Shown here in pieces: positions 1 through 64,000 of a stretch of DNA of 64,000 bases. The first letter of the stretch is position 1. Each line of letters opens with the position of its first letter. The notes under the pieces were generated by a model that saw only the letters and a list, made by a program, of their open reading frames with translations, did no database searches and was not told where the DNA came from. The position numbers and the translations under genes were made by a program. The DNA comes from an uncultured Candidatus Pelagibacter sp. (GTDB lineage Bacteria; Pseudomonadota; Alphaproteobacteria; Pelagibacterales; Pelagibacteraceae). The stretch is taken from assembly GCA_905616465.1 (NCBI GenBank), contig CAJQSX010000023.1, forward strand, positions 88,027-152,026, read 5' to 3'.

Positions 1-2
1 CA

Positions 3-632
3 AGAGAAGCCAGGGATGCAAATATTAAAGAAGTAAAAGTTAAACAATGGAAGAGAGCTGAAGTAATAAAAGATTATAGATTTTATATTATTTGTTTGAA
101 TATGTTGGCTATGCCATGGATTTTTACTGGCTTTGCAGTTTTTCAATCTTTTATTCAAACTTCAAAAGGTTGGGGACCTTATATAATTGCTCAATCATTT
201 ATGTCTTACTCAATTCTTTCGGTACTAACTTTGTTTATTTCTGGTTTTTTGATAGATAAATTTACAAGTAGAAAACTTTTAATTTATATGAATATCCCAC
301 TTCTAATATCTGTAATTGTATTATTTTATTTTGATACTCCAGTTACAGCTTTTATATTTTTAGGACTGCTTGGGATTTCTAATGGATTTGCAAATATATT
401 AGGCTCTTCCACTTGGGCTGAGCTATATGGTGTTAAACATCTTGGATCTATTAAATCTTTAACAACTGCCCTAATGGTTTTTGCCACCGCTTTTGGTACG
501 GCCTTGTTTGGATTTTTAATAGATATTGGTTTAACAGTAAGCGATATAGCCGTTGTATCTGGCGTGTATATATCTATATCTTTAATGTTGTTATTTTTAA
601 TTAGAAAAAGGCTAAATCCTTTAATACTTTAG
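3..632 (+). CDS. MFS transporter, C-terminal part (5' end outside window)
   Basis: Frame is open from the window edge (REARDANIKEVKVKQWKRAEVIKDYRFYIICLN...) into ORF 96..632; multiple hydrophobic TM helices of MFS type. Confidence 0.75.
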   Translation, partial: REARDANIKEVKVKQWKRAEVIKDYRFYIICLNMLAMPWIFTGFAVFQSFIQTSKGWGPYIIAQSFMSYSILSVLTLFISGFLIDKFTSRKLLIYMNIPLLISVIVLFYFDTPVTAFIFLGLLGISNGFANILGSSTWAELYGVKHLGSIKSLTTALMVFATAFGTALFGFLIDIGLTVSDIAVVSGVYISISLMLLFLIRKRLNPLIL

Positions 633-676
633 AAAAAAACTTGCATTATTAAAGGCTGAGGTATACACAATCGTCC

Positions 677-1216
677 ATGGCAAGAGTTACTGTAGAAGAT
701 TGCATTGATAAAGTTGAAAGTCCATACGAATTAGTTTTAGTTGCTAAAGAGAGAGCAACTCAATTAAATTCAGGGACCGAAACTACGCTAAGTAAAAATA
801 ACGATAAAAACACCGTTATTGCCCTCAGAGAGATTGCGGAAGATAATATTAAAGTTTCAGATTTAACTGAAAGTGCGGTTTATAAATTAAGAAAACATGT
901 GGAACAAATTGACGATGGTTCAGTGGACGATGAAGAGGTGGGTGATGATTTTGAAAGCCTATACAAAGGTGAGATTTCAAAAAGTGGTGTACCAATATTG
1001 CCATCTAAAAGAGCCAGAAAGGCACCTAGTAACATTCCAGTATTTAAGGATGATTTAGCTAAGCTGTCTCAGACTGAAAAACCTGATGTTGAAACTTCAA
1101 TAAGTGATGAAAATGTATCAGAAGAAGAAAGTGTGCCTTCAGAAGAGGTGTCTGAAGCTGAAGGGCAACAAGAAGCAAAATTAAACCCTGAAGATAACGA
1201 CTCTTCAAACTCATAA
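677..1216 (+). CDS. rpoZ: DNA-directed RNA polymerase omega subunit with long acidic C-terminal extension
   Basis: N-terminus MARVTVEDCIDKVESPYELVLVAKERATQL...NDKNTVIALREIA is RpoZ signature; tail rich in E/D/S. Confidence 0.92.
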   Translation: MARVTVEDCIDKVESPYELVLVAKERATQLNSGTETTLSKNNDKNTVIALREIAEDNIKVSDLTESAVYKLRKHVEQIDDGSVDDEEVGDDFESLYKGEISKSGVPILPSKRARKAPSNIPVFKDDLAKLSQTEKPDVETSISDENVSEEESVPSEEVSEAEGQQEAKLNPEDNDSSNS

Positions 1217-1235
1217 AATTTTATAAAGCTCAAGT

Positions 1236-2228
1236 ATGAATAGGAAAGTATCTGTTGCTCCTATGATGGATTGCACAGACAAACATGAGAGGTTTTTTTT
1301 AAGATTAATTTCAAAAAATACACTTCTTTACACTGAAATGGTTGTAGATGAAGCTATCAATAGAGGTGATAAAAAAAAACTACTAGAATTTAATATTAAT
1401 GAAAAACCTGTAGCACTACAACTAGGAGGATCTTCTCCTAAACTTTTGTCAGAGGCAACTAAAATTGGTGAAGATTTTGGATATGATGAAATAAATCTAA
1501 ATTTAGGTTGTCCAAGTAAAAAAGTAGAAAAAAATAGATTTGGTGCTTGCTTGATGAAAGAACCAAATTTAGTTGCAGATTGTTTGAGTAAAATGCAGTC
1601 AGTAACAAGTCTTCCGGTAACAATTAAAACTAGGATTGGGTATGATGATGTTGAGGATTATGAAAATTTATTCAATTTTATATCAACTCTAAAATCTACA
1701 GGGGTAAAAACTTTTATAATTCACGCTAGAAAAGCAATGTTAGGTAAATTTACTCCAAAGCAAAATTTAAACATACCACCATTAAAATATGATTATGTTT
1801 ATAAATTAAAAGAAGATTTTCCAAATAAGGAAATAATTATTAACGGAGGGATTTCAACGGTTGATGAAATAAAACCTCATTTAAAAAAAACAGACGGTGT
1901 TATGATTGGAAGAGTCGCTTATCACACACCCTACATATTAGCAGATATTGAAAAAGAAATTTTTAACAATAAAAATGTTCCAAGCAGACAAGAAGTTATT
2001 GAAAAATTAATACCCTACATAAAGGATGAGCTCAAAAAAGGCACAAGATTAAATCAAATTATGAGACATACATTAGGTTTGTTTCACGGTCAAACAGGTG
2101 CAAGTTACTGGAAAAGATATTTAAGTAAAAACATGTGTGTACGAGATGCAGATGTAAAAAAAATTGATCACATTATGGATAAAATTAAATTTAACAATGT
2201 TGATACAAGCGAAGGTCAATCTGCTTAG
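1236..2228 (+). CDS. dusA: tRNA-dihydrouridine synthase A
   Basis: VAPMMDCTDKHERFFLRLIS, NLNLGCPSKKVEKNRFGACLMKEP, INGGI motifs of DusA. Confidence 0.93.
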   Translation: MNRKVSVAPMMDCTDKHERFFLRLISKNTLLYTEMVVDEAINRGDKKKLLEFNINEKPVALQLGGSSPKLLSEATKIGEDFGYDEINLNLGCPSKKVEKNRFGACLMKEPNLVADCLSKMQSVTSLPVTIKTRIGYDDVEDYENLFNFISTLKSTGVKTFIIHARKAMLGKFTPKQNLNIPPLKYDYVYKLKEDFPNKEIIINGGISTVDEIKPHLKKTDGVMIGRVAYHTPYILADIEKEIFNNKNVPSRQEVIEKLIPYIKDELKKGTRLNQIMRHTLGLFHGQTGASYWKRYLSKNMCVRDADVKKIDHIMDKIKFNNVDTSEGQSA

Positions 2229-3054
2229 TTCAATTTTATCTAACGAATATACATATTTCATTTTATTAATGGCATTAACTGCAATACCCGTAGGTTTTGT
2301 TGCGGGTCTATTTGGTATAGGAGGAGGGTTAATAACAGTTCCATTTTTATATTACATATTTAGTTCATTAGGCATTGATCAAAAATATATAATGCATCTT
2401 GCAGTAGGAACATCATTTGCAATTATTATTCCAACATCAACTGTATCTGTTTTAACTCATCATAAATTTAATGCTGTAGACTTTGACATTGTTAAAAGTT
2501 ATGGGATTTTTGTTATCTTTGGTGTGTTAGTTGGGGCAATTTTTGCTGCAATACTTAAAACTAAATCATTAGTTTTATTTTTTTCAATAATAATATTTTT
2601 ACTAGGTATTTATTTGTTGTTGTTAAAAGAAAAAGAAGAAGATGTAGTAATTAAAATCAAATTACATTTAAAAATTATTTTAGGATTTTTAGTTGGATTT
2701 ATTTCAGCGCCAATGGGTATAGGTGGTGCCGTAATGAATGTACCAATATTGAAATTTTTTGGTTACTCTATTAATAAAGCTATTGGAAGTGCTGCAGCAA
2801 TAGGTTTTTTAATTTCACTATTTGGAGCCATTGGTTTTATGATCTCTGGTAGTTATTTAAAAACTAATTTACCTTTAAGTATTGGTTTTTTAAATATTCC
2901 AGCTTTTTTAATTTTTATTCCAATAACAACCTTTATGGCCAGAATTGGAGCGAGAACTGTACATAAAATTGATAAAAATAAAATTAGTAAATTTTTAGGA
3001 ATATTTTTATTAATAATTTCTACAAAGTTTTTGTTTGAATATTTGAAGCTGTAG
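2197..3054 (+). CDS. TauE/SafE-family sulfite exporter / membrane permease (start uncertain)
   Basis: GLFGIGGGLITVPFLYYIF and SAPMGIGGAVMNVPIL repeats typical of TauE/SafE; ORF track starts at 2164, in-frame ATG at 2197 overlaps dusA 3' end. Confidence 0.85.
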   Translation: MLIQAKVNLLSSILSNEYTYFILLMALTAIPVGFVAGLFGIGGGLITVPFLYYIFSSLGIDQKYIMHLAVGTSFAIIIPTSTVSVLTHHKFNAVDFDIVKSYGIFVIFGVLVGAIFAAILKTKSLVLFFSIIIFLLGIYLLLLKEKEEDVVIKIKLHLKIILGFLVGFISAPMGIGGAVMNVPILKFFGYSINKAIGSAAAIGFLISLFGAIGFMISGSYLKTNLPLSIGFLNIPAFLIFIPITTFMARIGARTVHKIDKNKISKFLGIFLLIISTKFLFEYLKL

Positions 3055-3231
3055 TAAAAAAAAATTTAATTGAATGATTAATTTACTTTTCATAAATTAA
3101 AATAAAACAATTACACGCAAAGATTGAAATATAAAAAAAACTTTGTTTTTTATATATTTTTTGGGAATATCAAACTCAATTTAACCACATCTTATATATT
3201 TTAAACATAATAAAATTGTTAAATTTTTGTA

Positions 3232-4371
3232 ATGAAAAATAAAAAAATAAAAAAATTAATAAGTATTAAAGATATTAATTCACTTTTTCCAAAAAACTTA
3301 AATCTAAATAAATTAAAAGTAAATCCTATTAATGTAATTGATGTTGCAAAAAATAAAATTGGCAACTTTTATAACAATTTAAAAAAAGAGAGAGAGAAAG
3401 AAAAAAAAATATTAGAGAAAAAAAGAGAACAAGATGAGGAAAAAAAATTACATAATAAAAAAAAAGAAGCTCAGAAAATAAGGCTAGAAACAATAAGACA
3501 AGAAAAAAATAAAATTATAGCTCAAAAAAAATTAATAACTGACAACGAACAACAAGTCAAAAGAAATGAAGAAAAAAGAAAAAAAATTGAAAATAAAAGA
3601 ATTAGAATTGAAAAACAAAAAATTAAAGACAAGGTAGCTAAAAAATTAAGAGAAGATGCTTTAAAGCTTAAGGAAGAGGAGCTTAGAATAAAAATGCTTG
3701 AAAGACAGAGAGTTAGAGAGGACATAATAAAAGCAAAAGAAGAAGCAATTAAAGTTAAAGAAATACAATCCCAAATTATTAGAGACGAAAAAGAAAAAGC
3801 AAGACAAGATCGAAATAAATTAAATGAATTAGAAAGAAAAAAAAGATTGGATGAAGAGCAAAAAATTAGAGAAGCTGCTAGAAAACTAAAATATGAAGAG
3901 GCAAAATTAAGAGAAACCGAAGATAGATTAAAACAGCTAGAAATTGAACGACTGCAAGAAATTCAAGGACAATTACTCAAAGAAAAGGCAGAACAAAAAG
4001 CCAATGAAGAAGAGCTTAGATTGAAAGAAGAAAAAATTAAAGCTGCTGAACTTGAAAAAATATTAAAAGAAAAAGAACAAAGACAAAGAGATGAGGAATT
4101 AAGAAGAGAAGAAGATAAGAAAAAAAGAATTCTAGAAGAAAGAAATATTGCCTTAAAACATCAGGATGAAGAAGAAGATAGAATTAAAAATGAAAACCAA
4201 AGAATTAAAGATTGGGAAGATAAATTTGATCAGGAGCAAAAAGTTAAAGAAGATGAATTAATTGGTAAATTTTATAATGATGAATTTACAAAAAAAAATG
4301 ATAATGAAATTAATAAAGATTTAGATTCTAATATTAAAAAGAGTGATAAAGAAGAAAACAAAAATAACTAA
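3232..4371 (+). CDS. Lys/Glu/Arg-rich predicted single long alpha-helix / coiled-coil protein of unknown function
   Basis: 379 aa ORF; about residues 45-350 are almost uninterrupted K/E/R/I/L helix-forming sequence, no Pro, no TM segment. Confidence 0.75.
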   Translation: MKNKKIKKLISIKDINSLFPKNLNLNKLKVNPINVIDVAKNKIGNFYNNLKKEREKEKKILEKKREQDEEKKLHNKKKEAQKIRLETIRQEKNKIIAQKKLITDNEQQVKRNEEKRKKIENKRIRIEKQKIKDKVAKKLREDALKLKEEELRIKMLERQRVREDIIKAKEEAIKVKEIQSQIIRDEKEKARQDRNKLNELERKKRLDEEQKIREAARKLKYEEAKLRETEDRLKQLEIERLQEIQGQLLKEKAEQKANEEELRLKEEKIKAAELEKILKEKEQRQRDEELRREEDKKKRILEERNIALKHQDEEEDRIKNENQRIKDWEDKFDQEQKVKEDELIGKFYNDEFTKKNDNEINKDLDSNIKKSDKEENKNN

Positions 4372-4411
4372 TTTTTTTCTGATTGATTTAGACTTAACTT
4401 GAATATCAGTT

Positions 4412-4813
4412 ATGTATAAAAAAGTTAATAAAAATTTTTTAAAGACATCATATTTCATATATGATTTAAAGCTGTGTGTTGTAAGATTAATTGATAATAA
4501 AAAATTTCCTTGGATTATTTTAATTCCGAAAAGAAAAGGAATTAAGGACATCACCGACCTAAACCTTAAAGATCAAATACTTTTAATGAAGGAGATAGTT
4601 TACTGTAGTAAATTGATGAAAAAAATTTTTAAAACTTCAAAACTTAATGTTGAAAAAATTGGTAATATCGTACCTCAATTACATATTCACATTATTGCAA
4701 GATATAAAAATGATAGTTCTTGGCCCCTATCTGTATGGGTGGTTAAAGAAAAAATTTATTCAAAATTAAATTTAAAAAAAGTCATTAATAAGATAGGTAA
4801 AGTCTTTAAATAG
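4412..4813 (+). CDS. HIT family protein
   Basis: C-terminal HIT motif QLHIHIIARY. Confidence 0.88.
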   Translation: MYKKVNKNFLKTSYFIYDLKLCVVRLIDNKKFPWIILIPKRKGIKDITDLNLKDQILLMKEIVYCSKLMKKIFKTSKLNVEKIGNIVPQLHIHIIARYKNDSSWPLSVWVVKEKIYSKLNLKKVINKIGKVFK

Positions 4814-4816
4814 AAA

Positions 4817-4853
4817 GAGGTGATTTCAGTCTCCCTCCATCACCTCAGTTTTA
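4817..4853 (+). terminator. Hairpin with short T-rich tail downstream of HIT gene
   Basis: GAGGTGAT (4817-4824) / ATCACCTC (4839-4846) inverted repeat, 14-nt loop, followed by AGTTTTA. Confidence 0.55.
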
Positions 4854-4904
4854 TATTAATCGATTCGTTAAAATTTAGGGAACACTTAATAGTTGAAAAA
4901 TGAG

Positions 4905-5117
4905 TTAATCGTGAAATTTTATCAGATCTTTATTTTCTTTATTTTCAGGTAGCTTTACCAATCCTTTTATAATCTGGTTGGAACCAAAGGATACTGCTGA
5001 CCTAGCTGCACTTTTAGTTGTTGCCCCAGTAAATGCAGGTCCAAGCAAAGCTCCACCTGGAACACCACAGTTATTAAGGAATAAAAATATAGATAAGATT
5101 AAAAAATTTTTAAACAT
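4905..5117 (-). CDS. Small putative lipoprotein
   Basis: Signal peptide plus lipobox-like LFLNNC; 70 aa. Confidence 0.6.
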   Translation of the reverse strand: MFKNFLILSIFLFLNNCGVPGGALLGPAFTGATTKSAARSAVSFGSNQIIKGLVKLPENKENKDLIKFHD

Positions 5118-5236
5118 AACAATGTATTAATCAGTTATCTGATTCTTTCCTAATAAAAACTTAAATAATTTATAAAAAAATTACACGTATGAATTGAGTT
5201 TTGATTTTAGAAAAATTAATACAGTCTAAGAGTAAA

Positions 5237-6691
5237 TCATATCTTTTGATCGTACTCTCCGATTTTCCCAGTTTCTTTAAGTAAATTGTCAATAAAATTA
5301 AAAATTTTTTTCTTTCTATCATCAGAAGTTGGGCTTTCTGTAACAACAACTAAAGATGGTTTATTGGAAGATGCTCTAATCAAACCCCAAGAACCATCTT
5401 CAAAAGAAAATCTAACCCCATTTACAGTAAGAATTTCAGTTATTACTTGATCATCAATTTTAGTTTTATCATTTTTAATTTTTTCTACTCGCTTAACTAA
5501 TTCGTCAACTACTAGATATTTTTCCTCATCTTTACAAAAAGGAGCCATTGTAGGCGTTTGGTATGTATTGGGAAGTTCGTTAATAATTTCATTCATCGTT
5601 TTATTTTGACCATCTAGTAAGTGACAGACATGAATTGCCGAATTTATACCATCATCATAACCATAACCTAATGGGTGATTAAAAAAGAAATGACCACTTT
5701 TTTCAAATCCAGCTAATGCTTTTTCAGTATTTACTTTTCTTTTAATATGGGAATGACCAGTTTTCCAATAAATAGTTTCACAATTATTTTCTAACAAAAC
5801 CTTATCTTTGGAGTATAATCCTGTTGATTTAACATCTACTATAAATTTAGAATTTTTATGATTTTTAGATAAGTTTCTAGCAATTAATAAACCTATCTTA
5901 TCTGAAAATATTTCATTTCCTTTATCATCTATAACGCCAACTCTATCTCCATCTCCATCAAAACCAAATCCAATATCTGCCTTATTGTCTTTTACAGCTT
6001 TAGCAATAGCATGTAACATTTCTAAGTCTTCAGGATTTGGATTGTATTTAGGAAAAGTCCAATCAAGATTGCAATCAAGCTCAACAACTTCACATCCAAT
6101 TCCTCTTAAAATATCTGGCGCAAATATACCAGCTGTTCCGTTTCCACAGGCAACCACTGCTTTAATCTTTTTTTTAATTTTATTTTTTTTTATTAAATCT
6201 TGTTTGTAAACTTGTTGAAAATTTTCAATTTTTTTTTCTGTTCCTTTTCCTTTTGAAAATTTTTCATTTAAGGTTATGTCTTTTAATTCCTTCATTTCTT
6301 CTGGTGCGTGAGTTAAACCTTTTTTGATACCCATTTTTACACCTGTCCAACCATTTTCATTATGACTAGCAGTAACCATCGCAACTGCATCTGCATCTAA
6401 ATTAAATTGCGCAAAATAAACCATAGGCGATAATGACAATCCTACATCCTCCACATAACAACCTGTGGAAATTAATCCTTTTTTAAGAGCTGTTTTTATC
6501 TCTTCACTATATGATCTATAATCATGACCAACTATAATTCTTGGATTATTTTTTTGAGTATGAATTTTTATTTGTGACCCTAATCCCTTACCAAGATTTA
6601 TGATTCCCTCGCCATTAATATCTTTTTCATAAAGCCAGCGAGCGTCATATTCTCTAAATCCGTAAGGGTTTATTTTTAAATCTTTACTCAT
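5237..6691 (-). CDS. Phosphomannomutase/phosphoglucomutase
   Basis: TASHNENGWTGVKMG catalytic serine loop, GFDGDGDRVG metal loop, alpha-D-phosphohexomutase fold order. Confidence 0.93.
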   Translation of the reverse strand: MSKDLKINPYGFREYDARWLYEKDINGEGIINLGKGLGSQIKIHTQKNNPRIIVGHDYRSYSEEIKTALKKGLISTGCYVEDVGLSLSPMVYFAQFNLDADAVAMVTASHNENGWTGVKMGIKKGLTHAPEEMKELKDITLNEKFSKGKGTEKKIENFQQVYKQDLIKKNKIKKKIKAVVACGNGTAGIFAPDILRGIGCEVVELDCNLDWTFPKYNPNPEDLEMLHAIAKAVKDNKADIGFGFDGDGDRVGVIDDKGNEIFSDKIGLLIARNLSKNHKNSKFIVDVKSTGLYSKDKVLLENNCETIYWKTGHSHIKRKVNTEKALAGFEKSGHFFFNHPLGYGYDDGINSAIHVCHLLDGQNKTMNEIINELPNTYQTPTMAPFCKDEEKYLVVDELVKRVEKIKNDKTKIDDQVITEILTVNGVRFSFEDGSWGLIRASSNKPSLVVVTESPTSDDRKKKIFNFIDNLLKETGKIGEYDQKI

Positions 6692-6795
6692 ACTGTTGAT
6701 TACTTACCTTTTTTTTAATTTTTTTATTGATATTTTTTTTATCATGTTCTATAAATGTTCTATTGATTTGTTGTTTATATAGTATACTAACTAAA

Positions 6796-6824
6796 AGCGC
6801 ATACAACATATGGTTGTTTTCGCT
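6796..6824. promoter_or_regulatory. Dyad-symmetric element upstream of nrdA (candidate operator or 5' UTR hairpin)
   Basis: AGCG-cat-ACAAC-atatg-GTTGT-ttt-CGCT, 9 matched positions per arm; second palindrome TAGTATACTA at 6780-6789. Confidence 0.45.
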
Positions 6825-6849
6825 CAAATAACAAAATATAATAAATATT

Positions 6850-8787
6850 ATGAATAAGATTCTATCACAGGCCCTAAAGAAAGCTGTCTCCGAATATAGC
6901 CCTAGTGTTAATGAGGTTTCAAAAGAGAAAAGACCCGATCTTTTTTCACTTAATAATGAAACTGAACTATTCCAAAACGATAAAGGCATCATTATTAAAA
7001 TTGATCGCTCAAGAGATGCTAACCTTACAGATTTTGGAAAAGCAACATTAAAAGATAGATATTTAGGTCATAACGAGTCTTTTCAAGATTTATTTGCGCG
7101 TGTTGCAAGTTCGTATGCAGATGACAATCTACATGCACAAAGAATTTATAACTACATTAGTAACCTTTGGTTTATGCCAGCAACACCAGTATTGTCTAAT
7201 GGAGGAACAAAAAGAGGATTGCCTATTTCTTGTTTTTTAAATGAAGCATCAGATAGCTTAAGTGGAATACTTGATTTGTGGAGTGAAAATGTTTGGTTGG
7301 CCGCAAAGGGTGGCGGCATAGGAAGTTATTGGGGCAATCTTAGATCTATCGGTGAAAAAATTGGTAGAGTTGGAAAAACCTCTGGAATAATCCCTTTTAT
7401 AAAAGTTATGGACTCTTTAACTATGGCAATTAGCCAAGGATCTTTAAGAAGAGGTTCGGCTGCTTGTTATCTTCCAGTTGATCATCCTGAAATTGAGGAA
7501 TTTATTGAAATGAGAAGACCAACAGGTGGTGACCCAAACAGAAAAGCATTAAATCTACATCATGGGGTTTTGCTTTCCGATGCGTTTATGCGTGCAGTTG
7601 AAACTAATGAACAGTGGGCTTTAAAAAGTCCAGCTGATGGTACGGTTCAGCAAACAGTTTCAGCAAGAAATTTATGGATTAGAATATTGACAGCAAGAAT
7701 TGAAACTGGTGAACCTTATATTATTTATATAGATACTGTTAATAGGTTAATTCCACAACATCACAAGCTTGCAAATTTAACAGTTAAAACTTCTAACCTA
7801 TGTAGCGAAATAACTTTACCTACAGGAATTGACAAAGATGGAAGAGACAGAACTGCTGTTTGTTGTTTGTCTTCATTAAATTTAGAAAAGTATGATGAAT
7901 GGAAAAATGATCCAGATATGATTGGAGATGTTATGAGATTTTTAGATAACGTTTTGTCTGATTTTATTAATAGAGCGCCGGAACAATTCTCTGATGCAAC
8001 GTATGCCGCTGAAAGAGAAAGAAGTGTTGGACTTGGAGTAATGGGTTTTCATTCTTTTTTACAAAAAAATAGAATTCCACTTGAGTCTGTAATGGCCAAA
8101 TCGTGGAATAAAAAAATTTTTAAACAAATTGACGAGCAGGTAAATAAAGCATCAAAAGATTTAGCAAAAGAAAGAGGAGCCTGTCCTGATGCTGCTGATT
8201 ATGGTTTCCAAGAAAGATTTTCTAATAAAACTGCTATTGCTCCTACAGCATCTATATCAATTATTTGTGGTGGCGCTTCACCAGGAGTTGAGCCTGTTGC
8301 TGCAAACAGTTATACTCATAAAACCTTGTCAGGATCATTCAATGTTAGAAATAGATATTTAGAAGAAATATTAGAAGAACATGGCAAAAATGATGACGAA
8401 ACTTGGTCAACTATTACTACCAACGAAGGTTCAGTATCACATCTAAACTACTTAACTGAATTAGAAAAAGATGTTTTTAAAACAGCTTTTGAATTAAACC
8501 AAAGTTGGATTATTGAATTAAGTGGTGACAGAACTCCATTTATATCACAAGCTCAATCGGTAAATTTATTTTTACCAGCCGATGTACATAAAAAAGAATT
8601 ACATAAAATTCATTTTGATGCTTGGAAAAAAGGACTAAAAAGTCTTTACTACTGTAGATCAAAATCAATTCAGCGTGCCGAAAATATTAATGATGCTTCA
8701 TCAACTGATGTAACCGCTAACGTTTATAAAGCAAAAAAAACAACAACCAAACAGCCAGAATACGAGGAGTGTTTATCATGTCAGTAG
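6850..8787 (+). CDS. nrdA: Ribonucleoside-diphosphate reductase alpha subunit (class I, no N-terminal ATP-cone)
   Basis: PATPVLSNGGTKRGLPISCFL, LCSEI, C-terminal CLSCQ redox motif. Confidence 0.93.
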   Translation: MNKILSQALKKAVSEYSPSVNEVSKEKRPDLFSLNNETELFQNDKGIIIKIDRSRDANLTDFGKATLKDRYLGHNESFQDLFARVASSYADDNLHAQRIYNYISNLWFMPATPVLSNGGTKRGLPISCFLNEASDSLSGILDLWSENVWLAAKGGGIGSYWGNLRSIGEKIGRVGKTSGIIPFIKVMDSLTMAISQGSLRRGSAACYLPVDHPEIEEFIEMRRPTGGDPNRKALNLHHGVLLSDAFMRAVETNEQWALKSPADGTVQQTVSARNLWIRILTARIETGEPYIIYIDTVNRLIPQHHKLANLTVKTSNLCSEITLPTGIDKDGRDRTAVCCLSSLNLEKYDEWKNDPDMIGDVMRFLDNVLSDFINRAPEQFSDATYAAERERSVGLGVMGFHSFLQKNRIPLESVMAKSWNKKIFKQIDEQVNKASKDLAKERGACPDAADYGFQERFSNKTAIAPTASISIICGGASPGVEPVAANSYTHKTLSGSFNVRNRYLEEILEEHGKNDDETWSTITTNEGSVSHLNYLTELEKDVFKTAFELNQSWIIELSGDRTPFISQAQSVNLFLPADVHKKELHKIHFDAWKKGLKSLYYCRSKSIQRAENINDASSTDVTANVYKAKKTTTKQPEYEECLSCQ

Positions 8788-9809
8788 CAGAAAAAATTAA
8801 ATCAGAAGTAATTCAAACCGAGAAAAAAGAAATTATTCAACCACAAAAAATGGGGTTGTTAGTTGAGAATCCTGTTTATAAACCTTTTAGATATCCGTGG
8901 TGTTATGATGCTTGGTTAACTCAGCAAAGAATTCACTGGCTGCCAGAAGAAGTACCACTAGGCGATGATGTCAGAGATTGGCAAAAAAACTTAACTCAAT
9001 CAGAAAAAAATCTATTAACGCAAATTTTTAGATTTTTTACTCAAGCCGACGTGGAAGTTCAAAATTGTTATTTAAGACATTATACAACTGTATTCAAACC
9101 AACTGAAGTATTGATGATGATGACTGCTTTTGCTTCAATGGAAACAGTTCATGTTGCTGCTTACTCACATCTTTTAGATACAATTGGAATGCCTGAATCT
9201 GAATATTCAGCTTTCATGAAGTATAAAGAAATGAAAGATAAGTATGATTATATGCAGAATTTTGACATGAGTTCAAAAAAAGATATTGCTTTGACAGTAG
9301 CTGTATTTAGTGCTTTCACTGAAGGCCTTCAACTTTTTGCAAGTTTTGCAATCTTACTTAACTTCCCAAGACATAATAAAATGAAAGGTATGGGTCAGAT
9401 TGTTACCTGGTCAGTTAGAGATGAAACCCTTCATTGCAATTCTATGATTAGATTATTTAAAGAATTTATTCATGAGAATCCTGAAATTTGGACACCTGAG
9501 TTTAAAAAAGAACTTTATACTGCTTGTAGAACTATCATAGAGCATGAAGATGCTTTTATAGATCTTGCTTTCGAGATGGGACCTATGGAAGGTTTAACTG
9601 GTGAACAAGTTAAGCGATATATTAGATTTATTGCTAATAGAAGGCTTACTCAATTAGGTTTAGAGGCAATTTATGATGTGGATAAAAACCCATTAACTTG
9701 GTTAGATACAATGTTGAATGCCGTAGAGCACATGAACTTTTTTGAAGGTAGGGCAACTGAATACTCCAAAGCATCAACTCAAGGTACTTGGACAGAAGCA
9801 TTTAGTTAA
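8778..9809 (+). CDS. nrdB: Ribonucleoside-diphosphate reductase beta subunit
   Basis: Carboxylate/His ligands SMETVHVAAYSHL and VRDETLHCNSM with Tyr conserved; ATG at 8778 preceded by GAGGAG; overlaps nrdA stop. Confidence 0.93.
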   Translation: MSVAEKIKSEVIQTEKKEIIQPQKMGLLVENPVYKPFRYPWCYDAWLTQQRIHWLPEEVPLGDDVRDWQKNLTQSEKNLLTQIFRFFTQADVEVQNCYLRHYTTVFKPTEVLMMMTAFASMETVHVAAYSHLLDTIGMPESEYSAFMKYKEMKDKYDYMQNFDMSSKKDIALTVAVFSAFTEGLQLFASFAILLNFPRHNKMKGMGQIVTWSVRDETLHCNSMIRLFKEFIHENPEIWTPEFKKELYTACRTIIEHEDAFIDLAFEMGPMEGLTGEQVKRYIRFIANRRLTQLGLEAIYDVDKNPLTWLDTMLNAVEHMNFFEGRATEYSKASTQGTWTEAFS

Positions 9810-9833
9810 TCTGTTAGTATTAAATTAAAATTC

Positions 9834-9865
9834 AAAAGGGATAGTTTTTACTGTCCCTTTTTTTT
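9834..9865. terminator. Rho-independent terminator, possibly bidirectional, between nrdB and prpC
   Basis: AAAAGGGATAGT-TTTT-ACTGTCCCTTTT followed by further T residues. Confidence 0.85.
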
Positions 9866-9915
9866 ATCTATATAAAAAATGTGATGAAGATAAAATGAAC
9901 TTATCTTTTAAAAGT

Positions 9916-11040
9916 TTATCTTTTACTTAAAGAGGTAACTTGTCTGTGTTTACTGCCGTTATAAGCTGCAAGCGGTCTGATTAGTTTATTAGCAGCATGT
10001 TGCTCTATAATATGTGCAGACCAACCAGTAATTCTAGAAATAACAAAAATTGGTGTAAAGAAATCAGTATCAAAACCCATTAAGTGATATGTTGGTCCAG
10101 TAGGATAGTCTACGTTTGGGTGAATATCTTTTCTTTCAATCATAACTTTTTCAACTATGTCATATATTTTTTCGAATTTTTTATCTTTTTTAATTTTTGC
10201 AACTTTTCCAAAGTATTCTCTCATTGTTGGCACTCTAGAGTCACCGCTCTTGTAAACCCTATGACCAAATCCCATCACCACATCTTTGTTATCTAATGCA
10301 TTGTTAATCCATTTGAGTGCATTTTCTGGTTTTTTAATCTTATTCATCATGTGCATTACTTCCTCATTAGCACCTCCATGAAGGGGTCCTTTTAAACTGG
10401 CTATAGCACCAGTGATTGCTCCATGAATATCAGATAAACTGCTTGTTATAGTTCTTGCTGTAAAAGTTGAAACATTAAAACTGTGCTCGGCATAAAGAAT
10501 TAAAGAAACATCAAATGCTTTTACAATGTCTTTATTAGGCACTTTACCAAAGCACATATGAAAAAAGTTTTCAGAAAAAGATAAATTACTTTTTGGTGGT
10601 ATAATTTTTTTACCTTTTCTTGATCTATAAAATGCAGCTAAAGCAACAGGAGTTTTAGCAAAAATTCTCATTACTTTACGCATGTTTGCCTCAGGAGAGT
10701 TATCTCTAGTTTCTTTGTCCTCCAGTCCCATTATACTCACTACAGTTCTTGCAACATCCATAGGATGAGCTTTTTTAGGAATTTTTTTGATAGCATCAAC
10801 CAAAATTTTGGAGATTTTTCTTTCCTTATTTTCTTGCTTCTCAAATTTTTTTAATTGCTTTTTATTAGGTAGCTCCCCATTTAAGATGAGGTACGCTACT
10901 TCTTCAAATTTACATTCAGCACACAAGTCTTGAGCTGCATATCCTCTATAAGTTAGTGAATTAATTTCAGGCATCACTTTTGAAACAGCTGTTTCATCAA
11001 CAGTAACACCCATCAAACCTTTTTTTATCTCTTCACCCAC
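9916..11040 (-). CDS. prpC: 2-methylcitrate synthase / citrate synthase family
   Basis: GFGHRVYK, GPLHGGANEEVM citrate synthase motifs; operon with prpB and prpD. Confidence 0.9.
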   Translation of the reverse strand: MGEEIKKGLMGVTVDETAVSKVMPEINSLTYRGYAAQDLCAECKFEEVAYLILNGELPNKKQLKKFEKQENKERKISKILVDAIKKIPKKAHPMDVARTVVSIMGLEDKETRDNSPEANMRKVMRIFAKTPVALAAFYRSRKGKKIIPPKSNLSFSENFFHMCFGKVPNKDIVKAFDVSLILYAEHSFNVSTFTARTITSSLSDIHGAITGAIASLKGPLHGGANEEVMHMMNKIKKPENALKWINNALDNKDVVMGFGHRVYKSGDSRVPTMREYFGKVAKIKKDKKFEKIYDIVEKVMIERKDIHPNVDYPTGPTYHLMGFDTDFFTPIFVISRITGWSAHIIEQHAANKLIRPLAAYNGSKHRQVTSLSKR

Positions 11041-11936
11041 TACTCATGTCCTTCAGTATTAAAATTATAAATTTTTTCATCCAAACTATTGTATTTATCA
11101 TATTCGACAAGCTCATATAATCTTTTTCTAGTTTGCATTTTATTAATAATATTTTTTTGGTGGCCATCTACATAAATGTCTCTTAATCCATCTTCGACAC
11201 TTTTCATGGCTAATCTTTGTGTGGTAACAGGATAAATTACAATATTATAACCAAATTGTTCTAGCTCTTTGTAGTTGAATAATTTAGATTTTCCAAATTC
11301 AGTCATATTCGCTAGCAAGTAGCACGAAAGTTCTTTTCTTACCTTTTCAAAATCTTTTTCATCATGTAAAGCCTCTGGAAAAATTATATCAGCTCCTGCA
11401 TCGATATAAGCTTTGCATCTCTCGATCATTTTATCAATTCCCTCAACACCTTTTGCATCAGATCTGGCAATAATTTTAAAATTTTCATCTTTTTTAGTGG
11501 CTACACACTCTTTAATCTTTTTTACCATTGCCTCTGTTGAAATTAACTCTTTATTATCTAAATGCCCACATCTTTTTCTTTCAATTTGATCTTCTAAATG
11601 AACAGCAGTAATCCCAAACTCCTCAAAGGTTTCAATTGTTTCTTTGCAAGACTTAAAACCTGTATCTATATCGACAATGGTTGGAAGGCTTGTTACTCTT
11701 GAAATTAAATAAGATCTTGTACTTACATCCTGAAGTGTTGTTAGCCCGATATCAGGAAAACCTAGATCGTTAGCCATTACCCCTCCAGAGACATAGACGG
11801 CATCATACCCAATTTCCTCGATCAACTTTGCTGTAAGAGGATTGTAAGCACCAGGCACTCTCAAAATTTTATTTGATTTTAATTTGTCAACAAAATCTAT
11901 TCTTTTTTGATTTGGTTCTTTTTCAACAAAGTGCAT
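11040..11936 (-). CDS. prpB: Methylisocitrate lyase
   Basis: ICL/PEPM fold; PGAYNPLTAKLIEEIGYDAVYVSGG, LEDQIERKRCGH motif. Confidence 0.9.
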   Translation of the reverse strand: MHFVEKEPNQKRIDFVDKLKSNKILRVPGAYNPLTAKLIEEIGYDAVYVSGGVMANDLGFPDIGLTTLQDVSTRSYLISRVTSLPTIVDIDTGFKSCKETIETFEEFGITAVHLEDQIERKRCGHLDNKELISTEAMVKKIKECVATKKDENFKIIARSDAKGVEGIDKMIERCKAYIDAGADIIFPEALHDEKDFEKVRKELSCYLLANMTEFGKSKLFNYKELEQFGYNIVIYPVTTQRLAMKSVEDGLRDIYVDGHQKNIINKMQTRKRLYELVEYDKYNSLDEKIYNFNTEGHE

Positions 11937-13438
11937 TAAAAGATACCTTTTTTTAAATTTCTTTTAAGTTTACTTTTTTTTATTTTAATATTTAATCCAT
12001 CTAGCTGACCAGGCTTTAACTGTTTAAGATTTTGAACTGTTTTTAAAAATCTATCACTTTCTTTTTTATCCAAGATATTTTCAGTCAATGTTAAAAACTT
12101 TTTAATATAATCTTGTCTTTTAAAGGGACGAGAACCATAAGGGTGTGCATCAGCTCTATCTTGTTGTTCTGTAATTTTTTTACCACTATTTAGAGTAACA
12201 ATTACTTTTGCACCAAATGATTTTTTTTTAGGGTTTGGGTTGTGATATTTTTTTGTCCACTTTTTATCTTCATAAGTTTTAATTGATTTCCATAACTTTA
12301 TTGTACTTTTTCTTTTAGCTCTTGTTTTTGAGTATGATTTTACATGATGCCAATCTCCATCCTCTAAGGCAACAGCAAAAATATACATTATAGAATGGTC
12401 TAAAGTTTCTCTACTTGCATTAGGATCCATCTTTTGGGGATCATTAGCGCCGGTACCGATAACATAATGTGTATGATGACTTGTGTAGATATCTATTTTT
12501 TTTATTTGATTTAAATTTTGTATTTTATTTTTAAGTTTTTTTGCTAAGTCAATCAAAGCCTGAGATTGATATTCAGCTGAGTATTCTTTTGTATAAGTTT
12601 CAAGTATTGCTTTTTTAGTTTCACTTTTTTTAGGCAAAGGAACTTTATACACTGCTTTTTTCCCATCTAAAATTCTGGCAATCACACTATCTTCACCTTC
12701 ATAAATTGGACTTGGGGCACCTTCACCACGCATAACTCTATCAACAGCCTCTACAGCAAGTTTTCCTGCATGAGCTGGTGCATATGCTTTCCAACTTGAG
12801 ATTTCACCTTTTCTAGATTGCCTAGTAGATATAGTTGTATGTAAAGCTTGTTGAACTGCTTGGTAGATTATCTCAGTATTGAGCTTAAGCATTGTACCTA
12901 ATCCTGCTGCAACACTTGGACCTAGATGTGCAATATGATCCACCTTATGTTTATGCAAACAAATGCCCTTAACTAAATTTACCTGAACCTCGTAAGCAGT
13001 AATTATTCCTCTTAAAAGATCAAATCCACTTTTTTTATTTTGTTGAGCAACACTTAATAGAGGTGGAATATTATCACCTGGGTGACTGTAATCAGCAGCT
13101 AAAAAAGTATCATGAAAATCTAATTCTCTAACAGCAGTACCGTTTGACCAAGTAGCCCATTCACAATCAAATTTGAATTTTGGGTTTACGCCAAATAAAG
13201 TTGCTCCATTTTTACGTGGGTGTCTTAGTGCCATTTCTCTTGATGAAATTACAGATTTTCTATTTAATGAAGCAATAGCAACAGAAGCATTATCGATAAG
13301 TCTATTGATAACCATTTCAATAGCCTCCTTATTTAGCTTTGCATTATCACTAGCAACCTCTGCAATCTTCCAAGCAAGTTGATTTTTCTTGGGTAGTTTG
13401 ATTTTTGATGGATATACTTTAACTGTGTGTAATAACAA
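11936..13438 (-). CDS. prpD: 2-methylcitrate dehydratase (MmgE/PrpD family)
   Basis: [30 protein letters not shown] and C-terminal [10 protein letters not shown]; operon context. Confidence 0.9.
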
Positions 13439-13606
13439 AATAACTCCTTAAAAGTATTTTTGTTTTAATAGTTAAAAAAAAATAATCAATCTTAAAGATA
13501 TTTTAGTATAGTTTTTCAATACCTGTGAAGTCATTAATTCGGCAATTATAGTAAATTTTGGTTATTATTTTTATGATATTCGTCTTTAATTAAAATTATT
13601 AGAGCT

Positions 13607-14533
13607 TTAGTTTTGATTATTGAAATACCAAAGTTCTTTAGCCAAATGCCGAGTTCTCTTCTCTTCTGTAAAGATTGAGTAATAATTCGTTCCATCAACT
13701 AGTTCTTCTTCCCCCTGAAAAAAAGTACCTTTATATTTATCAAAAATAGATTTGTATTCTGGTCGATGTGCATCAAATAAAAAAATATGGATATTATGAT
13801 GATAATTTTTTTTAATTATTTGATCAACAATATAATGTCTTGGTCCCCCATCAATCATTACTAGTATATTTTTGCTCTTTGATTCATTTTTTAGAGACTC
13901 TATACCTGCATAAACAAAATCATCTCTATTTGGACTTTCAGCAAACTGATCTTTTAAACCTGGACATATAAGTTTATAAGTAAAGTCTAACTCATCGATC
14001 TGACATTTCCATTCACTTTTTTCATTATTAAATTTATCCAATTTTTGGAGTAAACTATTTATGAAAATGAACAAAGGTCTTATTATAGGCAGAAGAATAA
14101 ATAGTTTCCCTGAATACTTTGAATTACCATCTTTTTCAAATTTATAAAAAGGTCCTAACTTCAATAACTTTATTATTTTTTTATATTTTGATTTTTCTTT
14201 ACTGACTTCTGCAAATGGCTCTACTGTTGTTTTGTAAAATTTTTTATAATCGTTTCTACTCCAAGAACCTTTATTTAAAACACAATTTTTTGGAGTAAAA
14301 GTCTTTGTAATGTTTTTTATATTTTTGTAAAACCAAATCTTTGTATTTTCTATAGATGTAAATTTAATTTTTTTATTTTTTAAATTTTTTATAAAATACA
14401 AAGTAGAAAGTCCACTTCCATATTCTATGATAGAGTCTATATTTTTTTCATTTATAATTTTTTCAATAAATCTGACATTTTTTTTTGATAAAATGGGAAC
14501 AGGATAAGCTGGTACTTTGTATGAGTGCCTCAT
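13607..14533 (-). CDS. Hypothetical protein, methyltransferase-like (class I SAM fold)
   Basis: IDSIIEYGSGLSTLYFIKNL resembles SAM-binding motif I; conserved ILVMIDGGPRHYIVDQI. Confidence 0.5.
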   Translation of the reverse strand: MRHSYKVPAYPVPILSKKNVRFIEKIINEKNIDSIIEYGSGLSTLYFIKNLKNKKIKFTSIENTKIWFYKNIKNITKTFTPKNCVLNKGSWSRNDYKKFYKTTVEPFAEVSKEKSKYKKIIKLLKLGPFYKFEKDGNSKYSGKLFILLPIIRPLFIFINSLLQKLDKFNNEKSEWKCQIDELDFTYKLICPGLKDQFAESPNRDDFVYAGIESLKNESKSKNILVMIDGGPRHYIVDQIIKKNYHHNIHIFLFDAHRPEYKSIFDKYKGTFFQGEEELVDGTNYYSIFTEEKRTRHLAKELWYFNNQN

Positions 14534-15216
14534 GAAAGATATGACTGTACTATTTTTTCAACACCAATAAAATCTTTAATTAAATGATCATAGTAAATTT
14601 CAGACACTTTTTTTTCTGTATATCCATCCTCCAATAAGATTACAGTTATCCCAGCATTTTTTGCAGCATCAGCATCTGCCTCACTGTCACCAATCATTAT
14701 AGTTTTTTTTAGATCTCCATCTAGTATCTCAACAACGGAGGTTAAATGTCTTGGATCAGGCTTACAGTAATCAAACGTGTTATGCCCAGCAACATATTCA
14801 AAAAAATTGTAGATACCAATTTTTTTTAAAAGGTCTATTGCCAAATGTTCTTGTTTATTTGTGCAAACGGCCATTGATATATTTTTTTCTTTAGCCCAAA
14901 TTAAAAATTCTTTAACCCCATTAATAAGTGTACTTTCATTTAAAATATTTTTTCCATAAAAATCTACAAAATCTTTGACCATTTCTTTTTTAACCTTTTC
15001 ATCTTGGACTTTTCCAAATTCTTTTTTTGCTTGTCCCCAAATAGATCTTCCAAGCATAGCCCCAGCACCCTGACCAACTAAACTTCTTATTTGCCTAGTT
15101 GATTTTGTGGGGTATCCGAATTTTTTCATTACATGATTGTGCGCACCCATTAAATCTGGTGCTGTATCAACAAGAGTGCCATCTAAATCGAATAAAATCG
15201 TAAATTTTTGCTTCAT
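14530..15216 (-). CDS. gph: Phosphoglycolate phosphatase-like HAD hydrolase
   Basis: FDLDGTLVDTAPDL, VCTNK, GDSEADADAAKNAG HAD motifs. Confidence 0.88.
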   Translation of the reverse strand: MKQKFTILFDLDGTLVDTAPDLMGAHNHVMKKFGYPTKSTRQIRSLVGQGAGAMLGRSIWGQAKKEFGKVQDEKVKKEMVKDFVDFYGKNILNESTLINGVKEFLIWAKEKNISMAVCTNKQEHLAIDLLKKIGIYNFFEYVAGHNTFDYCKPDPRHLTSVVEILDGDLKKTIMIGDSEADADAAKNAGITVILLEDGYTEKKVSEIYYDHLIKDFIGVEKIVQSYLS

Positions 15217-15285
15217 TTTAAAAGTATTTTAAAGAAATATTATGTGAATTAATTAAAACATATTCTTAATATAAAGCATTTTAAA

Positions 15286-15903
15286 ATGAAAGAATTAAAT
15301 ATACACAAATTTCAAAATAAACTTAGAAACAAATTTTTAAAATCAGGTGTTAAGATGATGGGACCAGAAACAATTTTTTTCTCAAATGATACTAAAATTG
15401 GAAAAAATGTAACAATCGAACCTTATGTTGTAATCGGATCAAAAGTGAAAATAGGAAATAATGTAGTGATTAAATCTTTTTCACATCTCGAGTCTTGTAA
15501 AATTGAAAACAAAGTTGAAATTGGTCCTTACGCAAGAATTAGACCTGGCACTATTTTAAAAGAAGGATCAAGAATTGGAAACTTTGTAGAAGTCAAAAAA
15601 AGCACTATTGGAAAAAAATCTAAAGTAAATCATTTATCTTATATAGGTGATGCCGAGATTGGAAAATCTGTAAATATTGGCGCTGGAACAATAACTTGTA
15701 ATTACGATGGTTTTAAAAAAAATAAAACAAAAATTAAAGATAAAGTTTTTATTGGATCTAATTCATCTTTAGTTGCCCCATTAACTATAGGGAAAGAGAG
15801 TGTGGTTGGTGCTGGATCAGTAATTACCAAAAGCGTAAAGAAAAAGTCCTTAGCATTAACAAGAACACCTCAAACAGAAATGAAAAATTATAAAAGAAAA
15901 TAA
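15286..15903 (+). CDS. Stand-alone GlmU C-terminal-type acetyltransferase (left-handed beta-helix), no uridyltransferase domain
   Basis: Starts at the GlmU interdomain position (GVKMMGPETIFFSNDTKIGKNVTIEPYVVIG) and runs through GPYARIRPGT, GNFVEVKKSTIG, HLSYIGDAEIG, NIGAGTITCNYDG; only 69 bp upstream before divergent gph. Confidence 0.88.
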   Translation: MKELNIHKFQNKLRNKFLKSGVKMMGPETIFFSNDTKIGKNVTIEPYVVIGSKVKIGNNVVIKSFSHLESCKIENKVEIGPYARIRPGTILKEGSRIGNFVEVKKSTIGKKSKVNHLSYIGDAEIGKSVNIGAGTITCNYDGFKKNKTKIKDKVFIGSNSSLVAPLTIGKESVVGAGSVITKSVKKKSLALTRTPQTEMKNYKRK

Positions 15904-15905
15904 CC

Positions 15906-17726
15906 ATGTGTGGAATAATAGGAATATCTAGCAATAAATCTGTATCAGCCAATATTATAAATTCTTTAAAAAAATTAGAATATAGAGGGTATGACTCTGC
16001 AGGTATGGCAACCTTATCAGCTGGAATTATTAATGAAGTAAAATCTAAAGGTAGAGTAGATAATTTAGAAAAAAATTTTGATTTAAAAAATTTATTAGGA
16101 AATATTGGTATTGGACATGTTAGGTGGGCAACACATGGTGTTCCAAATAGTATAAATGCACACCCACATTCATCTGACAGCGTATCGGTTGTACACAATG
16201 GAATAATTGAAAATTCAACATTATTAAAAAAACACCTGGTTAGTAAGGGGCATGTATTTAAGTCACAAACAGACACGGAAGTTATTGCTCATTTAATTAC
16301 TGAAAATTTAAAAACATCTGAATTACAAGAAGCCATTACCAAAACTTTAAAACAGCTTCATGGAAGTTTTGCATTGGGCATAATCTTTAAAGATAAATCA
16401 GATTTAATAGTTGGAGCAAGACGTGGCTCACCCTTAGCAGTTGGTTATGGTCCAAATGAAAACTATTTAGGGTCAGATTCTTATGCTTTGAAATCAATGA
16501 CAAATAAAATTACTTATTTAGATGATGGTGAATTTTGCATAGTCAAAAAAGATCAGGTTAATTTTTTTAACGAAGAAGGATTAAAAATTAATAAAAAAGT
16601 ATTAGAACTTTCTTCTAATGAAGAAAATTATGATAAAGGTGATTTCAAGCATTTCATGGCTAAAGAAATAGAAGAACAGCCTGCTACAGTAAAAACTTGC
16701 ATTAAAGAATATGTTGATAATATAAATAATGACATCAATATTTATAATTTTCCTTGGAAAATTAATGAAATTAAATCAATTACTTTAATAGGTTGTGGCA
16801 CAGCTTTTCATTCATGCTTAATGGCTAAATACTGGTTTGAAGAGTTAACAACTTTAGATGTTAATATTGATATTGCATCTGAATTTAGATATAGAAAAAA
16901 TAGATTTAAAAGTGATACTTTATATGTATTTGTTTCTCAGTCAGGAGAAACAGCAGATACTTATGCTGCCTTAGATTTATGCAATAAAAATAAAATGAAG
17001 ACTTGTTCAGTTATAAATGTAATTGAAAGTTCAATTGCAAGAGACTCGAACTTTGTTTTACCTATCCATTGTGGCCCAGAAATTGGAGTAGCTTCAACTA
17101 AAGCATTTTTAGGCCAAATACTCGTTCTCTACATTCTTGCTTTAAAATTATCCTCTTTAAGAAGTGAGATTAAAATTGAAAATTATCAAGAAAAAATTAA
17201 AGATCTCAAAAATTTACCGGCATTGATTGAAAAAACATTGCTAACAGATAATGACATTCAAGCAATATCTTCGACTTTCAATGATGCAAAAGGTTCCATG
17301 TTTTTAGGAAGAGGGTTTTCATATCCGATAGCATTAGAAGGTGCATTAAAACTAAAAGAACTATCTTATATTCACGCAGAAGGTTACCCAGCTGGTGAAA
17401 TGAAACATGGGCCACTAGCATTAATTGAAGAAGGTATGCCTGTAGTTGTTCTGGCACCAAGAGATAGTTATTATAAAAAAACTATTTCAAATATGCAGGA
17501 AGTAATAGCGAGAGGGGCAAAAGTTTTATTAATTACTAACAAAAGCAAAGATGAAGTAATTTCTGAAAATATTTGGGAAACAATCGAGGTTGAAAATACT
17601 AACGATGACTTACTGCCTTTTCTTTTGACTATTCCACTCCAAAAACTTGCTTATTATTCAGCTCTTAAAAAGGGTCACGACATAGATAAGCCTAGAAATT
17701 TGGCAAAATCTGTAACAGTTGAATAA
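15906..17726 (+). CDS. glmS: Glutamine-fructose-6-phosphate aminotransferase (isomerizing)
   Basis: MCGIIGI N-terminal nucleophile, HVRWATHG, SQSGETADT, KPRNLAKSVTVE C-terminus. Confidence 0.97.
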   Translation: MCGIIGISSNKSVSANIINSLKKLEYRGYDSAGMATLSAGIINEVKSKGRVDNLEKNFDLKNLLGNIGIGHVRWATHGVPNSINAHPHSSDSVSVVHNGIIENSTLLKKHLVSKGHVFKSQTDTEVIAHLITENLKTSELQEAITKTLKQLHGSFALGIIFKDKSDLIVGARRGSPLAVGYGPNENYLGSDSYALKSMTNKITYLDDGEFCIVKKDQVNFFNEEGLKINKKVLELSSNEENYDKGDFKHFMAKEIEEQPATVKTCIKEYVDNINNDINIYNFPWKINEIKSITLIGCGTAFHSCLMAKYWFEELTTLDVNIDIASEFRYRKNRFKSDTLYVFVSQSGETADTYAALDLCNKNKMKTCSVINVIESSIARDSNFVLPIHCGPEIGVASTKAFLGQILVLYILALKLSSLRSEIKIENYQEKIKDLKNLPALIEKTLLTDNDIQAISSTFNDAKGSMFLGRGFSYPIALEGALKLKELSYIHAEGYPAGEMKHGPLALIEEGMPVVVLAPRDSYYKKTISNMQEVIARGAKVLLITNKSKDEVISENIWETIEVENTNDDLLPFLLTIPLQKLAYYSALKKGHDIDKPRNLAKSVTVE

Positions 17727-17761
17727 ATTTAAAACTCTGTTAAAACAATCCCCAGTTGCAT

Positions 17762-19141
17762 ATGAAAAATTGGAAAAAAAATAGTTGGAGAAAGTATCCA
17801 GTTAAACACATTCCCGAGTATCCTAACAAAAAAGAATTGGATATGGTTTTGGATAAACTAGGGACGTTTCCACCTTTAGTATTTGCTGGAGAGACAAGAC
17901 ATTTAAAAGATCAACTTGCTAATGTTGTTGATGGTAAAGCTTTTTTACTTCAAGGAGGAGATTGTGCGGAGAGTTTTGCCGAATTTAATCCTGACAACAT
18001 AAGAGACTCGTTTAAATTAATGTTACAAATGTCATTAGTTTTAACCTACTCAGCCTCATTACCAGTTGTAAAAGTTGGAAGAATTGCTGGACAGTTTTCA
18101 AAACCCAGAAGCTCACCAGTAGAAATAAAAGATGGGGTAGAGCTACCAAGCTATTTGGGTGACAATATTAATGGGATGGAATTTAGTGAAAAGTCAAGAG
18201 TTCCGGATCCAAAAAGATTATTTAAAGCTTATTCTCAATCAGCAGCAACATTAAATCTTATAAGAGCTTTTTGCCATGGTGGTTTTGCCGATTTACAAAA
18301 TGTTCATACTTGGAATCTTGGGTTTATAAAAAACAGCCCAGAATTAAAAAGATTTAAAGAATTAGAAGATAGAATTGCTGATGCTCTAGCATTTATGGAT
18401 GCTTGTGGAATTAATTCTGATTTCAATAGAAGACTAAAAACTGTAAATTATTGGACTTCTCATGAGGCATTACATCTTCCATTTGAAGAAACTATGACAA
18501 GAACAGATTCAACCACAGGGGAAAATCATGACACATCAGCTCACTTTGTTTGGATTGGAGATAGAACTAGACAACTTGATGGTGGACATGTTGAATTTTG
18601 TAGAGGAATCGAAAATCCAATTGGGATTAAATGTGGTCCAACTTTAAAAACTGAGGATTTAATAAATCTTTGTAATAAGATTAATCCAACCAATGAAAAA
18701 GGGAAAATTACTCTAATTTCAAGATTTGGTGCTGACAATGTTTCAAAGCATTTACCAAAGTTGATAAGAGCAATTAAAAAAGAAGGTTTAAATGTAATTT
18801 GGTCATGTGATCCATGTCATGGTAATACAATAAAAGCTGCAACAGGTTTTAAAACAAGACCTTTTAATAGTGTTTTAAAAGAGGTTAAAAATGTATTTGC
18901 TTGCCACCAAAGTGAAGGAAGTTATGCTGGTGGATTGCATATAGAAATGACAGGTCAAAATGTTACAGAATGTATTGGTGGAGCTCAAAAAATATCAGAA
19001 AAAGACTTATCTTCCAGATATCATACTCATTGTGATCCAAGATTAAATGCAAACCAAGCTTTAGAATTAGCCTTTTTAATTTCTGATGAAATTAAAAAGA
19101 ATAGCTTGTATTCTAAAAACACAGATAGAGCGGTATCTTAA
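17762..19141 (+). CDS. 3-deoxy-7-phosphoheptulonate synthase, class II
   Basis: [59 protein letters not shown] class II DAHPS motifs. Confidence 0.95.
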
Positions 19142-19180
19142 GACATTGTAAAAAATACTAACGGATAATATTTTGTAATC

Positions 19181-19918
19181 ATGAATGCCTCTAACAAAGT
19201 AAATTTTATTTCTAACTGGATTAAAGATTATATAAATAATATGCCTAGTAAAGCACAGTCATTAGTTATAGGTGTTTCTGGAGGAATTGACTCCTCTGTA
19301 TCGAGCACTTTAAGTGCAATGACTGGCTTAAAGACAATTGTTTTATCAATGCCTATTAAACAAAAATCTCATCAGCATGATTTAAGTTTAAAACACAAAG
19401 AATGGTTGACCAAAAAATTTGATAATGTTGAGGCCCATACGATTAACTTAAATGAAATATTCATGAAGTTTTCTTCTAGTTTATCAAATTTTGATAATGA
19501 GCATGGTATGGCAAATTCTAAAGCAAGACTAAGAATGACAACCCTTTATCAAGTAGCGGCAGCAAATAAGGGAATTGTCGTTGGAACTGGAAATAAAGTT
19601 GAGGATTTTGGCGTTGGTTTTTATACAAAATATGGCGACGGTGGAGTTGATATATCACCACTAGGTGACTGTAATAAAACTGAAGTTTGGGAACTTGGGA
19701 GGGAATTGGGAATACTAAAAGAGATAATTGAAGCAGCTCCTACAGACGGATTGTGGGATGATGGTAGAACAGACGAAGGTCAACTTGGATTAAAATACCA
19801 AGAAATAGAGGAAGCAATGGAAAACCCTAAATCAGTTAATAGAAATACATACGAAACTATAAGAAAAAAAAATTTGCATAAAATGGAGCCAATTCCAGTA
19901 TGCAAAATTCCTAATTAA
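19181..19918 (+). CDS. nadE: NAD(+) synthase, ammonia-dependent type
   Basis: GVSGGIDSSV PP-loop; GTGNKVEDFGVGFYTKYGDGGVDISPLGD. Confidence 0.94.
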   Translation: MNASNKVNFISNWIKDYINNMPSKAQSLVIGVSGGIDSSVSSTLSAMTGLKTIVLSMPIKQKSHQHDLSLKHKEWLTKKFDNVEAHTINLNEIFMKFSSSLSNFDNEHGMANSKARLRMTTLYQVAAANKGIVVGTGNKVEDFGVGFYTKYGDGGVDISPLGDCNKTEVWELGRELGILKEIIEAAPTDGLWDDGRTDEGQLGLKYQEIEEAMENPKSVNRNTYETIRKKNLHKMEPIPVCKIPN

Positions 19919-19963
19919 TCTATTAGATTAACAAATCTATAAATTAAGTATATTTCTAAAACT

Positions 19964-21364
19964 ATGAGAAAAGATATTTTTTTAACAAACAATCTTACCA
20001 ATAAAAAAGAAAAATTTTTTCCAATAAATGAAAAAAAAGTTGGCATGTATGTGTGTGGTCCAACGGTATATGATGATCCACACATCGGTAATGCAAGACC
20101 TTTAGTTATTTTTGATATTTTATTTAAAGTCTTAAAATGTGAATATGGTGAAAGTGCCGTTAATTATATAAGGAACATTACTGATGTAGATGACAAGATA
20201 ATAAAATCAGCAAACGATAATAATATTTCTATTGAAGATTTAACAAACAAAGTCATTAAAGATTTCCAAATTGATTGTGACTATTTAAATCTAGAGTCGC
20301 CAAGCAAAGAACCAAAAGCTACTGATCATATTAATGAAATGATTAATATGATTTCTGAACTTACTAAAAAAAAATTTGCATATGAAAAAAATAATCACGT
20401 CTATTTTGAAGTAAAAAAATTTAAAGATTATGGAAAATTGTCGAACAAAAATTTAGATGAATTAATAGCAGGTTCAAGAGTAGAAATTTCAGAAGAAAAA
20501 AAAAATCCTGAAGATTTTGTTTTATGGAAACCTTCAACGAATGATGAACCATATTGGGACTCACCATGGGGAAAAGGTAGGCCAGGCTGGCACTTAGAAT
20601 GCTCTGCGATGTCGAAAAAATATTTAGGAAATCAATTTGATATTCATGGTGGAGGTATAGACTTAATTTTTCCTCATCATGAAAACGAAATAGCTCAGTC
20701 AAGATGTGCCAATGATACAAAATCATTTGCTAATTATTGGGTCCATAATGGATTTATTACTACGTCCAATGAAAAAATGGCAAAGTCACAAGGAAACATC
20801 CTGTCTATTAAAGATGTAAAGAGTTTAGGTGCAGGTCAAGTTTTGAGATTAGCTTTAATGAGTGCGCATTATAAACAACCATTAGATTGGAATCAAAAAC
20901 TTTTTCAAGATTGTCAAAACACAATTCAAAAATGGTATAATGGAATTGATAAAGAAATTTATCTATTTGCAAATCCAGTTGGTAAAAAACTTTTAAATAA
21001 AAAAGTTATAATCCCAGATAAAATTCTAGAACCTCTTTATGATGATTTAAATACTCCAGGTTATATTGCTAATCTTCATAAGTTATTTGATAAAATGTTA
21101 ATTGGGGACGAAAATGATAAAGAAATTTTTATTTCAGCATGTAATTTTATTGGTTTACTAATCGAGTCAAAAGAAGATTGGGAATATTATAGGTTTAAAT
21201 GTGCTAAAATTGAATCTACAGAAATTAATAATAAAGTTAAATTGATGGATAAAGCTAGAGAAAATAAAGACTATGCAGTGTCAGATAGAATTAGAGAAGA
21301 GTTGCAAGATATTGGTATAGTATTAGAAAATAAGGATGGTAAAACGATTTGGAAATTAAAATGA
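19964..21364 (+). CDS. cysS: Cysteinyl-tRNA synthetase
   Basis: MYVCGPTVYDDPHIGNAR (HIGH), KMAKSQGN (KMSKS-like), RPGWHLECSAMS. Confidence 0.97.
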   Translation: MRKDIFLTNNLTNKKEKFFPINEKKVGMYVCGPTVYDDPHIGNARPLVIFDILFKVLKCEYGESAVNYIRNITDVDDKIIKSANDNNISIEDLTNKVIKDFQIDCDYLNLESPSKEPKATDHINEMINMISELTKKKFAYEKNNHVYFEVKKFKDYGKLSNKNLDELIAGSRVEISEEKKNPEDFVLWKPSTNDEPYWDSPWGKGRPGWHLECSAMSKKYLGNQFDIHGGGIDLIFPHHENEIAQSRCANDTKSFANYWVHNGFITTSNEKMAKSQGNILSIKDVKSLGAGQVLRLALMSAHYKQPLDWNQKLFQDCQNTIQKWYNGIDKEIYLFANPVGKKLLNKKVIIPDKILEPLYDDLNTPGYIANLHKLFDKMLIGDENDKEIFISACNFIGLLIESKEDWEYYRFKCAKIESTEINNKVKLMDKARENKDYAVSDRIREELQDIGIVLENKDGKTIWKLK

Positions 21365-22962
21365 GTAAAGAACGGTTATACATCTTTGACACAACGCTAA
21401 GAGATGGTGCTCAGACCCAAGGAGTTGATTTTTCTATAGAGGATAAAGAGAAGATTGCTTCTGCATTAGATGATCTAGGGGTTGATTACATTGAAGGGGG
21501 ATGGCCTGGGGCCAATCCTACAGATACAGAATTTTTTCAAAAAAAACATAATTTTAAAAATGCTAAACTTACTTGTTTTGGGATGACCAAAAAAACAGGT
21601 CACAGTGCAGATAATGATATTGGTTTATCAGCTTTATTAAACTCAAACACACCAGCCGTTTGTTTGGTGGGTAAATCTTGGGATTTTCATGTAGATGTTG
21701 CTCTGGGTATCTCAAATAAAGAAAATTTAAAAAATATTAGTGAAAGTGCCAAACTTTTTATCAACGCGAAAAAAGAATTTATGTTTGATGCAGAACACTT
21801 TTTTGATGGATATAAAGCAAATTCAAAATATGCGATTGAATGTATTAAAGCTGCTTATGATCAAGGAGCAAGGTGGATAGTTTTATGTGACACAAATGGA
21901 GGAACACTCCCACACGAAGTTTCTAAAATAGTTTCAAATGTTTTAAAAATTATTCCTGGAAAAAATTTAGGTATTCATGCCCACAATGACACAGGAAATG
22001 CGGTTGCAAATTCTCTTGTGGCAGTTTTGTCTGGTGTACGCCAAGTACAAGGTACAATTAACGGCTTAGGGGAAAGATGTGGAAATGCAAATTTAATGTC
22101 ACTGATTCCAACTCTTTTTTTAAAAAATGATTTTTCATCTAAGTTTGAAACTGGGATTAAAACTAAAAACATAAAAAAATTAACAGAGTGTTCTAGACTT
22201 TTAGATGAAGTTTTAAATCAAAAACCAAATATGCATTTGCCATACGTTGGTGCTGCAGCCTTTTCTCATAAAGGTGGACTTCATGTTTCGGCAGTTCAAA
22301 AAGATCCAAAAACTTACGAACACATAAACCCAGAAGAAGTTGGAAATAATAGAAATATAGTCATTTCAGATCAGTCAGGTAAATCAAATATCATTTCAAG
22401 ATTAAAAACTATAGATATAGACATTGATGAAAATGATCCTAAGATTAAAAAACTTTTAAATGAAGTTAAAGATAGGGAGTTTATCGGATATAGCTATGAT
22501 GGAGCTGACGCTTCATTTGAACTTTTAGCAAGAAGAATAATAGGACAAATCCCAAGATATATTTTAATAACTGAATATGACGTTTCAGTTAAAAAAGATT
22601 CTTCAGGTAAAATAATTTCATCAGCAAAAGCTCAATTAGAAGTTGATGGAGAAAAAATTATATGTGAAGGAAAGGGGAATGGACCAGTCAATGCTCTTGA
22701 CAATGCTATAAGGCAAAATGTTGATAGGTTGGCTAAATACTCTAAATATTTAAAGGATTTAAAATTAGTTGATTATAAAGTAAGAATTTTAAATACAGGA
22801 ACTGAAGCAGTTACTAGAGTTTCAATTGAGAGCACAGACTCTAAAGGTAAAAACTGGTTTACTATAGGCGTATCAACAAATATTATTGATGCCTCATTTA
22901 AAGCTCTGGTAGATAGTTTGGATTATAAACTGTTTAAAGATAAAGCTCCCGCAAGCATCTAA
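21361..22962 (+). CDS. cimA: (R)-citramalate synthase
   Basis: LYIFDTTLRDGAQTQGVDFS, HAHNDTGNAVANSLVAV, LeuA-type C-terminal regulatory domain; ATG at 21361 overlaps cysS stop. Confidence 0.93.
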   Translation: MSKERLYIFDTTLRDGAQTQGVDFSIEDKEKIASALDDLGVDYIEGGWPGANPTDTEFFQKKHNFKNAKLTCFGMTKKTGHSADNDIGLSALLNSNTPAVCLVGKSWDFHVDVALGISNKENLKNISESAKLFINAKKEFMFDAEHFFDGYKANSKYAIECIKAAYDQGARWIVLCDTNGGTLPHEVSKIVSNVLKIIPGKNLGIHAHNDTGNAVANSLVAVLSGVRQVQGTINGLGERCGNANLMSLIPTLFLKNDFSSKFETGIKTKNIKKLTECSRLLDEVLNQKPNMHLPYVGAAAFSHKGGLHVSAVQKDPKTYEHINPEEVGNNRNIVISDQSGKSNIISRLKTIDIDIDENDPKIKKLLNEVKDREFIGYSYDGADASFELLARRIIGQIPRYILITEYDVSVKKDSSGKIISSAKAQLEVDGEKIICEGKGNGPVNALDNAIRQNVDRLAKYSKYLKDLKLVDYKVRILNTGTEAVTRVSIESTDSKGKNWFTIGVSTNIIDASFKALVDSLDYKLFKDKAPASI

Positions 22963-22964
22963 AG

Positions 22965-23828
22965 ATGAAAATTAAAAAATTTTCAAAAAAACCTTTAGAT
23001 TTAGAAAGCAGAATAGGGGCTAAGCCAATTGTTTGCTATCCAAACAGCAATATTGAAGATGATAGTCTAATTATTCTACATAAAGCTAGAGAAAATTTAA
23101 TCAAGAAAGAAGAGATCACTATTGCTCCTAGAGATGCAAAGATATTTGAAGTTAAAACTGGAGATTTTTTTAGAATAGAAAGTATAGAGGGTCCACAAGT
23201 TGGAGATTTAAATCTTTTTCAAAGTAATAACTTAGATGAAAAATTTTACTCAGGTAAGACAAGAGCACTTTATGGAACACATTTGTCTGTAGGAGATAAA
23301 ATGTATAGTAGTTTTCCTTATCTTAGATCGTTAGCAACAATTACTTGGGATACACTGGACTGGTATGATTACGATGAAGATGGTGGATCTGTTCACGATG
23401 TTATCGGTACAAGATGTGATCCTTATACCTCAAAGTTGTTAACAGGAAAAGATTACCACTATTGTTGCCATTCAAATTTAACAAGAGCATTAGTTAAAGA
23501 AAAAAATTTGGATATTAAGGAAGCAGAAAAAATAATTCATGATGTTCTTAATGTTTTTATGTGCACAGGTTTTACAAATGATACAAAACAATACTTTATG
23601 AAGTCTAGTCCCGTACGACCAGGGGATTATTTAGAATTTTTTGCTGAAACAGATTTACTCGGCATATTGTCAGCTTGTCCTGGTGGCGATTGTGGTTCTG
23701 GGCATTCTTCTGATGAGGCAAAGTGTTATCCACTCAAAGTTTCAACATGGTCTGTTAATGAAAAATATTTAAAAGATATAAAACCATCAATTATTTCTAG
23801 TTATAATAAAAAACATGGATTAGATTAA
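22965..23828 (+). CDS. DUF1989 / urea carboxylase-associated family protein
   Basis: GPQVGDLNLF, TRALYGTHLSVGDKMYS, DVIGTRCDPYTS, CPGGDCGSGHS patterns typical of DUF1989. Confidence 0.8.
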   Translation: MKIKKFSKKPLDLESRIGAKPIVCYPNSNIEDDSLIILHKARENLIKKEEITIAPRDAKIFEVKTGDFFRIESIEGPQVGDLNLFQSNNLDEKFYSGKTRALYGTHLSVGDKMYSSFPYLRSLATITWDTLDWYDYDEDGGSVHDVIGTRCDPYTSKLLTGKDYHYCCHSNLTRALVKEKNLDIKEAEKIIHDVLNVFMCTGFTNDTKQYFMKSSPVRPGDYLEFFAETDLLGILSACPGGDCGSGHSSDEAKCYPLKVSTWSVNEKYLKDIKPSIISSYNKKHGLD

Positions 23829-23834
23829 TTGACA

Positions 23835-24548
23835 ATGTCTTCTAATAATATCTCATTTATTTTACACAAACCACAATTATCAGAAAACATAGGTGCCTGC
23901 GCAAGAGGAATGAAAAATTTTAATTTTCAAAGGTTAATAGTTATTGATCCAAAACCTATTTATCCAAATGATAAAATTTTAGCGACATCAGTTAGTGCCA
24001 GAAACATTATTAATAAAAGCAAGGTATTTGATAGTTTGGAGCCAGCTTTAAAGAATATAGATTATGTAATTGCAACATCGGCAAGATTTAGAAATAAAAA
24101 TGTTAAACATATTCAATTAGAAGATCTAAAAAAAATAGATTTTAGTAAAAAGGTAGCTTTTCTTTTTGGTCCCGAAGCATCAGGGCTATCCAATAATGAG
24201 ATAAGTTATGCTAATTATACATTGCAAATACCAACCAATCCCGAATTTAAATCACTTAATCTATCTCATAGTCTGATTATTATTGCCCAGTATGTATCTA
24301 GCATAATGCAATCTAAGTCTTCTATTTTTAAGAAATCAAAAAAAGTAAAAAAAGCTTCTAAAAAAGAGATACTTTTAATGACAAATCTTTGTATTCAAAA
24401 TTTGGATGGAATAAACTTCTTTAAACCAAAAGAAAAAAAGCCAATTATGCTAGAAAATCTAAGAAATATTTTCTATAGGATGGAATTATCATCTAAAGAA
24501 ACACGCATTTTATCAAGTGTATTTGCTAGTTTAGGTAAAAAACGTTGA
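23835..24548 (+). CDS. tRNA/rRNA 2'-O-methyltransferase, SpoU/TrmJ-like
   Basis: FILHKPQLSENIGACARGMKNFNF, LFGPEASGLSNNEI, SLNLSHS SPOUT motifs. Confidence 0.9.
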   Translation: MSSNNISFILHKPQLSENIGACARGMKNFNFQRLIVIDPKPIYPNDKILATSVSARNIINKSKVFDSLEPALKNIDYVIATSARFRNKNVKHIQLEDLKKIDFSKKVAFLFGPEASGLSNNEISYANYTLQIPTNPEFKSLNLSHSLIIIAQYVSSIMQSKSSIFKKSKKVKKASKKEILLMTNLCIQNLDGINFFKPKEKKPIMLENLRNIFYRMELSSKETRILSSVFASLGKKR

Positions 24549-24577
24549 TTGACAAACTGATAAGTGAGTTTATAAAT
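24549..24577 (+). promoter_or_regulatory. Candidate sigma-70-type promoter for rpsD
   Basis: TTGACA (24549-24554), 16-17 nt spacer, TATAAAT; 12 nt before rpsD ATG. Confidence 0.6.
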
Positions 24578-24588
24578 CCCATATTCGA

Positions 24589-25206
24589 ATGACAAAAAGA
24601 TTAAACTCCAAACACAAAGTAGATAGAAGATTAAAGGTTAACCTTTGGGGTAGACCGAAAAGTCCTTTTAACAAAAGAGATTATGGACCTGGACAACATG
24701 GCCAAGGTAGAAAAGGAAAACCTTCTGATTATGGAATTCAGTTACAAGCAAAACAAAAATTAAAAGCCTATTATGGTAATATTAACGAGAGACAATTCAG
24801 AAATCTGTATAAAAAAGCGGTAATGCTTAAAGGTGATACGAGTGAAAACTTAATAGGTCTTCTAGAAAGAAGACTTGATGCAATTATTTATAGAGCAAAG
24901 TTTGCAACAACAGTATTTTCTGCAAGACAATTAATTAACCACGGGCATGTTAAAGTGAATGGTAAAAAAGTTAATATTAGTAGCTATGCAGTTAAAGAAG
25001 AAGATTCAATCGAGATTAGAGATAAATCAAAACAATTGGCAATTATAGACATTGCTTTAGCAAGTAAAGAAAGAGAAACTCCAGAATATATTCAAATGGA
25101 TGAAAAAAATAAGAAACTAAAATTTGTCAGAGTTCCAAAATTTGAAGAAGTACCATATCCAATTGTAATGGAGCCAAATTTAGTTATCGAATACTATTCA
25201 AGATAA
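24589..25206 (+). CDS. rpsD: 30S ribosomal protein S4
   Basis: [16 protein letters not shown]4 RNA-binding domain [36 protein letters not shown]. Confidence 0.98.
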
Positions 25207-25212
25207 AATTCA

Positions 25213-25959
25213 GTGAATTTTTTTAGTCTGTTTAAACGTAAGTTAATTTTTTATTTTAAAAATAAAGAAAATATAGACAATCATTACTTTAAAAAGTCGG
25301 TATCTCTTGAACATTTGTTTTCATATTATGGAACTGACAAAGCTGAAAAACACAGAAAAGTTATAGGCTGGAGCAATGGTGAAGGCCATGGTTTTTCTAA
25401 ATATTACATTAGACATATAAAAAAATTTAAAGATAAAAAAATTAATTTTTTGGAAATTGGCTGTGGTCAAGGTATATCAGCAGCAGCTTTTACCAAATAC
25501 TTAAAAAAATCTACCGCATACTGTTTAGATGTGAATTTAACTAATGTTAGCATTAAATCAAAAAGAATAAATTATTTTGGTCTTAACTCATCTAATATAA
25601 AACAAATGATTAATTTTTTAAAAAAGAGTGATCAAAAAAGAAACTCTTTCAATTTTATCATTGATGATGGTTCACATAATTTAAGTGATCAACTTTTTTC
25701 TTTAAATTTTTTTTTCAAACATCTCAAGAAAAATTCAATTTATATAATTGAAGATTATAAATTTCCTAATTATTTTAAAAGAAATTATGACGTTAAAGAA
25801 TTAAAGATTTCTGAAATGATTACTAAAATTAGAAAAAAAAAATATTTTAAATCAAAAATTATCGAAAAAGAAACTATAGATGAATTATTTTCTTCAAAAA
25901 TATATCAATATAAAGGAAACGGAGATTATTCTGATATTGTTTTTTTTGAAAAAGGTTAA
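25213..25959 (+). CDS. Putative SAM-dependent methyltransferase (GTG start)
   Basis: INFLEIGCGQGISAAAFTKYL motif I; FNFIIDDGSHNLSDQ; YYGTDK N-terminal region. Confidence 0.7.
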   Translation: MNFFSLFKRKLIFYFKNKENIDNHYFKKSVSLEHLFSYYGTDKAEKHRKVIGWSNGEGHGFSKYYIRHIKKFKDKKINFLEIGCGQGISAAAFTKYLKKSTAYCLDVNLTNVSIKSKRINYFGLNSSNIKQMINFLKKSDQKRNSFNFIIDDGSHNLSDQLFSLNFFFKHLKKNSIYIIEDYKFPNYFKRNYDVKELKISEMITKIRKKKYFKSKIIEKETIDELFSSKIYQYKGNGDYSDIVFFEKG

Positions 25960-26292
25960 TTATTTTTTAAAATTGATCTTTTTGTCTTCAAGAATTTTTT
26001 TAAGTTCACCGTTTTCGTACATTTCTTTTACGATATCACAGCCACCAACAAATTCTTTTTTAATATAAAGTTGTGGAATAGTAGGCCAGTCACTAAAAGT
26101 TTTAACTCCATCTCTAACGTTTTGATCTTCTAAAACATTTACACTTCCAAAATTTACTTCAAGAAGTTTCAGCATATTAATTACTGCCATTGAAAATCCA
26201 CACTGAGGAGCGTCAGGTGTACCTTTCATAAATAGGCATACTTCGTTAGTATCGATATGATTCTGAATTAAATTCTTTGTATTATCGTCCAT
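25960..26292 (-). CDS. grxD: Monothiol glutaredoxin, Grx4 family
   Basis: FMKGTPDAPQCGFSMAV (CGFS), WPTIPQLYIKKEFVGGCDI. Confidence 0.96.
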   Translation of the reverse strand: MDDNTKNLIQNHIDTNEVCLFMKGTPDAPQCGFSMAVINMLKLLEVNFGSVNVLEDQNVRDGVKTFSDWPTIPQLYIKKEFVGGCDIVKEMYENGELKKILEDKKINFKK

Positions 26293-26522
26293 TATTGCTC
26301 CTTTGTTTTAATTGCTAGGGCATGTAATTCATTTCCCATTTTGCCTCTAAGGGAATTATATACCATTTTGTGTTGTTCAATTTTGCTCTTACCTAAAAAT
26401 TGAGCTGAAGTTACAGTTGCTGAGTAGTGATTGCCATCACCAGCTAAATCTTGAATTTCTATAGTCGCATCTGTTAAAGTCTCTTTTATTAAACTCTCAA
26501 TTTCTTTTAAATCCATTGCCAT
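26292..26522 (-). CDS. BolA family protein
   Basis: GDGNHYSATVTSAQFLGKSKIEQHKMVY BolA fold; adjacent to CGFS glutaredoxin. Confidence 0.93.
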   Translation of the reverse strand: MAMDLKEIESLIKETLTDATIEIQDLAGDGNHYSATVTSAQFLGKSKIEQHKMVYNSLRGKMGNELHALAIKTKEQ

Positions 26523-28714
26523 TATTTACTCATATAATTAGTTAACCAACTTGTATTACAAGTTTTTAATTCGTCAATTGTAACTTTTGTCTTTTCGTTA
26601 ATATATAGTTGATTTTCACTGATTGTTCCAAGTTCATCAAAATGGACTGCATTTTTATTAAGTATATCAGTTACTTTTAGTAAATCTTTTTTAGTAATTT
26701 CAATTATGTATCGTCCTTGATCTTCAGCAAAATAGTACTCTATTTCGTTAATCAAATACTTTGGCTTTTTTAAATTGATGCCCTTATTTCCTTTGATGCA
26801 CATTTTGCTAACTGCAGTAATTATTCCACCTATAGAAATATCGTGAGCACTTTTGATATAATTTTCTTCGATCAACCCTAGTAAAGTTTCACCATTATTT
26901 TTCTCATTAAAAAGATTTATTTCTGGTGGTGGACCATTTTTTTCATCTAAAATATTTCTTGCAAACAAACTTTGATCAATGTGACCCTCAGTTTTACCAA
27001 TAACTAAAACAATATTATCAATTTCTTTAAAGTCCATTGTTATCATTTTTTTATAATCTTTAATTAAACCAACCCCACCAATAGCAGGTGTGGGCTTAAT
27101 ACCTTCCTCTTTTGTTTGATTATAGAAAGATACATTTCCAGAGACAATTGGGAATTTTAGATATTCACTAGCTTCACCAATGCCCTGAACACACTCTACA
27201 AATTCACCCATATTATCTTCATTTTCAGGACTACCAAAATTTAAACAATTTGTAATTGCTACAGGTTTTGCGCCAACTGAAATTAAATTTCTAAAACTTT
27301 CGCAAACAACTTGTTTTCCACCAGTTAAGGGATGAGCCCAACAGTAAATTGCTGAAGAGTCAATCGAGGCTGCTATTGCTTTATTTGTTCCATGAACTCT
27401 TACAACACCAGAGTCACCACCAGGTTTTTGAATGGTATCACCCATAACAGTATGATCAAATTGTTGCCAAATCCATTCCTTACTACAAACATTTGGATTA
27501 GATAAAATTTTTTTTAGTACGTCAATAATTTTTAAATTATTAAGGTCTTCTTTTTTAATTTTATTTTTTTTAGGTAGTTTTGCTTTTTTCCATTTACGAT
27601 CATACATGGGTGAATTTTCAACTAATATATTTACTGGAATATCAGCAACCTTTTCATTATCAAAATAAAGTTCGATTTTTTTAGACTTAGTAGTTTTACC
27701 AATTATAGCAAAATCCAAGTTCCATTTATCAAATATCTTTTTAGCTTGTTCCTCTTTGCCATTTTCTAGAATGATTAACATTCTTTCTTGGCTTTCAGAA
27801 AGCATTATCTCATAAGGTGTCATCCTTGTTTCTCTGCACGGAACTTTATTTAAATTAATTTCAATTCCAAGGTTTCCTTTTGAAGCCATTTCAATACTAG
27901 AAGATGTTAATCCAGCAGCACCCATATCTTGAATAGCTATAATTGAATCGCCAGCCATTAATTCTAAACAAGCTTCAAGTAATAGTTTTTCTGCAAAGGG
28001 ATCACCAACTTGAACAGTAGGTTTTTTTTCCTCAATTTTTTCATCAAAACTAGCTGACGCCATACTTGCACCATGAATCCCATCACGACCTGTTTTTGAA
28101 CCAACGTAAATCACAGGTTTATTTAAGCCTGTAGCTTTGGAATAAAAAATTTTATTTTTTTTAACATGACCAAGAGTCATGGCATTAACCAAAATATTTC
28201 CGTTATACGAGCTATCAAAATTTGTTTGACCCGCAATAGTTGGAACCCCCATGCAATTCCCATACCCACCAATACCGTGGACCACACCTCTTAATAAATT
28301 TTTTGTTTTTTTATGCTGTGGTGAGCCAAAATGAATTGAATTTAAATTTGCAATCGGTCTTGCACCCATTGTAAAAATATCTCTCATTATTCCACCAACT
28401 CCCGTAGCAGCACCCTGATATGGTTCAATAAAAGAGGGGTGATTATGACTTTCGATTTTAAATACAATTGCATCATCATCACCAATATCAACAATGCCTG
28501 CATTTTCTCCAGGTCCTTGGATAACTTGCTTTCCTTTGGTAGGTAGTTTTTTTAAATGAAGTCTTGAAGATTTATATGAACAGTGTTCATTCCACATTGC
28601 TGAGAAAATTCCTAATTCAGTTATATTTGGTATCCTTTTTAATAATTCACAAATCTTCGCATATTCATCTTTTTTAAGACCATGATCTACAGCAATCTGT
28701 TCGTTTACAATCAT
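26522..28714 (-). CDS. purL: Phosphoribosylformylglycinamidine synthase subunit PurL
   Basis: [50 protein letters not shown]. Confidence 0.97.
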
Positions 28715-29394
28715 TTGATGTTATTAATTAAATTTTTGAAAAAAAGTGAACCATCTTCTCCAGATAAAGAAGGATCAATCATTCTTTCTGGGTGAGGCAT
28801 CATTCCTAAAACATTTTTATTTTTATTAAATACACCTGCTATATTTTTAGTAGAGCCGTTAGGATTAAACTGATCTTCAATTACTCCATCCATGTTACAA
28901 TAGTTAATTGCTATTTGTTGATTATCTTCAATTTCTTTTAATTGATCATTGGTACAAAAATAATTTCCTTCATTATGGGCAATATGAAATTCTAAAACAT
29001 TATTATCAATATTTTTAAAATAAGTATTTTGTTTATCATTAATTTTTACAAATACATTTTTACAAATAAACTCTAAATATTTATTTCTTAATAGAACACC
29101 TGGGACTAAACCTGTTTCAACCAGAATTTGAAATCCATTACAAATACCCATTACCATTCCGCCAGAATTTGCAAAATTAATTACTGATTTCATTATTTTT
29201 GATTTTGAAGCCACACTTCCACATCTCAAATAATCTCCATAAGAAAACCCACCTGGAAGAACAACTATATCGCTTTTTGGTAGCTCAACATCATCATGCC
29301 AAACCATTTTATTTTTAAAACCAAATTTTTTTAAAGCAACATCCATATCTCTATCACAATTAGAACCAGGAAAAGTAACAACAGATGATTTCAT
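28711..29394 (-). CDS. purQ: Phosphoribosylformylglycinamidine synthase subunit PurQ
   Basis: [40 protein letters not shown]. Confidence 0.97.
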
Positions 29395-29397
29395 TAA

Positions 29398-29640
29398 TTA
29401 TTGCACATCAATAATTTTGTAATTTTCAATAACTAGATTGGTTAAAAGTTTTTTGCACATTTCTTCAACTTTTTCTTTAGCTTTTATTTGATCATTTTCT
29501 TTGGTATCAATTTCAAAATATTTTCCTTGTCTAACTTCATTGATATCCTCAAACCCCATACCATCAAGCGTTTGATGTATAACTTTGCCTTGTGGATCAA
29601 GAACATCTTTCTTTAGTGTAATAATTACTGATATTTTCAT
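29398..29640 (-). CDS. purS: Phosphoribosylformylglycinamidine synthase subunit PurS
   Basis: [36 protein letters not shown]. Confidence 0.96.
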
Positions 29641-30422
29641 TTACGATTTTTTTTTACAGAGGATAGTTTGGTAACATTTACTGCTGAGACATTTGATTGC
29701 TCATGAAGAATACCAAGTCTTTTTGCTACTTCGGTATAAGCTGGGATAAGCTCACCTAAATCTTTTCTAAATCTGTCTTTATCCAATTTTTTGTCAGTAA
29801 TACTGTCCCACAGTCTGCAAGTATCGGGGCTTATTTCATCTGCTAAAATAACTTCAGATTTTCCGTTAGCTTTGTACCTTCCAAATTCAAGTTTAAAATC
29901 AATAAGCTTAATACCAACGCCTCTAAACATACCAATCATAAAGTCATTAATCCTTAAAATCATTTTTTTTACTTCATCTATTTCTTCTTTTGAAGCCCAA
30001 TCAAAGGCCAAGATATGTTCTTCTGAGATTATTGGATCACCAAGTTCGTCATCTTTAAGACAGTATTCAATCAACGGTTCTTTTAAAACAGTTCCATCTT
30101 CAATACCCAGTCGTTTTATTATTGATCCTGTCGCAACATTTCTTACAACAAATTCAATTGGAATTATCTCAACTAATTTAATAATTTGTTCACGCATGTT
30201 TAGTCTTTTTACTAAATGATTTTTAATCCCAATTTGCGATAAATTTGAGAGAATATGTTCAGAAATTCTGTTGTTTAGAACACCTTTGCCCTCTATGATT
30301 GTTTTTTTCTGATTGTTAAATGCTGTTGCGTCATCTTTAAAATATTGAATGACTAAATCTTTATCTGTTGTCGCGTAAATAATCTTAGCTTTTCCCTCGT
30401 AAAGTTTTTTACCTTTTTTCAT
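29637..30422 (-). CDS. purC: SAICAR synthetase
   Basis: [37 protein letters not shown]. Confidence 0.97.
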
Positions 30423-31714
30423 TATTTAAAGACTCGTCTAAAAATTAAATTTACATTTCTAAAATGTTTAGAGTAACTAAAGATTGATTTTAATTTTTTT
30501 GATGAAATTTTGCTCATAATAAACTTGTCGGCTTTAATAACATTAACCAAATCTAAATTTTCAGCAAAACATTTCTTTGCGTAATCTTGAACTATTTTGT
30601 AAGATTTTTCCCTACTTAAGCCAGATTTTGTTAATTCAAGCATAATTTCTTGAGAAAATATTAATCCTTTTGTCATATTTAAGTTTTCTAACATCTTTTT
30701 AGGATAGACTACAATATTCTCCAAAATACTTGCTAATCTAACAAGAGAAAAATCCAAAGTCACATTTGCATCAGGCCCTATATTTCTTTCTACACTTGAA
30801 TGTGAAATATCCCGTTCATGCCATAAGGCTATATTTTCAAGCGCAGGTATTACCGCACTTCTCACCATTCTTGCAAGCCCTGTGAGGTTTTCACTTAAAA
30901 TCGGATTTTTTTTGTGCGGCATTGCCGAAGAACCTTTTTGATTTTTTGAAAAGTATTCTTGCAGTTCATATACTTCTGTTCTTTGTAAATGTCTGATTTC
31001 AGTAGCAACTCTTTCAATTGAACCTGCTATGATTCCCAACACAGAAAAATAAAAAGCATGACGGTCCCTTGGAATAACTTGAGTTGAGATTGGTTCAACT
31101 TTCAAATTAAGTTTTTTAGCAACATATTTTTCAACATTTGGATTGACATTTGCAAAGGTACCAACAGCACCCGAAATTGCACATGTAGAAATCTCATCAA
31201 TGGCATCTACTAACCTTTTTCTATTTCGTTTAAATTCCTCGTAGAAGGAAGCTAGCTTTAAACCAAAAGTAATTGGTTCAGCATGTATTCCATGGCTTCT
31301 ACCCATACATGGAGTGAATTTATATTTCTTTGCTTGTTTTTTTAGGACTTTAAGAATTTGATCTAAATCTTTAAGAATAACTTTTCCTGATTGAACTAAT
31401 TGAATATTGAAACTTGTATCCAATACATCTGATGAGGTCATTCCTTGGTGAAGATATCTAGCTTTGATCCCGGCTTTTTCAGTGATAGAGGTTAAAAAAG
31501 CAATAACATCATGCTTAACCTGACTTTCAATTTGATGAATTCTTCTTACGTTTATTCTAGCTTTATTTTTAACAACTTTGGAAACCCCTTTTGGTATTTC
31601 ACCAAGTTTTTCCATTGCCTGTGCGGCAGCAATTTCTACTTCTAACCAAATTTTATATTTATTTTCTTCTGACCAAATGTCAGTAAGTTCTTTTCGCGAG
31701 TATCTTTTTATCAT
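30422..31714 (-). CDS. purB: Adenylosuccinate lyase
   Basis: [19 protein letters not shown] signature; [16 protein letters not shown]. Confidence 0.97.
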
Positions 31715-31717
31715 TAA

Positions 31718-32491
31718 TTATAAGTATGGAGGTTTAAAATAACCTTTAGCAGATTCTGTGAAGATTTCATAACCATTTTCGGTAATTCCTAGCGTATGTT
31801 CAAATTGTGCTGATAGAGATTTATCTTTAGTTACTGCCGTCCATCCATCATTTAACATTTTAACAGGAAATTTGCCCGCATTAATCATAGGTTCTATAGT
31901 AAATGTCATGCCTGGTCTTAAATCCATTCCAGTATTTTTTTTACCATAATGTAAAATATTTGGAGGTTCGTGAAATATTGTACTTATACCATGTCCACAG
32001 AAATCTCTAACTACCGAAAAACCTTTTTCTTCAACATAGGATTGAATTTCAAATCCAATATCGCCTAGTTTAATTCCAGGTTTTAAAATCTTAATTGCCT
32101 TCATCATTGATTCATGAGTGACATTAATAAGGTTTTTTAATTTCACAGGAGATTTTCCTATACAAAACATTCTACTGGTATCTCCATAGTGCTCATTTAT
32201 AATTGCTGTAACATCAACATTCAAAGCATCCCCATCTTTTAAAATCCTTTCTTCAGAGGGAACTCCATGACAAACAACATGATTGAGAGAAGTACATAAA
32301 GATTTTTTAAATCCCCGATAATATTGTGGGGCAGAATAACCACCATTGTCTCTAATAAATTCATAACTGAGTTTATCAATTTGAGCTGTTGAAATACCTT
32401 CTTTGATATTTTTTGTAAGCATATCCAGAGTTTGTGAGGCAAGTTTACCTGCAATTCTCATTTTTTCAAATTTTTCAGAATAATCGTTCAT
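31718..32491 (-). CDS. map: Methionine aminopeptidase type I
   Basis: SLNHVVCHGVPSEERILKDGDALNVDVT, FCGHGISTIFHEPPNI, GMTFTIEPMI. Confidence 0.97.
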   Translation of the reverse strand: MNDYSEKFEKMRIAGKLASQTLDMLTKNIKEGISTAQIDKLSYEFIRDNGGYSAPQYYRGFKKSLCTSLNHVVCHGVPSEERILKDGDALNVDVTAIINEHYGDTSRMFCIGKSPVKLKNLINVTHESMMKAIKILKPGIKLGDIGFEIQSYVEEKGFSVVRDFCGHGISTIFHEPPNILHYGKKNTGMDLRPGMTFTIEPMINAGKFPVKMLNDGWTAVTKDKSLSAQFEHTLGITENGYEIFTESAKGYFKPPYL

Positions 32492-32576
32492 AAATAATTT
32501 TTAATTTTTAAGTAAATTATGTTAATTAATACTTTAAAAATTGAAGATAGAATAATACTTTATTTATACCCTAATA

Positions 32577-34196
32577 ATGAAAAAAAATAAATTAAAAATA
32601 TTAGATTGCACACTAAGAGATGGTGGATATTACAATAATTGGAATTTTAATATTGACTTGATTAATAAATATTTAAAAGTGATGTCAGATATAAAAGTTG
32701 ATTATGTTGAAATTGGCTTTAGGTCTGGAGAAAAAAAAGAATTCAGAGGTGCATGTGCATATTCAACAGATGAATTTTTAAATAACTTAAAAATACCTAA
32801 AAATTTGAATATTGCTGTAATGATTAATGGTGCAGAATTAATCAAAAATGATTTTTTAAAAAAGAAAAGTTCTTCTCTAAATAATCTATTTAAAAAATCT
32901 AAGTTTAGTAAAGTAAAATTGGTTAGAATAGCTTGTCACTTTTCAGAGATTTATAAAGTAATACCAGTAGCATCTAGAATAAAATCATTAGGATACAAGG
33001 TGGCTATTAATTTAATGCAAATTTCAGACAGAACAAATAATGAAATTCAAAAATTTTGTGATCTTGCAAAAAAACACAATATGGATGCTGTATATTTTGC
33101 AGATAGCACAGGAAGTTTAAATAGAGATCAAACTTTACAAATAGTTAAAAATTTTAAAAAGAATTGGAATGGAGATTTAGGAATTCATGCTCATGACAAC
33201 ATGGATATGGCAATGGAAAATGCAATGATTGCTTTAAACAATGGTGTGAATTGGATTGATTCCACTGTATTAGGAATGGGTAGAGGGCCAGGAAATGTAA
33301 AAACAGAAAATTTAGTTTTAGAATTAGAAAAAAGATTTAATAGAAAAGTAAATTATAATGAATTAATTAAATTAGTAGAAAATGATTTTTTCCCCCTGAA
33401 AAATAAGTATGGCTGGGGATCTAATGTTTACTATTATCTTTCAGGCCTTTATGGAATTCATCCCAGTTTTATACAGGGAATGCTAGGTGCAAAAACATTT
33501 AGCTCAGATGAGATTCTTGCAGTTATAGATAATTTAAAAACTGAAGGTGGAAAGAAATTTAGTGAAGATCTTATTAATACGCATAAACAATACTTTGTTG
33601 GAAAAGGAAAAGGAAAATATCAGCCAATTAAAAATATTAAAAATAGAGACGTTTTAATTCTTGGCTCAGGTGATGGTGTCAAAACTCATAAAATGGCCTT
33701 AGAGAGTTTTATTAAAAAATATAAACCATTTGTTGTTGCTTTAAATACACAAAACTCAATTAATTCTAAATTAATCAATACAAGAGCAGTCTGTAATACT
33801 CTGAGACTTTTAACTGATCATAAATCTTTTAAACATTTGCCACAAAAATTAATCCTGCCTTATCAAAGATTATCAAATTTAATAAAAGATAAGTTTAAAA
33901 AAGTAAAAAAATTAGATTTTGGTGTTGAAGTAAAAAATAATACTTTTAAGTTTATGAAATCTTCGGCAGTAATTCCAAATACTTTAGCAATTTCATATGC
34001 TTTAGGAATTGCTAATTGTGGAAAAGCAAAAAAAATTTATATAGCAGGTTTTGATGGTTATGAAGCTGAAGATCCAAAAAGAAGAGAGATGGATGAGCTG
34101 TTTGCTTTATATCAATCTTTAAAAAAAAAGGCAGAATTAACAAGTATTACACCTACAAAATATAAGGTAAAATCTTTATCAGTTTATGCTTTGTAA
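32577..34196 (+). CDS. HMGL-like (DRE-TIM) aldolase domain fused to a Rossmann-like C-terminal domain
   Basis: ILDCTLRDGGYYNNWNF, GIHAHDNMDMAMENAMIAL, DSTVLGMGRGPGN; C-terminal RDVLILGSGDGVKTH and IYIAGFDGYEAEDPKRREMDELF. Confidence 0.85.
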   Translation: MKKNKLKILDCTLRDGGYYNNWNFNIDLINKYLKVMSDIKVDYVEIGFRSGEKKEFRGACAYSTDEFLNNLKIPKNLNIAVMINGAELIKNDFLKKKSSSLNNLFKKSKFSKVKLVRIACHFSEIYKVIPVASRIKSLGYKVAINLMQISDRTNNEIQKFCDLAKKHNMDAVYFADSTGSLNRDQTLQIVKNFKKNWNGDLGIHAHDNMDMAMENAMIALNNGVNWIDSTVLGMGRGPGNVKTENLVLELEKRFNRKVNYNELIKLVENDFFPLKNKYGWGSNVYYYLSGLYGIHPSFIQGMLGAKTFSSDEILAVIDNLKTEGGKKFSEDLINTHKQYFVGKGKGKYQPIKNIKNRDVLILGSGDGVKTHKMALESFIKKYKPFVVALNTQNSINSKLINTRAVCNTLRLLTDHKSFKHLPQKLILPYQRLSNLIKDKFKKVKKLDFGVEVKNNTFKFMKSSAVIPNTLAISYALGIANCGKAKKIYIAGFDGYEAEDPKRREMDELFALYQSLKKKAELTSITPTKYKVKSLSVYAL

Positions 34197-34221
34197 TAAC
34201 TTGTTGAAATAAAAAATAATA

Positions 34222-34947
34222 ATGAAATATTATCTGGTAATACCCGCAAGATATAATTCTAAAAGATTCCCAGGAAAGCCCCTGATTGATATTTGTGGCA
34301 TTCCAATGATAATCAGAACATACAATCAATGTAAAAAAGTTGTTCCTAAATCTAAAATTTTGATAGCAACTGATGATAAAAGAATCCAAAAAGTCTGTGA
34401 AAAGGAAAAAATTAATGTAATTATGACTTCAAAAAAGTGTCTAACAGGTACAGATAGAGTTGCTGAAGTTGCAAAGAAATTTAAAGCTGATTTTTATTTA
34501 AATATACAAGGTGATGAACCTTTATGTAATCCTACTGATATTAAAAAATTATTAACTGCTGCAAAAAAAAATCCAAAAACTATAATTAATGGTTACACCG
34601 CAATTAAAGATAAAAAACTTTTTAATTCAGGAAATATTCCCAAAGTTGTATTTAGAATGGATGGAAGGTTACTATACCAATCAAGAGCCCCTATACCAAC
34701 CACGAAAGACAAAAAATTTATAAAATCTTGGAGACAAGTATGTATCTATTCACTTCCTTTTAAATCATTAGCTGCCTTTAAATCAGTAAGAAATAAAACT
34801 CCACTAGAAAAATTGGAGGATTGTGAATTATTAAGATTTCTAGAGCTTGGATATGAGGTAAAAATGATTAAGATGTCTGATAAATCAATTTCTGTTGATA
34901 CAAAAGATAACTTAACTGAAGTAATTAAAGAAATTAAAAAAGGTTAA
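34222..34947 (+). CDS. KdsB-like 3-deoxy-ulosonate cytidylyltransferase
   Basis: VIPARYNSKRFPGKPL, IATDDKRI, LTGTDRVAEVA, INIQGDEPL-like NIQGDEPLC. Confidence 0.87.
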   Translation: MKYYLVIPARYNSKRFPGKPLIDICGIPMIIRTYNQCKKVVPKSKILIATDDKRIQKVCEKEKINVIMTSKKCLTGTDRVAEVAKKFKADFYLNIQGDEPLCNPTDIKKLLTAAKKNPKTIINGYTAIKDKKLFNSGNIPKVVFRMDGRLLYQSRAPIPTTKDKKFIKSWRQVCIYSLPFKSLAAFKSVRNKTPLEKLEDCELLRFLELGYEVKMIKMSDKSISVDTKDNLTEVIKEIKKG

Positions 34948-35031
34948 AAAATAAATAAATAACCTTAATTAATCTACCAAGGGACAATTTATATCAATTG
35001 ATAAATTTTTAATCTATTATAATGAACTCAT

Positions 35032-36615
35032 ATGCTTAAGTCTCCTTTTAAAACTAGAAATCCCAAAGATTTTAAAATATTAATTTTTTATCCAAATCTA
35101 CATATGAGTGCTCTAATGCCTCAGTCGGTTGGTATCTTTACAGCCTTACTCAAACAAGAGGGTTATCCTTTAGATCTCTTTGATTGCACTTATTACGAAG
35201 ACATTGATTCTTTAACTCTTGGAAAAAATACCAATGAAGAAAAAGTTGAAAATAGAAATGTCCATAAGTATGACAATACAGAATGGCATGAAAGAGGTGT
35301 AAAGCCTAAAAATGGTATTGTTGAAGCCTTTAAAAAGAAAGTAACAACCTTTAAGCCAGATTTAATTTTAGTTTCAGTTCTTGAAAGCACTTATTATCTA
35401 GCAATAGATTTGCTTAAAGCAATTCCTGAAAAAGATCGAACATATAAAACTTTTTTTGGAGGTGTCTTTGCAACTTATGCAGCGAATAAAATTATTAAAA
35501 ATGATCTTGTTGATTATGTTTGTAGAGGTGAGGGTGAGGGTGCCGTTGTCGAAATGGCAAATGCACTTAGTTCTGGTGGCAGAATTGATCAAATCAAAAA
35601 TTGTACTGTAAAGGGTGAGGGAAATATTTTTAGAAATAATATGCGACCTCCTATAGATATTGACTCGGTACCAATACCAGATTGGGATTTATTTGAGTCC
35701 GGAAGTCTCTATAGACCCATGCAAGGAAAAATATGGAGAGCCGTAGGTTTTGAAACGCAAAGAGGATGTCCCTACACATGTACATTTTGTAATTCGCCTT
35801 CTAATAACGTTGAATATAAAGCAGAGACTGGAGGAAAGTTTCATAGAAAAAAAAGTATAGGGCGAATGAAAAAAGAATTAGATTTTTTAGTTAAAAAATA
35901 TGATCCTAATTTAATTTATTTTGTTGTTGATACTTTCTTGGCAATGTCCAACAGAGAGTTTGATGAATTAAAGGAACTTTATTCAGACTATAAAATTCCT
36001 TTTTGGATGAATACTAGAGCAGAAACTATTAATGAGTATAGAGCTGCAGGTTTAGCAGAGATGAACATGTTAAGAATGAATATTGGAATTGAACATGGGA
36101 ATTATGATTATAGAAGAAATTATCTCAAACGTAATGTAAAAAATGATGTTCAAATAAGAGCATTTCAGATTGCTGCAGAACATGATTATGCATCTTGCGC
36201 AAACAGTATTATTGGAATGCCAGATGAAACTAGGGATCTGATATTTGATACCATAAATTTTGTTAGAGAACTTCCAGATAGTATTGATGCTACTGGAGCA
36301 TTTATTTTTGCCCCTTATCACGGCACACCATTAAGAGACCTTGCTATTAGAAAAGGTTATATAAATGATGAAGAAATATGCTCTTTATCAAATACGAGTG
36401 AAAGCATGTTAAGAATGCCAACTATATCAAAAAATGAAATTCAAGGATTGGCCAAAACTTTTAGCCTATATACAAAATTTCCCAAAGAAAGATGGCCAGA
36501 AATTAAGATTGCAGAAAGTGATGGTGCAGAAGGTACGAAAATGATGGATAAATTAGGAAAAGAATTTGATAATACTTATAGACAATTTGCTAGTGCGTCA
36601 GACCTACACGACTAA
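35032..36615 (+). CDS. B12-binding-domain radical SAM protein
   Basis: GCPYTCTFCNSPSNN (CxxxCxxC) radical SAM cluster; N-terminal FYPNLHMSALMPQSVGIFTALLKQEGYPLDLFDC plus FFGGVFATY cobalamin-binding-type domain. Confidence 0.87.
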   Translation: MLKSPFKTRNPKDFKILIFYPNLHMSALMPQSVGIFTALLKQEGYPLDLFDCTYYEDIDSLTLGKNTNEEKVENRNVHKYDNTEWHERGVKPKNGIVEAFKKKVTTFKPDLILVSVLESTYYLAIDLLKAIPEKDRTYKTFFGGVFATYAANKIIKNDLVDYVCRGEGEGAVVEMANALSSGGRIDQIKNCTVKGEGNIFRNNMRPPIDIDSVPIPDWDLFESGSLYRPMQGKIWRAVGFETQRGCPYTCTFCNSPSNNVEYKAETGGKFHRKKSIGRMKKELDFLVKKYDPNLIYFVVDTFLAMSNREFDELKELYSDYKIPFWMNTRAETINEYRAAGLAEMNMLRMNIGIEHGNYDYRRNYLKRNVKNDVQIRAFQIAAEHDYASCANSIIGMPDETRDLIFDTINFVRELPDSIDATGAFIFAPYHGTPLRDLAIRKGYINDEEICSLSNTSESMLRMPTISKNEIQGLAKTFSLYTKFPKERWPEIKIAESDGAEGTKMMDKLGKEFDNTYRQFASASDLHD

Positions 36616-37093
36616 AAATTTTTTTTAGAAATATTTTTCTCGAAATAATAGTTTCAATAATTGCTGAAAATAATATTGTTGATACTAATGTGTTACCAAA
36701 AAATGGTAAAGCAAGAGAATAGCATGCAATCAGCCCTTCAAGGGTATAACCATAAGATCCAAGGGACCAGACACCAAAGTTTGTAATTACGAAGAAAATG
36801 ACAGCACCCATTAAAGCACCTGCAATTCTAGATAGTTTTCTTGTAAGAAAAAATTTTGAAGACAATCCTACAACAATAACGCTACCCCAAGTAAAAAGTG
36901 TAATAGCATGAAATCCTATAAACAGATCTGTAATTAGGAAGCTTAGTATTAACGCAGGTAGGTATCTTACCCCTAATAAAGCTGGAACATAAAAACTCAA
37001 GGCCATCAAACTAGTAAAATTTGGTGGGTGAGGAATAAAGCGGCTAGCTGCCAAAACTAGAAAGATGCCTATGCTTACTTTTAGATAATTCAC
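36590..37093 (-). CDS. Small multi-TM protein, DUF6580-like; candidate S-component/permease for corrinoid
   Basis: 167 aa, about 5-6 hydrophobic segments; RFIPHPPNFTSLMALSFYVPALLGVRYLPALILSFLITDLFIGFHA; 61 bp downstream of the BtuB-like receptor on the same strand. Confidence 0.7.
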   Translation of the reverse strand: MNYLKVSIGIFLVLAASRFIPHPPNFTSLMALSFYVPALLGVRYLPALILSFLITDLFIGFHAITLFTWGSVIVVGLSSKFFLTRKLSRIAGALMGAVIFFVITNFGVWSLGSYGYTLEGLIACYSLALPFFGNTLVSTILFSAIIETIISRKIFLKKIFSRVGLTH

Positions 37094-37154
37094 TATAAAA
37101 CTATATTGAACTTAAAAAAAATAAGCAAGTGCAAAGGCAATTTTATTTTTATCT

Positions 37155-39137
37155 TTAGTATGTTTTTTTAATACCAAAATTATAACTTCTATCCATTTGA
37201 TTGTAGTCTTGAGTAGTTTGATATTTTTTATCAAAAACATTGGTAATACCAAAGTAAAGATTATAGACATTTAAGTAATTATATCTAACTGACAAATCAT
37301 TTACTAAATAACTTTCTAGTTCTGCATCTGCAAATGATGCTCCATTTCTATTAACATTACCAGTTCCATAGTCTCTTGCTTCATCAGACCATTTAGTTCT
37401 TAAGGTTACATCTAAATCGTTATAACCAGGAACTTTTAAATTCGTAATTAAATTTACTAAATTTCTTGGAACTCTAACCATTTGTGAGCCAATCTGGCTA
37501 TTATTAGGATTGTCTTGTTCTGCACCATCATAAGTTTGAGTGTATGTGTAATTGAAACCAAAATTCAACATATCATTTAATTTATATTTAGACATAAATT
37601 CTAAACCTTGTGATTTAGTTGTGCTTGGGGAGTTCTGTGTAGTTGATCCAGATCCAGCTGCTTTGTTCCCACTCCAACCTTCAAGTGCATCAAAATATTT
37701 AACGTTAAAGTAAGTTAAATCTATAAATAAATCTGGACTTATAGATTTTTCAATTCCAAAATCATAACTTTGACTATTTTCTGCTGATACATAAGGCAAT
37801 GAATCTTTTCCTCCATTATTTCTTGAATTCCATACAAAAAGCATTTCATATAACGAAGGAAATCTATAACCGGTTCCATATGAAGATTTTAACTTGGTAG
37901 CTTTATCATCAAACACATAAGCAAGTGTCGCTCTATGTGAATCTTCGTTTGAACCACCACCCGCAAGTGAATGTTCATCAAATCTTGCACCAAAAGTAGC
38001 ATAGATATTATTTGTTAACTTACTTTGATAATCAAAATATTGAGATGTAACATAAGCATTCGAGTCTATTCTTCCAGTTTCGTCTTTATTATATCCCATT
38101 TGGTCGTCCTCTCTCTCTAGTCCAAATACAATACTATTATCTAAATTAAAGTTATAATTACCTTGGTAAAGATAGGCATATCTATCACCATAGTAATTAT
38201 CTTGAGCTGTATTTTTACTACCAGGTGCAGCAGCATAAATTCTTTTGATGTAGGTATTTGCAACAGTAAATTTATTTGTAAGCTTTTCTATTGGTTTATA
38301 TATCAAGCTAACGTTTGTTGCTGATTCTACAGCGTCTACTTCCTCACTATGAGTACGAGTAGCTGAACAACCGAATAAACTAGATACACATACTGCATCA
38401 TATTGTAGATATGTTTCAGCAACTCTTACATTACTTTGTAGTTCCAATGTATCTGAAAATTTATCACTAAAACTAGCTACTAATCCATTATTTCTATATC
38501 TATCCTTTTCACTATTATGATCCATTTGTGAAATTCCATCAGTCTGAAATCTTTGTAAGCCAATATAATAATTTTTACTTTCATCTCCACCTGAAACAGA
38601 AGTAGATAAATTATGTGTACCATGAGAACCTGTGGCGTAATTTACATCTTTTTTAAAACCAGGCTCTCCTTTTTTTGTAGTAATATGTATAGTTCCACCT
38701 ATAGCACCACTTCCATAAATTGAACTTTGATTGCCTTTTAAAATTTCAACTCTTGATACTTGGCTAGTTAAAATATTATTAAATTCAAAATCATTAGATA
38801 CACTTGAAGGATCTGACATTTTAACACCATCTATATAAACAGTAGAGTATCTTTTGGGCATACCCCTTAATTGAATTGCTGATGATGTTCCGTGTCCACC
38901 ACTTTGAAAGAAATTAGCACCTGTTGTGGACGTGCTTAATGCGTCTCCTAAAAAATATTCAGTAGAATTATTAAAAAATTTTTCATCAAGAATAGTTGTT
39001 GACGTACCTATAGTTGATAAAGACTGTGGTTTTTTGCTTGCTGAGATTACAATTATAGGAATTTCTTTTGAAAAAACTGAGCTTGTAATTAAAATAAAAT
39101 AAAAAAATATAAATACTCTTAACATCATTTGACACAT
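37155..39137 (-). CDS. btuB: TonB-dependent outer-membrane receptor, BtuB-like
   Basis: Signal peptide, plug domain (IQLRGMPKRYSTVYIDGVKMSDPS, VSRVEILKGNQSSIYGSGAIGGTIHITTKKG), C-terminal aromatic end; preceded by cobalamin riboswitch. Confidence 0.88.
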   Translation of the reverse strand: MCQMMLRVFIFFYFILITSSVFSKEIPIIVISASKKPQSLSTIGTSTTILDEKFFNNSTEYFLGDALSTSTTGANFFQSGGHGTSSAIQLRGMPKRYSTVYIDGVKMSDPSSVSNDFEFNNILTSQVSRVEILKGNQSSIYGSGAIGGTIHITTKKGEPGFKKDVNYATGSHGTHNLSTSVSGGDESKNYYIGLQRFQTDGISQMDHNSEKDRYRNNGLVASFSDKFSDTLELQSNVRVAETYLQYDAVCVSSLFGCSATRTHSEEVDAVESATNVSLIYKPIEKLTNKFTVANTYIKRIYAAAPGSKNTAQDNYYGDRYAYLYQGNYNFNLDNSIVFGLEREDDQMGYNKDETGRIDSNAYVTSQYFDYQSKLTNNIYATFGARFDEHSLAGGGSNEDSHRATLAYVFDDKATKLKSSYGTGYRFPSLYEMLFVWNSRNNGGKDSLPYVSAENSQSYDFGIEKSISPDLFIDLTYFNVKYFDALEGWSGNKAAGSGSTTQNSPSTTKSQGLEFMSKYKLNDMLNFGFNYTYTQTYDGAEQDNPNNSQIGSQMVRVPRNLVNLITNLKVPGYNDLDVTLRTKWSDEARDYGTGNVNRNGASFADAELESYLVNDLSVRYNYLNVYNLYFGITNVFDKKYQTTQDYNQMDRSYNFGIKKTY

Positions 39138-39224
39138 CTATTGTTAAGCCTCATAAAAAATATGAAACTTGTTAATTAATGCCGATGCTAATTAAAATTG
39201 TAGAACTAGACTTTTCCTGGCCAT

Positions 39225-39340
39225 TGTTCAACAGCGGACTATACTGGATGGTACTCGGGCTTAACTTATATTAGCTTAACCGTTGCAGGAACAGTTAATG
39301 ATTTTCACATTATTCCCCATCATGATTCAGTACAGTTAAT
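39225..39340 (-). ncRNA. Cobalamin riboswitch (aptamer core)
   Basis: Minus strand reads ...GGGGAATAATGTGAAAATCATTAACTGTTCCTGCAACGGTTAAGC...AGTTAAGCCCGAGTACCATCC, matching the conserved GGAA..GTG.AAATC..CTGT.CC.GCAACGGT..AAG.CCGA.ACC (B12-box) order. Confidence 0.85.
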
Positions 39341-39367
39341 ATTTAATGTATAAAATAAATAAATCAA

Positions 39368-40135
39368 TCAAATTTTTAGATTTATATTAATTGATCTTCT
39401 CACTTCGTCTTCTGGAATATCTAATTTTTTTACAGAATGCCAAGATAAATCAGATTTTATGAAGCAATATAAATTCTTTTTTTTAAACGGGAAGGTCATA
39501 GTCTCTTCAAAATTTTCATTAAAAGTTGAATTATTCTTTTCATCAAAAAGTCCATTTTTATTGTTGTAAAAGTTTTTCATTTTTGAATTATAAAAAGTTG
39601 TTCCTATACTTAAATTTTCTAAATTTTTAGATGGAAAATATAGCATCAAAGATAGAAGTTTAGATTTTTGATCAGTGTGTGGATGGATAAAAGATCCCTT
39701 ATACATGTAAGAGAATTGAAAAAGACGTTGAAAATGTGAATATAAAAATTTTTGAATTAAATTTTTTTTTATTTCATTTTGCACAAGTTTTGGTTTTCTG
39801 ATCAGTGAATAAAGATTCTTTAAATTTGTTAGATTTTTTAAATCAACTAATCGAGAAATAATTATTTCTTTTTTTAATTTATTTAACAAATCTATACAAA
39901 ATTTGTCATTAAATTTTTTTTCTAAAATTTCTATTGATAAATTTTTATCTTTATTAAGAGATTTGTAAAAGTCATCACGATTATCAACACTACGTTTTTT
40001 TCCAATATCAGGAGTTAAATCCTCTATCCCTTCTTTTGGAAAATTGTCATCTAAAGACTGATATTCTGAATCATCTAAAAAATTTTCTATAATAAAAATA
40101 TAAAATGGTTTTTTTTGTACGAATTTAATTTCCAT
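39368..40135 (-). CDS. Putative 2OG-Fe(II) oxygenase-like protein
   Basis: GSFIHPHTDQKSKLLSLMLYFPS (HxD) with distal His SDLSWHSVKKL and following Arg residues (DEVRRSI). Confidence 0.65.
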   Translation of the reverse strand: MEIKFVQKKPFYIFIIENFLDDSEYQSLDDNFPKEGIEDLTPDIGKKRSVDNRDDFYKSLNKDKNLSIEILEKKFNDKFCIDLLNKLKKEIIISRLVDLKNLTNLKNLYSLIRKPKLVQNEIKKNLIQKFLYSHFQRLFQFSYMYKGSFIHPHTDQKSKLLSLMLYFPSKNLENLSIGTTFYNSKMKNFYNNKNGLFDEKNNSTFNENFEETMTFPFKKKNLYCFIKSDLSWHSVKKLDIPEDEVRRSININLKI

Positions 40136-40162
40136 AAAAATTAATTATATCACTTAAATTAT

Positions 40163-40855
40163 TTAAATTATTTTAATTTTTTTTTCTATAGTTATTTTGT
40201 CCATGCTTATATTAGCCCTATATGCCAAAAAATTTACTCCAGCCTTTTTCGCGAGTATATAATTTTTGTAGTATATTGGATCTATATCTTTTGCTACTTT
40301 GAAATATTCCATATTTTGAATTTGAACTAAAAATAACAAATATGCTTTATAACCTTTATTTATTGCATCAATGAGTGTTAGCAAATGTTTTGAGCCTCTT
40401 GAAGTTATCGCATCTGGAAATTCTGCCGTATTTTTATCTCTAAAAAGAGTAACATTTTTAACCTCAATAAAGGTTTTTTGGTTATTTTTTTTTACAAGAA
40501 AATCAAACCTTGTTTCTTTGTTAAAAAATACTTCAGGTTTTATCAAATCATTATTTTGAAGTTCTTTAATTAAATTATTTTCTAATCCATGATGAACAAT
40601 TTTATTAGCCATATGTGTGTTAACACCAACTAAATTTTTTCTACTTTTTATTATTTCTAAACTATATTTAAGTTTTCTTTTTGGGTTATCATTGGGTTGA
40701 ATGTAAACATCGTTACCCTCATCTAACAATCCTTTCATAGAACCAGTATTTGGGCAGTGCGCTGTGACTATTTTTTTATTTACCTCTACATCAGTAAAGA
40801 AACGCTTATATCGTTTGATTAGTTTGCCTTTTATTAAAGACTTGGTAAATTCCAT
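40163..40855 (-). CDS. sfsA: SfsA family protein (ORF track start 40891; likely start MEFTKSL)
   Basis: KGKLIKRYKRFFTDVEV, AHCPNTGSMKGL, FPDAITSRGSKHL SfsA motifs. Confidence 0.9.
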   Translation of the reverse strand: MEFTKSLIKGKLIKRYKRFFTDVEVNKKIVTAHCPNTGSMKGLLDEGNDVYIQPNDNPKRKLKYSLEIIKSRKNLVGVNTHMANKIVHHGLENNLIKELQNNDLIKPEVFFNKETRFDFLVKKNNQKTFIEVKNVTLFRDKNTAEFPDAITSRGSKHLLTLIDAINKGYKAYLLFLVQIQNMEYFKVAKDIDPIYYKNYILAKKAGVNFLAYRANISMDKITIEKKIKII

Positions 40856-40875
40856 TACTAAACTATACATTTTAA

Positions 40876-41625
40876 ATGAAAAAAAACACAAAAGTTAATG
40901 CCGCAATATTAATTATAGGTAATGAAATTTTATCTGGCAGAACCCAAGATACTAATACCTCAACTTTGGCCATCTGGTTGAACTCGTTAGGAGTTAAAGT
41001 AGATGAAGTTAGAGTAATTCCAGATATTGAAAATACAATAATTGATACACTTAAAATTTTGAAATCAAAATATAACTATGTTTTTACAACAGGTGGAATA
41101 GGACCCACTCATGACGATATTACAGCTGAGTCTGTCTCAAAAGCATTTGGTTTAGATTATGAAATACATAAAGAAGCATTTAAAATTTTAGAAACTTATT
41201 ATAAGTCTGGTGAATTTAATGAAGGTAGACAAAAAATGACTTGGATGCCGAGTAATGCCAATCTAATTTTAAACCCAACAAGTGGAGCTCCTGGTTTTAA
41301 TGTTGAAAACGTATTTTGCTTACCTGGCGTACCATCAATTCTAAAATCCATGCTTGGAGGTTTAAAAAATAAAATTATAGGTGGAGAACCAATTAAAAGT
41401 CTCACTATAAGTCTCAGAACGGTTGAGAGTGAAATAGCTAATTCATTAACAAAAGTTCAAAATGATAATAGTGATGTAGAAATAGGAAGTTACCCTTTTT
41501 TCCATGCAGGTAAATTAGGAGTCTCAATAGTGATTAGATCAGAAGACCAATCCAAAATTGATAATTGTAATACACAAATTTTAAAATTTGTTAATGAAAA
41601 TAAAATCAATATAGTTGAAAGATAA
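40876..41625 (+). CDS. Competence/damage-inducible CinA N-terminal-type (MoaB/Mog-like) protein
   Basis: ILIIGNEILSGRTQDTNTSTLA, FTTGGIGPTHDDITAESV. Confidence 0.88.
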   Translation: MKKNTKVNAAILIIGNEILSGRTQDTNTSTLAIWLNSLGVKVDEVRVIPDIENTIIDTLKILKSKYNYVFTTGGIGPTHDDITAESVSKAFGLDYEIHKEAFKILETYYKSGEFNEGRQKMTWMPSNANLILNPTSGAPGFNVENVFCLPGVPSILKSMLGGLKNKIIGGEPIKSLTISLRTVESEIANSLTKVQNDNSDVEIGSYPFFHAGKLGVSIVIRSEDQSKIDNCNTQILKFVNENKINIVER

Positions 41626-42033
41626 ATGTTATATTTTGCTTACGGAAGTAATCTCAATCATTTTCAAATGAAAAGAAGATGTAAAGACAGTATATTTCTA
41701 AAAAAAATTAATTTAAAAAATTTTAAATTAACATTTAGAAGTAAATACAGAGCAGCAGATATAGAGCCTAAAAAAGGATCAATAGTTCCTGGTGGTTTAT
41801 TCGAAATCTCTAAAAGAGATGAAAAAAAATTAGATATTTATGAAGACTTTCCAATTCTTTATAAAAAATTTAGCTTCTTGTATTACGGTAAAAAAGTTAT
41901 GACTTATACCATGGTTAAAAAAACTTCATTTATGTACCCAACAGAAAGATATCTAAATATTGTGAAGAAAGGATATAATGATTGCAATGTTGAAAAAAAA
42001 TACTTAATAAAAGCATTAATGCCCTCGTGGTGA
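41626..42033 (+). CDS. Gamma-glutamylcyclotransferase (AIG2/GGCT)-like protein
   Basis: MLYFAYGSNLNHFQMKRRC; GGLFEISKRDEKKLDIYEDFP; last 13 nt including stop lie inside tRNA-Leu. Confidence 0.82.
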   Translation: MLYFAYGSNLNHFQMKRRCKDSIFLKKINLKNFKLTFRSKYRAADIEPKKGSIVPGGLFEISKRDEKKLDIYEDFPILYKKFSFLYYGKKVMTYTMVKKTSFMYPTERYLNIVKKGYNDCNVEKKYLIKALMPSW

Positions 42034-42106
42034 AATTGGTAGACACAAAGGACTTAAAATCCTTGCCGCTTGCGGAGTGCCAGTTCGAGTCTGGCCGAGG
42101 GCACCA
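42021..42106 (+). tRNA. tRNA-Leu (anticodon TAA)
   Basis: GCCCTCGTGGTGAAATTGGTAGACAC...GGACTTAAAATCC...GTTCGAGTCTGGCCGAGGGCACCA cloverleaf with long variable arm and encoded CCA. Confidence 0.97.
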
Positions 42107-42112
42107 TAAACA

Positions 42113-42883
42113 ATGAAACAAATACAAATTATCTCAGATAAAAATCAGAAATCACTAAGGATAAAATCTCTATTATTAAAAGAACTAAATAAAAGTAAAA
42201 TAAGCAAACTTAGTATTATTATTGTAATTGGTGGTGATGGTTTTATGCTTCAAACATTAAAAAATAACAAGAAATCAAAAAAGTTCTTTTATGGAATTAA
42301 TTCAGGTAATTATGGTTTTTTGATGAATAAATTTTCATCAAAAACAATGATTAAAAATCTATCGAAAGCAAATATGATTACTATTTCTCCATTGGAGATG
42401 ATTGTTAAAAATAATAAAAATCAAACTAGAAAATATTTAGCAATCAACGAAGTTTCAATTTTAAGACAAAGTAGACAAGCCGCCTCTTTAGCAATTAACT
42501 ATGGATCAAAACAAATTATTAAAAAACTAGTCTCTGACGGCGTGCTTGTTTCTACACCAGCAGGAAGTACTGCTTACAATCTATCAGTACATGGACCTAT
42601 ATTAAGCTTAAACTCAAAAAAATTATCCATCGCACCTATAAGTCCTTTTAGACCGCGTAGGTGGAAAGGAAAAATAGTAAGTGATAAATCAAAAATAACT
42701 ATTAAAAATTTAAATTCCAAAAAAAGACCAATCAGTGCAGTTGCTGATAATATTGAAGTAAGAAATGCAAAAACTATCATTGTTAAAACTAATCAAAAAA
42801 TTAAATTTAATCTTTTATACGATAAAAATAGAAGCCTTCAAAAAAAAATTAAAATAGAACAATTACGAAGAGAAACATCTTAA
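42113..42883 (+). CDS. nadK: NAD kinase
   Basis: IIVIGGDGFMLQTL, GINSGNYGFLMN, DGVLVSTPAGSTAYNLS. Confidence 0.94.
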   Translation: MKQIQIISDKNQKSLRIKSLLLKELNKSKISKLSIIIVIGGDGFMLQTLKNNKKSKKFFYGINSGNYGFLMNKFSSKTMIKNLSKANMITISPLEMIVKNNKNQTRKYLAINEVSILRQSRQAASLAINYGSKQIIKKLVSDGVLVSTPAGSTAYNLSVHGPILSLNSKKLSIAPISPFRPRRWKGKIVSDKSKITIKNLNSKKRPISAVADNIEVRNAKTIIVKTNQKIKFNLLYDKNRSLQKKIKIEQLRRETS

Positions 42884-42884
42884 G

Positions 42885-42960
42885 TGGTGCCCCCGCACGG
42901 AGTCGAACCGCGGACCTATTGATTACAAATCAATTGCTCTACCAGCTGAGCTACAAGGGC
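42885..42960 (-). tRNA. tRNA-Thr (anticodon TGT)
   Basis: Minus strand GCCCTTGTAGCTCAGCTGGTAGAGCAATTGATTTGTAATCAATAGGTCCGCGGTTCGACTCCGTGCGGGGGCACCA. Confidence 0.96.
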
Positions 42961-42989
42961 ATAACTGTTTTCTATTAAGAAATTACAAA

Positions 42990-43736
42990 CTAATCAAGAA
43001 TTTTTTTTAAATAACTTAAATGATGAAATACTATTGCCGCACTATTCGAGATATTGAGACTTTCTACGTTTTTATTAATATCAATTTTAACTAAAAAGTC
43101 CGTATACTTTCCTGTATGCTCCCTCATTCCAGATCCTTCTGAACCAAATAAAAGAACATTTTTCCCACTCCATTTGATTTCGGTAAAATTCCTATCTCCC
43201 TTTGAATCAAAGCCATAAACCCAAAAGTTTTTTTCTCTTAAGTTTTTTAGTGTTGAATTAATATTGGAAACTTCAAATATATTTAAATGTTCCATAGAAC
43301 CACTTGCAGCCTTGTACATTAGCTTGCTATCAGATGGAAATTGTCTTTCCTTAACTATTAAACCATCAATATTAAACGAAGCTGCACTTCTTATTAATGA
43401 TCCGATATTTCTTGGGTCTGTTACTTCATCAATGCAGACAAATGTTAGATTATTTTTTCCTTTAATAAATTCCTTTAATTCAGGTTGATCTAGATGTTCC
43501 ACTTCTGCAATGTAACCACCATGCATCATCTGCTCTTTTGAAGTATATTTATCTAACTCTTTTTTTGATTTGAAATAAACTTTAACATCGGCAAGGACAT
43601 TTTTTTTTGGGTTTTTTCTGTGAATATTTTTTTTACTTTCTTCCGTTAAAAAAACTTTTAAAACCCTTCTATTAGGGTTTCTAAGAGCCTCAATAACCGC
43701 ATGCTGCCCAACAATCAAAAAAGATGATTTATTCAT
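42990..43736 (-). CDS. rlmB: 23S rRNA (guanosine-2'-O-)-methyltransferase RlmB / TrmH family
   Basis: VGQHAVIEALRNPNRRV, DEVTDPRNIGSLIRSAASF, LFGSEGSGM, SLNISNSAAIVFH. Confidence 0.93.
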   Translation of the reverse strand: MNKSSFLIVGQHAVIEALRNPNRRVLKVFLTEESKKNIHRKNPKKNVLADVKVYFKSKKELDKYTSKEQMMHGGYIAEVEHLDQPELKEFIKGKNNLTFVCIDEVTDPRNIGSLIRSAASFNIDGLIVKERQFPSDSKLMYKAASGSMEHLNIFEVSNINSTLKNLREKNFWVYGFDSKGDRNFTEIKWSGKNVLLFGSEGSGMREHTGKYTDFLVKIDINKNVESLNISNSAAIVFHHLSYLKKILD

Positions 43737-43864
43737 AAAATTCCTCGTGTTTTACATGTTTTTTTGCATATTTTCTTAAAAATCTCATATTGCAATTATA
43801 CCAATAAAATATATAAAACGCGTGTTGTTTGAGGCTTTATTGAACAGGGGACACTTCCCCAAAA

Positions 43865-43950
43865 GGAGGGGTTCCAGAGCGGTCAAATGGGGCGGGCTGT
43901 AAACCCGTTGACTTCGGTCTTCGAAAGTTCGAATCTTTCCCCCTCCACCA
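43865..43950 (+). tRNA. tRNA-Tyr (anticodon GTA)
   Basis: GGAGGGGTTCCAGAGCGGTCAAATGGGGCGGGCTGTAAACCCG...GTTCGAATCTTTCCCCCTCCACCA. Confidence 0.97.
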
Positions 43951-43996
43951 TTCAATATAACTTTAAGTAACACTGGAGTGTTATTCTTGGGGTTGC

Positions 43997-44070
43997 GCGG
44001 GTGTAGTTCAATGGTAGAACGCTAGCCTTCCAAGCTGGATGTAAGAGTTCGATTCTCTTTACCCGCTCCA
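43997..44070 (+). tRNA. tRNA-Gly (anticodon TCC)
   Basis: GCGGGTGTAGTTCAATGGTAGAACGCTAGCCTTCCAAGCTGG...GTTCGATTCTCTTTACCCGCTCCA. Confidence 0.97.
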
Positions 44071-44116
44071 AGAAAAAAAATTATTAATGAAACAAAAAAA
44101 CTGAGGTAAAAAAGAA

Positions 44117-45307
44117 ATGTCAAAAGAAAAGTTCGTAAGAAATAAACCGCACTGTAACATTGGAACTATTGGTCATGTCGATCACGGTAAAACAACTCTG
44201 ACTGCAGCTATTACAAATGTTTTAGCATTAACTGGTGGAGCAAAAGCTGTTGCTTATGATCAAATTGATAAAGCTCCTGAAGAAAAAGAACGAGGAATTA
44301 CAATTTCAACTGCTCACGTAGAGTATGAAACAGAAAAAAGACATTATGCTCATGTTGATTGTCCTGGTCACGCTGACTATGTTAAAAACATGATCACTGG
44401 TGCAGCACAAATGGATGGTGCTATTTTAGTAGTTAATGCCGCTGATGGTCCAATGCCTCAAACTAGAGAACATATTCTTTTAGGAAGACAAGTTGGAATT
44501 CCATCAATTGTTGTTTACTTAAATAAAGTTGATCAAGTTGATGACAAAGAAATGATTGAACTTGTTGAAGAAGAAATTAGAGAACTTTTAACATCTTATA
44601 AATATCCAGGAGATAAAACTCCGATTATTAAAGGTTCAGCATTAGCTGCTGTAGAGGGTAGGGATGATGAAATTGGAAAAAATTCTATTTTAGAGCTAAT
44701 GAAAGCAGTTGATGAATTTATTCCTCAACCTACTAGAGATAAAGACAAACCTTTCCTAATGCCTGTTGAGGATGTTTTTTCAATTTCAGGAAGAGGAACT
44801 GTAGCAACTGGAAGAATTGAATCTGGTGTTGTTAAAACTGGTGAAGAAGTTGAAATTGTTGGTATTAAAGATACTAAAAAATCAGTCTGTACTGGTGTTG
44901 AAATGTTTAGAAAACTTTTAGATTCAGGTGAAGCTGGTGATAACGTCGGTATCTTGCTTAGAGGTGTTGAGAGAGATGACATTGAAAGAGGACAAGTTCT
45001 TTGTAAAGCTGGCTCAATTACACCACATACTAAATTTGAAGCTCAGGCATATGTACTTAAAAAAGACGAGGGTGGAAGACACACTCCGTTCTTTACTAAA
45101 TACAGGCCACAGTTTTATTTTAGAACAACAGATGTAACAGGTGAGGTAACATTACCAGCAGGAACAGAAATGGTTATGCCTGGCGATGATGCTAAATTTA
45201 CAGTTAAATTAATTACACCAATCGCAATGGCTGAAAAATTAAACTTTGCTATTCGTGAAGGTGGAAGAACTGTTGGAGCTGGAGTAGTAACAAAAATTAT
45301 AGAGTAA
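44117..45307 (+). CDS. tuf: Elongation factor Tu
   Basis: [44 protein letters not shown]. Confidence 0.99.
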
Positions 45308-45316
45308 GCTCTATAT

Positions 45317-45392
45317 AGGAGTGTAGCTCAATTGGTAGAGCGCCGGTCTCCAAAACCGGAGGCTGAGGGTTCGAGTCCCTCCGCTCCTGCCA
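45317..45392 (+). tRNA. tRNA-Trp (anticodon CCA)
   Basis: AGGAGTGTAGCTCAATTGGTAGAGCGCCGGTCTCCAAAACCGG...GTTCGAGTCCCTCCGCTCCTGCCA. Confidence 0.97.
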
Positions 45393-45411
45393 ATTAGAGT
45401 AAATAAAAATT

Positions 45412-45603
45412 ATGAAAAACCCTATTAAATTTATTCAGGAAGTAAAACAAGAAGCTTTCAAGGTTTCGTGGCCTACTGGAAAAGAGACCATACAAGGTGC
45501 ATTAATGGTTTTTGCTATGGCTGTTGTTATGTCTTTATTCTTTTTGCTACTTGATCAAGTTTTAAAGTTTTTCTTAGAATTACTACTTAAGGTAAGCATA
45601 TAA
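45412..45603 (+). CDS. secE: Preprotein translocase subunit SecE
   Basis: FIQEVKQEAFKVSWPTGKETIQ; single TM; context. Confidence 0.96.
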   Translation: MKNPIKFIQEVKQEAFKVSWPTGKETIQGALMVFAMAVVMSLFFLLLDQVLKFFLELLLKVSI

Positions 45604-46133
45604 TGAAAAATTGGTTCATAGTTCAGTCACACTCAAACTTTGAAAACAAGGTTTCTGGATTAATTAAAGAAGAGGCCGAAAAAGCTAATATTTCTGATAA
45701 ATTTGAGGAAATTATTGTCCCCACTCATGATGTAACAGAGGTTAAAAGAGGAAAAAGAATTCAAAGAAAAAAGAAATATTTTCCTGGATATGTTTTAGTA
45801 AAGTGTGAGATGGACAATGACATTTATCATATGATAAAGAATATAAAGAGAGTAAGTGGATTCCTAGGTTCAAAAGGAATTCCTGTTCCTGTATCCGATA
45901 AGGAAATTGACAAAATTCTAGGCCAAATAAAAGATGGTGTGGCACAGCCAAAATCTGCTATAGAATACAGCGTTGGTGAAAAAGTTCAGGTAGTAGATGG
46001 TCCTTTCGCATCATTCAGTGGAATGGTAGAAGATATAGATGAAGAAAAATCTAGACTTAAGGTTTCTGTTTCTATTTTTGGTCGTCCGACACCAGTAGAT
46101 TTAGAGTATAATCAAGTTGAGAAAGTAAGTTAA
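45603..46133 (+). CDS. nusG: Transcription termination/antitermination protein NusG
   Basis: [38 protein letters not shown]. Confidence 0.98.
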
Positions 46134-46564
46134 TGGCTGCAAAAAAAGAAATAAGTGGATTTATAAAATTACAGATTAAAGGTGGTCAAGCTAATCCAGC
46201 ACCACCGGTAGGGCCCGCATTAGGTCAGCGTGGTGTTAACATCATGGAATTCTGTAAAGCTTTTAATGAGAAAACTAAATCAATGGCAGGAAAGCCAATC
46301 CCAGTTGAAATTACAGTTTATAAGGATAAAAAATTTGATTTTAAAGTTAAATCACCTCCTGCATCATTTTTTATTAGAGAAGCAGCAAAATTAAAAAGTG
46401 GCTCCAAAGAACCTGGAAGAAGTATAGTTGCTTCAATAACAAGACAACAGGCCGAAGAAATTGCTAAACAAAAAATGAATGATTTAAACGCTTTAGATTT
46501 AGACCAAGCAGTTAAGATAATTTCAGGATCAGCAAGATCAATGGGTATTGAGGTTAAAGAATAA
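46133..46564 (+). CDS. rplK: 50S ribosomal protein L11
   Basis: [35 protein letters not shown]. Confidence 0.99.
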
Positions 46565-47253
46565 TGGCATCTAAAAGATTTAAAAAGCTACCTGTAAAAA
46601 CAAATGGTTTAAATGCAGACTTAATTGAAAAATTATTACCTGAGTTAAAAAAAAATTGTACAACTAAATTTGATGAGTCTTTAGATTTAAATTTTCGAAT
46701 AAATAACAAACAAAAAAAAGGTGAAGTTAATATAAGAACTGTAGTTAATTTACCAGGTGGAACTGGGAAAAAGGTAAAGGTTGCGGTTGTTTGTGAAGAC
46801 GCTAAGGCTCAAGAAGCAAAGGATGCAGGAGCCGATATAGTTGGCAGTGATGAATTTATAGAAAAAATTAAGGCTGGTGAACTAAAATTTGAAAAATTAA
46901 TTTGTACACCTGGCATGATGGTTAAACTTTCAAAACTTGGAAAAGTTTTAGGACCAAAAGGATTAATGCCAAACCCTAAACTTGGTTCTGTATCAGAAAA
47001 TATTAAAGAAGCTGTAACCAATGCGAAGTCTGGCCAAGTTGAAATTAGAAACGATAAAGATGGAAATATTGGAGTTAGCATTGGAAAAAAATCTTTTCAT
47101 GATGATCAACTACTAAAAAATTATCATGCAATTTTAGACACTTTAGAAAAAGAAAAATCTAACAACACTTTAAAAGGTGATTTAATTAAAAATACTTTTG
47201 CCACATCAACTATGGGTGTTTCTTATAAAGTTAAATTAGGGAAGTCTATCTAG
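46564..47253 (+). CDS. rplA: 50S ribosomal protein L1
   Basis: LSKLGKVLGPKGLMPNPKLGSV. Confidence 0.98.
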   Translation: MASKRFKKLPVKTNGLNADLIEKLLPELKKNCTTKFDESLDLNFRINNKQKKGEVNIRTVVNLPGGTGKKVKVAVVCEDAKAQEAKDAGADIVGSDEFIEKIKAGELKFEKLICTPGMMVKLSKLGKVLGPKGLMPNPKLGSVSENIKEAVTNAKSGQVEIRNDKDGNIGVSIGKKSFHDDQLLKNYHAILDTLEKEKSNNTLKGDLIKNTFATSTMGVSYKVKLGKSI

Positions 47254-47255
47254 TC

Positions 47256-47777
47256 ATGTTGAGCAAAGAGCAGAAAATAAATTATATTACTGAAATGACT
47301 GCTCAGTTTGAAAATAGTAAAGCCATTATGGTAACTCACTATCAAGGTTTAACTATGCCTCAATTAGATGAATTGAGAGCTAAAATGCGAGAAAAAGGAA
47401 TAGTATTTAAAATTACAAAAAATAGAATTACTAAATTAGCTTTAGCAAAAACTAAATGCAAAGATCTATCAAATTTATTTTCAGGTCCAACAGCAGTGGC
47501 ATTTGGAGAGGACGCAATTATGTCAGCTAGAATCCTATCTAAATTTGCAAAAGATAATGAAAATCTAAAACTTATCGGTGGAATTATGGATAGTGAGGTT
47601 TTAGACCAAGCTGGTGTCCAAAAAGTCGCTAACTTACCAACACTAGATGAAGCAAGAGCTAATATTATAGGTATTTTAAATGCATCGGCATCAAAATTAG
47701 TTAGTATTTTACTTGCACGATCAGAAAAAATGAGTATTTTACCCAATGAAAATTCAAAAACACAACCTAAAGAGTAA
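47256..47777 (+). CDS. rplJ: 50S ribosomal protein L10
   Basis: Context and VTHYQGLTMPQLDELRAKMRE. Confidence 0.97.
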   Translation: MLSKEQKINYITEMTAQFENSKAIMVTHYQGLTMPQLDELRAKMREKGIVFKITKNRITKLALAKTKCKDLSNLFSGPTAVAFGEDAIMSARILSKFAKDNENLKLIGGIMDSEVLDQAGVQKVANLPTLDEARANIIGILNASASKLVSILLARSEKMSILPNENSKTQPKE

Positions 47778-47783
47778 AACAAT

Positions 47784-48146
47784 ATGCCAGATCTTAATAA
47801 AATTATAGAAGACTTATCAAGTTTAACTGTAGCAGAAGCGGCTGATCTTTCAAAACAACTAGAGGAAAAATGGGGTGTAACTCCAATAGCAGCAGCAGCA
47901 CCGGCAGCGGCTGGAGCTGATGCGGAAGCTGACAAAGATGATTTTACAATTATGTTAATATCTGCAGGTGATAAAAAAATTAATGTTATTAAAGAAGTAA
48001 GAGCAGCTACTTCATTGGGATTAAAAGAAGCAAAAGATTTAGTTGAAGGTGCACCTAAAGAAGTTAAGTCAGGTGTTCCAAAAAAAGAAGCTGAAGAAAT
48101 TAAAGCTAAGTTAGAAGCTGCAGGCGCAAAGATAGAACTTAAATAA
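47784..48146 (+). CDS. rplL: 50S ribosomal protein L7/L12
   Basis: [32 protein letters not shown]. Confidence 0.98.
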
Positions 48147-48164
48147 CTTAACTAGGAAAATTTA

Positions 48165-48190
48165 AAAACTGATTATTTTTAATCAGTTTT
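48165..48190 (+). terminator. Perfect 11-bp hairpin between rplL and rpoB (attenuator or processing site)
   Basis: AAAACTGATTA-TTTT-TAATCAGTTTT; no strong T tract after the stem. Confidence 0.55.
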
Positions 48191-48200
48191 AAAACAATTG

Positions 48201-51200
48201 ATGCAAATATCTTTTACTGAAAAAAAGAATGTTAGAAAAAGTTTTGGTAAACTAAAAGAAAGTTTATCTATACCGAATCTTATTGAAGTGCAGAAAAATT
48301 CTTACGAAGAGTTAACAGTATTTAATCCTGATGCTGAACTTACAAAAGGTTTTGATAGAGTTTTCAAAAGTATTTTTCCAATTGAAGATTTAAATGATAA
48401 GGCAACACTTGAATATCTTTCTTATAGATTGGATAAACCAAAATTTGATGTAGAGGAATGCATTGCTAGAGGTTTAACTTACTCTTCAGCTTTAAAATGT
48501 ACTTTAAGACTAGTTGTTTATGAAATAAATCAAGAGAACAACACTAAAGATATTTTGTCAGCCAAAGAGCAAGAGGTTTACATGGGTGAGGTTCCAATGA
48601 TGACCCCAAGTGGAACCTTCATAACAAATGGTGTTCAGAGAGTTGTTGTTAATCAAATGCACAGAAGTCCAGGTGTATTTTTTGATCACGATAAAGGTAA
48701 AACTCATGCAAGTGGTAAATTACTATTTAATGCTAGGGTTATTCCAAATAGAGGTTCTTGGCTGGACCTTGAATACGATGTTAAAGATTTTTTATATTTT
48801 AAAATTGACAGAAAGAAAAAAATTTTAACTTCAACTTTGTTGTTAGCCCTTGGATACACTAAACCTGATATCGCAGATGAATATTATGGTAAAGAACAAT
48901 ATACTTTTGACCCTAAAACTGAAAAGTGGAAAACTAAATTTAACTCTGAAAACTATAAAACTAAAAATTTCTCAGAAGAAGTTATCGATGAAAAAACTGG
49001 AAAAATTGTTATCAAACTAGGTGAAAAAATTAGTTATTTAAATGCAAAAAAACTATCTAGCGATGGATTAAAAAATATTCTAGTTTCTAGAGAATCTTTA
49101 TACGGTAAATTTTTACACAGAGATATAAAAGTAAATGATGAAGATGAGGGTACATTTAAAATTGGTACTGAGTTAAATGATGCTGTTATTCAAGAAATTT
49201 TAGATGCAAATATTAATTCTTTAGAAATATCCATAACTAGCTCAATAAACAAAGGTCCTTATTTGTTAACCACAATGTTAAATGATAAAAATAACACAAA
49301 AGAGGATGCAATTACCGAAATCTATAAAATGTTGAGACCTGGTGAGCCACCAACAATAGAAATTGCTACAACAATATTTAATAATCTTTTTTTCAGCTCC
49401 GATAGATATGATTTATCAGATGTTGGTAGGGTAAAAATGAATTCTAGATTAAATCTTGAGTGCTCAGATAGAATAACGATTTTAAGAAATGAAGATATTA
49501 TAGCCATCGTTCATAAAATGTTAGATTTAAGAGATGGTAAAGACGATGTTGATGATATTGATCATTTAGGAAACAGAAGAGTTAGATCAGTTGGAGAGCT
49601 TGTAGAGAACCAGGCTCGTATTGGTGTTTACAGAATGGAAAGAGCCATTAAAGAGAAAATGACCACTCTTGATGTGGAATCTGCAATGCCCCAAGACTTA
49701 ATTAACGCAAAACCATTAACTGTTGCTTTAAAAGATTTTTTTGCTAGTTCGCAGCTATCTCAATTTATGGATCAAACCAATCCACTATCTGAAATTACTC
49801 ACAAAAGAAGAGTTTCTGCTTTAGGACCGGGTGGATTAACTAGAGAGAGAGCTGGTTTTGAAGTTAGAGATGTCCACCCAACTCATTATGGGAGAATTTG
49901 TCCAATTGAGACTCCAGAGGGGCCAAATATTGGTTTGATTAATAGTTTATCAACTTATGCTAAAATTAATAAATACGGTTTTATTGAAAGCCCTTACAGA
50001 AGAGTCAAAGATAAAGTGGTTCTTCAAGATAAGATTGAATACTTATCAGCAATAGAAGAAACAAAATTTACTATTGCTCAAGCAAATACAAAACTTGATA
50101 AGAATGGAAAAATAACTGAAGAATTAGTATCCTGCAGACATAATTTAAATTTTCTTTTAGCAAAACCAGAGACTATTGATTATATTGATGTTTCACCAAA
50201 GCAACTTGTATCAGTTGCAGCTTCTTTAATTCCATTTTTAGAAAATGACGATGGTAACAGAGCTCTGATGGGCTCAAACATGATGAGACAAGCAGTACCT
50301 CTTTTAAAACCAGAAGCACCATTAGTTGGCACAGGAATAGAAAGTGATGTTGCTTTAGATTCAGGCGTAACAATTGTTGCTAAAAGAGACGGTGTTGTTG
50401 ATAAAATTGACGGTAAAAGAATTGTAGTAAAGGTTACTGAAGAAACAGATTTTACTAAATCGACTGTAGATATTTATAATTTGCAAAAATTTAAAAGGTC
50501 AAACCAAAACACATGTATTAATCAAAAGCCACTAGTTCGTGTTGGAGATAAAGTTAAATCAGGAGACATAATTGCAGATGGTCCTTCAACAAAATTGGGT
50601 GAATTAGCATTAGGAAAAAACGTAACTGTAGCATTTATGCCATGGCAAGGGTACAATTTTGAAGATTCCATCTTAATTTCTGAAAGATGTGTAACTGACG
50701 ATGTATTTACATCAATTCATATAGTTGAATATGAAATTATGGCACGAGATACTAAGTTGGGTGAAGAGGAAATAACTAGAGACATCCCCAACGTAAATGA
50801 AGAAGCTTTAAAGAATTTAGACGAGTCAGGAATAGTTTACATAGGTGCTGAAGTAAATGCAGGAGATATTTTAGTTGGAAAAGTTACACCCAAAGGTGAC
50901 TCCGCTTCAGGACCTGAGGAAAAACTACTAAGATCAATTTTTGGTGAAAAAGCTATCGATGTAACTGATACATCACTAAAAATGTCTAGAGGCAGCAGTG
51001 GTACTGTTGTTGATGTTAAAGTTTTCAACAGACACGGTATTGAAAAAGATGAAAGATCTATAACAATTGAACGTGCGGAAATTGAAGAAGTTCAACAAGA
51101 TAAAATTGTTGAAGAAGAAATATTAGAGAGAAGTATTAAGCAGAGAGCTTTACAAATTTTATCTGGAGCTTCTTTAGCTAAAAAAATCAGAGATATTGAG

Positions 51201-52289
51201 GCAGGATCAAAACTTGATTTTGATACTATTAATAAATTATCAATTAATGATGTGTTTAAAATCACAGTAGGCAATGTGAAAGACGAAGCAACACTTAATC
51301 AATTAAAAGAACAGTACAATGAAGCAATGCATGATATTACTGAAAGATTTGAAGATAAAGTGTTAAAAATTAGAAGTGGTGATGATCTGCTACCAAGTGT
51401 AATGAAAATGGTTAAAGTATTTGTTGCAATAAGAAGAAGATTAAGAGCTGGTGATAAAATGTCAGGAAGACATGGAAACAAAGGTGTAGTTAGTAAAATC
51501 GTTCCGGTGGAAGATATGCCTTATAGAGAAGATGGTAGACCTGTCGATATAGTATTAAATCCTCTTGGTGTTCCTAGCCGTATGAATGTAGGGCAAATCT
51601 TAGAAACCCATTTAGGATGGGCTTGTAAAGAATTTGGTGAAGAAGTTAAAAGACTAGTTAATGAAAATAATAAAAAGCTAGAAAAGACAGAAAAAATTTC
51701 AAAATTTTTGAAATCAGTTTATGGAGAAGAAATATTTAATGAAAAAGTTGAAAAGTTAAGCAAAACAGAATTTAGAGATTTGTGTGAAAATCTTCAGGAT
51801 GGTATAGCAATTTCTACGCCAGTCTTTGATGGTGCAAAAGAAAAAGATGTAACTGAAATGTTAGAACTAGCTAATTTACCTAAATCTGGACAAACATATT
51901 TATGGGATGGTAGAACGGGCGAAAGATTTGATAGACCAGTGACAGTGGGTATAATTTATATGTTAAAACTTCATCATCTAGTAGAAGATAAAATCCATGC
52001 AAGATCAACAGGGCCTTATAGTTTAGTTACTCAACAACCACTTGGTGGTAAGGCTCAATTAGGTGGTCAAAGAGTTGGTGAAATGGAAGTTTGGGCACTA
52101 GAGGCGTATGGAGCTTCATACACACTACAAGAAATATTAACTGTTAAATCTGATGATGTGGCTGGTCGTGTTAAAGTATACGAAACTATCGTTAAGGGTG
52201 AAGAAAATTTTGAGTCTGGTATTCCAGAGTCATTCAATGTTTTAGTAAAAGAAATCAAGTCATTAGCATTAAACGTGGAGCTTAACTAG
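48201..52289 (+). CDS. rpoB: DNA-directed RNA polymerase beta subunit
   Basis: Full-length Rpo[46 protein letters not shown]. Confidence 0.99.
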
Positions 52290-52291
52290 TT

Positions 52292-55200
52292 ATGTCTAAA
52301 GAATTAACAGAACTTTTTAAAGATAATGAAATTTCAGAAGCACAAAATTTTAGTAGTATTAAGATTTCTTTAGCAAGCCCAGAAAAAATTAAATCTTGGA
52401 CCTATGGTGAAATAAAAAAGCCAGAAACAATTAATTACAGAACTTTTAGACCTGAAAAAGATGGTTTATTTTGTGCAAGAATATTTGGACCAATAAAAGA
52501 CTACGAATGTTTATGTGGAAAATACAAGCGTATGAAGTTTAGAGGAATTATTTGTGAAAAGTGTGGAGTTGAAGTTACAAAATCTAATGTACGAAGAGAA
52601 AGAATGGGGCACATTAATCTTGCAACTCCAGTTGCTCATATTTGGTTTTTAAAATCTTTACCAAGTAGAATCGCCTTAGCGGTTGACATGAAGCTGAAAG
52701 AAATAGAAAAAGTTTTATATTTTGAAAATTTTATAATCATAGAACCAGGTTTAACAGGACTTCAAAAAAACCAACTTCTTAATGAAGAGGAGCTAGCAAA
52801 ATATCAAGAAGAATTTGGTGATGAATCTTTTACAGCAGGAATTGGTGCAGAGGCTGTTTTAGAAATGCTCAAAAATCTTGATTTAGAGCTAGAAAGAAAA
52901 AATTTAATTAACTTTATCAAAGAAACTAAATCTAAAGTAAATGAAGAAAGATCAATTAAAAGATTAAAATTGATTGAATCATTTATTGATACGGGTCAAA
53001 AACCTGAATGGATGATCTTAACTGTTGTACCGGTTATTCCACCCGAACTAAGACCTTTAGTACCTTTAGATGGTGGAAGATTTGCTACATCAGATCTAAA
53101 TGATTTATATAGAAGAGTAATTAATAGAAATAATCGACTTAGAAGATTGATGGATCTAAAAGCTCCAGATATCATCGTTAGAAATGAAAAAAGAATGCTT
53201 CAAGAGTCGGTTGATGCATTATTTGATAATGGAAGACGTGGCAGAGTTATTACTGGTACTGGTAAAAGACCATTAAAATCTTTAGCGGAGATGCTTAAAG
53301 GTAAGCAAGGTAGATTTAGGCAGAACTTATTAGGTAAGCGTGTTGATTATTCAGGTAGATCCGTAATTATTGTGGGACCTGATTTAAAACTGCATCAGTG
53401 TGGGCTACCAAAAAAAATGGCATTAGAGTTATTCAAGCCATTTTTATATGCAAGACTTAATAAACTTGGTTTAGCTTCAACAATTAAACAGGCTAAAAAA
53501 ATTGTGGAAAAAGAGACTAACGCAGTTTGGGATGCTTTAGAGTTAATTGTTAGAGAGCATCCGGTATTACTTAATAGGGCTCCAACTCTTCACAGATTAG
53601 GATTTCAAGCTTTTGAACCAAAATTAATCGAAGGTGATGCTATTGAATTACATCCATTAACGTGTGCCGCATTCAACGCTGATTTTGACGGTGATCAAAT
53701 GGCAGTTCATGTTCCATTAAGTCTAGAAGCTCAATTAGAAGCACGTATATTAATGCTTTCAACAAATAATATTTTATCTCCTTCTAATGGAAAACCTATC
53801 ATTGTTCCAAGTCAGGATATGATTTTAGGAATCTATTATTTATCATTAGAGCCGTTAACTGACAAACCTGCTGGATATTTTCTCGATGCCGATGAAATAG
53901 AATTTGCCTTATCCTCTGGTCAAATAAATGTCCACAATACTATAATCTCAAGATTTGAGACTGTTGATGAGGCGGGAAATAAAAAATTTGAAAAATATAC
54001 TTCAACTGCTGGCATATTTTTATTAGCCAATTTGCTACCAAAGAATAAAGATATTAAGTTTTCTTTGATAGACAGATTGTTACCAAAAAAAGTTGTTTCA
54101 GAAATAATTGATATGGTGTTTAGATTTTGTGGCCAAAAGGCTACTGTCATATTTTGTGATAAATTAAAAGATTTAGGTTTTAAACATGCTTTTAAAGCTG
54201 GAATTTCATTTGGTAAAGATGATCTGGTTATCCCTGAGAGTAAAACTCGATTAATTGATGATACTAAAAAATTAATTGCAGATTATGAAACTCAATACTC
54301 AGAGGGCTTAATTACCAGAGGTGAAAAATATAATAAAGTCATCGATGCTTGGTCAAAATGTACTGACCGTGTTGCCGCTGAAATGATGAAGGGTATCTCT
54401 GCTACCGAAAAGACTCCTGAAGGATTAAAAATTAATTCGGTATTTATGATGGCTGATAGTGGCGCAAGAGGTTCGGCTGCTCAAATGAAGCAATTGGCTG
54501 GAATGAGAGGTTTAATTGCAAAACCTTCTGGAGAAATTATTGAAAGTCCAATTATATCAAATTTTAAAGAAGGATTAACTGCGCTAGAATATTTTAATTC
54601 TACCCACGGCGCCAGAAAAGGCCTTGCTGATACAGCTTTAAAAACAGCAAGCTCAGGATATTTAACAAGAAGGCTTTGTGATGTTGCTCAAGATTTAACT
54701 ATTACAAAAACAAAATGTGAAAAACCTGGATTTATTGAAATATCAGAAATTTTAGAGGGTGGTAATGTTGTTGTAAGTTTATCTGAAAGAGCTTTAGGCA
54801 GAGTAACTGCCACAGACGCTAAAAATCCAATTAATGGGGACATTATTATTAAAAAATTATCAATGATTGATGAGGCAGCTTGTGATCAAATCGATGCGGC
54901 TGGAATTAAATCTATTAAAGTATTTTCAGTAATGACCTGTAGTTCTAAAGAAGGTGTGTGTGCCACTTGTTACGGAAGAGATTTATCGAGAGGTAAAATA
55001 GTTCATGTAGGTGAGGCAATAGGTATGATTTCCGCTCAATCAATTGGTGAACCAGGTACCCAATTAACAATGAGAACATTCCATGTTGGTGGTACCGCAT
55101 CAGTTAAACAGGAATCACAAATTGTAACTAAAAATGCAGGAATTTTAAAAATTATAAACTCAAATATCTTAGAAGACTCTAAGAAAAAATTAATTGTTAT

Positions 55201-56455
55201 GGGAAGAAACACACAATTATCAATTGAAGATGATAATGGAACCCAAGTAGCGGTCTACAAAGTAGGGTACGGATCAAAATTATTTTTTAATAATGGTGAT
55301 AATATTAAAGCAAATACAAAAATTTGTGAATGGGATCCATATACAACACCTGTTATTGCTGAAAAAAGTGGAATTGCAAGCTATGTTGATCTAATAGATG
55401 GTCTTACAATTCAAGAAACGACTGATGATGCAACTGGTATATCATCTAAATCAGTTATTGACTGGAGATCTCAATCAAAAAGTAGCGACTTAAAACCAAG
55501 AATTACTTTAAGAGATGAAAAAGGAAATATAATAAAAAAAGCAGATGATAATGAGGCAAGATACTATTTAGTACCAGATTCAATTTTATCAATAAAAGAT
55601 GGACAAAAAGTTTCAGCAGGAGACGTTATTGCGAGACTTCCAAAAGAAACGACTAAAACAAAAGATATTACGGGAGGTCTACCTAGAGTTGCGGAATTAT
55701 TTGAAGCAAGAAAAGCTAAAGATAGTGCAATTATAGCTGAGAATGATGGGCAAGTAGTTTTCGGTAAAGAGGTAAGGGGTAAACAAAAAGTTTCAATTGT
55801 ACCAGAAGATGGTTCTGATCCATCTAATTATTTAATTCCCAAAGGTAAACACATAAATTTTAATCAGGGAGAAAGAATCAAAAAAGGAGAATATTTATTA
55901 GATGGTCAACCTTTGCCACACGACATTTTAAGAATTATGGGTGTTAAAGATTTAACGGAATATTTTGTAAATCAAGTTCAAGAAGTTTATAGATTACAAG
56001 GAGTTATTATAAACGATAAACACATAGAAACAATTTTAAGACAAATGCTGAAAAAAGTTGAAGTGAAGATTCCAGGAGATTCATCTTATTTACCAGGTGA
56101 AATTGTTGATAAAATCAAATTTGATACCAATAATGAAAATCTTAAAGCTGAAGGTAAAACACTAGCGGTAGGTGAAAGAGTGCTTATGGGTATTACTAAA
56201 GCATCCTTACAAACAGAGTCGTTTATCTCAGCTGCATCATTCCAGGAAACAACCAGAGTTCTTACAGATGCTGCAATAAAAGGCAAAGTTGATCCATTAA
56301 AAGGTCTTAAAGAAAATGTTATAGTGGGTAGATTAGTACCTGCTGGAACTGGACACATTAAGAACAAATGGAATAAAAAAGCTCTCGAAGATGACAATAA
56401 ATTCTTATCAGATCGAGAAAAAATTGAATCGACTGAAACTCCAGTAAATCAATAA
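52292..56455 (+). CDS. rpoC: DNA-directed RNA polymerase beta' subunit
   Basis: [39 protein letters not shown] zinc ribbon. Confidence 0.99.
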
Positions 56456-56457
56456 AA

Positions 56458-56484
56458 ACTAACTATAATTTCATAGTTTTAGTT
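56458..56484 (+). terminator. Imperfect hairpin after rpoC
   Basis: AACTAACTAT-AATTTC-ATAGTTTTAGTTT inverted repeat with short T run. Confidence 0.45.
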
Positions 56485-56511
56485 TGACAAAGTCAAATTA
56501 ATTAGTATTTT
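56484..56511 (+). promoter_or_regulatory. Candidate promoter for the str (rpsL-rpsG-fusA) operon
   Basis: TTGACA (56484-56489), 16-nt spacer, TATTTT (56506-56511). Confidence 0.5.
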
Positions 56512-56585
56512 GGCGGTGTTTTTGGTTGGAATGTAGTGTTAAGCTTATGCACTAAACGCTGCCACAAATAACCTGCCAGTTATTT
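56511..56585 (+). promoter_or_regulatory. Structured 5' leader upstream of rpsL
   Basis: Stem TGGCGGTGTTT (56511-56521)/AAACGCTGCCA (56554-56564) with two G-U pairs, inner AGTG/CACT, second hairpin AAATAAC (56566-56572)/GTTATTT (56579-56585). Confidence 0.55.
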
Positions 56586-56621
56586 TCTTTCAAAAACTTA
56601 TTAAATATAAAATTTAAAATT

Positions 56622-56993
56622 ATGCCAACTATTAACCAGTTGTTAAAAAATAAAAGAATTAAACAAACTAAAAGGAATAAAGTTCCTGCTTTGGAGAAAC
56701 AACCTTTAAAAAGAGGTGTGTGTATAAAAGTTTATACAACTACTCCAAAAAAACCTAATTCAGCATTAAGAAAAGTAGCAAGAGTAAGATTGTCAAATGG
56801 TTTTGAAGTTACTGCATATATTCCTGGTGAAGGTCATAATCTTCAAGAACACTCAGTAGTTTTAATTAGAGGTGGTAGGGTTAAAGATTTACCTGGCGTT
56901 CGTTATCATATCTTAAGAGGTAATCTAGACACTCAAGGTGTAGCGAACAGAAAAAAAAGAAGATCTCTGTATGGAACAAAAAAAGGTAAATAA
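56622..56993 (+). CDS. rpsL: 30S ribosomal protein S12
   Basis: [10 protein letters not shown]..., [36 protein letters not shown]. Confidence 0.99.
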
Positions 56994-57463
56994 TGTCTAG
57001 AAAAAAAACCCAACCAAAAAAAAATGTTGTTCCAGATCCTAAATTTAATTCAACAATAATCCCTAAATTAATAAATAACATTATGTACGATGGTAAAAGG
57101 GGCGTTGCTGCAAAAATAGTTTACGATGCTATTGATAAAATTAAAACAAAATCAAAAGATGAGCCAATAAATATTTTTAATGAAGCTATCAACAACATCA
57201 AACCTACAGTAGAAGTTAGATCAAGAAGAGTGGGCGGTGCAACTTACCAGGTGCCTATCGAGGTTAAAAGTAAAAGAGCTCAAGCTTTAGCAATCAGGTG
57301 GCTAGTAGATTCTGCAAGAAAAAGAAAAGATAAACATATGTCAGATAAAATTTTTAATGAACTGTTTGATGCTTATGAAAAAAAGGGTGCTGCAGTAAAA
57401 AAAAGAGAGGATGTGCATAAAATGGCTGAGTCTAACAAAGCTTTTGCACATTTTAGGTGGTAA
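56993..57463 (+). CDS. rpsG: 30S ribosomal protein S7
   Basis: EVRSRRVGGATYQVPIEV, AHFRW C-terminus. Confidence 0.98.
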   Translation: MSRKKTQPKKNVVPDPKFNSTIIPKLINNIMYDGKRGVAAKIVYDAIDKIKTKSKDEPINIFNEAINNIKPTVEVRSRRVGGATYQVPIEVKSKRAQALAIRWLVDSARKRKDKHMSDKIFNELFDAYEKKGAAVKKREDVHKMAESNKAFAHFRW

Positions 57464-57469
57464 AAAATT

Positions 57470-59548
57470 ATGCCTAGAATTCATACATTAGATAAGTATA
57501 GAAATATCGGGATTATGGCTCACATTGATGCTGGAAAAACGACCACTACAGAAAGAATTTTATATTACACAGGAAAAAGTCATAAAATTGGTGAAGTCCA
57601 CGATGGCGCTGCAACAATGGATTGGATGGAGCAGGAACAAGAAAGAGGTATTACAATTACTTCTGCCGCAACCACTTGTTTCTGGAACGATCATAGAATT
57701 AATATCATTGATACACCGGGTCACGTAGATTTTACAATTGAGGTTGAGAGATCACTAAAAGTTTTAGATGGCGCTGTATGCGTTTTTGATGGTGTTGCTG
57801 GTGTCGAACCTCAATCAGAAACTGTTTGGAGACAAGCAGACAAATATAAAGTTCCTAGAATTTGTTTTGTTAATAAATTAGATAGAACTGGTGCAGACTT
57901 TTTTAGATGTGTAGATATGATTAGAGATAGACTTGGCTGCAAACCTTTACCAATACAAATACCAATTGGGATTGAAGCCTCACTTTCAGGCGTTGTTGAT
58001 TTGGTTAAAATGAAGGCACAAGTTTGGAAGAATGAAGCATTAGGTGCTGAGTGGGAATACAAAGAAATTCCTGATGATTTAAAAGAAATATCTCAAAAAT
58101 ATAGAACAGAATTAGTAGAAATGGCTGTGGAACAAGATGAAAAGCTAATGGAAGCTTATTTGAATGGAGATGAGATTAAAGAAGAAGACCTTGTTAGATG
58201 TATAAGAAAAGGAACATTAAATTTTAGCTTTGTTCCAATTACTACTGGCTCTGCTTTTAAAAACAAAGGTGTACAACCCTTACTTGATGCTACAATAAAT
58301 TATTTACCGAGCCCAATTGATATTGGATCTATTAAAGGAACAAAACCTGGTTCTGAAGATGAGATGGAAATGAAATTTGAAGATAGTCAGCCTTTTTCAG
58401 CATTAGCATTTAAAGTAGCTAACGATCCTTTTGTAGGTTCTCTAACATTTATAAGAATTTACTCTGGTACTATCAAAACTGGAACAGGAATTTATAATTC
58501 ATCTAAGGAAAAAGAAGAAAGAGTTGGAAGAATGTTATTAATGCATGCTAATTCAAGAGAAGATATTAAAGAGGCAAATGCTGGAGATATAGTGGCTTTA
58601 GCTGGTTTAAAATATACCATAACTGGTCACACTTTATGTGATGAGGATAAACCTATTTTATTAGAACCCATGGATTTCCCCGATCCTGTAATCGAAATTG
58701 CTGTTGAGCCTAAAACAAAAGCAGACCAAGAAAAAATGGGTGAAGCATTAGGTAGACTTGCAAAAGAAGATCCGTCATTCAGAGTAACCTCTGATGAAGA
58801 ATCTGGTCAAACAATTATAAAAGGAATGGGAGAGCTTCATTTAGATATTATTGTTGATCGAATGAAAAGAGAATTTAATGTTGAGGCAAATGTTGGGGCG
58901 CCCCAAGTAGCTTACAGAGAAACATTAGAAAATGCTTCCGAAGTAGAATACATACATAAGAAACAAAGTGGAGGAGCTGGTCAATTTGCAAAAGTTAAGT
59001 TACTAGTTGAACCTCAAGAGCCAGGTGCTGGTAGATCTGTTGAAAGTAAAATTAAAGGTGGTTCAATTCCTAAAGAATTTATTCCAGGTGTTGAAAAAGG
59101 AATAGAAACCGTTTCAGACAACGGAATTCTTTGTGGATTTCCAATGATAGATTTTAAAGTAACAATTTTAGATGGATTACACCATGATGTTGACTCAAGT
59201 GTACTTGCTTTTGAACTCGCTAGTAGAGCTTGCTTTAAAGAAGCTTGTACCAAAGGTACTTTAAAATTATTAGAACCAATTATGAGAGTTGAAGTTGTAA
59301 CACCTGAAGATTATATGGGTGATGTCATTGGAGATCTCAATAGCAGAAGAGGTCAAATTAGCACTCAAGAACAAAGAGGTAATGCAACTGTAATTACAGC
59401 AATGGTACCACTTGCCAATATGTTTGGGTATATAAATAGTTTAAGATCGATGTCTCAAGGTAGAGCTCAATATTCAATGTTTTTTGATCATTATTCGAAA
59501 GTACCTCAGAATGTTCAAGACGAAGTAACTAAAAAGATTGCTGGTTAA
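57470..59548 (+). CDS. fusA: Elongation factor G
   Basis: [36 protein letters not shown]. Confidence 0.99.
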
Positions 59549-59550
59549 AT

Positions 59551-59859
59551 ATGGATAAACAAAACATTAGAATTAAACTAAGGGCTTATGATAATAAAAT
59601 TTTAGATGCGTCGACTGAAGAAATTGTTAATACAGTGAAAAGAACTGGTGCAACTATTAAAGGGCCAATTCCTTTACCTACTAAAATTGAAAGATATACC
59701 GTTTTAAAAGGTCCACATATTGATAAAAAAAGCAGAGAACAATTTGAAACAAGAACACATAAAAGATTAATAGATATAATTGAGCCAACCCCGCAAACTG
59801 TCGAGGCTTTAATGAAATTGGACTTAGCATCAGGTGTTGATGTGGAGATTAAAATTTAG
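59551..59859 (+). CDS. rpsJ: 30S ribosomal protein S10
   Basis: [43 protein letters not shown]. Confidence 0.98.
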
Positions 59860-59861
59860 TT

Positions 59862-60572
59862 ATGAATGAAATAGCTTTAATAGGAAAAAAAATTGGTATG
59901 ACCAGAGAGTTTTATAAAACTGGCCAGTCAGTTCCTGTGACTGTTATCAAAATGGAAAAAGGTAGAGTGATAAGTGTAATTGAAGAAGAAAAACGTGGCT
60001 ACAAAGCTGTACAGTTAGGATTTGGTAATATTAAAAGTTCAAAGCTGACAAAAGCTATGAAGGGCATGTACGCAAAAAAAAGCACAGAAGCCAAAAAAAA
60101 ATTAAAAGAATTTAGAGTAGAAAATACTGAGAATTATAAAGAAGGTAATGAATTTGGTTTAGAAATATTTAATGAAGTTAAATTTGTGGACACCACTTCT
60201 AAAACGATTGGTAAGGGTTTTGCTGGAGCAATGAAAAGACATAATTTTGGGGGTTTAAGAGCTACTCATGGAGTTTCGGTTTCACACAGATCACACGGCT
60301 CTACAGGGCAAAGACAAGATCCAGGTAAAGTTTTTAAAGGTAAAAAAATGGCTGGTCATATGGGTGATAAACTTAGAACTATGCAAAATATTGAAATAGT
60401 TAAAGCGGATATTGAAAATGAATTACTTTATTTAAAAGGCTCAATTCCAGGCTCAAAAAATTCTGAAGTTTTGGTTAAGAAATCAGTTAAGAATATTAAT
60501 AGATTAACAATAGGTGAAAAAATTAAAGCAGCTGAAGAAGCTAAGAAAACGTTAGATAAAAAGAAAAAATAA
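59862..60572 (+). CDS. rplC: 50S ribosomal protein L3
   Basis: GKKIGMTREF, FGGLRATHGVSVSHRSHGSTGQRQDPGKVFKGKKMAGHMG. Confidence 0.98.
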   Translation: MNEIALIGKKIGMTREFYKTGQSVPVTVIKMEKGRVISVIEEEKRGYKAVQLGFGNIKSSKLTKAMKGMYAKKSTEAKKKLKEFRVENTENYKEGNEFGLEIFNEVKFVDTTSKTIGKGFAGAMKRHNFGGLRATHGVSVSHRSHGSTGQRQDPGKVFKGKKMAGHMGDKLRTMQNIEIVKADIENELLYLKGSIPGSKNSEVLVKKSVKNINRLTIGEKIKAAEEAKKTLDKKKK

Positions 60573-61195
60573 TGAAATTAGATAAATTAAGTTTAGATGG
60601 AAAAAAAAATCCTATTGAAGTTTTAGATAAAATTTTTTCAGCTAAAGTAAACAAAAAATTAGTTAGTGGAGTTTTATATAAAACTAATGCTAATTACAAA
60701 GGAAGACACGCAAAAACTAAGCAACAAAATGAGGTTTCTGGTGCAACTGCTAAAATTTACGCCCAAAAAGGAACTGGTGGAGCAAGACATGCTAGTAGAA
60801 AAGCCCCTATATTTGTTGGCGGTGGTATAGCTCATGGTCCAAAAGGTGAGCTTTCTTATAAAAAGAGAAAATTAAATAAAAGTGAGAAAAAATTAAGTAT
60901 TGCTTCATTAGTTACTGAAAAAAATAATAATAAAGATCTATTAATTTTCAGTGATTTTAATAACGAGATTAAAAAAACTAAAGAAATGAATTTAATTATC
61001 AAAAAATTTGATATTACAAATTCGCTAATAGTCTTGGATAAAAACTCAAAAGCCAAAATTGAAAAATCAGCAAGAAATATTCCAAATGTTAAGGTAACAG
61101 ATGTAAATCATTTTAGTGCCTTTGATATTGTCAAATTTAAAAAAGTAGTTTTTACAGAGAGCTCAATTAAAGAATTAGAAAAGAGATATTCATAA
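60572..61195 (+). CDS. rplD: 50S ribosomal protein L4
   Basis: GRHAKTKQQNEVSG..QKGTGGARHASRKAPIFVGGGIAHGP. Confidence 0.97.
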   Translation: MKLDKLSLDGKKNPIEVLDKIFSAKVNKKLVSGVLYKTNANYKGRHAKTKQQNEVSGATAKIYAQKGTGGARHASRKAPIFVGGGIAHGPKGELSYKKRKLNKSEKKLSIASLVTEKNNNKDLLIFSDFNNEIKKTKEMNLIIKKFDITNSLIVLDKNSKAKIEKSARNIPNVKVTDVNHFSAFDIVKFKKVVFTESSIKELEKRYS

Positions 61196-61488
61196 TGGAT
61201 AAATTGCACTTGTACGACAAAATTTTATCTCCATTAGTTACAGAAAAAACAACGATTTTATCTGAGCAAAATAAAGTAGTTTTTAAAGTACCAGCCAGTG
61301 CTAATAAAAAAAATTTAAAAACAAATATTGAAAAAATTTTTAAAGTGAATGTAACTAAAATTAATATTATTAATAAACAAAACAGAACCAAAATAACTAA
61401 AGGAAAAAAAGTTAAGGTGTCTGGTTTTAAAAAAGCAATAATAACTTTAAAAAAAGGTCAGAGCATAGATCTTACATCTGGAATTTAA
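61195..61488 (+). CDS. rplW: 50S ribosomal protein L23
   Basis: LYDKILSPLVTEKTTILSEQNKVVFKV; context. Confidence 0.96.
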   Translation: MDKLHLYDKILSPLVTEKTTILSEQNKVVFKVPASANKKNLKTNIEKIFKVNVTKINIINKQNRTKITKGKKVKVSGFKKAIITLKKGQSIDLTSGI

Positions 61489-61492
61489 CTAA

Positions 61493-62335
61493 ATGGCATT
61501 AAAAACTTTTAAACCTTACACTAAATCTACCAGAGGAACTATCCTTGTTGACAGAACTGGCCTTTGGAAAGGAAAACCTTTTAAAGCATTAGTTGAACCT
61601 AAAAATTCAATGCGTGGAAGAAACAATAATGGTCACATCACATCTAGAAATATGTCAGGTGGTGGACACAAAAAAATGTATAGACTTGTAGACTTTTATA
61701 GAAAAAAGTTTGATATGACTGCTATAGTTGAAAGAATTGAGTACGACCCTAATAGATCTTGTTATATTATGCTAGTTAAATTTGAGGATAACACCCATGC
61801 TTATTATTTAGCACCACAAAAAATTAAGGTAGGTGATAAAGTTGAAAATGGCTCAAAGAAAGAAATTAAAGTGGGTAATTGTATGCCTCTTCAAGATATA
61901 CCCGTTGGTATAAATATTCATAATGTAGAAATTCAACCAGGCGGTGGTGGTAAAATGGCAAGATCTGCTGGTACATCTGTCACTATAAGTGGTCTAGATG
62001 GTAATTATAGTTTAATTAAACTTTCTTCAGGTGAAATTAGAAAAATTGACTCAAGATCATTAGCAACTATTGGAGTTTTAAGTAATCCTGATCAAAAGAA
62101 TATTAAAATTGGAAAAGCTGGAAGATCAAGATGGCTGGGAAGAAGACCTCATACCAGGGGAGTTGTGATGAACCCAGTTGATCACCCTCACGGAGGTGGT
62201 GAAGGAAAAACTGCTGGAGGAAGACATCCCGTTTCACCTACAGGACAATCAGCTAAAGGTTTAAAAACTAGAGATAACAAACGAACTGATAGGTTTATTG
62301 TTAAGAGAAGAAATAACAGAAAGGACACTAAATAA
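61493..62335 (+). CDS. rplB: 50S ribosomal protein L2
   Basis: [32 protein letters not shown]. Confidence 0.99.
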
Positions 62336-62631
62336 TGGCTAGAGCTGTATGGAAAGGTCCATTTGTTGAAGAAAGCTTAATGAAAAAAGTTGATAAATAC
62401 AAAGTTGATCCAAAAAAAATTCCAATTAAAACATGGTCAAGAAAATCAACAATAATTCCTGATTTTGTAGGTGTAAGTTTTTTAATTTATAATGGTAAAA
62501 AATTTATACCAATTACAGTTTCTGAGGATATGGTTGGTCATAAACTAGGTGAGTTTTCACCAACAAGAACTTTTTTTGGGCATACACCAGCTGATAAAAA
62601 AGCAAAACCAGCAGTAGCTGCTAAAAAATAA
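62335..62631 (+). CDS. rpsS: 30S ribosomal protein S19
   Basis: [30 protein letters not shown]. Confidence 0.98.
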
Positions 62632-62633
62632 TT

Positions 62634-63032
62634 ATGAATAAGACAAAGAAAAAAAATAGAAAAAAAGTAGATACAGTAAAATCTATAAACAATAATATTA
62701 GATCGAGCGTTAGAAAGCTTAATCCTATTTTACAAGCAATTGTAGGAAAAAAAGTAGATGTAGCTATTAGAGATTTACAATTTTCTGCAAAAAGAATAAC
62801 TAAAGATATACGAAAAACAATTAGCTCAGCTATAGCAAATGCAGAGAATAACTTTCAGTATGATATAGATAACTTAATAGTTAAAGAGGCCTATTGTGGA
62901 AAAAAAGTTATTATGAAGAGATTTAGACCAAGAGCAAAAGGAAGAGCGGCTCCAATTCTTAAACCATATTCTAGTGTAACAATAATCTTATCAGAAGCAA
63001 AAAAAATGGAGAGTCATGGGACAAAAAGTTAA
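62634..63032 (+). CDS. rplV: 50S ribosomal protein L22
   Basis: RFRPRAKGRAAPILKPYSSVTIILSE. Confidence 0.96.
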   Translation: MNKTKKKNRKKVDTVKSINNNIRSSVRKLNPILQAIVGKKVDVAIRDLQFSAKRITKDIRKTISSAIANAENNFQYDIDNLIVKEAYCGKKVIMKRFRPRAKGRAAPILKPYSSVTIILSEAKKMESHGTKS

Positions 63033-63696
63033 TCCGATAGGTTTTAGATTAGGTGTCAATAGAGGGTGGGACTCTGTTTGGTATGCTAAGAAAAAAGATT
63101 TTGGTAATTATTTAATTGAAGATTTTAAAATTAGAGAATATATAAAAAAAAATGTGGTTAATTCAGGCGTATCTAAAGTTATGATAGAGAGAACTTCCAA
63201 CAAATGTTATGTTACTATTTATACATCAAGACCTGGTTTTGTAATTGGCAAAAAGGGTAGTGATATTGATAAAATTAAAAACAATCTGTCAAAATTTACA
63301 AAAAATGAAGTAACCCTAAATATTAAGGAAGTTAAAAAACCTGAGACAAATTCATATTTAGTTGCAGAAAATATTTCTCAACAGCTAGTAAAAAGAATTT
63401 CTTACAGAAGAGCAATGAAAAGAGCAATGCAGTCATGTATGAGACTAGGCGCAAAAGGTATCAAAGTTTCAATCAGTGGAAGATTGGGTGGAAATGAAAT
63501 TGCAAGAACTGAATGGTTAAGAGATGGAAGTATACCTTCACACACTTTAAGAGCCGATATAGACTATGCTGAAGCAGAAGCATTAACTACATATGGGATT
63601 ATTGGTATTAAAGTGTGGATTTATAAAGGTGAAGTATTTGCAAGAGAATTTAGTCAAGAAACTAACAAGGTGACACCAAAAGAAGGTAAAGTATAA
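63016..63696 (+). CDS. rpsC: 30S ribosomal protein S3
   Basis: [20 protein letters not shown]; overlaps rplV 3' end by 17 nt. Confidence 0.98.
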
Positions 63697-63697
63697 T

Positions 63698-64000
63698 ATG
63701 TTGCAGCCAGTTAGAACTAAATGGAGGAAAGCACACAAAGGAAGAATTCATGGTGTGGCTACACGTGCGTCTAAAATTAATTATGGTTCATTTGCATTGA
63801 AAGCAATGTCACCTGAAAGAGTAACTGGAAAGCAGATAGAAGCAGCTAGGGTGGCACTTACAAGACATATGAAAAGACAAGGAAGAGTATGGACAAGAGT
63901 GTTCCCAAATATTCCTGTTTCAAAAAAGCCAATTGAAGTTCGAATGGGTAAAGGTAAAGGTAATCCAGAATTTTTTGCTTGTAGAGTTAAACCTGGAAGA
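63698..64000 (+). CDS. rplP: 50S ribosomal protein L16 (3' end outside window)
   Basis: ATG at 63698: [71 protein letters not shown]. Confidence 0.95.

Follow-up and report, generated by a model that had tools for sequence, protein, structure and literature searches.

Gene organisation of the locus

The window, a stretch of 64,000 nucleotides, belongs to a SAR11 (Pelagibacteraceae) genome that is 67% complete. Its relevant features are listed in Table 1. The initial annotation had described a cobalamin aptamer, a BtuB-like receptor, and a 167-aa membrane protein, and all three are confirmed in position and strand. The receptor gene comes first and is separated by 61 bp from the DUF6580 gene on the same strand. 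A radical-SAM gene, missed by that annotation, is convergent with the DUF6580 gene, and the 3′ ends of the two overlap by 26 bp. The observed order of riboswitch, receptor, and DUF6580 is not a product of chance, because independent genomes show it again, with riboswitches of two different classes.

Table 1. Features of the corrinoid-associated locus and of neighbouring genes in the window.
Feature	Positions	Strand	Evidence
AdoCbl-II (class-II-type) cobalamin riboswitch aptamer	39241..39333	-	RF01689, 73.8 bits, E 1.6e-16
Conserved element directly 3′ of the aptamer, candidate expression platform	39201..39240	-	kept in 31 SAR11-type loci
BtuB-like TonB-dependent outer-membrane receptor, 660 aa	37155..39137	-	PF00593 82.5 bits, PF07715 69.2 bits
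Small polytopic 167-aa membrane protein (DUF6580), proposed to transport corrinoid	36590..37093	-	PF20221 98.8 bits
B12-binding radical-SAM protein, 527 aa	35032..36615	+	PF04055 61.7 bits, PF02310 40.5 bits
Sugar-activating cytidylyltransferase (CTP_transf_3), same stretch	34222..34947	+	PF02348 136.8 bits
Protein with an HMGL-like aldolase domain, same stretch	32577..34196	+	PF00682 102 bits

Riboswitch and 3′ flank

The aptamer matches RF01689 over its full length (positions 1-81 of 81; gathering score 36.5) and is the sole RF01689 match in the host genome. It shows no essential difference from the AdoCbl-II riboswitch, except that the SAR11 copies add a conserved 3′ flanking element. In the window this element reads AGTCCGCTGTTGAA..GGCCAGGAAAAGTCTAGTTCT, and its CAGGAA motif (39214-39219) is the complement of UUCCUG in the aptamer loop (39286-39291). 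Across 31 SAR11-type loci, the complementary stretch shared by aptamer and flank averages 5.3 nt, against 3.0 in shuffled controls. The element is a candidate kissing-loop expression platform, a mechanism that is inferred.

BtuB-like receptor

The receptor comprises a TonB_dep_Rec barrel and a Plug domain. Among NCBIfam models, TIGR01779 (TonB-B12) fits best, with 136.9 bits against a cut-off of 599.7, and the receptor is thus BtuB-like but outside the BtuB equivalog. Heme models of NCBIfam give 112-119 bits. Among solved proteins in the PDB, it is closest to E. coli BtuB and, equally, to the colicin I receptor (E about 7e-17), and this tie leaves the substrate unproved. Close to the mature N-terminus lies the segment EIPIIVISA, which by eye resembles a TonB box.

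TonB receptors are absent from two cultured SAR11 strains (PMC3400609). The initial annotation had called such receptors unexpected in SAR11; they are indeed rare, yet they are patchily present in the form of this operon.

DUF6580 protein

The DUF6580 gene of the window has a GTG start, and PF20221 (cut-off 27) is the only Pfam match of its protein. No NCBIfam model exceeds its cut-off for this protein. Among 54 DUF6580 sequences, P21, H22, N25, D56, N105, and P130 are invariant, and H62 (51/54), C124 (49/54), W109, and Y125 are near-invariant.

Two AlphaFold2 models were obtained with pLDDT values of 91 and 96, the former (pTM 0.85) being that of the window protein. High-probability PDB matches of the two models are S-components, among them FolT, BioY, RibU, and the cobalt component CbiM (probability up to 0.99). 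The predicted models have the six-helix S-component fold and align with solved ECF S-components at TM about 0.5-0.7, and with CbiM at 0.59/0.49, but the Foldseek E-values are weak (0.2-2.4) and not significant. A profile HMM of the 54 proteins found nothing at E<=10 in the PDB chain set, which is expected to contain the published BtuM structure, although its presence was not checked. The suggestion of the initial annotation that this is an S-component-like protein is borne out for the predicted fold and not for the sequence. The S-component fold is also common to MreD and 5TMR sensor kinases (PMC11109136), and so the fold alone is no proof of transport.

Distribution and gene neighbourhood

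Pelagibacterales: Within the genus of the window, the 5 of 37 genomes that carry DUF6580 are exactly those that carry RF01689 (Fisher p 2e-6). In the other Pelagibacterales family, DUF6580 is found in 22 of 24 genomes, and all five loci read there have RF00174 (104-122 bits), then the receptor, then DUF6580. The more distant carriers comprise G419 with RF01689, and G387 and G270 with RF00174. Among the SAR11-type loci with enough upstream DNA, 33 of 41 have the riboswitch 2.0-2.5 kb upstream, and three further loci have it placed convergently. No riboswitch was detectable in the SAR11-type loci L082, L085, L102, L103, and L107. G039, which is 98% complete, has B12 enzymes, and no DUF6580 was found in it. 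Matches in G335 and G184 were fragmentary (about 23 bits) and were not counted.

Other lineages: In SAR116 and other Alphaproteobacteria, RF00174 lies 1.9-2.2 kb upstream of DUF6580 in fifteen loci. The Omnitrophota loci L131 and L145 have the order BtuR, DUF6580, riboswitch, receptor. The loci of the monoderm CPR lack a receptor, and DUF6580 lies beside genes for ribonucleotide reductase, cobalamin adenosyltransferase, or DUF4430. One of them (L139) comprises a ribonucleotide reductase of the TSCPD type, a riboswitch, DUF6580, and a PduO-type adenosyltransferase, and another (L153) a weak riboswitch match, DUF4430, and DUF6580. Neither a riboswitch nor a receptor was found near DUF6580 in SAR86 (L130, L135, L146), L138, Flavobacteriales (L142), or Bacteroidia (L147, L149). 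The Rfam matches in L140, L141, L148, L131, and L145 lie downstream of or opposite DUF6580 and were not counted as upstream riboswitches, nor was that of L146 (genome G498), which is on another contig.

Of 80 named loci, 57 have a receptor gene as the immediate upstream neighbour of DUF6580 on the same strand, mostly with a cobalamin riboswitch of either class in control; seven more have a receptor elsewhere in the locus. DUF6580 homologues without any link to B12 riboswitches or BtuB would have refuted the initial proposal of corrinoid uptake; the observed association with cobalamin riboswitches, BtuB-like receptors, or B12 genes is strong. A full-text search found no paper on DUF6580, and no earlier description of the receptor-DUF6580 pair was found in the literature on BtuM/BtuN-like alternatives and SAR11 B12 uptake.

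Known importers, synthesis markers, and TonB

Searches for BtuC/FecCD in 61 relatives gave weak matches only (19-31 bits). These FecCD matches were rejected as BtuC: L060, taken as their representative, proved to be an ABC-3 permease of the ZnuB type (226.5 vs 32.4 bits) next to its own ATPase. BtuC is judged absent because the one match checked is of the ZnuB type and the others fall within the same length and score range. G419, a complete genome from the family to which the window belongs, has zero BtuC. A btuCDF locus elsewhere, which would likewise have spoken against the proposal, is thus not in evidence among these relatives. Real BtuC does occur alongside DUF6580 in G270 and in several SAR116 and SAR86 genomes.

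EcfT/CbiQ (PF02361) was found in none of the 61 genomes, and DUF6580 would therefore act alone. The B12-synthesis marker CbiC was found in none of 44 genomes tested, and TonB was not detectable in any of the 61. Since most of the SAR11 genomes searched are incomplete, these absences rest on many genomes taken together.

B12 demand

The radical-SAM protein beside DUF6580 is the sole PF02310 match in the host genome. In the genus, PF02310 exceeds its cut-off in 5/5 operon genomes against 1/32 operon-less genomes (p 1.4e-5), and all five operon genomes have a B12-binding radical-SAM gene beside the operon. This link between the operon and a radical-SAM gene in the genus is new here. A further 12/12 SAR11 operon genomes have PF02310 over the cut-off, and the sister family has methylmalonyl-CoA-mutase-family enzymes and MeaB. 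MetH and mutases were excluded as B12 consumers in the genus of the window, since its over-cut-off PF02310 proteins are of the radical-SAM type. The adjacent protein is proposed as the user of the imported corrinoid. The locus had been put forward as a two-gene system; the receptor and DUF6580 do form a pair, but that description omits the B12-radical-SAM enzyme, and TonB was not found.

Proposed mechanism and alternatives

The locus is likely a cobalamin-repressed corrinoid import operon in which DUF6580 alone performs the inner-membrane step, without BtuCDF or an ECF module. DUF6580 very probably transports corrinoid on its own, in the manner of BtuM, and has the predicted fold of an S-component; there are no transport or binding data. 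Its earlier designation as the inner-membrane corrinoid permease gains support from the lack of a genuine BtuC in the relatives searched and from the B12 association, with transport itself inferred. The receptor would move corrinoid across the outer membrane, and DUF6580 would move it across the inner membrane by itself, as proposed for BtuM; substrate and direction are equally inferred. B12-binding enzymes, in the genus those encoded next door, may then capture the product and make the flow one-way, a trapping step deduced rather than observed. With sufficient B12 in the cell, the riboswitch would switch the operon off, and this repression is also an inference.

Cobalamin riboswitches can control cobalt transporters, and DUF6580 could import cobalt in the manner of CbiM, which is among its fold matches, the more so as H22 and H62 are conserved. 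This is improbable. The DUF6580 gene directly follows that of a BtuB-like receptor. In CPR and Omnitrophota its neighbours include adenosyltransferase genes, and in SAR11 genes for B12-binding enzymes; the absence of CbiC from the 44 genomes tested leaves no evident use for free cobalt.

It is similarly unlikely that DUF6580 has an accessory or regulatory role in the membrane, for instance as a receptor built on the S-component fold, while an unrecognised permease carries B12 across the inner membrane. The occurrence of the fold in sensor kinases and MreD, and the genomes with both DUF6580 and BtuC, would fit such a role. However, DUF6580 is usually the sole inner-membrane gene of the operon, has no output domain, and persists in CPR without a receptor, and no BtuC or EcfT was found in the Pelagibacterales genomes searched.

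Import of another TonB-dependent substrate such as heme or a siderophore, merely co-regulated with B12, agrees with the low TIGR01779 score, the heme-model scores, and the colicin I receptor match, but is very improbable given that two cobalamin riboswitch classes control the operon, that its presence tracks B12-binding enzymes, and that the receptor-less CPR form sits with cobalamin adenosyltransferase.

Comparison with known systems and significance

BtuM of Thiobacillus denitrificans is a solitary S-component-fold B12 transporter (PMC6072759). Both BtuM and DUF6580 are small proteins of the inner membrane with an S-component fold (predicted for DUF6580), occur in hosts without an ECF module, and are linked to btuB or adenosyltransferase genes; solo action with metabolic trapping is proposed for both. 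No sequence match between the two was found with the 54-protein HMM against PDB chains, a search that involved no direct comparison with a BtuM sequence. In BtuM the cobalt ligand is an invariant Cys80; DUF6580 has H22, D56, H62, and the mostly conserved C124, none of them established as its spatial equivalent. The ECF S-components FolT, RibU, and BioY have a fold that DUF6580 is predicted to share, but they work with EcfT and EcfA, and no EcfT/CbiQ homologue was found in the 61 genomes searched. The E. coli-type BtuBFCD system resembles the window operon in having an outer-membrane receptor under a cobalamin riboswitch; it differs in that BtuC was not found here and the inner-membrane step is assigned to DUF6580.

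For many prokaryotes that need outside B12, the inner-membrane importer is unidentified; only about half of the auxotrophs are predicted to have BtuCDF (PMC6072759; also PMC8123684). If DUF6580 is a corrinoid importer, it would supply the missing step in some CPR and in part of SAR11 and SAR116, two groups that abound in surface seawater. The response of SAR11 btuB to B12 has been called unknown (PMC9296465), and the riboswitches described here predict that it does respond. It is possible, though still doubtful, that DUF6580 founds a widespread unnamed family of solitary corrinoid transporters from SAR11 to CPR, that B12 use in SAR11 is an island module of importer and B12-dependent radical-SAM enzyme, and that the receptor functions without a canonical TonB. 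A strain-variable B12 trait of SAR11, tied to radical-SAM enzymes and not to methionine synthesis, would alter models of marine B12 competition.

Organization of the locus

As the initial annotation stated, a riboswitch, a BtuB-like receptor and a small membrane protein occur in the window in this order, with 61 bp between the last two genes on the same strand. A profile search identifies the small protein as DUF6580 (PF20221). The radical-SAM gene is convergent with the DUF6580 gene, and the two share 26 bp at their ends. The top solved relatives of the receptor are E. coli BtuB and the colicin I receptor, which are tied, and its EIPIIVISA stretch looks TonB-box-like by eye. Among the matches listed, the DUF6580 protein has its closest named relatives in SAR11 (Pelagibacterales/Pelagibacteraceae) genomes. 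The window's assembly (797,566 bases) is only 67% complete, and absences were therefore assessed in relatives.

Features of the operon and other elements in the window
Feature	Position	Strand	Evidence
AdoCbl-II riboswitch	39333-39241	-	RF01689, 73.8 bits
TonB-dependent receptor, 660 aa	39137-37155	-	Best NCBIfam model TIGR01779 (B12 receptor), score under its cut-off
DUF6580 protein, 167 aa	37093-36590	-	98.8 bits (cut-off 27)
B12-binding radical-SAM gene	35032-36615	+	PF04055 and PF02310
Gene adjoining the riboswitch	39368-40135		2OG-Fe(II) oxygenase, weak match below cut-off (19.1 bits)
rspL RNA motif	56510-56600		RF01823, 84.9 bits

Distribution and gene order

DUF6580 is carried by five of the 37 genomes of the genus (G000, G015, G017, G018 and G036), and RF01689 is found in exactly the same five (Fisher p 2.3e-6), so the co-occurrence with cobalamin riboswitches that the initial annotation proposed to check is present. 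The second family of the order has DUF6580 in 22/24 genomes, and all five loci read comprise an RF00174 cobalamin riboswitch (104-122 bits), receptor, and DUF6580. The order is repeated under RF01689 in G419, a complete 1.21-Mb genome of the window's family, and under RF00174 in G387, of the same class, and G270, of the same phylum. The gene pair is therefore kept under two riboswitch classes. Two genomes of this second family, G039 and G052, contain B12 mutases and no DUF6580 was found in them, which may reflect an assembly gap or another importer.

The GTDB genome scan took the best 80 of at least 586 DUF6580 loci and is hence no random sample. Within these 80, the receptor is immediately upstream on the same strand in 57 and elsewhere in the locus in seven more. 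A riboswitch lies 1.96-2.48 kb upstream in 33 of the 41 SAR11-type loci with enough DNA, and RF00174 lies 1.9-2.2 kb upstream in 15 loci of SAR116 and other Alphaproteobacteria (L115-L124, L127-L129, L134, and L143). Among the other SAR11-type loci, riboswitch and receptor are on the other side, facing DUF6580, in L098, L141, and L148, and no riboswitch was detected in L082, L085, L102, L103, and L107. Neither riboswitch nor receptor is near DUF6580 in SAR86 L130, L135, and L146, or in L138, L142, L147, and L149. Three of the genomes with these loci (G484, G490, and G494) nevertheless have a B12-binding protein of ~1,100-1,230 aa, which resembles MetH by size only. In Neomarinimicrobiota L140 and L151, DUF6580 is followed by a gene of ~520-540 aa, with riboswitches elsewhere; the one scanned, from L140, has no Pfam match.

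Candidate B12 users in operon genomes

PF02310, the B12-binding domain, is above cut-off in 5/5 operon genomes of the genus versus 1/32 others (p 1.4e-5). Each of these five proteins is of the radical-SAM type and has a B12 domain, and its gene shares a contig with the operon, overlapping it or separated by less than ~1.3 kb. The sole operon-less genome of the genus with such a protein, G001 (60% complete), has its B12-binding radical-SAM gene at L154:15299-16867 on contig C1. A similar gene is present in 29 named SAR11-type loci (best 80 of at least 586); such proteins, including the window's, contain PF02310 in 29/30 cases and PF04055 in 30/30. PF02310 is over cut-off in 12/12 further SAR11 operon genomes; in G419, a radical-SAM protein whose B12 domain scores below cut-off is encoded ~8 kb from the riboswitch. 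In the sister family, B12 is used by enzymes of the methylmalonyl-CoA-mutase family, with MeaB. Four loci of the genus (L029-L032) and that of G419 are near rRNA genes and are surrounded by genes of sugar and glycan type, an island-like setting; the window, with its own operon copy, contains no rRNA gene.

Riboswitch

In 31 SAR11-type loci, a 40-nt element is present 3' of the aptamer. The CAGGAA of this element is complementary to the aptamer loop, with a mean complementarity of 5.3 nt versus 3.0 in shuffles. Kissing loops are a known feature of cobalamin riboswitches, and this complementarity, judged from sequence, is consistent with one. The leader folds better than shuffled sequences (z -2.24). 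Repression of the operon by B12 through the riboswitch is inferred.

DUF6580 as a proposed solitary transporter

AF2 models of the window's DUF6580 (54 sequences; pLDDT 91, pTM 0.85) and of an Omnitrophota homologue (42 sequences; pLDDT 96.3, pTM 0.90) have S-components (BioY, FolT, RibU, CbiM, and others) as their high-probability, high-TM matches in the PDB. Probabilities reach 0.99 and TM is ~0.5-0.7, yet E-values exceed 0.2, and a sequence search of PDB chains with the DUF6580 profile gives no match at E<=10. Conserved polar residues comprise R18, H22, N25, D56, H62, N105, W109, Y114, C124, and Y125, from which H22, H62, and C124 are inferred as candidate cobalt ligands.

The lack of BtuCDF noted by the initial annotation extends, for BtuC, to 61 relatives, where the FecCD profile gave only weak 19-31 bit matches, and to complete G419, which has none. 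This search detected 13/14 control genomes, and real BtuC is present in G270 and in some genomes of SAR116 and SAR86. The weak matches were rejected as BtuC, the one representative checked being a ZnuB-type permease. The ECF partner EcfT/CbiQ is absent from all 61 relatives. De novo B12 synthesis is unlikely because CbiC is missing from 44/44 genomes tested. Synthesis genes are reported in the SAR116 clade (PMC8547437); this one marker gives no support for that in the seven SAR116 genomes included.

In the search for tonB that the initial annotation proposed, TonB_C is missing from all 61 Pelagibacterales genomes, though some have a TonB receptor, and TolQ/TolR-type proteins are present. The next gene, in the TolA position (L155:9859-10668), has no Pfam match. 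The energy source of a receptor without detected TonB_C is unexplained.

Levybacteria L139 has a ribonucleotide reductase (TSCPD domain), riboswitch (45.6 bits), DUF4430-like gene, DUF6580, and PduO-type adenosyltransferase (PF01923, 194.9 bits); the short DUF4430-like gene (L139:5500-5870) is broken by a stop codon. In Blackburnbacteria L153, a riboswitch match below cut-off is followed by DUF4430 (47.7 bits) and DUF6580. The receptor is absent from both loci. CPR bacteria are monoderm, and the retention of DUF6580 without a receptor therefore places its action at the cytoplasmic membrane step. Omnitrophota L131 and L145 contain BtuR (PF02572), DUF6580, riboswitch, and receptor in order, followed in L131 by a TonB-type gene.

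The operon would thus encode a corrinoid importer repressed by B12, in which DUF6580, with its S-component fold, acts alone as the transporter at the inner membrane. For the inner-membrane corrinoid permease first suggested, the fold is now predicted and lone action is favoured; transport remains inferred. DUF6580 is proposed to act like BtuM, a known solitary B12 transporter, although membership in the BtuM family is not shown. A literature search found no paper naming DUF6580. With transport itself untested, the best reading is a corrinoid importer in which DUF6580, as the lone inner-membrane transporter, represents a new family for this job.
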